Below the pieces are notes generated by a model. It was not told where the DNA came from. It worked only from the letters and a program-made list of their open reading frames with translations, and made no database searches. 33,751 nt of DNA, from contig DATJTX010000038.1 of assembly GCA_035502855.1 (NCBI GenBank), positions 1 to 33,751 of the forward strand, in the 5' to 3' direction. The stretch comes from Candidatus Baltobacteraceae bacterium (lineage in GTDB: Bacteria > Vulcanimicrobiota > Vulcanimicrobiia > Vulcanimicrobiales > Vulcanimicrobiaceae). A program made the position numbers and the translations under genes. Positions 1 through 33,751 of this stretch are shown here, piece by piece (the stretch's first letter is position 1; the number at the start of each line of letters is the position of its first letter).

Positions 1-1
1 G

Positions 2-340
2 CCCGCAGCAAGCGCTGCGACGGCCGCGAACGCGGGTGCAACGAACGCGAATCCGTGGGGCGGAACGACCACCGTGAGCACCGGCAGCGTCACGCCGGGC
101 GAAACCGGCGCGGTGATGGTGCAAGCGAACGGCAAGCTCGCGCGCGTGCCGGTGACCGTCGGCCTCGTCACCGCGACGCAAGCGGCGGTTACGCCCACCG
201 GCAGCGCCACGCTGAGCGCCGGCGAGAACGTGGTCACCTCGATCAGCGGTAGCAGCGCGCACAAGGGCGGCTATAAGGCCAAAAGCGCGAATCCGCTGAG
301 CGGCGGCTCGCCCGGCCGCGGGATGCACGGCATGCCGTAG
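2..340 (+). CDS. Membrane-fusion (HlyD/MacA-type) efflux adaptor, C-terminal end
   Basis: The frame is open from the left edge of the window, so only the last ~112 residues of a longer protein are present. It begins with an Ala/Asn/Thr-rich low-complexity linker. A short beta-rich stretch follows (GAVMVQANGKLARVPVTVGLVTATQAAV) that resembles the membrane-proximal domain of periplasmic adaptor proteins, where the substrate-independent VPVTVG-type strand is common. The tail is Gly/Ser/Lys-rich and ends in GMHGMP. The assignment rests mostly on context: an ABC ATPase and a MacB-type permease follow in the same direction, as in MacA-MacB export systems. The sequence alone does not prove the family, and the substrate cannot be read. 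An 11-bp stem lies just after the stop and may separate it from the ATPase gene. Confidence 0.6.
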   Translation, partial: PAASAATAANAGATNANPWGGTTTVSTGSVTPGETGAVMVQANGKLARVPVTVGLVTATQAAVTPTGSATLSAGENVVTSISGSSAHKGGYKAKSANPLSGGSPGRGMHGMP

Positions 341-375
341 GCGGCCGGACGCGCTCACGTCGAACGCGAGCCAAG

Positions 376-403
376 GGAGACCGGTTGTTTCAAACCGGTC
401 TCC
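376..403 (+). terminator. Hairpin after the adaptor gene
   Basis: A perfect 11-bp inverted repeat (GGAGACCGGTT and AACCGGTCTCC) has a 6-base loop and lies 36 bases after the adaptor stop. Only two T residues follow, so it would be a weak intrinsic terminator or an mRNA-stabilising stem. Confidence 0.5.
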
Positions 404-482
404 TTCGCGATTCGCGCAGGCAGCCTCATCGAGGCCTAATCCCATTCACCGTGCTCCGTCAAGCGCGGATTCTACGATCGTC

Positions 483-1319
483 ATGGAGGAACAGATCGTG
501 GAACAACTCACCGAACCGGTCGTACGCGTGGAGGGCCTGCGCAAGGTCTACACGCTCGGCGACGCCCAGGTCGTCGCGCTGGCGGGCATCGATCTCGAGA
601 TCCGTCGCGGCGAATTCGTCGCCGTGATGGGCCCCTCGGGATCGGGCAAATCGACGTTCATGCAGATCACCGGGCTGCTCGACAATCCGACCGCCGGTCA
701 ATACTATTTCGAGGGCACCGACGTCTCGCATCTCGATGCGGACGCGCGGGCCGACATTCGCAGCCGCCGCCTGGGCTTCGTCTTTCAGGCATACAATCTA
801 CTCCCGCGCACCAGCGCGCTCGAAAACGTCGAGCTGCCGATGGTCTACGCGGGCGTGCCCGCCGCCGAACGCGCGCGCATCGCGCGCGACATGATGGAGA
901 TCGTCGGCGTCGATCATCTCGCGCACCACCATCCGAATCAAATGTCGGGCGGACAGCAACAGCGCGTGGCGATCGCGCGCTCGCTGGTCAACCATCCGGG
1001 GCTCATCCTCGCCGACGAGCCGACCGGCGCGCTCGATACCAAAACCAGCGAAGACGTGATGCGGATCTTCAAAGAGCTGAACGAAAAGCAGGGCATCACG
1101 ATCATGCTCGTCACCCACGAGCCCGATATCGCCGCCCATGCCAAACGGATCGTGACGTTCCGCGACGGCAATGTGATTTCGGATACCCTTCGACAAGCTC
1201 AGGGTGACAGATTAGTAGCTCACGGTGACAGATTAGTAGCTCAGGGTGACAGATTACAGGCTTACGGCGAAACCTGTCATGCTGAGCCTGTCGAAGCATG
1301 GAAGGAGCGAGTAGCATAA
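483..1319 (+). CDS. ABC transporter ATP-binding protein, MacB/LolD type
   Basis: This is the ATPase of an export or lipoprotein-type ABC transporter that should pair with the permease encoded next. All motifs are present: Walker A GPSGSGKST, a Q-loop (FQAYNLLPR), the signature SGGQQQR, Walker B LILADEPTGALD and the H-loop THEPD. The ATG at 483 is possible. The GTG at 498 (sixth codon) is more attractive because GGAGGA lies 8 bases before it. The normal family length ends near NVISD; after that the protein has about 45 extra residues. These come from a dispersed repeat and include three copies of a heptapeptide of the form GDRLVAx. The stop overlaps the permease start by one base (TAATG), so the two genes are translationally coupled. 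Confidence 0.93.
   Translation: MEEQIVEQLTEPVVRVEGLRKVYTLGDAQVVALAGIDLEIRRGEFVAVMGPSGSGKSTFMQITGLLDNPTAGQYYFEGTDVSHLDADARADIRSRRLGFVFQAYNLLPRTSALENVELPMVYAGVPAAERARIARDMMEIVGVDHLAHHHPNQMSGGQQQRVAIARSLVNHPGLILADEPTGALDTKTSEDVMRIFKELNEKQGITIMLVTHEPDIAAHAKRIVTFRDGNVISDTLRQAQGDRLVAHGDRLVAQGDRLQAYGETCHAEPVEAWKERVA
1185..1299. repeat. Dispersed hairpin repeat with tandem 21-bp units, inside the ATPase gene
   Basis: The left arm (1185-1205) is ACCCT-11 nt-AGGGT with loop TCGACAAGCTC. The right arm (1279-1299) is the same element inverted: ATGCT-11 nt-AGCAT with loop GAGCCTGTCGA. Between them lie three 21-bp units starting at 1203, 1224 and 1245 that share GGTGACAGATTA. Because 21 is a multiple of three, the reading frame is kept and the repeat is translated as the end of the ATPase. 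A related element lies at 2624-2692. Confidence 0.85.
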
Positions 1320-2539
1320 TGTCGGATTTCAAAGGCATTCTGCGGCTGGCACTACAAGCGCTGGTGCGCAATAAAGTTCGCTCGATGCTCACCATGCTCG
1401 GTATCGTGATCGGTGTCGCGGCGGTGATCGTCACGGTCGCGATCGGCAGCGGCGCGCGCGTCTCGGTGCAGAACAGCATCAACTCCCTCGGTTCCAATCT
1501 CATCGTGGTGCAGCCGGGAAGCGTCACGAGCTCCGGCGCGCGCGGCGGATTCGGCACCGCGTCGACGCTCACGCCTGCCGACGGTATGGCGATCGCGCAG
1601 CTTCCCGGCGTCTCGGCGGTCTCGCCGGTGGTGACGATCCGCACGCAGGTCGTCGCCGGCGGCAACAACTGGCAAACGACGGTCACCGGCGTTGCGCCGA
1701 CGTACGCGCAGATTCGCACCTGGCCGACGGCGAGCGGTTCGTTCTTTACGCAAAACGACGTGAACGACGCGGCCAAAGTCGCCGTGCTCGGACAGACCGA
1801 CGTCTCCGAACTCTTCCCGAACGGTCAAAATCCGATCGGGCAGACGATTCTGATCAAAGGTGTGCCGTTCACGGTCGTCGGCACGCTCACACCGCTCGGA
1901 CAGAGCAGCCTGGGCACCGATCAAGACGACACCGTGCTGATTCCCTACACGTCCGCGATGCAGCGCATCACCGGACAGACGACGGTGAATCAGCTGATGG
2001 TTTCAGCCGCGACGTCGGACGACATCACGCCGGTGCAGAACGAAGTCACGGCGCTGCTCACGCAGCGGCACCAAATCGCCGCCGGTCAGCCGGCCGACTT
2101 CCAGGTGCGCAACCTGCAGTCGATCGCGGCCGCCGCGTCGTCGACCGGCGCGGTGATGGAGTTCTTGCTCGCAGGCGTGGCGGCGGTTTCGCTGATCGTC
2201 GGCGGCATCGGCATCATGAACATCATGATGGTCTCGGTCACCGAGCGCACGCGTGAGATCGGACTGCGCATGTCGGTCGGCGCGCGCGGCGCGACGATTC
2301 TGCGCCAGTTCCTCACCGAATCGACAGTGCTCGCCGCCGCCGGCGGTGTGATCGGCGTGATCGCCGGATTCATCGGCACGTTCGTCGTCGCCGCGCTGGC
2401 CAAGTGGCCGACGCAGATCCCGATCGCATGGGTGATCCTCTCGGTCGCGTTCTCCGCGCTCGTCGGCATCTTCTTCGGCTACTATCCCGCGAAGAAAGCG
2501 GCGGGTCTGAATCCTATCGAGGCCTTGCGCTTCGAATAG
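1319..2539 (+). CDS. MacB-type ABC transporter permease
   Basis: This 406-residue membrane protein has MacB/FtsX topology. One N-terminal membrane helix (about residues 20-45, MLTMLGIVIGVAAVIVTVAI) is followed by a large extracytoplasmic domain (about 46-280). Three helices close the C-terminal half, with the family landmarks GGIGIMNIMMVSVTERTREIG and the ending YYPAKKAAGLNPIEALR. The start at 1319 is preceded by AAGGAG and overlaps the ATPase stop. With the upstream adaptor end this forms a MacA-ATPase-MacB-like exporter in which the ATPase is a separate polypeptide rather than fused to the permease. No outer-membrane partner is visible. The substrate (macrolide, peptide, lipid or other) is unknown. 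Confidence 0.92.
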   Translation: MSDFKGILRLALQALVRNKVRSMLTMLGIVIGVAAVIVTVAIGSGARVSVQNSINSLGSNLIVVQPGSVTSSGARGGFGTASTLTPADGMAIAQLPGVSAVSPVVTIRTQVVAGGNNWQTTVTGVAPTYAQIRTWPTASGSFFTQNDVNDAAKVAVLGQTDVSELFPNGQNPIGQTILIKGVPFTVVGTLTPLGQSSLGTDQDDTVLIPYTSAMQRITGQTTVNQLMVSAATSDDITPVQNEVTALLTQRHQIAAGQPADFQVRNLQSIAAAASSTGAVMEFLLAGVAAVSLIVGGIGIMNIMMVSVTERTREIGLRMSVGARGATILRQFLTESTVLAAAGGVIGVIAGFIGTFVVAALAKWPTQIPIAWVILSVAFSALVGIFFGYYPAKKAAGLNPIEALRFE

Positions 2540-2541
2540 GT

Positions 2542-2566
2542 GAGCGCGCCTTCGGTCAGCGCGCTC
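2542..2566. terminator. Hairpin directly after the permease gene
   Basis: GAGCGCGC and GCGCGCTC form an 8-bp GC-rich stem two bases after the permease stop, followed by AAAA rather than T residues. It could stabilise the mRNA 3' end; termination on its own is doubtful. Confidence 0.35.
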
Positions 2567-2572
2567 AAAACA

Positions 2573-2611
2573 CGTGGGCTCCGGTCTTCTGTTCCTCCCC
2601 CGGAGCCCACG
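2573..2611. terminator. Strong 12-bp inverted repeat
   Basis: CGTGGGCTCCGG pairs perfectly with CCGGAGCCCACG across a 15-base loop, so a hairpin can form on either strand between the permease gene and the convergent toxin gene. No T-run follows on the plus strand. It probably acts as a transcription barrier between the two convergent units. Confidence 0.5.
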
Positions 2612-2623
2612 CTAACTTGTTAC

Positions 2624-2692
2624 TGTCATCGTGAGCCCACACATCTGTCATCCTGAGCCCACACATCTGTCATCCTGAGCTTGTCGAAGGAT
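2624..2692. repeat. Dispersed hairpin repeat with tandem 22-bp units
   Basis: Two 22-bp units starting at 2624 and 2646 (TGTCATC[G/C]TGAGCCCACACATC) are followed by a third that runs into the hairpin ATCCT-GAGCTTGTCGA-AGGAT (2672-2692). This is the same hairpin family as at 1185-1299, with the same 11-base loop but a different, still complementary, stem. The end of the HepT reading frame lies within this element. Confidence 0.85.
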
Positions 2693-3062
2693 ACCCCTCA
2701 AGCAATGCAGCCCTGAGATCTTTCAAGTCTCGGCCTTTAGCGGTATCCCAGATGATCGAGGCATTGACGTAGCGGTACTCATGCCGCACACGGTTGCCCA
2801 TACCGCGAATTTGGTAGACGTCGACGTGCGGAAAGCGTGATTCGAAACGTCGCTCCTCTGGCAAGTCTTGCTCCAATTCGGTCAAGCGCGTCATCCCTTC
2901 GGAGATGATCAGCAGCTGCCGTTCGACCGCGCTTTGTGTCTTCCGATCGCGCACATATGCATCGAAATCGTAGCCGGCAAGGAATTCATCGATTGCGTCG
3001 ATCGACGAAAGCACGTCGGCAACACGTTGCTCGATCCGCTCGGATCGCCATTTAGAACGCAC
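2670..3062 (-). CDS. hepT: HepT-like (DUF86) toxin of a HepT/MntA pair
   Basis: This 130-residue, mostly helical protein matches the HEPN-domain HepT ribonuclease toxins. The active-site region reads RGMGNRVRHEY (residues 86-96) and keeps the His and Tyr of the RX4HXY motif. The Arg expected four positions before the His is Gly89, with Arg86, Arg91 and Arg93 nearby; I believe a related subfamily shares the GN-RHEY form. In the studied systems the paired MntA AMPylates this Tyr. The start is GTG at 3062, overlapping the antitoxin gene by 11 bases. The C-terminal residues YPSTSSG and the stop come from the adjacent dispersed repeat. Local GC is lower than in the neighbouring genes, which suggests acquisition. 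Confidence 0.85.
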   Translation of the reverse strand: MRSKWRSERIEQRVADVLSSIDAIDEFLAGYDFDAYVRDRKTQSAVERQLLIISEGMTRLTELEQDLPEERRFESRFPHVDVYQIRGMGNRVRHEYRYVNASIIWDTAKGRDLKDLRAALLEGYPSTSSG

Positions 3063-3582
3063 GCACGGCCTCTTTCAACGCATCGCGCAAGTGCGGCGCA
3101 TCCTCAGGCGCGGGCCGTGTGACCGTATCCGCGTGACGGCCGAGACGCCGCTCGAGTATATCCGAAACGCGTCCGAGGTGGATGAGCGAAAATGGCACGC
3201 TGATCTTTGGGGTGATCATGATATCGACGTCGCTCTCCGGGCCTGCGTCGCCTCGCGCGACCGAACCGAAGACGTCGACGTGTGCAACCCCGTCGCGTTC
3301 CAGCGGCTCGCGAATCGTTCGGATTGCGGCAACGACGCGCGCGAGCTCGGGGGTTCCGGCGAGCAGCGAAATCGGCTTGCCCGCGAGCGCATCGGCGCTG
3401 ATATTCAAGACCTCGGCGATGCGGACGCCGGTCGAAAAGCGCGGCTCGGCCGAGTCGCCGGACTCGAGCTTGCGGATTGCGTTCTCGGTTACACCCACCG
3501 CCGCGGCAAGCCGGGCCGCGGTCATGCCGATCTCGCGCCGGCGAGCCTTGATGCGCTCGCCCAATCGTGTCGCATGCTCCAT
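3052..3582 (-). CDS. mntA: MntA-type nucleotidyltransferase antitoxin with N-terminal XRE helix-turn-helix
   Basis: The 176-residue protein has two domains. Residues about 7-65 are an XRE/Cro-type DNA-binding fold (IKARRREIGMTAARLAAAVGV, then VTENAIRKLESG). Residues about 80-170 are a minimal nucleotidyltransferase with the GS-X10-DxD signature (GSVARGDAGPESDVD, Gly106-Ser107 and Asp118/Asp120). MntA proteins neutralise HepT by adenylylating its active-site Tyr. Fusion to a DNA-binding domain suggests that this antitoxin also represses its own promoter. The gene precedes and overlaps hepT. A TATACT -10 box ends 7 bases before the ATG, so the mRNA is predicted to be leaderless. Confidence 0.88.
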   Translation of the reverse strand: MEHATRLGERIKARRREIGMTAARLAAAVGVTENAIRKLESGDSAEPRFSTGVRIAEVLNISADALAGKPISLLAGTPELARVVAAIRTIREPLERDGVAHVDVFGSVARGDAGPESDVDIMITPKISVPFSLIHLGRVSDILERRLGRHADTVTRPAPEDAPHLRDALKEAVRAF

Positions 3583-3589
3583 GTAGCAA

Positions 3590-3595
3590 AGTATA
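3590..3595 (-). promoter_or_regulatory. -10 box of the mntA-hepT operon
   Basis: TATACT on the minus strand ends 7 bases before the mntA ATG, placing transcription start at or next to the start codon. No good -35 box is seen at the usual distance. The HTH domain of MntA may act here. Confidence 0.5.
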
Positions 3596-3598
3596 GCA

Positions 3599-3627
3599 TT
3601 GACGGAGGACCCCGTGCGGCATATACT
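3599..3627 (+). promoter_or_regulatory. Sigma70-type promoter of padR
   Basis: TTGACG (3599-3604), a 17-base spacer and TATACT (3622-3627) give a near-consensus promoter. Transcription should start near 3634, about 10 bases before the padR ATG, too close for a normal ribosome binding site. The -10 box lies inside the palindrome described next. Confidence 0.75.
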
Positions 3628-3646
3628 GTGTTATACATAGTATATG
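3620..3646. promoter_or_regulatory. Palindromic operator covering the padR -10 box and start codon
   Basis: The arms CATATACT (3620-3627) and AGTATATG (3639-3646) are perfectly complementary. Inner TGT/ACA bases extend the symmetry to 11 of 13 pairs around base 3633. Position and form suit an autoregulatory site for the PadR protein encoded from 3644; PadR operators are typically AT-rich inverted repeats of this kind. Confidence 0.7.
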
Positions 3647-3988
3647 GAACATGGTATCGGGGATGGTCTTTTCGAGAATCTGCGGCTGGAGCTGCGGCGG
3701 GGGTGTTTGACCCTCGCGGTGCTCTCGCAGCTGCGCACCGAGCGCTATGGCTACACGCTGCGCAAGGCCCTCGAAGAGGCCGGCCTCGAGATCGACGAGG
3801 GTACGCTCTACCCGCTGCTGCGACGCCTGGAAACCCAGGGACTGCTGCAGAGCGAGTGGCGCGAGGAGAACAAGCGCCGCAAGCGCTTCTACCGGCTCTC
3901 GCCGCCCGGCGAGCAGATGCTCGACCAACTCACCGATGAGCTGCACCGGATCAACACGTCGCTGCAACGGATCACCGCGGAGTCATAA
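3644..3988 (+). CDS. PadR-family transcriptional regulator
   Basis: This 114-residue winged-helix protein has typical PadR features: an N-terminal ELRRG-LTLAVLSQL segment, the recognition region (YGYTLRKALEEAGLEIDEGTLYPLLRRLETQGLL), the wing (SEWREENKRRKRFYRLSPPGEQML) and a C-terminal dimerisation helix. The start at ATG 3644 is inside the operator palindrome and lacks a Shine-Dalgarno sequence. A later start would remove part of the first conserved helix. The next gene begins two bases after the stop and encodes a HAAS-domain membrane protein, the standard partner of PadR regulators, so the pair is probably a small envelope-sensing module that represses itself. Confidence 0.92.
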   Translation: MEHGIGDGLFENLRLELRRGCLTLAVLSQLRTERYGYTLRKALEEAGLEIDEGTLYPLLRRLETQGLLQSEWREENKRRKRFYRLSPPGEQMLDQLTDELHRINTSLQRITAES

Positions 3989-3990
3989 CG

Positions 3991-4977
3991 ATGGACATGC
4001 TCAGCAACTACCTCTACGCCGTGCATCGCTACTTACCGAAGGATGCCGCGCGCGACGATATCGTCGCCGAAATCGGCGAGGCGCTGCAGTCTCAGATCGA
4101 AGAGCGTGAGCGCTCGCTCGGACGTCCGTTGAACGCCGACGAAGAAGCGGCGCTGATCAAAGCCTACGGTCATCCGCGTCTGGTTGCGTCGCGCTACGGC
4201 AAACACCAGGCGTTGATCGGCCCCGATCTGCTCCCGTTCTATTGGCCGGTCCTCATCTGCGTGCTTTCGATCGTCGTGGTGCTCGATCTGTTCATCGCGG
4301 CCGTTGCGGCGATCAAAACCGGCGATGTCCGGCGGTTCTGGGACGGTGCCGGTATCGCATGGGATGCGTTCTGGATCTACGCTGCCGTCATCACCGCGGT
4401 TTTTGCGTTGATCGAACGTGTGCCGGGTGCAGGCGCAAAATGTGCCGCGTGGATTTCACGCTGGGATCCGCGCCGGCTGCCGGCAGCGGGTTCGATCCAG
4501 GTTCCGCGCAGCGCGAGTTTCTTCGAGGCCCTCGGCAGCGCGGGAATGCTCGTCCTCCTCGTCGATCAGGGCTGGGCTCGCCATCTCGTGCTTTTCATGC
4601 TCTACGGTCCCGTCGGGCTCGCATTGCCGAACGTGACGTTCAGCGCGGCCTGGCTTCCGCTGTATGCGATCGTCATCGGCGCGACGGCAATCCTTTTGCC
4701 GGTCAACCTCGTGACCCTCATCCTCCCGCTCCTGCGCCGCCTGCGTGACGTCGCGCACCTGGCCGTCAACGGGGCGCTCGCGGCGGGCTGCGCCCTCGCA
4801 CTACGCGGCGGCGCGCTCTTCCCCGCGGACCCGCGGCTCAATCAAATCGCCGTTGCCGCGCTTGCGATCGGAATCGTCGCCTTCGTCTGCGCCGTTGCCT
4901 TCAACGTGCGTGCGCTCCTACGTCACAGCCGAATGCCGGCGCTCGCTCCAGCCGCATGGGAAAAACCGACATACTAG
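3991..4977 (+). CDS. HAAS-domain membrane protein, PadR partner
   Basis: The first ~75 residues (MDMLSNYLYAVHRYLP, then RDDIVAEIGEALQSQIEERE and DEEAALIKAYGHPRLVASRY) form the helical HAAS signalling domain found next to PadR regulators. About seven hydrophobic segments follow (roughly residues 80-105, 125-145, 185-205, 210-230, 235-250, 265-280, 290-310), so the protein is cytoplasmic at its N-terminus and embedded in the membrane for the rest. It starts two bases after padR and overlaps the next gene by 22 bases. It is likely to bind PadR or report membrane state to it. No enzymatic motif is seen. Confidence 0.8.
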   Translation: MDMLSNYLYAVHRYLPKDAARDDIVAEIGEALQSQIEERERSLGRPLNADEEAALIKAYGHPRLVASRYGKHQALIGPDLLPFYWPVLICVLSIVVVLDLFIAAVAAIKTGDVRRFWDGAGIAWDAFWIYAAVITAVFALIERVPGAGAKCAAWISRWDPRRLPAAGSIQVPRSASFFEALGSAGMLVLLVDQGWARHLVLFMLYGPVGLALPNVTFSAAWLPLYAIVIGATAILLPVNLVTLILPLLRRLRDVAHLAVNGALAAGCALALRGGALFPADPRLNQIAVAALAIGIVAFVCAVAFNVRALLRHSRMPALAPAAWEKPTY

Positions 4978-5441
4978 CCGGCGTTGTTTCGGGCATCACC
5001 GGCGCGGCCACGATCTTTCTCTATCTCACGATCAGCCTGCCGCTCTTCTTTCATATCCCGCCGGTCGCGCTCTATCATCTCGATACGTCGAATCTAATCG
5101 GCTGGCAAGCCGCGCTGCACGCCGGATTGCCGGGCATCGTGCTCGGTCAGGCCGCACACGTGTGCGTCAGCTTGGTCTGGGGATTTTTCTTCGTCGCGCT
5201 GCTGCGCGCGTTTCCCGCGATGCGCGGCGCGCCGCTAGGCTGGGGCATCGTGTACGGCGTCGGCGTGATGCTCTTCATGCACTTCGTCGTGGTGCCGCTT
5301 GGGCACGCGCCGCGGCTGAGCTACACGCCCGCCTCACTGCTGAACAACCTCATCGCGCACACGCTCTTCTTCGGCGTGCCGGTCGCCTGGGTCGCGACGC
5401 GCGTGGCGGCTATGCGCGCAGCTGCGCGACTTTATCCTTGA
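4956..5441 (+). CDS. Small integral membrane protein of unknown function
   Basis: The protein has 161 residues and four to five hydrophobic segments (about residues 8-35, 60-85, 95-120, 130-150), with His and Gly residues inside the helices. I do not recognise the family; it loosely resembles YagU/DUF1440-type proteins in size and in having many small residues. It overlaps the HAAS gene by 22 bases and so is co-translated with it, making it the third member of the PadR operon. Its 3' end overlaps the convergent HD-GYP gene by 32 bases. Confidence 0.65.
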   Translation: MGKTDILAGVVSGITGAATIFLYLTISLPLFFHIPPVALYHLDTSNLIGWQAALHAGLPGIVLGQAAHVCVSLVWGFFFVALLRAFPAMRGAPLGWGIVYGVGVMLFMHFVVVPLGHAPRLSYTPASLLNNLIAHTLFFGVPVAWVATRVAAMRAAARLYP

Positions 5442-6432
5442 TCCGCTCGAGCGCGCTTACCACCGCGGGATCGAAATGCGTTCCGCTTTCGCGTTTGATC
5501 TGATCGAGCGCGTGACCGAAGGCCATCGCCGGACGATCGGGGCGCGCGTTCATCATCGCGACCAGCGCGTCGGCGACCGCGATCAGGCGTCCCGAGAGCG
5601 GAATCGCATCACCCTTGAGCTTGCGCGGATAGCCTTCACCGTCCCAGCGTTCGTGATGGGTGCGCGCCATCGTCGACGCGGCCGCAAAGAGCCGCGACTC
5701 CGAAACGGCGAGAATCTCCGCACCCGCGTCGGCATGACGCTCGACCGCGACGCGCGAAGTCGCCGAGAGTTTCGCCGTGCTCGCCAACGTCTTGTCGGGA
5801 ATCGCGAGCTTGCCGATGTCGTACACGTGCGCTCCTTCGCGCAGGAGCTGTACGTCGGCGACCGAGCAGCGCACTTCGATCGCCAGCATCACCGCGATCT
5901 CGGCCGCCTGCTTCATTCGCGCGCCGGCGTCGGGGTAGCGCGCCGCGTACGTGCGATAGACGGCGTCGATCGCTTCGCGGTCGCGCTGATGCAAGCGGCG
6001 ATCGACGCTTTCGGCGCGCTCTTTGAGATCGCGCATCTCTCCGTCGCGCACGTTCGCCGCGTTGTTTTGCGTCGCGAGCCGGCGCACGTGGCCGGCGAAT
6101 TCTTCCGCGCTCACCGGCTTGTTCAAGAACACACTCACGCCCGCGCTCATCGCGCGCGAACGTAGGTCGCGATCGTCCTTACCGGTGAGCATGATGATCG
6201 GTGTCCGTTCGCGGCCCGGCACGCCGCGCAGCTCTTGTACGAAGGCAACGCCGTCCATTTCGGGCATGCTGTAGTCGACCACGCACAAGGTGGGATCCAT
6301 CGCACTCATATAATGCAGTGCTTCACGCGGATCGGAGAACGCGACGACCTCGCCGCCGAGCATCTTTTCGATCGCCGTTGCATACATACGCAACGTCGGT
6401 TCGTAATCGTCGATTACCACGACCCTCGACAT
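5410..6432 (-). CDS. Response regulator with degenerate HD-GYP domain
   Basis: The 340-residue protein has a receiver domain (residues 1-125; acidic Asp8/Asp9, phosphoacceptor Asp53, Thr83, Lys105) and then an HD-GYP-type domain (about 160-340). HD-GYP proteins normally hydrolyse cyclic di-GMP. Here the HHERWDGEGYP motif (259-269) and GTHFDP are intact, but the hallmark HDIGK is YDIGK (Tyr204-Asp205) and the usual VADxxDA is VADALVA. The first helix also lacks its usual His. Loss of these positions suggests weak or no phosphodiesterase activity and perhaps a binding-only role. The frame is open far upstream, but ATG 6432 starts the receiver fold correctly. On the minus strand TTGAGA-N17-GAAAAT ends 6 bases before it. 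It is divergent from the OmpR-type regulator. Confidence 0.88.
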   Translation of the reverse strand: MSRVVVIDDYEPTLRMYATAIEKMLGGEVVAFSDPREALHYMSAMDPTLCVVDYSMPEMDGVAFVQELRGVPGRERTPIIMLTGKDDRDLRSRAMSAGVSVFLNKPVSAEEFAGHVRRLATQNNAANVRDGEMRDLKERAESVDRRLHQRDREAIDAVYRTYAARYPDAGARMKQAAEIAVMLAIEVRCSVADVQLLREGAHVYDIGKLAIPDKTLASTAKLSATSRVAVERHADAGAEILAVSESRLFAAASTMARTHHERWDGEGYPRKLKGDAIPLSGRLIAVADALVAMMNARPDRPAMAFGHALDQIKRESGTHFDPAVVSALERIKDKVAQLRA

Positions 6433-6492
6433 ACCATCATTTTCGGCCCCTCTCCAGGAAGTCTCAAGGCGGGGTACTACTTTTTTACCCAT

Positions 6493-7176
6493 ATGCCCGA
6501 AACCAAGCCGCGCGTGGCCGTCATCGACGACGAACCTCGCATCCGCGAACTGCTCGAGCTGACCCTGGGCCACCACGGCTACGCGGTCCGCACCGCCGCC
6601 GACGGCCCGGCCGGCCTGGACCTCGTCAAGGACTGGGAGCCCGATTTGATCGTGCTCGACGTGATGATGCCGATGGTCAGCGGCATCGAGCTGCTGCCGA
6701 TGCTGCGCCGGGTCACCGACGCACCGGTGGTGATGCTCTCGGCCCGCGGCGAGGTCGAGACCAAAGTCGAGGGGCTGATGCACGGGGCCGACGATTACCT
6801 GAGCAAACCGTTCGAAATGCAGGAATTGATCGCGCACATCGACGCCAAGCTGCGCCGCCCGCACCTGGAAAACCGCAACATCATCGCCTACGACGACATC
6901 ACCGTCAACCTCGACGAGCACACGGTCGCGCGCGCCGGCAAGCGCATCGATCTCTCGCCGCTCGAGTACGATCTGCTGGTCACGCTGGTGCGCCGTCCGC
7001 GCCGCGTCTTCACCCGCGACGAGCTGCTCGATCTGGTTTGGGGAAACGAGAAAGACGTCGGGCAGAACGCGGTCGAACGCTACATCTCGTATCTGCGCGC
7101 AAAAATCGACGAGGGATTCGGGCGCCCGCTGATTCAGACCGTGCGCGGCGCGGGATACACGATCCGTGCCGACTGA
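6493..7176 (+). CDS. OmpR-family response regulator
   Basis: The 227-residue DNA-binding response regulator has a receiver domain (Asp12/Asp13 pocket, phosphoacceptor Asp56 in LIVLDVMMP, Lys in YLSKPF) and a C-terminal OmpR/PhoB winged helix (LSPLEYDLLVTLVRRP, RVFTRDELLDLVWG, ERYISYLRAKID, then VRGAGYTI). The open frame extends upstream, but ATG 6493 is the natural start of the receiver domain. No Shine-Dalgarno is seen in the short T-rich leader. The 3' end overlaps the histidine kinase gene by 11 bases, so the two form a standard two-component pair. Phosphorylation by that kinase should control DNA binding. The stimulus is unknown. Confidence 0.93.
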   Translation: MPETKPRVAVIDDEPRIRELLELTLGHHGYAVRTAADGPAGLDLVKDWEPDLIVLDVMMPMVSGIELLPMLRRVTDAPVVMLSARGEVETKVEGLMHGADDYLSKPFEMQELIAHIDAKLRRPHLENRNIIAYDDITVNLDEHTVARAGKRIDLSPLEYDLLVTLVRRPRRVFTRDELLDLVWGNEKDVGQNAVERYISYLRAKIDEGFGRPLIQTVRGAGYTIRAD

Positions 7177-8512
7177 ACCGACCTTTCGAAATTTCGCCCG
7201 CCGCATCACCCGCGGCTACGTCATCCTCGCGGTCGCACTGATCGCCCTTGTTGCCGGCGCTTCGTCGGCGTTCTTCATCGTCGGGTTCGCCACCACGTTC
7301 AATCAGAACATCGACGCGGCGCAAACGCGCGTCCAGCAGCGCGTCAACGAATACGCGGCGCGGGGCGAGAGCCTCGCGCAAATCGCGCCCAACGTGCTGG
7401 CGGAAGAACCCAACGCTCATTCGCGCATGCTCGTGCTCGATTCGCAGCACCGCGTGATCGCCGGCGCCTCGGCGCAATTGAACGATAGCGAGCGCGCGAT
7501 CGCGGGACTGCTCTTTTTGCGGCCTCGCTTCGTCGGCGTTCCGCACGGCGGCACGATCGTGCTCGAACCCGACGTCGGTGATTTTACCCATGCGCTCGTG
7601 CATTATTGGGAACGCATCGTTCCGATCGGCGTGCTGGCTGTGCTGATCGCGTGGCTCGCCGGGCGCGCCATCACCGGGCGCGCGCTGCGTCCGCTGCGCG
7701 AAGTCAACGACGCGCTCGGTTCGATCGCGCAGGGCGACTTCACGCCGAAGCTCCTGATCGAAAGCGACTCGAGCCTGCATGAACTCACCCAAACCTACAA
7801 CGAAGTCGCGCAGCGGCTGAACGTCGCCACCTACGAACGGCGCCGGCAAGAAGCCGAGCTGCGGCAGTTCATCGCCGATGCCGGGCACGAGCTGCGCACG
7901 CCGCTTACGATCTTCATGGGGTACCTCGATGCGCTGCGTTCGGGCGTCGTGCAAGACGGGGAGAGCGTGGGGCGCGTGCACGAGACGATGCTCGACGAGA
8001 GCCGCAAGATGCGCGCGATCATCGAGAAGTTGATCTTGCTCGCGCGGCTCGAACGCGAGGTGCCGCCGGTTACCGACCGGATCGATCTGAACTCGATCGC
8101 GGCGCGCGCGGTCGACGCGCTGCGCCCGCTCGCCGGCGAACGGCTGCGCTTCGCGGCCGACGGTGACGCCGCGGTTCTCGGCGACGACACCGAACTCTAC
8201 GAAGCGGTGAAGAACGTGGTCGAAAACGCGGTGCGTTACGCGCCGGCCTCCCCGGTCGACGTGCGCGTCGGCCGCGACGGCGCGACCGCGGTGCTGCAGG
8301 TCGCCGACCGCGGGCCGGGGATGCCGACGATCGACGTCGAGCACGCATTCGATCGGTTTTACCGCGGCAGCTCGCACGGCGAAATCGACGGTTCGGGCTT
8401 GGGCCTGGCCATCGCCAAACGCGCGGTCGAACGCATGGGCGGCTCGATCGCGCTCGATTCCCGCGTCGACGCGGGAACCACGGTCACCATGCGCTTTCCG
8501 GTGGAGGCATAA
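7166..8512 (+). CDS. Sensor histidine kinase
   Basis: The 448-residue membrane kinase has a first membrane helix at about 18-42, an extracytoplasmic sensor of about 105 residues, a second helix at about 150-172 and a HAMP linker to about 220. Next come the HisKA dimer/phosphotransfer domain with His241 in AGHELRTPLTIFMGY and a HATPase domain carrying the N box (NVVENAVRYAP), G1 (DRGPGMP) and G2 (GSGLGLAIAKR). All catalytic motifs are intact. The start is GTG 7166, inside the end of the partner regulator gene. The layout matches EnvZ/BaeS-type kinases, but the short periplasmic domain shows no recognisable ligand-binding motif. Confidence 0.92.
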   Translation: MPTEPTFRNFARRITRGYVILAVALIALVAGASSAFFIVGFATTFNQNIDAAQTRVQQRVNEYAARGESLAQIAPNVLAEEPNAHSRMLVLDSQHRVIAGASAQLNDSERAIAGLLFLRPRFVGVPHGGTIVLEPDVGDFTHALVHYWERIVPIGVLAVLIAWLAGRAITGRALRPLREVNDALGSIAQGDFTPKLLIESDSSLHELTQTYNEVAQRLNVATYERRRQEAELRQFIADAGHELRTPLTIFMGYLDALRSGVVQDGESVGRVHETMLDESRKMRAIIEKLILLARLEREVPPVTDRIDLNSIAARAVDALRPLAGERLRFAADGDAAVLGDDTELYEAVKNVVENAVRYAPASPVDVRVGRDGATAVLQVADRGPGMPTIDVEHAFDRFYRGSSHGEIDGSGLGLAIAKRAVERMGGSIALDSRVDAGTTVTMRFPVEA

Positions 8513-8571
8513 CCTCGGGTCCTACCGTAGCTAGGTGAGCCAAACCGGCCCTCGGCTCCACGGAGGATCGC

Positions 8572-9375
8572 ATGATCGACGCCCCACGCACCCTTTCCCG
8601 ACGCTCGGATCTGGGATCGTTTCTGCGGACGCGCCGCAGCGCGCTGCGCCTGGTTGATGTGGGGCTCGAGGAAGAATCCGCTCGCCGGCACGTTGCCGGA
8701 CTGCGCCGCGAAGAAGTCGCCAAGCTCGCCGGCATCTCGACCACGTGGTACACCTGGATCGAACAGGGCCGCGAGATCAACTTCTCGCCCGACGTGCTCG
8801 ATCAGATCGGCCGCGCACTGCTGCTCACCGGCGCCGAGATCGGGTACCTGAAAGTGCTCGCTTCGGATACGCCGCCGCAGATCTGTGCGCTCGATCCCGA
8901 CATTCCCGACGCGCTGCGCAAGCTGGTCGAATTGCATCCTGCCGCGCCCGCGTACATCGCGACGCCGCGCCTGGACATGCTGGTGTGGAATACGTTCGTC
9001 AGCGAAATCTTCGATTACGACGAGCATAAAGACGTGCTCGAACGCAATATCCTCTGGCGGATGTTCTTCGACGATTCGCGCCGCTCGCTCTATGTGGATT
9101 GGGACACATGCGCGCGCGCCTGCGTCGCGAACTTTCGCCACACCTACGCAAGCTATTTCGGCGATGCGAATTTCGACGCGCTGCTCGAGGTGATGCAGCG
9201 CGACGCGGATTTCGCGCGCATGTGGAGCGATTGGGAAGTGCTGCCCCCGGACGTGCCGCCGTTCCTGATTCGGCATCGCACGCTCGGGCTGTGCGAGCTC
9301 ACGCCGATTCAAGCCAGCCTCGGCGTTTCACCGGGCTGCTATCTGGCGCTGTTCAGTTCGAAGAACTTGAGTTAA
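8572..9375 (+). CDS. XRE-type regulator with MmyB-like ligand-binding domain
   Basis: The 267-residue protein has an N-terminal helix-turn-helix (about residues 15-85: LGSFLRTRR, GLRREEVAKLAGISTTWYTWIEQGR, SPDVLDQIGRALLL). A PAS-like MmyB C-terminal domain follows (about 105-262), including PAYIATPRLDMLVWN, NILWRMF and FRHTYASYFGD. MmyB regulators of this type are thought to bind a fatty acid or another hydrophobic ligand; many are reported beside oxidoreductase genes. GGAGGA lies just before ATG 8572. It is convergent with the lactate/malate dehydrogenase operon, with only 8 bases between stops. The target gene cannot be named from the sequence. Confidence 0.88.
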   Translation: MIDAPRTLSRRSDLGSFLRTRRSALRLVDVGLEEESARRHVAGLRREEVAKLAGISTTWYTWIEQGREINFSPDVLDQIGRALLLTGAEIGYLKVLASDTPPQICALDPDIPDALRKLVELHPAAPAYIATPRLDMLVWNTFVSEIFDYDEHKDVLERNILWRMFFDDSRRSLYVDWDTCARACVANFRHTYASYFGDANFDALLEVMQRDADFARMWSDWEVLPPDVPPFLIRHRTLGLCELTPIQASLGVSPGCYLALFSSKNLS

Positions 9376-9383
9376 GGAAGCTC

Positions 9384-10337
9384 TTAAGCCGCGGCCGCGT
9401 CGGCGACGTACTCGGCGACGATGCCTTTGAGCCGTTTCGCGCTGGCGTCCATGCCGCTCTGTTCGTCCTCGGAGAGGTGCGGCCAGATCACGGACTCGAC
9501 GCCGTTGCGTCCGACGACGCTGGGGAGCGAGAGCGTCACGCCGTAATTGGGCTGATACGACCCGACCGGGAGCACCGCGCGCTCGTCGCGCAAGATGCTC
9601 TCGGCGACGCGCGCCACCACCATGCCGATGCCGTACTGGCTTGCGCCGATTCCTTCGATGATCGAAATGTTGGCAAAGCGCACGTCGTGCTCGACCGATG
9701 CGCGGAATTCGTCGAAGGCGATGCGCCGTTCGGCGACGAGCTGCGCGAGCGGCTTGCCGCCCACGCGCACCGACGACCAGCAGAACACGCTATACGTGCC
9801 GTGTTCACTGATCACGTAGGCCTCGACGCTCTGCGGGCTCACGTTGAACCGTTCGGCGATGTGCACGCGAAAGCGCAGCGTATCGAGCAGCGTGCTGGTG
9901 CTGAGCACGCGCGTATGACCGGCCAAACGGCAGGTGAGATCGACCAGCGGCTCGGGCGGATTGGTCACGACCATGATGACGGCCATCGGCGCGGCCTCGA
10001 CGATTTGCGGAACGATCTCCTCGAACACGCCGACGTTGGCATGCAGAAGGCGCAAGCGTCCCAGCGGATCGTTGCGATCGGTGGCGCCGCCGTCTTTCTC
10101 GTTCAAGCCGGCCGTGATCACCACCACTCCGGCGCCGGCCAGGTCGGCAAAGTTTCCGGCGCGCACGTCGACCGCGGGGGAGAGGGGCGTGCCGTAGCGC
10201 AGATCGGTCGCTACGCCTTTGGCGCGCGCGTGGTTGCGATCGACCAAGACGATATCGCTTGCGACGGAGCGTACGCACGATGCGAGTGCGGCGGCGGCCC
10301 CGACCGCGCCGGCTCCGACGATTCCGAGCTTGTTCAT
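9384..10337 (-). CDS. Lactate/malate dehydrogenase family oxidoreductase
   Basis: This 317-residue NAD-dependent 2-hydroxyacid dehydrogenase has a Rossmann motif GIVGAGAVGAA with Asp33 for NAD(H), ITAG, a TNPPEP loop, the substrate Arg in LLDTLRFR (Arg155) and the catalytic His in SEHGT (His179). Two loops differ from textbook LDH/MDH. The GEHG motif is SEHG. The substrate-specificity loop reads EKDGGATDRNDPLGRLR, whereas most family members have a short segment ending in TRxDLL or similar. Substrate choice (lactate, malate or another 2-oxoacid) therefore cannot be called. Its ATG overlaps the exporter stop (ATGA), so the two are translated together; a shared role in organic-acid handling is plausible. 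Confidence 0.88.
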   Translation of the reverse strand: MNKLGIVGAGAVGAAAALASCVRSVASDIVLVDRNHARAKGVATDLRYGTPLSPAVDVRAGNFADLAGAGVVVITAGLNEKDGGATDRNDPLGRLRLLHANVGVFEEIVPQIVEAAPMAVIMVVTNPPEPLVDLTCRLAGHTRVLSTSTLLDTLRFRVHIAERFNVSPQSVEAYVISEHGTYSVFCWSSVRVGGKPLAQLVAERRIAFDEFRASVEHDVRFANISIIEGIGASQYGIGMVVARVAESILRDERAVLPVGSYQPNYGVTLSLPSVVGRNGVESVIWPHLSEDEQSGMDASAKRLKGIVAEYVADAAAA

Positions 10338-11197
10338 TTGCTGCCTGCCTTTGAGATTTGCATCGTTGCCGCGAGTGCGGTGGTCGGGTGCGGCTGGAGC
10401 ATCGGCAGATGCCGGATGCTCAGGGTGATGAACGTGATGACGCAGATGACGCCGAAGATGCGTTTGAGTTGGGGCGACTTCAATTTGTTGGAATAGCGCG
10501 CGCCGAAATGCGCGCCGATCACGGCGCCGATCGCGAGCGGAATCGCGAGCGCCCAGTCGACGCGGGCTTCGTGAATCTGCGCCAGCACGCCGGGCCAAAT
10601 GTAGATGGTCGCGATGAAGGACGCGGTCGGCATTGCGACGTAGGCGGGCAGCTTGTAGCGCCACAGCAAGAGCGGGATCGCCACCGTGCCGGCACCGATG
10701 CCGAACAGGCTCGACGAAAAGCCGACCAGCATGCCCATCAGGGCAAATTCGATGTTTGAAGCGCGCAGCGAACGGTCGGATTCGATCTGCGTATCCGGGA
10801 TCTCGGCCTTCGGCGCGGGCTTGAGCATGTTGAACGCGATGAAGAGCAGCATCAGGCCGTAGAGCACGTCGAACTGGCTCGAGCTGACGTACTTCAGTCC
10901 GACGACGCCGGCGAGCGCGCCGACGATGCCGCCGAGCCCGATCGACCAGCCGATCCGCAGATTGATACGCTTCTTCTTGCGTAGCGCAAAGGACGCGACC
11001 GCGACGTTCACGCCGACCATGAAGAGCGAGGTTGCAGCTACGACTTGCGGCGTCAGGTGACCGGAGAGCCGCAGGATCGGAACGGAGATGAAGCCTCCGC
11101 CGAATCCGACGAGGCTTCCGAAGAAACAGGCGACGACCCCCAGCACGATGCTGAAGAACGATGCGAGGAACGGCAGGCCGTCAAAGATGTGCTGCAT
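10334..11197 (-). CDS. TauE/SafE-family membrane transporter (DUF81)
   Basis: The 287-residue protein has about eight membrane helices and the two related halves typical of TauE/SafE permeases: GSLVGFGGGFISVPIL near residue 30 and VGFSSSLFGIGAGTVAIPLLL near residue 165. Members export sulfite, sulfoacetate or other small organic anions. ATG 11197 is preceded by AAGGA 5 bases upstream, so I prefer it over an upstream start that would add ten residues. The gene is first in a two-gene operon with the dehydrogenase. A promoter with TTAACA-N18-TACAAT lies 66 bases upstream. The anion carried is unknown; its coupling to a 2-hydroxyacid dehydrogenase suggests an organic acid. Confidence 0.88.
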   Translation of the reverse strand: MQHIFDGLPFLASFFSIVLGVVACFFGSLVGFGGGFISVPILRLSGHLTPQVVAATSLFMVGVNVAVASFALRKKKRINLRIGWSIGLGGIVGALAGVVGLKYVSSSQFDVLYGLMLLFIAFNMLKPAPKAEIPDTQIESDRSLRASNIEFALMGMLVGFSSSLFGIGAGTVAIPLLLWRYKLPAYVAMPTASFIATIYIWPGVLAQIHEARVDWALAIPLAIGAVIGAHFGARYSNKLKSPQLKRIFGVICVITFITLSIRHLPMLQPHPTTALAATMQISKAGSK

Positions 11198-11253
11198 ACA
11201 TCCTTGATATCGGGCTGCAGCGAGCAAGCGACTAGAGTCGCAAACGCCGTGCG

Positions 11254-11294
11254 GGTTAACTCATTGTAAGCGCAGTGTCTTTGCTCTGTTAACC
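11254..11294 (-). promoter_or_regulatory. Promoter with flanking GTTAAC operator for the exporter-dehydrogenase operon
   Basis: On the minus strand TTAACA (11292-11287), an 18-base spacer and TACAAT (11268-11263) form a good sigma70-type promoter. GGTTAAC (11254-11260) and GTTAACC (11288-11294) are inverted copies that bracket it, one covering the -35 box and the other the start site, as expected for repressor half-sites. The rest of 11198-11337 shows nothing else I can name. Confidence 0.55.
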
Positions 11295-11337
11295 GCAGCT
11301 ACCGATGATGATTAAGACCTAACCGAGGAAATGCAGA

Positions 11338-11361
11338 GAAGCCCGACAAGTGTCGGGCTTC
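11338..11361 (-). terminator. Terminator-like hairpin after the phasin gene
   Basis: GAAGCCCGACA and TGTCGGGCTTC form an 11-bp arm pair with only AG between them (about a 4-base effective loop), two bases beyond the phasin stop codon. The minus-strand tail is TCTCT, so termination strength is moderate. Confidence 0.6.
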
Positions 11362-11363
11362 GT

Positions 11364-11606
11364 CTAGTTTTTCGGGAGAAGCTCGGTGAGCTTGAGCAGA
11401 TATTCTTTACGCGATTCCAACACTTGGTTGGTGAACGCGAACGTTTGCGAGATGAGTTCGGCCGGCGTCGGCAGCTTGGCCGGGCCGTTCTGCTCGATCA
11501 GCTCGTTGATCGAGGCGATGGCCTTGACGTTGACGTCTTGCGCCTGCTTGAGGCCGTTCAGGAACTCGGTCTGGGCCTTCTCGAGGAATTCGGTGTAGCT
11601 ATTCAT
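11364..11606 (-). CDS. Small phasin-like protein
   Basis: This 80-residue helical protein has the composition of short phasins: NSYTEFLEKAQTEFLNGLKQAQ, VNVKAIASINELIEQ, FAFTNQVLESRKEYLLKLTELL. Phasins coat polyhydroxyalkanoate granules, and the PHA synthase gene lies 0.5 kb upstream. AAGGAG precedes the ATG. The gene has its own promoter (TTGACG-N18-TATACT) and its own terminator hairpin, so it can be expressed independently and at a high level, as is usual for phasins. Homology is judged from helical pattern and context, not from a diagnostic motif. Confidence 0.75.
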   Translation of the reverse strand: MNSYTEFLEKAQTEFLNGLKQAQDVNVKAIASINELIEQNGPAKLPTPAELISQTFAFTNQVLESRKEYLLKLTELLPKN

Positions 11607-11634
11607 GGACGTACTCCTTAACGTGTGTACGCTA

Positions 11635-11664
11635 AGTATACCAAGCGTGCGAGAAGTACGTCAA
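11635..11664 (-). promoter_or_regulatory. Phasin promoter
   Basis: On the minus strand TTGACG (11664-11659) and TATACT (11640-11635) are 18 bases apart. The two boxes are identical to those of the padR promoter. Transcription should begin near 11628, about 22 bases before the phasin ATG, leaving room for the AAGGAG site. Confidence 0.65.
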
Positions 11665-11724
11665 GACGGTTCAGCCGCCTCGTGCGGGTCACGGTTCGGT
11701 CACGGTTCCGCCCCCGCGGCCTGC

Positions 11725-12072
11725 TCAGCCGATGAAGCCGCGATAGACCCGGATGAGCGTGTCCTTTTGGTCGGGCGTGAGCCGCGGGTCGAGTTTGACG
11801 GCCGATTCGACCGCGTCGCTGGCCTCACGCTGTACGTCCTCGTCCAGCAGTCCGGCCTGCGCGTAGAAGGTCTCGGCCGAGAGGTGGAGCGCCCGGGCGA
11901 TCTGCTTGAGCACCTCGGCCGAGGGCTTGTAGAGACCGCGCTCGACCTGGCTCAGGTATGGGTTCGAGACCTTGGCCAGATCGGCTAACTGACGCAGCGA
12001 AAGGTTGGCCAGTTCGCGCTGTGTGCGGATGAACTCGCCGAGCCCCTTCAGATGATCGCGATTGTTTATCAT
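11725..12072 (-). CDS. XRE-family regulator in the PHA operon
   Basis: The 115-residue protein has an N-terminal Cro/CI helix-turn-helix (about residues 10-65: LGEFIRTQRELANLSLRQLADLAKVSNPYLSQVERG, then PSAEVLKQIARALHL). A short helical C-terminus follows (DVQREASDAVESAVKLDPRLTPDQKDTLIRVYRGF). Its ATG overlaps the phaC stop (ATGA), so it is made with the synthase. The position between phaC and the phasin gene suggests control of PHA genes, comparable in role, not in sequence, to PhaR. I infer this from context only. Confidence 0.85.
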   Translation of the reverse strand: MINNRDHLKGLGEFIRTQRELANLSLRQLADLAKVSNPYLSQVERGLYKPSAEVLKQIARALHLSAETFYAQAGLLDEDVQREASDAVESAVKLDPRLTPDQKDTLIRVYRGFIG

Positions 12073-13781
12073 ACGGTAGTTGCCTCGTAGGAGAGGTTAC
12101 GAACATACCGGCCAGGCGCCGGTTCGCCGCTCGCGGGCAGTACATACGGAGTGCGGCGCGCGCCGCCGTGCGCGTGTGCCCAGGCCGCCCAGTCTTCCCA
12201 CCAGCTGCCCTGGTGTTTGGCTGAGCGGGCGAGCCACGCGTCGGGCTCTTCGCCCGGTTCGACCTGCTCGGTGGTCCAGTAGCAGGCTTTGGGATTTCCC
12301 GGCGGATTGCAGACGCCGGCGATGTGTCCGGAATTGGTGCGCGTGTATTTCACCGGGCCGCCGACGTATTGCGAGGTCGCGTACGTCGTGCGCCACGGCG
12401 CGATGTGATCGTTCTCGGCGCCGAGCACGTACATCGGCGTCTGAATCCGGCCGAGATCGATCGGAACGCCGTCGAGCACGAACGCGTTCGGGACGACGAG
12501 CAAGTTGTGGAGATAGCACGAACGCAAATACTGTGAGTGCATCGCCGCGGGCATGCGCGTCGAGTCCGCGTTCCACGCCAAAATATCGAATGCCGGCGGC
12601 TTTTTGCCCATGTACCAGCCGGAGACGACGTAACTCCAGATCAAATCGTTGGCGCGCATCCAGTTGAACGTGCCGGCCATCTCGCTCGAATCGAGATAGC
12701 CACGCTCTTTCATCTTCTCTTCCAGCCGCGCGATCGAGGCTTCGTCGGTGAAGACGCCCAAATCGCCGGGCTGCGCGAAATCGACGATCGTGTTCGTCAT
12801 CGTAATCGCGCCGACGCGCTGTTCCTCACCTTTGGCGGCGAGGTACGCGAGCATCAGCGCGGCCATCGTGCCGCCCAGGCACAGCGCGGCCACGTTCACC
12901 TGCGGCGCACCGGTGATCCGCTCGATCGCCTCGAGTGCCGCGAGCAATCCCTTCTCGAGATACGTGTCCATCGTGTACTCGCGCATCGACTCGTCGGGAT
13001 TGCGATAGCTGATCATGAAAGCCTGATGACCGTTTTTGACCGCCCATTCGACCCACGAACGTCCGGGCGCCAGATCCATCAGATAATATTTGTTGATCCA
13101 CGGCGGCGAGAACACGATCGGGCGCTCGTAGACTTCGTCGGTCTGCGGGTAGTACGCGATCAGCTCGATCAGCTCGTTGCGAAAGACAATCTCGCCCGGT
13201 GTCGCCGCGAGGTTCGTTCCCAATACGAACGACGACGTGTCGACTTGTTTGGGATAACCGCCGTTGTTCTGTACGTCGTCGAGAAATTCGGCCATTCCGC
13301 GCACCAAGCTCTCGCCGCCGCTATCGAGCGCTTCCCGCACGACGGCCGGATTGAGCCACGGTACGTTGCTGGGCGCGAGCGCGTCCAGCAGCATGTTCAT
13401 CGCGAAGCGCGCCTTGCGTTTGGTCCCCTCGGGCAACCGCGAGGCCTCGACCAACTGCTGCGCGTACTGGCGGCGCACGAGATACTCTTCCACCATCGAG
13501 ATCAGAAAGGGATTGCTGGTCCACGCCTCATCGGCAAAGCGCTTATCGCCGGCGACGTCGATCACGGGCGCGGGATTCTCGCCCTGCATGCGGCGCATCG
13601 TGTTCATCGCCACGCCTTGCTGGGCGAGCATCAAGCTCGTCATGATCGGCGCCACGCGCATCGGGTCGCTCATGACCTCCAGCGTGACGGCGCGCAGCGC
13701 ATCGTTGAGCGATGCCGGATCGGCACCGGAGAGATCGAGACCGTAACTGAACTCTTCCAACGGCACCGAGCCGATCATCAC
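12069..13781 (-). CDS. phaC: Poly(3-hydroxyalkanoate) synthase
   Basis: The 570-residue protein is a PHA synthase of class I-like size. It polymerises 3-hydroxyacyl-CoA into granule polyester. The catalytic triad is visible: the lipase-like box with nucleophile Cys301 (ALCLGGT), Asp458 (GAENDHIAPW) and His486 (TNSGHIAGV). The conserved stretches VFSPPWINKYYLMDL and SWVEWAVKNGH are also present, with a typical N-terminal PhaC_N region at about 20-190. The start is GTG 13781 or ATG 13778; GTG overlaps the stop of the upstream reductase (GTGA). The stop in turn overlaps the XRE gene. A PhaE or PhaR subunit is not present, as expected for class I. Confidence 0.95.
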   Translation of the reverse strand: MMIGSVPLEEFSYGLDLSGADPASLNDALRAVTLEVMSDPMRVAPIMTSLMLAQQGVAMNTMRRMQGENPAPVIDVAGDKRFADEAWTSNPFLISMVEEYLVRRQYAQQLVEASRLPEGTKRKARFAMNMLLDALAPSNVPWLNPAVVREALDSGGESLVRGMAEFLDDVQNNGGYPKQVDTSSFVLGTNLAATPGEIVFRNELIELIAYYPQTDEVYERPIVFSPPWINKYYLMDLAPGRSWVEWAVKNGHQAFMISYRNPDESMREYTMDTYLEKGLLAALEAIERITGAPQVNVAALCLGGTMAALMLAYLAAKGEEQRVGAITMTNTIVDFAQPGDLGVFTDEASIARLEEKMKERGYLDSSEMAGTFNWMRANDLIWSYVVSGWYMGKKPPAFDILAWNADSTRMPAAMHSQYLRSCYLHNLLVVPNAFVLDGVPIDLGRIQTPMYVLGAENDHIAPWRTTYATSQYVGGPVKYTRTNSGHIAGVCNPPGNPKACYWTTEQVEPGEEPDAWLARSAKHQGSWWEDWAAWAHAHGGARRTPYVLPASGEPAPGRYVRNLSYEATTV

Positions 13782-14560
13782 ATGTACATGCCCCCGTTGA
13801 CGTCGTAGGTCGAACCGGTGATGAATCCCGAGTTGTCATCGACCAAAAAGCGCACGACGCGCGCGATCTCCTCGGGCTGGCCGAGCCGCCCGATCGGCGT
13901 GCGCGCGGTGGCCGCTTCGATTGCGGTTTCCGGCATCGCCGCGACCATTTCGGTCAGCGTAAAACCCGGAGCCACCGCGTTGACCGTGATGCCGGTGCGC
14001 GCGGTTTCGATTGCGAGCGTCTTGGTCAATCCCAACAGCCCCGCTTTGGCCGCGGCGTAATTCGCCTGACCGAAATTGCCGGTGCGTCCGACCACGGAAC
14101 TGATGTTCACGATGCGGCCGTAACGCTGTGCGAGCATGTGGTCGAGCACGGCCTTGATCATAAAAAACGGTCCTGATAAATTTACGTTCAGGACCGCTTG
14201 CCATTCGTCGACCGTCATCTTGCGTGCGGTGTGGTCTTTGGTGATTCCGGCGCTGTTGATGAGGATGTCCACCTTACCGTGCGCCGCGATTACCGCTTGT
14301 GTTGCGGCTTCGCACGCTTGCGGATCCGAAACGTCGGCCTGATAAAAATCGACCAGCTTGGCCGTTCCGTTGAGCGAAGCACGCAAGGCCTCGGTCCGTT
14401 CGCGATCGGCCGGTACGCCGACCACGGCAATCGTCGCGCCATCGGCAGCGAGCGCCGTCGAAATCGCGCCGCCAATACCGCGCGAACCTCCGGTCACGAT
14501 CGCCACTCGACCTTCGAGCCGCGTAAGCGTGCCCGAGGGGGCTGTCGAGGTGGTTATCAT
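13778..14560 (-). CDS. SDR oxidoreductase, FabG/PhaB type (copy 2)
   Basis: This 260-residue classical short-chain dehydrogenase has the cofactor motif TGGSRGIG, the NSAG motif, the catalytic Ser in NISSVVG and YAAAK (Tyr-x3-Lys). It has about 15 extra N-terminal residues compared with the neighbouring copy. Its position directly before and overlapping phaC supports acetoacetyl-CoA reduction to 3-hydroxybutyryl-CoA for polymer synthesis. FabG (3-oxoacyl-ACP reductase) cannot be excluded on sequence alone. The 103-base gap between it and the upstream reductase shows no clear terminator. Confidence 0.88.
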   Translation of the reverse strand: MITTSTAPSGTLTRLEGRVAIVTGGSRGIGGAISTALAADGATIAVVGVPADRERTEALRASLNGTAKLVDFYQADVSDPQACEAATQAVIAAHGKVDILINSAGITKDHTARKMTVDEWQAVLNVNLSGPFFMIKAVLDHMLAQRYGRIVNISSVVGRTGNFGQANYAAAKAGLLGLTKTLAIETARTGITVNAVAPGFTLTEMVAAMPETAIEAATARTPIGRLGQPEEIARVVRFLVDDNSGFITGSTYDVNGGMYM

Positions 14561-14663
14561 GGATACTTCTTTGTACCCAGGCGCTGCGCTTACCTAGCAA
14601 AAGGTGAAGAAAACCTTAGCTTCTTTTAAGCCCGGGCCATAGACTCCGGGAGACGGCGGCGTT

Positions 14664-15410
14664 CTACGTCATGTCGAGGCCGCCGTTCACGTGGAACGCG
14701 GCCCCGGTGATGTAGCCGGAGTCGTCTTCGCACAGGAATTTCACGACCCGGGCGACTTCCTCGGGCTTGCCTAGCCGCTTGGTGGGGATCTTCTCGACCA
14801 CCTTGGCCAGGGCGGCCTCGGGCATCGCCTCGACCATCTCGGTGCCGATGAAGCCCGGCGCTACCACGTTGGCGGTAATCCCCTTGGCGGCCATCTCGAG
14901 CGCGAGCGATTTGGTGAAACCGAAGAGCCCGGCTTTCGAGGCGGCGTAGTTTGCTTGCCCGACGTTGCCGGTTTGTCCGATCACCGAGCTGATGTTCACG
15001 ATGCGGCCCGATCCGCGTTCGATCATATGCTCGAGCACGGCTTTGGTCATGTTGAACGCGCCCGAGAGATTGACGTTGATGACGTTGCACCAATCTTCGG
15101 ATGACATTTTGCGCAGCGTTTTGTCGAGCGTGATGCCCGCGTTGTTGACGAGAAAATCGACGCGCCCGTGCGTTTTGAGCACTTCGTCGACGACGCGTTT
15201 GCAATCGTCGAAATCGTCGACGCGCCCTTGATGCGTCGAGACCGAATGTCCGTTGGCGCGATGCTTTTCCGCGCAGCGTTCTGCCGCGTCGGCGCCTTTG
15301 CTATAGCCCGCCGCGACGTGCGCGCCGTCTTGCGCGAGCGCCTGCGTGATCGCCAGGCCAATGCCGCGCGTTCCGCCGGTAACGATCGCTACTCGCCCTG
15401 TGAAAGACAT
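14664..15410 (-). CDS. phaB: Acetoacetyl-CoA reductase-like SDR (copy 1)
   Basis: This 248-residue short-chain dehydrogenase has TGGTRGIG, NNAG, the catalytic Ser in NISSVIGQTGNVGQ and YAASK. Its length and the start RVAIVTGGTRGIG fit PhaB-type NADPH-dependent acetoacetyl-CoA reductases, and it is the better PhaB candidate of the two. GGGAGGA precedes the ATG. It is first in the run reductase-reductase-phaC-XRE, all on the minus strand. No thiolase (PhaA) gene is in the window, so acetoacetyl-CoA must come from elsewhere. The gene symbol is tentative because FabG and PhaB are hard to separate. Confidence 0.85.
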   Translation of the reverse strand: MSFTGRVAIVTGGTRGIGLAITQALAQDGAHVAAGYSKGADAAERCAEKHRANGHSVSTHQGRVDDFDDCKRVVDEVLKTHGRVDFLVNNAGITLDKTLRKMSSEDWCNVINVNLSGAFNMTKAVLEHMIERGSGRIVNISSVIGQTGNVGQANYAASKAGLFGFTKSLALEMAAKGITANVVAPGFIGTEMVEAMPEAALAKVVEKIPTKRLGKPEEVARVVKFLCEDDSGYITGAAFHVNGGLDMT

Positions 15411-15483
15411 TCGATCCTCCCATCGTGGAACGCATGTACTGCGCTGCGCTACACGGTTTTCCCGCGTGGTAAACGCAGCGATA

Positions 15484-16173
15484 TCAGGGCGTGAGCGTCA
15501 GCGGTGTAACGGTCGGCGTTACCAGCGGCGCGGGCGACGGCGTATAGTTCACGACGACGGTAAATGCAGTGGGGGCGTCTTCGCTCGCGAGCACCACGCT
15601 GCGATCGACGCCGCTTGCGACGACGGTTACTGCGACCAATCGGTTTCCGCCGATCGCGCCGGGCATCGCTGCGAATGCGTAGGGCACATCGGTTGCAGCA
15701 GCTGAAGCGAAGAGCGGATCGTAGGCCGGACTCGAGCGCTCGGCGAGCGCGGCGAGCGTTTGCGGGCTCGCGACGAATCCGTCGATGTCGGCGAGCACGT
15801 CGCCGGCGACCGGCGCGTTTCCGGCGACGAGCGCGTAGCGGGTGAGCGTCTGCGCGGAAGCGTCGTAGTCGTACGACCAACTGTACGTGCGGTGCGCGCC
15901 GTCTTCGGCGAAGAAATCGAGCTCGTGCCCGTCGGCGTTGCTGCGGCCGAACGCGTCGGCGGCGGGGACGTAGACCGCCCAGGCGCCCTCTGCTTCGCTG
16001 GAGAGGCGCTCGACCAGCCGGGCCGCGTTCGCTCCGGCGTTCAGGCGCCGGTTGGCGGCGACCGCCCAGTTCACCGCCCGATCGGCAAACGCGATCAGCG
16101 ACCACAGGATCACCGCCGCGATCGCCGCACCGACCAGGGTTTCGAGCAGGGTGAAGCCGGCCTGGCGCTTCAT
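15484..16173 (-). CDS. Prepilin-type protein (type II secretion/type IV pilus pseudopilin)
   Basis: The 229-residue protein begins with a class III signal, MKRQAGFTLLETLVGAAIAA, with predicted cleavage after Gly7 before FTLLE and Glu at position +5 of the mature protein. The hydrophobic helix continues to about residue 30. The rest is a globular domain with a Pro/Thr-rich C-terminus. Its size is close to GspJ/PilW-like minor pseudopilins, but no family-specific motif is clear. No other pilus or secretion gene is nearby. It is transcribed towards the PHA reductases with a 73-base gap in which I see no promoter or terminator. Confidence 0.8.
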   Translation of the reverse strand: MKRQAGFTLLETLVGAAIAAVILWSLIAFADRAVNWAVAANRRLNAGANAARLVERLSSEAEGAWAVYVPAADAFGRSNADGHELDFFAEDGAHRTYSWSYDYDASAQTLTRYALVAGNAPVAGDVLADIDGFVASPQTLAALAERSSPAYDPLFASAAATDVPYAFAAMPGAIGGNRLVAVTVVASGVDRSVVLASEDAPTAFTVVVNYTPSPAPLVTPTVTPLTLTP

Positions 16174-16195
16174 GCACGAAGGCGCAGTGCCCGCG

Positions 16196-16227
16196 TTGTC
16201 GCCGGATTAGACTTTGTGATACAAAGT
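16196..16227 (+). promoter_or_regulatory. Promoter with palindromic operator before a membrane protein-wHTH operon
   Basis: TTGTCG (16196-16201), a 16-base spacer and GATACA (16218-16223) suggest a promoter whose start would lie about 3 bases before the ATG at 16233, so the mRNA would be essentially leaderless. ACTTTGT and ACAAAGT (16211-16227), a perfect 7-bp inverted repeat with a 3-base centre, cover the -10 box. This suits autoregulation by the winged-helix protein encoded second in the operon. Confidence 0.5.
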
Positions 16228-16232
16228 ACAGT

Positions 16233-16838
16233 ATGACCGACATCGAACGCGCCGTGCTCGACCTCGCCGAGGTCCGCGACCGTCTGGCGATGACGCAGCG
16301 CTTTCGCGGCTACTCGGGCGCCGCGGCGGTTGCGTCGGGCGCTTTGGCGATCATCGCCGGCCTGCTGCAAGCCTTTCTCATCGGCAATCCGCACAGCGGC
16401 TACGGCGACCGCATCTATGCCTCGATTTGGGTGGTCTGCGGAACCGCGGCGGCGATCGTCAACTACGGTTCGATCGCGCATTGGTTCGTGAGCGACGCGA
16501 GCGTTCGCGATCGCTGGCAGACGCGTACCGTCGGGCTTTCGATCCTTCCGGCGATCGCGCTCGGCGCTGCGCTGACGCTGGCGCTGCTCGCGCGCGACGC
16601 GTTTTGGTTCTTGCCCGGCATCTGGTACGGCTGCTACGGCGTGGGTCTGTTTGCGTCGCGCACGATGTTGCCGCGCGAGGTCTTGCCGATCAGCGCCTTC
16701 TTCCTGATCGCGGGCATCGTCTTGCTGTTCACGCCTTCGGCCATTGCGCTCGCGTGGTGGGTGCTGCCGCTCGGTTTCGGCATCGGACAAATCGCGATCG
16801 GCATCCTCGTAGCGCGCGACCGGCGGGTGCATCCATGA
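16233..16838 (+). CDS. Multi-pass membrane protein paired with a winged-helix regulator
   Basis: The 201-residue protein has a soluble N-terminal helix (TDIERAVLDLAEVRDRLAMTQRF) and about six hydrophobic segments (near residues 30-48, 62-80, 100-118, 125-140, 150-167, 172-190). I do not recognise the family. It overlaps the following regulator gene by ATGA and has a palindromic operator right before it, the same arrangement as PadR-HAAS elsewhere in the window. A regulatory partnership between membrane protein and DNA-binding protein is my inference. Confidence 0.75.
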   Translation: MTDIERAVLDLAEVRDRLAMTQRFRGYSGAAAVASGALAIIAGLLQAFLIGNPHSGYGDRIYASIWVVCGTAAAIVNYGSIAHWFVSDASVRDRWQTRTVGLSILPAIALGAALTLALLARDAFWFLPGIWYGCYGVGLFASRTMLPREVLPISAFFLIAGIVLLFTPSAIALAWWVLPLGFGIGQIAIGILVARDRRVHP

Positions 16839-17191
16839 GTGCAACCGATCTCGACCGCGTCTTTCACGAGCGCGGGCGCTTGGCGATTTGTTCGGCGCTG
16901 GTTACGCATCCCGACGGTGTGTCGTTCACGCAATTGCAGGATGCGTGCGCGCTGACCGACGGGAATCTCAATCGGCATCTGCACGCGCTGGCCGAAGACG
17001 AGATCGTCGAGATGCAGCGGCGCACGGGTTCGGGCCGGCCGCAGACGATCGTGCGCATCACCGCGGCCGGACGCGAACGTTTCCTCGCCTATATCGACGC
17101 GCTCGAACATATCGTGCGCGAGGTTCAGCGCTCGATGAGTTCGAGTGAATCGCCGGTGCGCACCGTTCCGGCGCGCGGCACGTCGCAGTAA
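16835..17191 (+). CDS. Winged-helix transcriptional regulator (HTH_34-like)
   Basis: This 118-residue protein is built around a single winged helix: ERGRLAICSALVTHPDGVSFTQLQDACALTDGNLNRHLHALAEDEIVEMQRR, then RPQTIVRITAAGRERFLAYIDALEHIV. The pattern fits the small winged-helix family often described as HTH_34, close to MarR and ArsR. It probably represses its own operon through the inverted repeat at 16211-16227. The C-terminal ~20 residues, rich in Ser and Pro, lie over the 3' end of the convergent MOSC gene (67-base overlap) and may be dispensable. Confidence 0.85.
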   Translation: MSATDLDRVFHERGRLAICSALVTHPDGVSFTQLQDACALTDGNLNRHLHALAEDEIVEMQRRTGSGRPQTIVRITAAGRERFLAYIDALEHIVREVQRSMSSSESPVRTVPARGTSQ

Positions 17192-17730
17192 ATCCCCATC
17201 CAGTTCGAGCGCGCCTGCGCAACGTAGCGCAAGATGCGCGGATCGGCGTCGCCGCCCTGCGGATCGTAGGTCGGTACGGCGCAGCGCTCGATCGGATAAC
17301 GCACGCGCAGCGTCACTTCACCCAGGCGAAGTTCACGGCCGGTGAGCGCCGGCTCGTCGATCGCGATCCCGGGCTCCATTTCGATGAAGAAGTTCGGACG
17401 AAACCGTTCGTACTCGACGCGATACCCGACGAATGACGAGAGGCCGTCGAGCCAGCGGTCGGCCAGGAGCGAGACGGGCGCGTCATCCATGAAACGTCCC
17501 TCCACGTCCTCCACCACTCGCAGACCGTCGACCGAGCCGAGGCGGTGAAGCCGTTCGTCCTCCTTGCCGCGGTAGGTCGTTCCGGCACGCCGATGCCCTT
17601 CGGGCGCGATCAGCGCGCGGACCCGATCGCCCTCCAGGCCCTCGGGAAAGACCGCGCACGCATCCAGCACTTCGCCGCGCAAGCTCTTGACCGGATAGCG
17701 CCGGATCGCGCGTAACGTTCCGATGAGCAT
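17125..17730 (-). CDS. MOSC-domain protein
   Basis: The 201-residue protein has the MOSC beta-barrel pattern: an N-terminal RRYPVKSLRGE, RPNFFIE (Arg111-Asn113) and the conserved Cys150 in ERCAVPTYDPQ, expected to carry sulfur or contact the molybdenum cofactor. Family members include MOCS3/YiiM-like and mARC-type N-reducing proteins, but this one is a stand-alone domain. GGAG lies just before ATG 17730. It is divergent from the MoxR cluster (51 bases between starts) and convergent with the winged-helix gene. No molybdenum enzyme is encoded nearby, so the substrate is unknown. Confidence 0.85.
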   Translation of the reverse strand: MLIGTLRAIRRYPVKSLRGEVLDACAVFPEGLEGDRVRALIAPEGHRRAGTTYRGKEDERLHRLGSVDGLRVVEDVEGRFMDDAPVSLLADRWLDGLSSFVGYRVEYERFRPNFFIEMEPGIAIDEPALTGRELRLGEVTLRVRYPIERCAVPTYDPQGGDADPRILRYVAQARSNWMGIYCDVPRAGTVRTGDSLELIER

Positions 17731-17781
17731 GGGTCTCCAGTACCATAGGAGGGGCGCGGAATCCTCAAGAACGGCGGCGCC

Positions 17782-18708
17782 ATGGACACTTCGGAGCGTC
17801 CCGCGCTGCGCGCGCTCACGATCGGCGAGATCTTCGATCGTGCGGTCACGTTCTACGTGCGCAACTTCGTGGTGTTCACGCTGACGGTGCTCACCTTGCT
17901 CGCGCCGGCCGGGCTGGCGGAATATTTCTACACCACCCGTTCCAGCGCCGAGCTCACGCAAATCCTTTCGCAACTACAGCATCCGGGCGGGACGCCGTAT
18001 TTTCCGCCGCAGTTCGGCACGCTCATTCTCGTCGCGCTGTTCGTGCTGCTGCTGGCGCCTTTCTGCAACAACGCCGTTGCGGTCGGCGTTGCCACGATCT
18101 ATTCCGGACATACGCCGAGCTACGCCGGCGGATTTCGCCGCGTGCTGCGCCGGTGGGCGGCGCTCTTTGGAACGACCGTACTCTGCGGACTGATCCTGCT
18201 CGGCATCTATTTCGCGCTCGCCATTACGCTGACGATCGTGCTCTTCGGTTCGGTCGCGGCTACCGGCCGGGTGCCGCTCTTCAGCATTCCGACGCTCGTG
18301 GTCTTCGTCGTCGTGGTGCTGGTCGCTGCCCTGTTTTTCGCGACGGTGTTCATCGTGTGCGTGTTTGCGCTCTATGCCACGACGATCGAGGACGATCGTC
18401 CCGGCGAGGCGATCGGTGAGGGCTTCGAGCGCATCTTCAACCGGCGCGAGTATCCGAAAGCACTCTTGATGGCGCTGTGCTATGTGGTGCTGCAAATCGG
18501 AGCTCTGCTGATTTCGTTCAGCCTCGCGTTGCTGATCGTCTCGGTCCTGCACAGCGACGTTTTGCAGATGATCGTCAGCACGCTGATCAACGCGATGTTG
18601 ACCGCGTTCGGTACCGTGCTCATGGCGGTGTATTACTACGACGTGCGCACCCGTGCCGAGGGTTTGGATCTCGAGGACGATCTGCAGCGCCTGACGGCCC
18701 CAACGTGA
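17782..18708 (+). CDS. Six-helix membrane protein at the head of the MoxR cluster
   Basis: The 308-residue protein has six long hydrophobic segments (about residues 27-45, 72-90, 125-150, 165-195, 235-258, 262-285) and an N-terminal RALTIGEIFDRAVTFYVRNF. That opening is typical of the glycerophosphodiesterase membrane-domain or DUF7544-like proteins found beside DUF4129 genes. No catalytic motif is visible. It overlaps the DUF4129 gene by GTGA. It is probably a structural or scaffolding component of the complex encoded by the whole run of genes. Confidence 0.75.
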   Translation: MDTSERPALRALTIGEIFDRAVTFYVRNFVVFTLTVLTLLAPAGLAEYFYTTRSSAELTQILSQLQHPGGTPYFPPQFGTLILVALFVLLLAPFCNNAVAVGVATIYSGHTPSYAGGFRRVLRRWAALFGTTVLCGLILLGIYFALAITLTIVLFGSVAATGRVPLFSIPTLVVFVVVVLVAALFFATVFIVCVFALYATTIEDDRPGEAIGEGFERIFNRREYPKALLMALCYVVLQIGALLISFSLALLIVSVLHSDVLQMIVSTLINAMLTAFGTVLMAVYYYDVRTRAEGLDLEDDLQRLTAPT

Positions 18709-19337
18709 GCGCGCAACCGCCGGTAGATATCACGCAGGCGGTGCGGGCCGAGCTGGCGGTGCCGGGCCGTTATCATCTCGCGCCGGCGGTTACGCATCCG
18801 TCGCTCCTCGAGCAGATATTGACGTGGTTGTGGGACCGCTGGACCGACTTGCTCACCCAGATCGCACGCCACGTGCACATCGGCAAGACGGGAACCGCGC
18901 TGATCGGCGATGCGATCGTCACGTTCTGCGTCGTTGCGATCGGACTGATCGGCGCGCATCTGCTCGCGCAGCTCGATCTCGATCGTGTGCGGCGCGAACG
19001 CGCGACCGCGCTCGCTCCGGCTCGCAGCGCGCACGCGCTGGCGGCGCTGGCCGCGCAGGCGGCGGCGGCCGGTGAGTACGCGCGCGCGATCCGCTTGCTC
19101 TTCATCGCGGTCGTCACGCTGCTCGACCTGCGCGGTGTCGTCCGCGACGAGCAATCCTTGACGGTGGGCGAATTGCGCCGCGCGCTGCACGAACGCGACG
19201 GCCGGCTGGAACCGGCATTCGTCGAGATCGCGCGCCTCTACACCGCGGCCGCTTACGCGCAAGTCGGTGCCGACGAGGCGGCGTGGCGGCGTGCGCGCGC
19301 CGCGTACGACGCGCTCGCGGCGAGCGCGGCGTCATGA
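18705..19337 (+). CDS. DUF4129-domain protein
   Basis: The 210-residue protein starts at GTG 18705, whose GTGA overlaps the stop of the previous gene. It has a short N-terminal segment, one membrane helix (about 63-82, GDAIVTFCVVAIGLIGAHLLA) and a cytoplasmic helical DUF4129 region. In that region the telling stretch is EYARAIRLLFIAVVTLLDLRGVVRDEQSLTVGELRRAL, then FVEIARLYTAAAYA. DUF4129 proteins are found with MoxR ATPases, DUF58 and transglutaminase-like proteins. Their biochemical role is unsettled. The stop overlaps the next start by ATGA. Confidence 0.82.
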   Translation: MSAQPPVDITQAVRAELAVPGRYHLAPAVTHPSLLEQILTWLWDRWTDLLTQIARHVHIGKTGTALIGDAIVTFCVVAIGLIGAHLLAQLDLDRVRRERATALAPARSAHALAALAAQAAAAGEYARAIRLLFIAVVTLLDLRGVVRDEQSLTVGELRRALHERDGRLEPAFVEIARLYTAAAYAQVGADEAAWRRARAAYDALAASAAS

Positions 19338-20143
19338 GCACGCGCGTCGCTGAAGTCGTCGCGCTGGTCGTGCTCCTTGCCGTGCTGCTGCTGCTCGCGA
19401 GCGCGTCGCTCGGGACGCCGGCATCGACGGCGTCGACCTTCGATACCGGACCGAACGGCTATCGCGCGCTCTACGACGTGCTGCAGCGCGAGGGAATTCC
19501 GCTCTCGCGCCTGCAAGGACCGCTCGGCACGCTCGATCCGGCGGTGCGTGTGCTGGCGGTCACCGACGGCGCTTACGATGCGAACGATCTGCAACGCTTG
19601 CGCGCATTCATGGACGGCGGCGGCTGGGTCGTGGCTTTCGGCGCCATTGCGAATCTCGGCCGCGCACCGCACCTGCGCGTGTTCGACGTGCGCGACTACA
19701 CCAATCTCGCGCTGAGCAAAACGCCGCAGCGCGCGCTCGCGGTCTATCGTGCGCTCGCCGGGAGAGGGCCGGTAGCCTTCGACGAGCGCGTGCACGGCTA
19801 CGATCGCACGCAGTCGCTGTGGGCGGTGTTGCCGCGCTCCGTCCACATCGCGGTGGGTCTCGCCACGCTGGCCGTCGTCCTTGCGCTGATCGATGCGAAC
19901 GTGCCCTTCACGCCGCCGCTCGTGCGCGAACCGCCGGGCGATCGCGATTCCTCCGATTACGTGCGTTCGATGGCGACGTTGCTGCGCCGCGCGCACGCGG
20001 GCGCGGCGGCGATCGAGCGTTTCGCGCGCGCCTATCCGAAATCAGCCGAGCTGCGTGAACTCGCGGCGGTTCGCCACCCGAGCGAGGCGCTCGTACTGCG
20101 CGCTGCGGCGATCTACGCCGCGCAACGAAAGGAACACGCGTGA
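19334..20143 (+). CDS. DUF4350-domain protein
   Basis: This 269-residue protein is anchored by an N-terminal membrane helix (residues about 8-27) and has a second helix near 178-196. The extracytoplasmic part carries the DUF4350 pattern: NGYRALYDVLQREGIPLSRLQGPL, then VLAVTDGAYDANDLQRLRAFMDGGGWVVAF, a GATase-like fold. A cytoplasmic helical tail follows the second helix. It overlaps both neighbours (ATGA upstream, GTGA downstream). DUF4350 and DUF4129 regularly occur between membrane components and MoxR; the function is unknown. Confidence 0.82.
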   Translation: MSTRVAEVVALVVLLAVLLLLASASLGTPASTASTFDTGPNGYRALYDVLQREGIPLSRLQGPLGTLDPAVRVLAVTDGAYDANDLQRLRAFMDGGGWVVAFGAIANLGRAPHLRVFDVRDYTNLALSKTPQRALAVYRALAGRGPVAFDERVHGYDRTQSLWAVLPRSVHIAVGLATLAVVLALIDANVPFTPPLVREPPGDRDSSDYVRSMATLLRRAHAGAAAIERFARAYPKSAELRELAAVRHPSEALVLRAAAIYAAQRKEHA

Positions 20144-21105
20144 ACCCCTCTCCCTGCGCGCTCGCCGATTTGGCCGCGCGTCTGCGTGTCGCGATCGGCA
20201 CGGCGCTCGTCGGCAGCGAGCGCGTAACCTTTGGGCTGCTGGTGGCGCTGCTCTCGCGCGGCCACGTGCTGATCGAAGGCGTACCCGGCACCGGAAAAAC
20301 GCTGGCCGTGCGCGCCTTTGCGGCCGCGCTCGGCGTACCGTTCCGGCGGATTCAGTTCACGCCGGATCTGATGCCTTCCGACGTGGTCGGGACGAGCGTC
20401 TTCAATCCGCAGAGCGCGACGTTCAGCGTGCGACCCGGGCCGATCAACGCCAACGTCGTGCTGGCCGACGAGATCAATCGCACGCCGCCGAAGACGCAAG
20501 CCGCGCTGCTCGAAGCAATGGAAGAAGGGCGCGTCACGATCGACGGCACGCCGATCGCGCTGCCGCAGCCGTTCATCGTCTGCGCGACGCAGAATCCGAT
20601 CGAGTACGAAGGAACCTATCCGCTGCCCGAGGCACAGCTCGACCGCTTCACGGTCAAAGTGACGACCGGCTATCCCGCCCGGGAACAGGAACTGAATCTG
20701 CTCGCGCGCGTCGCCGCCGGATTCGACTCGCGTGCGCTCGAGATCGCCGGTATTACTCCGGTCACCGGCGCCGATGAAATCATCGCGGCACAGGCCGCCG
20801 TGCGCGCCGTGCACGTTGCGGGTGAAGTGCAGGCGTACGCGCTCGCCGTCGCCGCCGCGACGCGTTCGCACGCGCGCTTGGCGCTGGGTGCATCGCCGCG
20901 CGCGGCGGTTACGCTGCTGGTCGTCGCGCAGGCCGCGGCCGCCATTGACGGCCGCAATTACGCCACGCCCGACGACGTGAAAGACGTTGCGGAGCCGGTG
21001 CTCGCGCATCGCTTGATCGTGCAGCCCGAAGCCGAGATCGAAGGCGCAACCGCGGCATCGGTGCTGGCCGAGGTTCTCGCCGCCGTTCCGGTCCCGCGTG
21101 GCTAG
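20140..21105 (+). CDS. MoxR-family AAA+ ATPase
   Basis: The 321-residue ATPase has Walker A GVPGTGKT (residues 47-54), Walker B VVLADEINR (Asp110/Glu111), sensor 1 in CATQNPIEYEGTYPLPEAQLDRF and a C-terminal lid domain with sensor 2 in SPRAAVTLLVVAQAAA. All motifs needed for ATP hydrolysis are present. MoxR proteins act as chaperones that activate or assemble partner complexes, usually with von Willebrand-like DUF58 proteins such as the one encoded next. It starts at GTG 20140, overlapping DUF4350, and overlaps the DUF58 gene by 8 bases. Confidence 0.93.
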   Translation: MNPSPCALADLAARLRVAIGTALVGSERVTFGLLVALLSRGHVLIEGVPGTGKTLAVRAFAAALGVPFRRIQFTPDLMPSDVVGTSVFNPQSATFSVRPGPINANVVLADEINRTPPKTQAALLEAMEEGRVTIDGTPIALPQPFIVCATQNPIEYEGTYPLPEAQLDRFTVKVTTGYPAREQELNLLARVAAGFDSRALEIAGITPVTGADEIIAAQAAVRAVHVAGEVQAYALAVAAATRSHARLALGASPRAAVTLLVVAQAAAAIDGRNYATPDDVKDVAEPVLAHRLIVQPEAEIEGATAASVLAEVLAAVPVPRG

Positions 21106-22429
21106 GAGCTATCTGCCGTTTTGGTTCTCGCGGCGCGCGCTGTGGATGCTGGCCGCAATCGCGCTCGTGCTGGCGTGCTCGCCCGGTGCGCCGATCTGCG
21201 CACCGCTCGCGATCGCTTTCGGCGGGGTGCTTGCGCTGGGAACGCTGCTCGATCTGGCCCTCATCCCGTCGCCGCGCGAGCTGAGCGTCGCGCGCGCGCT
21301 GCCCTCGTATCTCGCGCTGCGGCGCAGCGCGCAGCTCGAGTACACGATCGAGAACCGTTCGCGCCGCTCGCTGCGCGCCGGTTTGGTGGAAGCGCCGCTG
21401 CGCACGCTGGATCTCGGTGAGGAAGAACTCGTCGCGCTGGTGCCGGCGCGCAGTGAAGTGCGCGTGGACGCGGCGGCGCTGCCGGTCGCGCGCGGCAGCG
21501 ATGCGTTCACGCGAATCTACCTTTGGTACGAAAGCGCGCTCGGACTGATTCGCCGGCGCACGGTGATCGAGGCGCCCGCGCCGATCCGCGTCTACCCGGA
21601 TCTCTCCGCGGTCGAGCGCTACGGCTCGCTGCACGTGCGCAACCGGTTGGTCGAGGCGGGGCTGCGGCGCATGCGTCTGCGCGGTTCCGGTACGGAGTTC
21701 GAGAGCGTGCGCGACTACGAGAGCGGCGATGCGTTCCGCTCGATCGATTGGAAGGCGAGCGCACGCCGCGGCAAGCTGATGGTGGTGCAGCGCGAGGTCG
21801 AACGCAGCCAGGACGTGATGCTGCTGCTCGACTGCGGGCGCTTGATGACGGCGCGAATCGGCGCGCAGCGCAAGCTGGACTACGCGATCACCGCCGGGCT
21901 TTCGCTCGCGTCGATCGCGTCGCTCGCAAGCGACCGGGTCGGCGTGGTCGCGTTCGCGCGGCGCATTGTGGTTGCGCGTGCGCCGCGCTCGACGGCGGCC
22001 TCGGTGCGCGCGCTCGCCGATGCGGTCTGCGACGTGGAACCGCGCTTCGAAGAATCCGATTACGCGCGCGCGTTCGACTATCTGCGCGCGCATCTGCACC
22101 GGCGCAGTTTGATCGCGTTCTTTACCGACGTGATCGACCCGGTCGCGCAAAGCGCGGTGCTGGCGGAATTGGGAACGCTCGCGAAACGGCACGTGGTGCT
22201 CTGCATCTTCATGAATGACGCGGCGGTGAGCTCGACGCTGGCGAGCGTGCCGCGCGACGTCGACGAGGCCTATCGCCTCGATGTGGCAGTGGGACTTGCG
22301 ACCGAACGCGCGTTGGCGGCGCGCACGCTGCAACGTGCGGGCGTGCTGGTGCTCGACGTGCCCGCCGAGAAAATGTCACTGGCCGCGATCGACGAGTACC
22401 TGCGCATCAAATCCCGCGGGTTGTTGTGA
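21098..22429 (+). CDS. DUF58-domain protein, MoxR partner
   Basis: The 443-residue protein has two N-terminal membrane helices (about 12-28 and 32-52), a beta-rich segment and then the DUF58 signature GSGTEFESVRDYESGDAFRSIDWKASARRGKLMV. A von Willebrand A-like fold follows, starting at VMLLLDCGRLM. In this fold the metal-binding DxSxS is DCGRL, so classical MIDAS metal binding is probably lost. It starts at GTG 21098 within the end of the MoxR gene. It is the expected client or adaptor of MoxR. Its 3' end overlaps the convergent SpoIIM-like gene by 23 bases. Confidence 0.9.
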   Translation: MARSYLPFWFSRRALWMLAAIALVLACSPGAPICAPLAIAFGGVLALGTLLDLALIPSPRELSVARALPSYLALRRSAQLEYTIENRSRRSLRAGLVEAPLRTLDLGEEELVALVPARSEVRVDAAALPVARGSDAFTRIYLWYESALGLIRRRTVIEAPAPIRVYPDLSAVERYGSLHVRNRLVEAGLRRMRLRGSGTEFESVRDYESGDAFRSIDWKASARRGKLMVVQREVERSQDVMLLLDCGRLMTARIGAQRKLDYAITAGLSLASIASLASDRVGVVAFARRIVVARAPRSTAASVRALADAVCDVEPRFEESDYARAFDYLRAHLHRRSLIAFFTDVIDPVAQSAVLAELGTLAKRHVVLCIFMNDAAVSSTLASVPRDVDEAYRLDVAVGLATERALAARTLQRAGVLVLDVPAEKMSLAAIDEYLRIKSRGLL

Positions 22430-23390
22430 CCTCCGTGCGCCCGGCGAAACCGAAGTAGAGCACGAGCAGCACCGCCGTCGCCGCGCCGAACGCGATGCGA
22501 TCGGACGCGGGCAAGCGCAGGGGCGAGAAGAAACCTTCGATCGTCCCGGCGACGAGCAGCATCGACGCGACGCCCGCGATCAGCACGCCGGCGCGGCGCG
22601 CGGCCGCGGCAATCGCGTCGCGCCGGCGCAAGCGTCCCGGCGCGAGGATGCCCGCTGTAATCAGCAGCCCCGCGGCGCCGGCGATTTGGATCGCGGTCAA
22701 CTCGATGACGCCGTGCGGCGCGACCGTCGCCCAGAAGTCCGGGCCGAAACCGGCGTTGGTGAAGAGCGCGCCGAGCGCGCCGAGCATCAGCCCGTTGAAG
22801 AAGATGATCCACAGGGTAAAAAGTCCCAGGGTGGCGCAGCCGGCGAAGGCGTAGATCGCGACCTTGACGTTGTTCGTGATGATCATCGAAGACATCGCGG
22901 GCGACGCCGATGGATCGAACGCGAAGTTGGAATCGTGCAGACTTCTTTTGATTTGATCGGGGACGATCGCGCTGGGCAGCAGCGAGTAGGCCGTGCCCGG
23001 ATGCGTGCGCACGAGCACGTAGGCGACGACGGCCGCGGCGACCGTTATCGCGGCGCAGATCGCGAAGAAACCGAACGAGCGGCGAAACTCGCGCGGAAAC
23101 GTTCGCGCGTAGAATTCAACGACGCGTTCGCGTCCGGTCACCGCCGCGCCGCGGTAGACGTAGGCGTGCGCCCGCGCCACCAGCCGGTTCAAATAGACGA
23201 TCAGCCGCGCGTCGTAGCCGCGCCCGCTGGCGTAGGCCAGATCGCTGGTCGCCGCGCGATACAGACGCCCGATCGCTTCGACCTGCTCGGCTTGGAGGCG
23301 GCGCACGCCGCCGCGGCTCGCTCGCGCGAGCAGCGAATCGAGTTCGTTCCACGCGGCGGTTCGCCGTTCAACGAAGGTGGCTTGCGTCAC
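22407..23390 (-). CDS. SpoIIM-like membrane protein
   Basis: The 327-residue protein has a helical cytoplasmic N-terminal half (to about residue 105) and five to six membrane helices with the stage II sporulation protein M pattern: NNVKVAIYAFAGCATLGLFTLWIIFFNGLMLG, then APHGVIELTAIQIAGAAGLLI. Despite the name, such proteins are common in non-sporulating bacteria next to RDD, MoxR and DUF58 genes. It begins at GTG 23390, only 21 bases from the divergent RDD gene, so at least one of the two promoters must lie inside the other gene. It runs opposite to the rest of the cluster. Confidence 0.87.
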   Translation of the reverse strand: MTQATFVERRTAAWNELDSLLARASRGGVRRLQAEQVEAIGRLYRAATSDLAYASGRGYDARLIVYLNRLVARAHAYVYRGAAVTGRERVVEFYARTFPREFRRSFGFFAICAAITVAAAVVAYVLVRTHPGTAYSLLPSAIVPDQIKRSLHDSNFAFDPSASPAMSSMIITNNVKVAIYAFAGCATLGLFTLWIIFFNGLMLGALGALFTNAGFGPDFWATVAPHGVIELTAIQIAGAAGLLITAGILAPGRLRRRDAIAAAARRAGVLIAGVASMLLVAGTIEGFFSPLRLPASDRIAFGAATAVLLVLYFGFAGRTEVTTTRGI

Positions 23391-23411
23391 CTCGTCTTAG
23401 GTACTCCGGCA

Positions 23412-24152
23412 ATGGACCGAACCCTAGAGGTGCGCACACCCGAGTCGATCGCCTTTTCCTACGAACTCGCGGGAATCGGCAGCCGTTTCCTCGCGGTCAC
23501 GATCGACCTGGTCGTTCAGCTGGCGATCCTGCTCTTGCTGCTCTGGGGCATGAGCGTTGCCGCTCCTCACCTTTCGTTCCAAGCGATTCGCGCTGCGCAC
23601 GGCGGCGCGGGCCGGTTCGTGCAAAATCTCGGCGTCGCGCTGTTGGTCGTGGTTCTGTTCCTCATCTTCTTCGGCTACTTCATTCTCTTCGAGGCGTTCG
23701 CGCACGGACAGACGCCGGGAAAACGGATGTTGGGCATTCGGGTGGTGCGCGACGGCGGCTATCCGGTCGACTTCATGGCCGCGTTGATCCGTAATCTGAT
23801 CCGCGTGGCCGAGGCGCTGTTGGGCTACTACGCGGTCTCGGCGGTGGTCGCCGTGGCCTCACCGCAAAACAAACGCATCGGCGACATGGCGGCCGGCACG
23901 ATCGTGGTGCGCGAGGCGCGGATGGAATCGCCGCAGGCGATGCTGCGCGAGGTGGCTGAACCGGTGTACGCGGCAACCGCCTATGTCAGCGGCGAAGAGC
24001 GCTCGATCATTCGCCGCTTTTTGGAGCGCCGCACCGAGTTGGTCGAGGGACGGCGTGCCGCGATTGCGCGGCAACTCGCCGAGCGCGTGCGCCCGCGCGT
24101 GCCGCTCGACTTACAGCGCCTCGCCGACGAGGATTTGCTGGAACGGCTGTAG
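23412..24152 (+). CDS. RDD-family membrane protein
   Basis: The 246-residue protein has the RDD pattern: GIGSRFLAVTIDLVVQLAIL (Arg and Asp of the family name), a second long helix pair around residues 80-105, then GQTPGKRMLGIRVVRDGG and NKRIGDMAAGTIVV. A cytoplasmic helical tail of about 75 residues follows. The frame is open far upstream, but ATG 23412 is the proper family start. RDD and SpoIIM proteins usually travel together with MoxR/DUF58/DUF4129, and here they flank each other divergently. Transport or membrane remodelling has been suggested for RDD proteins; nothing here decides it. Confidence 0.87.
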   Translation: MDRTLEVRTPESIAFSYELAGIGSRFLAVTIDLVVQLAILLLLLWGMSVAAPHLSFQAIRAAHGGAGRFVQNLGVALLVVVLFLIFFGYFILFEAFAHGQTPGKRMLGIRVVRDGGYPVDFMAALIRNLIRVAEALLGYYAVSAVVAVASPQNKRIGDMAAGTIVVREARMESPQAMLREVAEPVYAATAYVSGEERSIIRRFLERRTELVEGRRAAIARQLAERVRPRVPLDLQRLADEDLLERL

Positions 24153-24196
24153 CGCGTTGTAATTGCGAACGTCGCGCCGACTTTGTCATCCCGAGC

Positions 24197-24220
24197 GTAG
24201 CCCCCACAAGGGGGAGCTAC
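24197..24220. repeat. Hairpin repeat containing the DUF697 stop codon
   Basis: GTAGC (24197-24201) pairs with GCTAC (24216-24220), and inner C and G runs extend the stem around an ACAA loop. The preceding TGTCATCCCGAGC belongs to another short dispersed repeat that I recall from many high-GC genomes. The TAG of the DUF697 gene (24219-24217, minus strand) lies inside the stem, so the hairpin may also act as its 3' end. Confidence 0.6.
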
Positions 24221-25206
24221 TTCCGCTTGAAGCGGGTGGCCAGCTCGCGGGCGAAGCGCAGGGCGTCTTCTTTGGTGCGATCGTAGAGCTGCGAAGCTTG
24301 CGCCTTGCTCATGTGCGAGCCGTGTTCGAGAAAGAACGTTACGCTCTCCCCCACGACGATCGTACCGGCGTAGGCGATGGCGCCTTTGATCGCGACGCCT
24401 GCGACCGGCACGAAGCCGACGAGTTCGCGCGCCAGCGTGCGCCAGCCGAAGCCGCCGCCGATCACGGGCAAGAGTTTCCACATGCGCTGCACGTCGGGAT
24501 CTTTGCCGTAGGTCGCCTCGATGTGCAGCAGCAGCATCATCTGAAAACCGGTGATCGCGACCATGTCGCCGGCTGACGCGAAGGCACCGAGCACGACGCC
24601 GACCACCGGAATGTGATCGACCAGTGCGCTCGCGAGCGCGACTTTGAGCGCGTTGTTGGCAGCGTCGCGCGTCAGCTTTGCGGCGACCGTCTCGCGCAGC
24701 GGCGGCAGTCGGCGCCCCACCGCGATCTCCACGCCTTTCGATGCTTCGACGAGGTGGACGAAGACGCGAGCGCGCAGCGGCTCCTTCGAAATTGCGGGGA
24801 CGATGTACTCGCCGACGGTGCCGGGGGCGGGCGCGTTCACCGGACCGTACGGCACGCCTTGCGGATCGACGTAGAGCGCGAGGATCGGCACTTTGAGCGT
24901 TCGCAGCGTTTCCAAGCTCGCGCCGCGGTCGCCGGTCTGACCCAGGAAGATCACGGCTCGCACTTCGCTCGCATTGGTGATCAGCGGTGCGTTCGGCGTG
25001 ATCGTTTCGATGCACGCCGCTGCGTCGGGCGGAACGGAGTCATCGTCGTGCCCGGAGAGCAGCAGCGTGCGCATCTGCGCGATCAGTGCGGGATCCCCGC
25101 ACAGCAAAAACCGGAACGGCTTGCGCACGTGGGCATGGACGCCTTTGACGTCGATGCCGTTACGTACAAGCCGGTAGAGATCGCGCGCGCCCAGTGCCGA
25201 TGCCAC
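24217..25206 (-). CDS. DUF697-domain protein with degenerate GTPase-like N-terminus
   Basis: The 329-residue protein has a C-terminal DUF697 region (about residues 175-310: DAANNALKVALASALVDHIPVVGVVLGAFASAGDMVAI, then GWRTLARELVGFVPVAGVAIKGAIAYAGT). This membrane-associated helical domain is often fused to P-loop GTPases. The N-terminal ~120 residues look like the core of such a fold (FRFLLCGDPALIAQM, VRAVIFLGQTGD, VPILALYVDP). The GxxxxGKS loop is replaced by CGDPALIAQM, so nucleotide binding is doubtful. It starts at GTG 25206, 4 bases after the M48 protease stop, and is likely co-expressed with it. Confidence 0.78.
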   Translation of the reverse strand: MASALGARDLYRLVRNGIDVKGVHAHVRKPFRFLLCGDPALIAQMRTLLLSGHDDDSVPPDAAACIETITPNAPLITNASEVRAVIFLGQTGDRGASLETLRTLKVPILALYVDPQGVPYGPVNAPAPGTVGEYIVPAISKEPLRARVFVHLVEASKGVEIAVGRRLPPLRETVAAKLTRDAANNALKVALASALVDHIPVVGVVLGAFASAGDMVAITGFQMMLLLHIEATYGKDPDVQRMWKLLPVIGGGFGWRTLARELVGFVPVAGVAIKGAIAYAGTIVVGESVTFFLEHGSHMSKAQASQLYDRTKEDALRFARELATRFKRK

Positions 25207-25210
25207 GGTG

Positions 25211-27223
25211 TTAGGTGCCTTCCAATTCTTTTGCCGGATCGTCAGTGTAGTCGAGATAGATCAGGCCGGTGAAGATCTCGAGCGGCCAGGCGTGCATCCC
25301 GTGCTCGTCTGCCAGATCGACCGGAGACTTCTTCTCGGCCATCATCTGGTCCACGATGTCGTCCGGCTCGGACTTGATGTCGGCGGCCAGGATCGTCGCG
25401 ACCACGACGTCGCCCGCGGTGATGTTGTCGTGAACCATCTCTTCGTAGGGTATACCGTCCAAACCGAAGCGTTGTTGCAGTGCGTACTGCAGCGTTTGGT
25501 ACCGCTCGGGCGACGAGCCCACGCCCAGCAGGGTGATCTCCGTTGAGAGCTGGCGGGTCCGGGCCATGTTGTAGAGCTGGGCCGACTGCGACGCTTGCGT
25601 CGCGGCGTTGTCGAGCTCGGTCATCGCCGTCTTCATCATGGGATTGAGCGTGTTGTACTCGGACTGGCTGATGTCACCGCGAAAACTGAGCGGCGCGTTG
25701 TTGAGCGCGCGGAAGTAGTCGTCCAGGTCGCCGAGCGATTGGTCGAGCGTGGTGAGTGAGGCGCGGGCCGCGTCGATGCTGCGGATCATATCGGAATCGG
25801 CGCGCTGCAGCTCGTCGAAGATGCTCGGATACGAGGGAAGGATCGCGATTTGATCGGTCGGGATCGGCGTGGCGTTGAGCGTTTGCTGCATCTGGTCCAG
25901 GATACCGTTGCTCAACTTGAGCAAACCCGACTCCTTGCCGCGGTCGAGCGAGCCGACACCGTTGATCGTCGCTCCGGCGTCGTCCATCGCCGAATTGAGC
26001 GAGCGCGACATCTCCATCAGGTTCTTGTAGATCGCCTCCAGCTTGGTTCCGCGCTGGATGTTGACGTTTTGGAAATTCGGAATCTCGTATTGCAGCGCGT
26101 CGGTGCGGGCTTGAATTTGCTTGAGCTGTGAGCGCCCTTCGTCGCGGCGGGCCGCGATCGCCGTATTCGCGGCGGCTTGCGCCGTTTGTGCGTTGGCGAA
26201 GGCGGTGCGCAGGCCGGTGAGATCGGGCTGGGTGAGCAGTACGCGTTTAGCCTGCACCTCGCGCAGTTCCGCGATCCGTTCGAGCGCGAGCGCCTTGGTT
26301 TGCGGCGATCCGATTTGCGCCGCTTCGGCGAGCGTCTGCACGCTCTTGTTCGGGAAGCCCAGCGCGATCTGATCTTGCCCGAGGCCCAGCAGCGCTTCGG
26401 CGTTGTTCGGCTCGGCCTTCAGGATGCTCTCGAACTTGATCGCCGAAAAGCTATAGCGCGCGCGCTCGCGATCGTTGGCCGCTTGCACCAGGCGTTCTTC
26501 CTCGGTCACGACCTTGGGGTCCAGTTCGGGATACCCGTCGAGATGCGCGACGCGAGCCTTGGGATCGGGATGGTCCTCGAGATACTTGGCGACCAGATCG
26601 CTGTGCTCGTCTTCGAGGACGCCTAAATGCTCCATGATCGTCTTCATGTTCTCGGGGTCGTACCCGGCCCGCGCCATCAGCTGCAAGCCGGTGCGATCGG
26701 CCTGCAATTCGTCCTCGCGCTCGATCTTTGCGTAGGCGCTCGCCTCCATCAAGTTGCCGAACTCGTAGATGATCGGCGAGAACATCGCGGCGATACCGAA
26801 GAGCAGGTTGAGCCCTTCGAGTTTGGATTGCGAGGTGAGCACGTGGCGGCGCTCGATGTGGCCGGTTTCGTGACCGATCACGCCGGCGAACTCGTCGTCG
26901 GACTGCACGAAGTCGATCAATCCTTCGTCGATGTAGATGTAGCCGCCGAGCGTCGCGAACGAGTTGACGGTGGTATCCTTGATGACTTTGATGTTGTAGG
27001 GGATGTCTTTGCGGTCGACTTGTTTCCAGAGGTTCCCGGCGATCTTGTTGACGTAGGCATTGAGCAGCGGATCGGTTTCGATCACGCTGGTGTCGACGAT
27101 CTGCTCGTCTTCCTGCCGCCCCATCTCGATCTCGGTTTGGGTCGAGGTCGCGCCAACCGGTGCCGGGCATATGGCACCGGCGAAAAGCACAATAGTAAGG
27201 AAGGCGATGATGCGACGGATCAT
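25211..27223 (-). CDS. M48-family metalloprotease with long helical C-terminus (BepA-like)
   Basis: The 670-residue protein has a signal peptide (about 1-25, ending near PVGA). The M48 zinc protease domain follows (about 35-240): NSFATLGGYIYIDEGL, the HExxH motif at His118-Glu119-His122 (HETGH) and the third ligand Glu172 in EREDELQADRTG. TPR-like helices (about 250-330) and roughly 340 further residues of predicted helix and coiled coil come after, with no motif I recognise. Family members such as BepA (about 490 residues) police outer-membrane protein assembly; this one is clearly longer. AAGGA lies 10 bases before the ATG. It is followed by the DUF697 gene and is divergent from the min operon. 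Confidence 0.9.
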   Translation of the reverse strand: MIRRIIAFLTIVLFAGAICPAPVGATSTQTEIEMGRQEDEQIVDTSVIETDPLLNAYVNKIAGNLWKQVDRKDIPYNIKVIKDTTVNSFATLGGYIYIDEGLIDFVQSDDEFAGVIGHETGHIERRHVLTSQSKLEGLNLLFGIAAMFSPIIYEFGNLMEASAYAKIEREDELQADRTGLQLMARAGYDPENMKTIMEHLGVLEDEHSDLVAKYLEDHPDPKARVAHLDGYPELDPKVVTEEERLVQAANDRERARYSFSAIKFESILKAEPNNAEALLGLGQDQIALGFPNKSVQTLAEAAQIGSPQTKALALERIAELREVQAKRVLLTQPDLTGLRTAFANAQTAQAAANTAIAARRDEGRSQLKQIQARTDALQYEIPNFQNVNIQRGTKLEAIYKNLMEMSRSLNSAMDDAGATINGVGSLDRGKESGLLKLSNGILDQMQQTLNATPIPTDQIAILPSYPSIFDELQRADSDMIRSIDAARASLTTLDQSLGDLDDYFRALNNAPLSFRGDISQSEYNTLNPMMKTAMTELDNAATQASQSAQLYNMARTRQLSTEITLLGVGSSPERYQTLQYALQQRFGLDGIPYEEMVHDNITAGDVVVATILAADIKSEPDDIVDQMMAEKKSPVDLADEHGMHAWPLEIFTGLIYLDYTDDPAKELEGT

Positions 27224-27328
27224 AGGGCTGGCATCCTTTATCGGAGGTACTCACTCCATGTTACGGCGTGACTCGGCTTCGATACAACGGGCGGAGCGTG
27301 CCGTCCGTAACCGTGTGCACGAGATGTG

Positions 27329-27371
27329 TATAACCGCAAGAACTTGCGAGTCCCTGTGGACGGCGACAGGG
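27329..27371 (+). promoter_or_regulatory. Structured leader and possible promoter of the min operon
   Basis: The 180-base gap between the M48 gene and minC holds a possible -10 box TATAAC (27329-27334) without a convincing -35, the palindrome CGCAAG-AA-CTTGCG (27335-27348) at the likely start site, and a hairpin CCCTGT/ACAGGG (27352-27371). These could serve regulation of minCDE. No single element is strong. Confidence 0.35.
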
Positions 27372-27403
27372 TCGCCCCCCGACCCCTCGGTAAAACGGGG
27401 CCA

Positions 27404-28162
27404 ATGTCGCTGATTCGGGGGCGGGGCCAGGGCCTCGAAATCCACCTCGCCGGTTGGGACTTTGACGCGGTGATCGCCGAGCTGACCGCTCGCCTTGGGG
27501 AGCGGCCCGGCTTCTACACGGGCACGCGAGCCGTCGTCGTTCAGGGCGAACCCGCGCTCTCGTCCGAGCAGGTGGCGCAGCTGGCGTCCGTGCTCGAGAC
27601 CGCCGGCATCGCGTTGAACGGGCTCGAGCAAGCGCCGGCGCCCGAAGAGCTCGCGCGACGCCGCGCGATGCGTCCCAAGCGCGAGCTCAAACTCTCGGAT
27701 TCGGCGCGCTCGCTCGTCGCCGACTTCGCCGGTGCGAGGGCCGACATCGCGCAGCGCCGCAAGCGGGCGAGCGAAGCGCCCGCGCCCGCAATGCCGATGC
27801 TGCAAGTCGCGCCGCCGCCCGGCACGCTCTATCACGTCGGTACGCTGCGCGGCGGGCAAGCGCTGCATCACGCCGGCAACATCGTCGTCGTCGGCGACGT
27901 GAATCCGGGAACCGAACTCGTCGCAACCGGCGACATCGTCGTCTTCGGCCGTTTGCTGGGCGTCGCGCACGCGGGCGCGCAAGGTGACGACGGTGCGAAA
28001 GTCTACGCGTTGCAATTGCAAGCGACGCAATTGCGCATCGCAACATGCATCGCGCTCGACGAGGATCACGCGCGCATGATGTCGGAACCGGAAGTAGCAT
28101 TCATTCGCGCGGGTCGCATTACGATCGCGCCGTTTTCCAAGGCAGCGGAGGTACCCGGTTAA
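27404..28162 (+). CDS. minC: Septum site-determining protein MinC
   Basis: The 252-residue division inhibitor blocks FtsZ polymerisation away from midcell when bound to MinD. The N-terminal domain starts at SLIRGRGQGLEIHLAGWDFDAVI. A linker with Ala/Pro and charged residues follows, then the C-terminal beta-helix with the classical MinC pattern GTLRGGQALHHAGNIVVVGDVNPG, ATGDIVVFGRLLGVAHAG and KVYALQLQATQLRIA. I place the start at ATG 27404. An upstream GTG (27326) would add 26 residues with no counterpart in the family and crossing the structured leader. The stop is one base before the minD ATG region (28164), showing operon structure with minD. Confidence 0.93.
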   Translation: MSLIRGRGQGLEIHLAGWDFDAVIAELTARLGERPGFYTGTRAVVVQGEPALSSEQVAQLASVLETAGIALNGLEQAPAPEELARRRAMRPKRELKLSDSARSLVADFAGARADIAQRRKRASEAPAPAMPMLQVAPPPGTLYHVGTLRGGQALHHAGNIVVVGDVNPGTELVATGDIVVFGRLLGVAHAGAQGDDGAKVYALQLQATQLRIATCIALDEDHARMMSEPEVAFIRAGRITIAPFSKAAEVPG

Positions 28163-28163
28163 C

Positions 28164-28955
28164 ATGGCAGGACGTCGCATCGTCGTGACCTCGGGAAAAG
28201 GTGGCGTCGGCAAGACGACGACCACGGCAAATCTGGGCGCCGCGCTTGCCAAGCGTGGAATGCGCGTGGTGCTCGTCGATGCCGACATCGGACTACGCAA
28301 TCTCGACCTGGTGCTCGGGCTCGAAAAGCGCATCGTCTTCGATTTGGTCGAAGTAGCCGAGGGCCGGTGTCAATTGCGCCAGGCGCTGATCAAGGACAAG
28401 CGCTTCGAATCGCTGGCGATTCTGCCGGCAGCGCAGACGCGCGACAAAGACGCGATCACCGAGACCCAGTTCGAGGCGATCATCGCCCAGGCCGCAGAGG
28501 GTGCCGATTACGTGCTGATCGACTGTCCGGCCGGCATCGAGGGCGGGTTTCGCAATGCGGTCGCCGGCGCGAAGGAGGCGATCGTGGTCACGACACCGGA
28601 GGTCGGCGCGATTCGCGACGCCGATCGCGTGGTCGGAAAGTTGAACGACCGAGCGCTGCCGATCCGCTTGATCGTCAATCGTCTGCGTCCCGAGATGGTG
28701 CGCACCGGCGATATGCTCTCGGTCGAGGACGTGTGCGAGATTCTCGCGATCGAATTGCTGGGGATCGTTCCCGACGATGCCGAGATCATCGACACGACCA
28801 ATCGCGGCGAACCGGTCGTGCTCGAACCGGCGGCGCGATTGGGCGTCATCTACGAGAAGATCGCGCGGCGGCTCGAAGGTGAGGTTGTGCCCTTCACCAG
28901 CTTCGACTCGCAAGGTTTCTTCGGCAAACTCTTCGGCGCACTCAAGGCGGGGTAG
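28164..28955 (+). CDS. minD: Septum site-determining ATPase MinD, first copy
   Basis: The 263-residue ParA/MinD-family ATPase has the deviant Walker A motif GKGGVGKT (residues 11-18), the VDADIGLRNLDLVLGLE segment, Walker B YVLIDCPAGI and a C-terminal membrane-targeting amphipathic helix (GFFGKLFGALKAG). All residues needed for ATP binding, dimerisation and membrane attachment appear intact. It follows minC by one base and is followed directly, without a gap, by a second complete MinD gene. With MinC and MinE it should form the pole-to-pole or gradient system that places the division site. Confidence 0.95.
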   Translation: MAGRRIVVTSGKGGVGKTTTTANLGAALAKRGMRVVLVDADIGLRNLDLVLGLEKRIVFDLVEVAEGRCQLRQALIKDKRFESLAILPAAQTRDKDAITETQFEAIIAQAAEGADYVLIDCPAGIEGGFRNAVAGAKEAIVVTTPEVGAIRDADRVVGKLNDRALPIRLIVNRLRPEMVRTGDMLSVEDVCEILAIELLGIVPDDAEIIDTTNRGEPVVLEPAARLGVIYEKIARRLEGEVVPFTSFDSQGFFGKLFGALKAG

Positions 28956-29801
28956 ATGGCTATGCACCAACCTATTCACGATGCGCTCGCCGCTCCGGCG
29001 GTAAAACTGGGACGCGCGATCGTCATTACGTCGGGCAAGGGCGGCGTCGGCAAGACGACGACCACCGCGAACTTGGGCACGGCGCTGGCCGCCCGCGGCG
29101 CCCGCGTCGCGCTGGTCGACGCCGACGTGGGTTTGCGCAATCTCGACATCGTGCTCGGCCTCGAGAGCCGCGTCAAGTATCACGTGCTCGACGTGCTCGA
29201 AGGCAAGGTGACGCTTGACGAGGCGCTCGTGCCCGACAAGCACAGCGAGACGCTGGTGCTGCTCGCCGCGGCGCAATCGCGCGAGAAGGAGGAAGTCGAG
29301 ACCGAACAGATGCGTGCGCTCATCGCGCGCCTGCGGGAGCGTTTCGATTTCGTGCTCATCGACTGTCCGGCCGGCATCGAGCTCGGCTTCAGAAACGCGA
29401 TCGTCGGCGCCGACGAGGCGATCGTGGTTTGCACGCCCGAGGTCTCGGCCGTGCGCGACGTCGATCGCGTGGTCGGCTTGCTCGGTAATCGGTTCAAGCC
29501 GCAGCTGATCATCAATCGGCTGCGCCCGCAACTGGTAAAGAAGGGCAAGATGCTCTCGGTCGAAGATGTCAACGCCATCCTGCGGCTGCCGCTGCTCGGG
29601 GTCATTGCCGACGAACCGGAGATCATCATCACCACCAACAAAGGCGAACCGCTTGCCCTGCGTCAGGACGGCGAAACGGCGAGCGCGTATCACGCGATCG
29701 CGGCGCGCGTCGCGGGCGAAGACGTTCCCGCTCCGGCTCCCCTCTTGAAAGAGTCGTTCGTGGACAAACTCGGCTCGTTCTTCGGAGGGCGGCGCGCATG
29801 A
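28956..29801 (+). CDS. minD: Septum site-determining ATPase MinD, second copy
   Basis: The 281-residue MinD paralogue is encoded immediately after the first. It has the deviant Walker A GKGGVGKT (residues 27-34), VDADVGLRNLDIVLGLE, FVLIDCPAGIELGFRNAI and a C-terminal amphipathic segment (FVDKLGSFFG). It carries a 16-18-residue N-terminal extension (MAMHQPIHDALAAPAVKL) absent from copy 1. AAGGCGGGG precedes the ATG. Both copies keep all catalytic features, so this is not a decayed duplicate; the middle regions differ considerably, pointing to an old duplication. The stop overlaps the minE start (ATGA), so copy 2 is coupled to MinE. Confidence 0.93.
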   Translation: MAMHQPIHDALAAPAVKLGRAIVITSGKGGVGKTTTTANLGTALAARGARVALVDADVGLRNLDIVLGLESRVKYHVLDVLEGKVTLDEALVPDKHSETLVLLAAAQSREKEEVETEQMRALIARLRERFDFVLIDCPAGIELGFRNAIVGADEAIVVCTPEVSAVRDVDRVVGLLGNRFKPQLIINRLRPQLVKKGKMLSVEDVNAILRLPLLGVIADEPEIIITTNKGEPLALRQDGETASAYHAIAARVAGEDVPAPAPLLKESFVDKLGSFFGGRRA

Positions 29802-30157
29802 TCGACTGGATCAAGAAATTTTTCGGCGCGCCCAGCTCGAGCTCGACCGCGAAGGAGCGGCTGCGGCTGGTGCTGATGACCGATCATCTGGCGCTCGGGC
29901 CCGACATCGTCGAGAACATGAAGCGCGACCTGATCGACGTGATCTCGCGTTACGTCGAAGTCGATCGCGACAAAGTCGAGGTGAGTTTCGAGCGCGAGGA
30001 TCGCGCGCTCGCGATGCTGGCCAACATTCCGATCGTCTCGGTAAGCCGTCCGAGCCCGCCCCCGGCTCCGCCGGATCCGCCGGCGAACGGCGGCGCTCCG
30101 CCGCGCCGGCGGCGGCGCAAGAAGCCGCCAGCGCAGAATCCCGCCGCGGCGCACTAA
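29798..30157 (+). CDS. minE: Division topological specificity factor MinE with Pro/Arg-rich tail
   Basis: The 119-residue MinE has an amphipathic membrane helix (MIDWIKKFFG), the MinD-activating segment AKERLRLVLMTDHLALGPDIVENMKRD and the topological specificity domain (DVISRYVEVDRDKVEVSFEREDRALAMLANIPI). MinE stimulates MinD ATPase activity and thereby drives Min patterning. The usual protein ends near residue 85. Here about 35 extra residues follow: a proline run (SPPPAPPDPP) and a strongly basic block (RRRRRKK). This tail could bind nucleic acid or membrane lipids, but that is speculation. Its TAA overlaps an ATG (30157) that opens the rodA remnant described next. Confidence 0.92.
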   Translation: MIDWIKKFFGAPSSSSTAKERLRLVLMTDHLALGPDIVENMKRDLIDVISRYVEVDRDKVEVSFEREDRALAMLANIPIVSVSRPSPPPAPPDPPANGGAPPRRRRRKKPPAQNPAAAH

Positions 30158-30180
30158 TGGACCCTCGACGTTACGTTCGG
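30157..30180 (+). pseudogene. Relic 5' end of rodA
   Basis: The minE stop is TAATG, and the ATG opens a frame reading MDPRRYVR. Residues IDTRRYVR near the start of the intact rodA (31749-31772) match it, and CGTTACGTTCG (30169-30179) recurs exactly at 31761-31771 in the same codon register. After 30180 the frame leaves rodA sequence and stops at 30225. The simplest reading is that rodA once started here, directly coupled to minE, before the alkB module was inserted. Confidence 0.7.
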
Positions 30181-30186
30181 TATACT
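30181..30186 (+). promoter_or_regulatory. -10 box before alkB
   Basis: TATACT lies immediately after the rodA relic and 16 bases before the alkB ATG. The hexamer 17 bases upstream, inside the relic, is TGGACC, a poor -35. It may be the inserted module's own promoter, completed or weakened by the host junction. AGGGG (30188-30193) could serve as the alkB ribosome binding site. Confidence 0.45.
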
Positions 30187-30202
30187 ATAGGGGTATGCGG
30201 AC

Positions 30203-30868
30203 ATGCTGAATCCGAGTCTGTTTGAGGCGAGCGTGACCGGCGCGGTTTGTGCACATGAGCACGCGGTGCGGATTTTCGGTGACGACGATTTGCTCTATTT
30301 TCGCCACTTCTATAGCGAAAAAGCTTCGCTGAAAATGCTCGACGCGTTGTTGACGTCGGTTCCGTGGAAGCAAGAGTTATTAAAGATCTATGGGCGCAGC
30401 GTTCCAACGCCTCGACTGACGGCGTGGTACGGTGATCCCGGGGCCGCGTACACCTACTCTGGCCTGCGTAACGAGCCGAACCCGTGGACGCCGCTGTTGC
30501 TGGAAATGGTCGACGAGCTTTACTCGTTCGTTGGCGTTCGTTTCAACAGTGTCTTACTAAACCGCTATAGAAACGGTGACGACAGCCTTTCGTGGCACGC
30601 AGACGACGAACCCGAGCTCGGCGCGGAGCCGACGATCGCTTCGCTGAGTTTGGGTACGCCGCGCCTCTTCAAGCTTCGAAAGACGAGCGATCCAAAAGAC
30701 GAGGCTTCGCTGCGGCTGGAAAGTGGAAGCCTCCTTCTAATGCAGGGCCGTTCTCAGGCGAAGTACCGGCATAGCGTACCGAAGGAGAGAAAGGTCCGCG
30801 GTGAAAGAATAAACCTCACATTTCGGGTGGTTGCAACTGGAGGAACTGCGTCGGCGCCTATACCCTAA
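30203..30868 (+). CDS. alkB: AlkB-type 2-oxoglutarate/Fe(II) dioxygenase
   Basis: The 221-residue protein repairs alkylated nucleic acid by oxidative demethylation if it behaves like its family. The fold markers are PTPRLTAWYGDPG (nucleotide-recognition region), LLNRYRNGDDSLSWHADDEPELG with iron ligands His132 and Asp134, YRHSVP with His190, and ERINLTFR with Arg202/Arg208 for 2-oxoglutarate and catalysis. All are intact. The layout is closest to ALKBH2/3-like bacterial proteins of about 200 residues. GC content is visibly lower than in the min genes. It overlaps the next gene by 38 bases, so the two should be co-translated, and both sit between the rodA relic and rodA. Confidence 0.93.
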   Translation: MLNPSLFEASVTGAVCAHEHAVRIFGDDDLLYFRHFYSEKASLKMLDALLTSVPWKQELLKIYGRSVPTPRLTAWYGDPGAAYTYSGLRNEPNPWTPLLLEMVDELYSFVGVRFNSVLLNRYRNGDDSLSWHADDEPELGAEPTIASLSLGTPRLFKLRKTSDPKDEASLRLESGSLLLMQGRSQAKYRHSVPKERKVRGERINLTFRVVATGGTASAPIP

Positions 30869-31727
30869 TTTGCTGGCTCAACTGAGCCGGCATTTCGGTG
30901 TTGACCGAGCAGGGCTGTGCCTTAGGCTCAAACCGCACATCCCGACGATTCGCGCAGGGTTTGACGCCGCGGAAGTCGAGATCGCCTACGATGATCAAGA
31001 TGTCATCGCCACATACCTATTGCTTTACTACGCGAACTACACTGCTGCGGGCTGTGATGCGCTCGCGAGGATACAAGGGCTTCTTCCCGCACGTGATCTC
31101 TCCGCGGTGTTCTTCTGCGGCGGTTCCCTGCCGGAGTTACTCGCGACGGCATTCTCGATGAACAGGGCAAATGTCGGTCCTAAGGTGCTCAACGCGTCCG
31201 TCTTTGACCAATACGTGGAGGCCTGGGCCTGGACACATCAGATTACGACGGCGCTGGTCGGGCTGTTTGCGCCAGAGGTCGTCCTTGAACTTCAATCCGG
31301 CGCGGTGGACCTTCGTCGACGCGGTCAAGGCGTGCCGCAAACCGTGGCGAATGCGGACCTTGTCGTGTTTCAGCATTGCCTCAACGAGTTTGCCGATAGT
31401 CCCGGCGCGATCGAGTGCATCGAAAGAATCGGGCGCGCGGCGCCGCGCGACACGGTCTTTCTTTTTCTCGACCAGGGAAAATACCGAACCGTGACGCGGT
31501 CGATGCTGAGTATTCGCGAACGTTTTGTCGCTGCGGATTACCAGGTGCTGGAAGATTGTCATACGCCATACACGTACGAACCGCCTGACTTCTTTCTGCC
31601 CGATGAACTAAAGAGCCAATTCTTCGACGGCATTGCGGCGCGTGACGAACAGGGACGATGGACACCGGGTCACCGCCGCGCTCGCACGCTGAACCTGCGT
31701 GCTCTCTGCATGCGAAAGCGGAGATAG
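30831..31727 (+). CDS. Putative methyltransferase-like protein coupled to AlkB
   Basis: The 298-residue protein is not confidently recognised. Its core has the alternating pattern of a class I SAM-dependent methyltransferase: strand and glycine loop LSAVFFCGGSLPELLATAF (about 90-108), a second strand ending in Asp126 (VLNASVFDQYVEAW), VLELQSG, then ADLVVFQHCLNEFAD (175-189) and DTVFLFLDQG (207-216). The GxGxG loop is degenerate, so SAM binding needs proof. The start is uncertain: TTG 30831 lies within the end of alkB, and another TTG is at 30870. The stop directly abuts the rodA ATG. It shares the lower GC of alkB. Pairing with AlkB suggests a nucleic-acid or related methylation/demethylation function. 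Confidence 0.6.
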   Translation: MQLEELRRRLYPNLLAQLSRHFGVDRAGLCLRLKPHIPTIRAGFDAAEVEIAYDDQDVIATYLLLYYANYTAAGCDALARIQGLLPARDLSAVFFCGGSLPELLATAFSMNRANVGPKVLNASVFDQYVEAWAWTHQITTALVGLFAPEVVLELQSGAVDLRRRGQGVPQTVANADLVVFQHCLNEFADSPGAIECIERIGRAAPRDTVFLFLDQGKYRTVTRSMLSIRERFVAADYQVLEDCHTPYTYEPPDFFLPDELKSQFFDGIAARDEQGRWTPGHRRARTLNLRALCMRKRR

Positions 31728-32861
31728 ATGGCAGTTCTCGCACTCGGTATCGACACGCGGCGTTACGTTCGCAATTTCAACTGGCCGCTCGCGATCGCTC
31801 CCATCCTGATCTCGGCGATCGGGATCATGTGCATCCAGTCGGCCGATCTGCACGACCCCGATGCTTCGGGCGAATACAAAAAACAGATCCTCTACATCAT
31901 CATGGGCGTGCCGCTGATGCTCGGCTGCTCGTTGATCGACTATCGCAATTGGCGGCGCTTGGCGCCGGCGTTGTACGTCTTCAATTTGTTGCTGTTGATC
32001 TTCATTCTCCGCGGCGGTCATTCGGCAATGGGCGCGCAGCGTTGGATCTCGCTCGGGCCGCTCGGCACCTTCCAACCCTCCGAGCCCGCCAAACTGGTGC
32101 TGGCGATCTCGATCGCATTCGTGCTCTGCCGCAACACCTTCGACCGCATTCAGGATCTGTGGAAGCCGCTGCTCGCCGCGGCGATTCCCGCGCTGCTGAT
32201 CGTCAAGCAACCCGACCTCGGCACCGCGCTCGTGATCGGGGCGATCTTGACGGTGCAGCTGTTTTTCGGATTACCGAAGCTGGGCGATTTCGCGATCTAC
32301 GTGCTCGCGGTGCTGATCGCGGGAGCGGCCGCGGTCGGCACCAATGCCGTGCTCAAGCCGTTCCAAAAGGCGCGGCTGTTCGTCTTCCTCAATCCACATG
32401 CCGACCCGCAGGGCTCGGGCTACAATCTCAATCAGTCGAAGATCGCGGTCGGGAACGGCGAGTGGTTCGGCCGCGGTCTGCATCACGGCACGCAGACGCA
32501 GCTCAAGTTCGTGCCGTTTCATTCGCGCGATTTCATCTTCACCGTGCTGGCCGAGGAGTTCGGCTTCATCGGCGCGCTGGCGCTGATCGTACTCTACATC
32601 GCGCTCCTCTACGGTGGGATCCGCGCGATGATCGCCGCGCGCGATCGCTTCGGATTTTTGCTCGCCGCCGGAATCGTGGCGATGCTCTTCTTCCACATTC
32701 TCGTCAACATCGGCATGACGATCGGCATCATGCCGATCACCGGCATTCCGCTGCCCTTCATGTCGTACGGCGGGTCCGCGATCCTGACCGATTTTGCCGC
32801 CGTCGGCGTGCTGCTGAACATCTACTCGCAAAAAGACCGCGACGTCCTGGGCAACGCGTAG
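31728..32861 (+). CDS. rodA: Peptidoglycan glycosyltransferase RodA (SEDS family)
   Basis: The 377-residue, ten-helix SEDS protein polymerises lipid II during cell elongation. Seen here are GAQRWISLGPLGTFQPSEPAKL (residues 102-122), KQPDLGTALV (160-169), GYNLNQSKIAVGNGEWFGRGL and the catalytic Asp268 in VPFHSRDFIFTVLAEEFGF, plus the C-terminal ITGIPLPFMSYGGS. FtsW is less likely given the neighbouring context and the short C-terminus. The first ten residues (MAVLALGIDT) precede the RRYVR segment that is duplicated at 30166-30179, so the present start was probably rebuilt during insertion of the alkB module. CGGAGATAG gives a ribosome binding site. Confidence 0.94.
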   Translation: MAVLALGIDTRRYVRNFNWPLAIAPILISAIGIMCIQSADLHDPDASGEYKKQILYIIMGVPLMLGCSLIDYRNWRRLAPALYVFNLLLLIFILRGGHSAMGAQRWISLGPLGTFQPSEPAKLVLAISIAFVLCRNTFDRIQDLWKPLLAAAIPALLIVKQPDLGTALVIGAILTVQLFFGLPKLGDFAIYVLAVLIAGAAAVGTNAVLKPFQKARLFVFLNPHADPQGSGYNLNQSKIAVGNGEWFGRGLHHGTQTQLKFVPFHSRDFIFTVLAEEFGFIGALALIVLYIALLYGGIRAMIAARDRFGFLLAAGIVAMLFFHILVNIGMTIGIMPITGIPLPFMSYGGSAILTDFAAVGVLLNIYSQKDRDVLGNA

Positions 32862-32862
32862 C

Positions 32863-32904
32863 ATGTGGCGGGCGATCGCAGTGGTCTTAGGCTTAATTGA
32901 CTAA
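32863..32904 (+). pseudogene. Possible relic start of the next operon gene
   Basis: An ATG one base after the rodA stop opens MWRAIAVVLGL, the look of a membrane or secreted protein start, then ID and a stop. The GC-rich host-like sequence ends near 32890, where AT-rich sequence begins. It is either a disrupted downstream gene or chance; 13 codons are too few to decide. Confidence 0.4.
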
Positions 32905-32925
32905 GCAGGCGAGAATCAATATAAT
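32897..32925 (+). promoter_or_regulatory. Consensus sigma70 promoter
   Basis: TTGACT (32897-32902), a spacer of exactly 17 bases and TATAAT (32920-32925) make the best promoter in the window. CTTAG/CTAAG arms (32886-32890, 32901-32905) flank the -35 box. Transcription should start near 32932 on the plus strand, yet no gene follows: only the four-codon frame at 32938 and then the terminator. Confidence 0.75.
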
Positions 32926-32931
32926 TAACTT

Positions 32932-32996
32932 GAGGCTATGGCTCTTGCCTAGTCGCCCGAGGGGATCGCGCAAGCGGTGCCCCTTGGTTATTTATT
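32932..32996 (+). ncRNA. Candidate small RNA of about 65 nt
   Basis: The region runs from the predicted start site of the consensus promoter to the U-rich end of a strong intrinsic terminator. It contains a small AGGC/GCCT stem (32933-32950) and then the terminator hairpin. No coding frame longer than four codons exists on this strand. It is convergent with the DUF3800 gene and overlaps its last codons. It is not a family I recognise. Alternatively the terminator simply ends rodA transcription and the promoter is a relic. Confidence 0.5.
32957..32996 (+). terminator. Intrinsic terminator with GCAA tetraloop
   Basis: CCGAGGGG pairs with CCCCTTGG (one G-U). Past a single bulged G the stem continues with five more pairs closed by a GCAA tetraloop, followed by TTATTTATT. 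It can end both rodA read-through and the candidate small RNA. Confidence 0.75.
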
Positions 32997-33751
32997 GGCC
33001 TCATCCGGAAGCATGCACTCGTATGATTCGTCCCATGGGATCACTTTCAACCCGAGGATGGAGTTTGCGGTAACGCGGCCGGTGCATAGCTTGCGCTGAA
33101 AGATGCCCCAGCGCGGAGGATCGCTCATTGGATCCAGGACTTTGTCCGCACACGGTCGAGCGAGAAGATCGGCAAGCTGCATTCCGCTGCTATTAGAATC
33201 CTTCGTGATAAACCTGAGCCCCGGCAGAAACTGATGGCGAAAATACGCAGCGGAAATATAAGCCGTGCCATCGAGGAAAAGCCGCGCGAATTCATATTGC
33301 AGGAGGGCGTCGCCTAAAGGATCTCGCGCCTCCAGCACCAGCCTACCCTGTGCGCCGCCGAAATGCGCCTGCAAGGACAGGGCGATCCGTTCCGCCATAA
33401 AGCTAAGCATCATAACGTAAGCGTGATTCGGAAGGTGCTTATGGGGAAGACTTTCATTAGGGGCGTCCGTGCCCCATTTCTCTAGGTATTTGTCGCGTTG
33501 AAGAACGCAGCAGATGGCATTGAACGGCAAGCCGGAAATAATATCGTCGAGCTGGAGAAGCGCTGTCTTTTGCTTAGTTTTGTCACCGCCGCACCAAAAA
33601 GAACCATCCAGATCGTGTCCCAGGCCGTGGTGTATGAGAGGACTATCCTGGCCGCATAAATGAGAGCGGCCACCGTGGCTTTCGGCGAAGGTTGTTTTTG
33701 CAGAAAACAATCGACACGAAAGGAAACCACGATGACCAAGCCTAGTATGGC
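32988..33751 (-). CDS. DUF3800-like protein, 5' end beyond the window
   Basis: The frame is open to the right edge, so the N-terminus is missing or begins at ATG 33710 (240 residues). Family signs are modest: an IHHGLGHDLDG-type segment where DUF3800 proteins have a conserved His near the start of the core, LLQLDDIISGLPFNAICCVLQRDKYLEKWG, and the C-terminal SSGMQLADLLARPCADK with the characteristic QLADLLA. DUF3800 is predicted to have an RNase H-like fold and is common in accessory and defence-associated regions; the typical N-terminal DESG motif would lie outside the window. Base composition is clearly lower in GC than in rodA, consistent with acquired DNA. Confidence is moderate because the diagnostic N-terminus cannot be seen. 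Confidence 0.65.
   Translation of the reverse strand, partial: HTRLGHRGFLSCRLFSAKTTFAESHGGRSHLCGQDSPLIHHGLGHDLDGSFWCGGDKTKQKTALLQLDDIISGLPFNAICCVLQRDKYLEKWGTDAPNESLPHKHLPNHAYVMMLSFMAERIALSLQAHFGGAQGRLVLEARDPLGDALLQYEFARLFLDGTAYISAAYFRHQFLPGLRFITKDSNSSGMQLADLLARPCADKVLDPMSDPPRWGIFQRKLCTGRVTANSILGLKVIPWDESYECMLPDEANK

Follow-up and report, generated by a model that had tools for sequence, protein, structure and literature searches.

AlkB proteins are commonly seen as repair enzymes that work by themselves. The locus described here raises the question of why an AlkB gene should overlap the start of a second gene, whose product of 298 residues (referred to as X) resembles a methyltransferase, and whether the two proteins act together. 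Both genes lie on the forward strand of a 33,751-nt stretch of DNA from a Candidatus Baltobacteraceae bacterium, which is called the window below. The initial annotation had read them as a possible modify-and-erase pair, or as a repair or defence cassette, of a form not known to have been described before.

The first gene (30203-30868, plus strand, ATG start) encodes an ALKBH2/3-like Fe(II)/2-oxoglutarate dioxygenase of 221 aa. In a Pfam profile search it matched PF13532 with an E-value of 3.8e-38 and 132.1 bits (curated cut-off 31.2), and a sequence search of the PDB returned human ALKBH3 (E 2.8e-39) and ALKBH2 as its nearest solved relatives. The iron ligands His132, Asp134 and His190 are identical in all 88 aligned AlkB sequences, and the 2-oxoglutarate/substrate arginines Arg202 and Arg208 are found in 87 of the 88, the remaining one having a gap. 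The complete catalytic set that had been read from the single sequence is thus confirmed by both the profile match and the alignment, and the window AlkB is predicted to be an ordinary oxidative demethylase of the ALKBH2/3 type. By sequence it belongs with ALKBH2, ALKBH3 and the bacterial group-2 AlkB proteins, which are usually encoded by stand-alone genes, whereas here AlkB is linked to X. Most bacterial AlkB proteins that have been assayed repair DNA (PMC4051686), while ALKBH3 acts as a demethylase on the m1A and m3C of RNA, and FTO on m3U (PMC11431407). The CARF_2OG family of PADLOC was considered for this protein and rejected, since the match is confined to positions 184-350 of the 353-position profile, corresponding to the dioxygenase part alone, and the N-terminal CARF domain is absent from the 221-aa AlkB.

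The second reading frame (30831-31727, plus strand) opens with a putative TTG start and encodes a predicted class I SAM-methyltransferase fold with an N-terminal helical part. Both frames were recovered as first annotated, and they overlap by 38 nt (30831-30868, plus strand), provided that TTG 30831 is the true start of X; in genome G122, a member of the same bacterial family but of another genus, a 47-nt overlap is found at the same place. No good Shine-Dalgarno sequence was found upstream of TTG 30831. Homology nevertheless favours a start near this position, because a start at the next in-frame candidate, TTG 30870, would leave out the conserved N-terminal 'LY' motif of the X family (window residues 10-11), and TTG 30831 is a plausible choice. 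Neither open reading frame is a chance frame, since AlkB and X recur, adjacent to each other, in unrelated genomes.

Searches of Pfam, NCBIfam, PHROGs, PADLOC and the PDB sequences gave no match for window X; tblastn with window X detected no relative among phages, and a single X pattern detected none among the viral contigs. The family could be detected only via tblastn against plasmids, followed by an alignment-based scan. Alignment of 29 members (alignment A3) revealed 11 invariant columns (Y53, Y62, Y66, G98, E102, D126, W132, Q181, C183, N185 and E186), which cover the loop that follows strand 1, an acidic residue beyond strand 2 (D126, invariant in 29/29) and the motif QNCLNE (Q-N-C-x-N-E) after strand 4, that is, the predicted SAM site. 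The loop after strand 1 reads G-x-G in most of the family, C96-G97-G98 in the window and A-A-G in G122, in agreement with the degenerate SAM loop noted at the outset. Window X deviates from the family at two near-invariant sites, with C96 in place of Gly and H182 in place of the Asn of QNCLNE, and its branch in the X tree is very long (3.5 changes per column). Given these features, the window copy may be weak or changed in function. Elsewhere the family has diverged to about 20% identity with G98, D126 and QNCLNE near-constant.

A structural model of X was obtained with AlphaFold2 from 27 aligned sequences, the two plasmid-record rows of the alignment being excluded, and it is confident (pLDDT 88.7, pTM 0.90). 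Foldseek returned class I SAM-methyltransferases for this model, and in a VIA-align comparison 995 of 1000 chains reached a Z-score of at least 8, the rows shown being methyltransferases. The methyltransferase likeness that the initial annotation had read from a Rossmann-like strand pattern is thereby upheld, X being modelled as a class I methyltransferase fold with seven Rossmann-like strands. Ranks 1-10 of the VIA-align comparison are all mitoribosomal small-subunit assembly intermediates from human, yeast and trypanosome, with Z-scores of 18.4-21.4, rmsd values of 3.2-3.7 and 243-261 residues superposed, N-terminal helices included, and the next match is an unrelated methyltransferase at Z 16.7. 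The matching chains in these ten rows we take to be Rsm22/METTL17 (PF09243).

The likeness to Rsm22/METTL17 covers the fold of the core and the N-terminal helical part, about 250 of the 298 residues of X being superposable, but it does not extend to the other features of that family. Rsm22 is defined by a Cys/His metal cluster, A-P-C-H-x-x-C-P plus further Cys (PMC8171064); X has a single invariant cysteine, C183, so the zinc or Fe-S cluster is missing. Missing too is the C-terminal OB domain, X ending with the methyltransferase core at residue 298, and X, unlike Rsm22 and METTL17, is paired with AlkB. PF09243 is absent among the families matched at E <= 1 by the 29 X members, and hhalign of the X family against four bacterial Rsm22 proteins gave a probability of 13% with an E-value of 0.002, which is only suggestive of kinship in sequence. 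Membership of Rsm22 was rejected on these grounds, namely the lack of a profile match, of the metal cluster and of the OB domain. Yeast Rsm22 methylates mt-tRNA in vitro (PMC8171064); METTL17 is regarded as chiefly an architectural assembly factor (PMC9892005), and the fold of X is therefore no proof of catalysis.

A second, weak kinship by sequence points to Methyltransf_34 (PF11312), which was matched over the core by nine of the 29 X proteins (best E 8e-4). The same profile was matched by all four members of a sister methyltransferase clade (L048, L050, L051 and L056), at an E-value of about 2e-5 and 23.3-24.7 bits; the matches of X proteins and sister clade alike lie below the Pfam gathering score of 26 bits. 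The genes of the sister clade stand beside AlkB in the reverse order, X-AlkB, and encode the active-site motif NFLLSE; the clade is closer to Methyltransf_34 than X is, and it aligns with X at an hhalign probability of 96.8% (E 2.9e-10). Methyltransf_34 is known chiefly from eukaryotic rRNA methylation and presumably includes yeast Bmt6. The m3U2843 residue of 25S rRNA is made by Bmt6 (PMC5199042). Taken together, the model and these comparisons would make X an unannotated methyltransferase family whose fold is akin to that of METTL17, a mitochondrial ribosome factor.

Relatives of X were collected by tblastn of plasmids, by an alignment-based scan of 85,000 genomes and by profile searches of whole genomes; these searches are unbiased towards AlkB because the queries consisted of X only. 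Members of the family were found in Cyanobacteriota, Bacteroidota, Acidobacteriota, Pseudomonadota and Candidatus Poribacteria, as well as in the window's own phylum. X has AlkB as its immediate neighbour on the same strand in 35 of 44 non-redundant loci. The distance is mostly no more than about 60 nt (the extremes being a 47-nt overlap and a gap of 241 nt), and the two reading frames overlap in five loci. This rules out X as a chance neighbour of AlkB, and the recurrence of the pair in unrelated genomes, which the first reading had predicted, extends over at least six phyla. That reading had also held that tight coupling implies joint action: the 38-nt overlap by itself proves little, and it is the co-occurrence across phyla that lends the claim support. 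Among the nine loci without an adjacent AlkB, seven have X beside a DUF1848 gene (one of them at a contig edge), and two (L057 and L058) are probably not family members, being weak matches that fit generic methyltransferase models. No fused AlkB-methyltransferase open reading frame was seen among the loci surveyed. The adjacency is well supported, and AlkB and X very probably work as a pair.

The evolutionary histories of the two proteins run in parallel. Distances between AlkB proteins correlate with those between X proteins (Mantel r 0.78, with 0 of 2000 permutations as high), and a single clade of the X tree has members from Acidobacteriota, Bacteroidota, Pseudomonadota and Poribacteria (99/93); the correlation and this four-phylum clade support co-transfer. 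The distribution of X is patchy, with 14 of 292 cyanobacterial genomes and two of 149 genomes of the window's own phylum carrying it. AlkB is present in 88 of 147 genomes of that phylum (60%) and in 40 of 161 cyanobacterial genomes (25%), and because it is common without X, it must have other work. X, in turn, is rarely encountered unless AlkB or DUF1848 adjoins it, whereas AlkB is frequently found where X is absent; X therefore leans on AlkB. In one cyanobacterium (L115, about 1385-1467) X stops after 26 codons, and the adjoining AlkB is intact and nearly identical to that of L040. In two further loci (L031, 5920-6812, and L049) X is split between two reading frames beside an intact AlkB, owing to a frameshift, decay or an assembly error.

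Several branches of the family carry additional domains. X has N-terminal membrane segments and a coiled coil in L015-L019, a C-terminal coiled coil and membrane tail in L022, L024, L026, L027 and L046 (the tail being assigned by hydropathy scan only), TPR repeats in L010 and an Hsp70-like domain in three Bacteroidota loci (L029, L030 and L032). In these last three, the genes cluster as a type IIG restriction-methylase, AlkB, X-Hsp70, a UvrD-like helicase, an unknown 640-aa protein and a DruE-like helicase, an arrangement that looks like an undescribed defence island. Several copies of the pair are plasmid-borne and several loci lie near defence genes; on the plasmids pSYSA and pSYLA, a few kilobases separate AlkB-X from a type III-B CRISPR locus, and in Picosynechococcus the pair adjoins DUF499 and DUF1156 genes. 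The cyanobacterial loci are flanked mostly by ordinary genes. The pair on pSYSA of Synechocystis PCC 6803 offers a model system and is, like that of Planktothrix, a canonical member of the family.

The recurrent second neighbour, DUF1848, was found beside X in L006, L012, L013, L015, L017, L018, L040, L043, L054, L055 and L058, in convergent orientation in cyanobacteria and either upstream or downstream of X in Bacteroidota. It has an invariant C-x3-C-x2-C motif and matches a defence-associated model of PADLOC. Its structural model is of moderate quality (pLDDT 70), and the best matches are radical-SAM enzymes at Z-scores of 8-9, near background; DUF1848 may be radical-SAM-like, mainly on account of the cysteine motif. 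In some X loci it may replace AlkB, and in genome G155, where X stands beside DUF1848, no AlkB was detectable anywhere. No paper on DUF1848 was found in the literature search. A UvrD/SF1-helicase-like gene adjoins X in L054, L055 and L057, with no AlkB within the flanks examined.

As to what the pair does, the reading that we hold to, tentatively and as no more than a reasonable conjecture, is that of a cassette of two enzymes with a common nucleic acid substrate, probably RNA, to which X adds and from which AlkB removes a methyl group. It builds on the AlkB residues, the fold of X and the adjacency with correlated divergence; the opposed activities and the substrate we infer. Briefly, the two genes would be translationally coupled, and X would act as a SAM-dependent methyltransferase that places a methyl group on a base of a nucleic acid, most likely RNA. 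The mark would be of a kind that AlkB can remove, such as an N3-methyl-pyrimidine or N1-methyladenine, and AlkB would strip it from the same molecule, so that the pair sets or edits a methylation state and X depends on AlkB as its eraser. The preference for RNA comes from the closest folds and families (Rsm22 and Methyltransf_34), which are RNA methyltransferases or ribosome factors, and from the ability of ALKBH3- and FTO-type enzymes to remove m1A, m3C and m3U from RNA. The patchy spread, the plasmid and island settings and the Hsp70, TPR and membrane-anchor fusions suggest a role in stress or defence that differs from host to host.

An AlkB-methyltransferase system of two genes is, as the initial annotation had supposed, without a description in the literature searched, which takes in few subscription papers. 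The kinds of enzyme are known, while the two-gene combination, the X family and the fusions of X appear to be undescribed. The presence of a methyltransferase beside AlkB in at least six phyla, and in both gene orders, points to bacterial AlkB proteins acting on methylation that is programmed and not accidental, and the pair provides a testable handle on the role of bacterial ALKBH2/3-like enzymes. It also links AlkB and the X family to DUF1848 and to defence-like islands. The Rsm22/METTL17 fold, the membrane-anchor, Hsp70 and TPR fusions, the DUF1848 partner and the resident AlkB of the min-rodA operon (see below) had been absent from the initial annotation.

Several other explanations of the pairing were considered. 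One, rather unlikely but to be taken seriously, is an alkylation-repair cassette in which X methylates nothing itself and, having kept its fold for the binding of SAM or RNA, serves as an adaptor, directing AlkB or DUF1848 to the ribosome or to nucleic acid that has been damaged. METTL17 sets a precedent for this fold as a ribosome-assembly scaffold (PMC9892005), DNA repair is what most assayed bacterial AlkB proteins perform (PMC4051686), and the SAM loop of window X is degenerate. In Mucilaginibacter (L025), moreover, a gene for methylpurine-DNA glycosylase, another alkylation-repair enzyme, follows AlkB-X after 9 nt (6880-7482). This glycosylase link is a single instance, however, and the near-invariance of G98, D126 and QNCLNE in proteins that share some 20% identity elsewhere is easier to explain for an active enzyme. 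Also unlikely is a conflict module, in which X would methylate self or invader harmfully with AlkB as the antidote, or the two would form an anti-phage defence pair. Such a module would accord with the position of AlkB 5' of X at close spacing in most loci, with the rarity of X where neither AlkB nor DUF1848 adjoins it when AlkB alone is common, and with the patchy distribution. Plasmid carriage (including the CRISPR-bearing pSYSA), the restriction-methylase and helicase clusters of the three Bacteroidota loci and the PADLOC match of DUF1848 fit it as well. The cyanobacterial locus in which X is lost and AlkB intact is what one would expect if AlkB were an antidote, yet it fits the loss of any dispensable helper equally. 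Against a conflict module stand the cell-division and cell-shape operon in which the window pair resides in place of a defence island, the mostly ordinary cyanobacterial neighbours and the position of X outside every PADLOC model. DarT/DarG is a modify-and-erase toxin-antitoxin pair, and the side-by-side placing of writer and eraser is reminiscent of AlkB-X; this is an analogy only, the chemistry of DarT/DarG being ADP-ribosylation, unlike that of AlkB-X.

A bolder version of the write-and-erase reading, which we regard as doubtful, would make AlkB-X a mobile and so far undescribed class of toxin-antitoxin or defence switch: X would methylate a position on the Watson-Crick face of RNA, AlkB or DUF1848 would reverse this, marks such as m3U, m1A and m3C would block or label the RNA, and the membrane-anchored, Hsp70-fused and TPR-fused forms would be sensor versions. 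Sequential rather than opposed action is very unlikely. In this scheme X would finish a group that contains a methyl on a base of tRNA or rRNA, and AlkB would then hydroxylate this base to a stable product in place of demethylating it, as in ALKBH8, where a methyltransferase and an AlkB domain act in turn on one tRNA base with substrate channelling (PMC4051686). ALKBH8 resembles the proposed pair in joining an AlkB to a class I methyltransferase for work on a common nucleic acid, but it does so in one protein with a Trm9-like domain, whereas here two genes are involved, X belongs to another branch of methyltransferases and is not Trm9-like, the RRM and the zinc finger are absent, and AlkB is closest to ALKBH2/3. 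Finally, and for the window genome only, X might be a decaying passenger beside a resident AlkB, the pairing being incidental; this is highly improbable. The window copy is indeed off-consensus at two near-invariant sites and on a long branch, and in 17 loci of the same bacterial family minE-AlkB-rodA is found without X. An intact X, however, occupies the same site and overlaps AlkB in two genera, and in each of the two genomes the GC3 of X is unusual in the same way as that of AlkB.

The proposed write-and-erase cassette is set, in the window, within an operon of the order MinC - MinD paralogue - MinD - MinE - AlkB - X - RodA, all on the plus strand. MinC (27326-28162; PF03775, E 2e-27) is the first gene, followed by the MinD paralogue (28164-28955; PF01656/PF10609), which is 56% identical to the downstream MinD, by MinD itself (28956-29801), which has MinD/ParA family matches and adjoins MinE in related genomes, and by MinE (29798-30157; PF03776, E 2.4e-21). 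Next after X comes a RodA/FtsW-family protein (31728-32861; PF01098, E 1.9e-94). The X-less loci of the window's family (L079, L080 and L082-L096) usually read minD-minE-AlkB-rodA, one of them ending at the end of its contig before rodA, and X was found at the min-rodA site in only two genomes, the window's and G122. AlkB is thus a regular resident of this operon in the family, and X a rare addition. GC3 is 0.63-0.65 for AlkB and X, compared with 0.83-0.93 for the min and rodA neighbours, in both genomes, and this shared low GC3 would suit an arrival of X together with a foreign AlkB. In the AlkB tree, the window AlkB groups with the resident min-operon AlkB proteins and that of G122 with another; a joint clade of the two is not rejected (AU p 0.3). 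Either X was there early and often lost, or the pair has spread between relatives at the min-rodA site. The family thus keeps an alkylation-repair gene inside a cell-division and cell-shape operon. Two minor observations concern the same region: the operon, as minC-minD-minD-minE, holds two tandem MinD-type ATPases (28164-28955 and 28956-29801), and a weakly DUF3800-like open reading frame (E 0.009, below the curated score) lies 3' of rodA on the minus strand (32988-33710).
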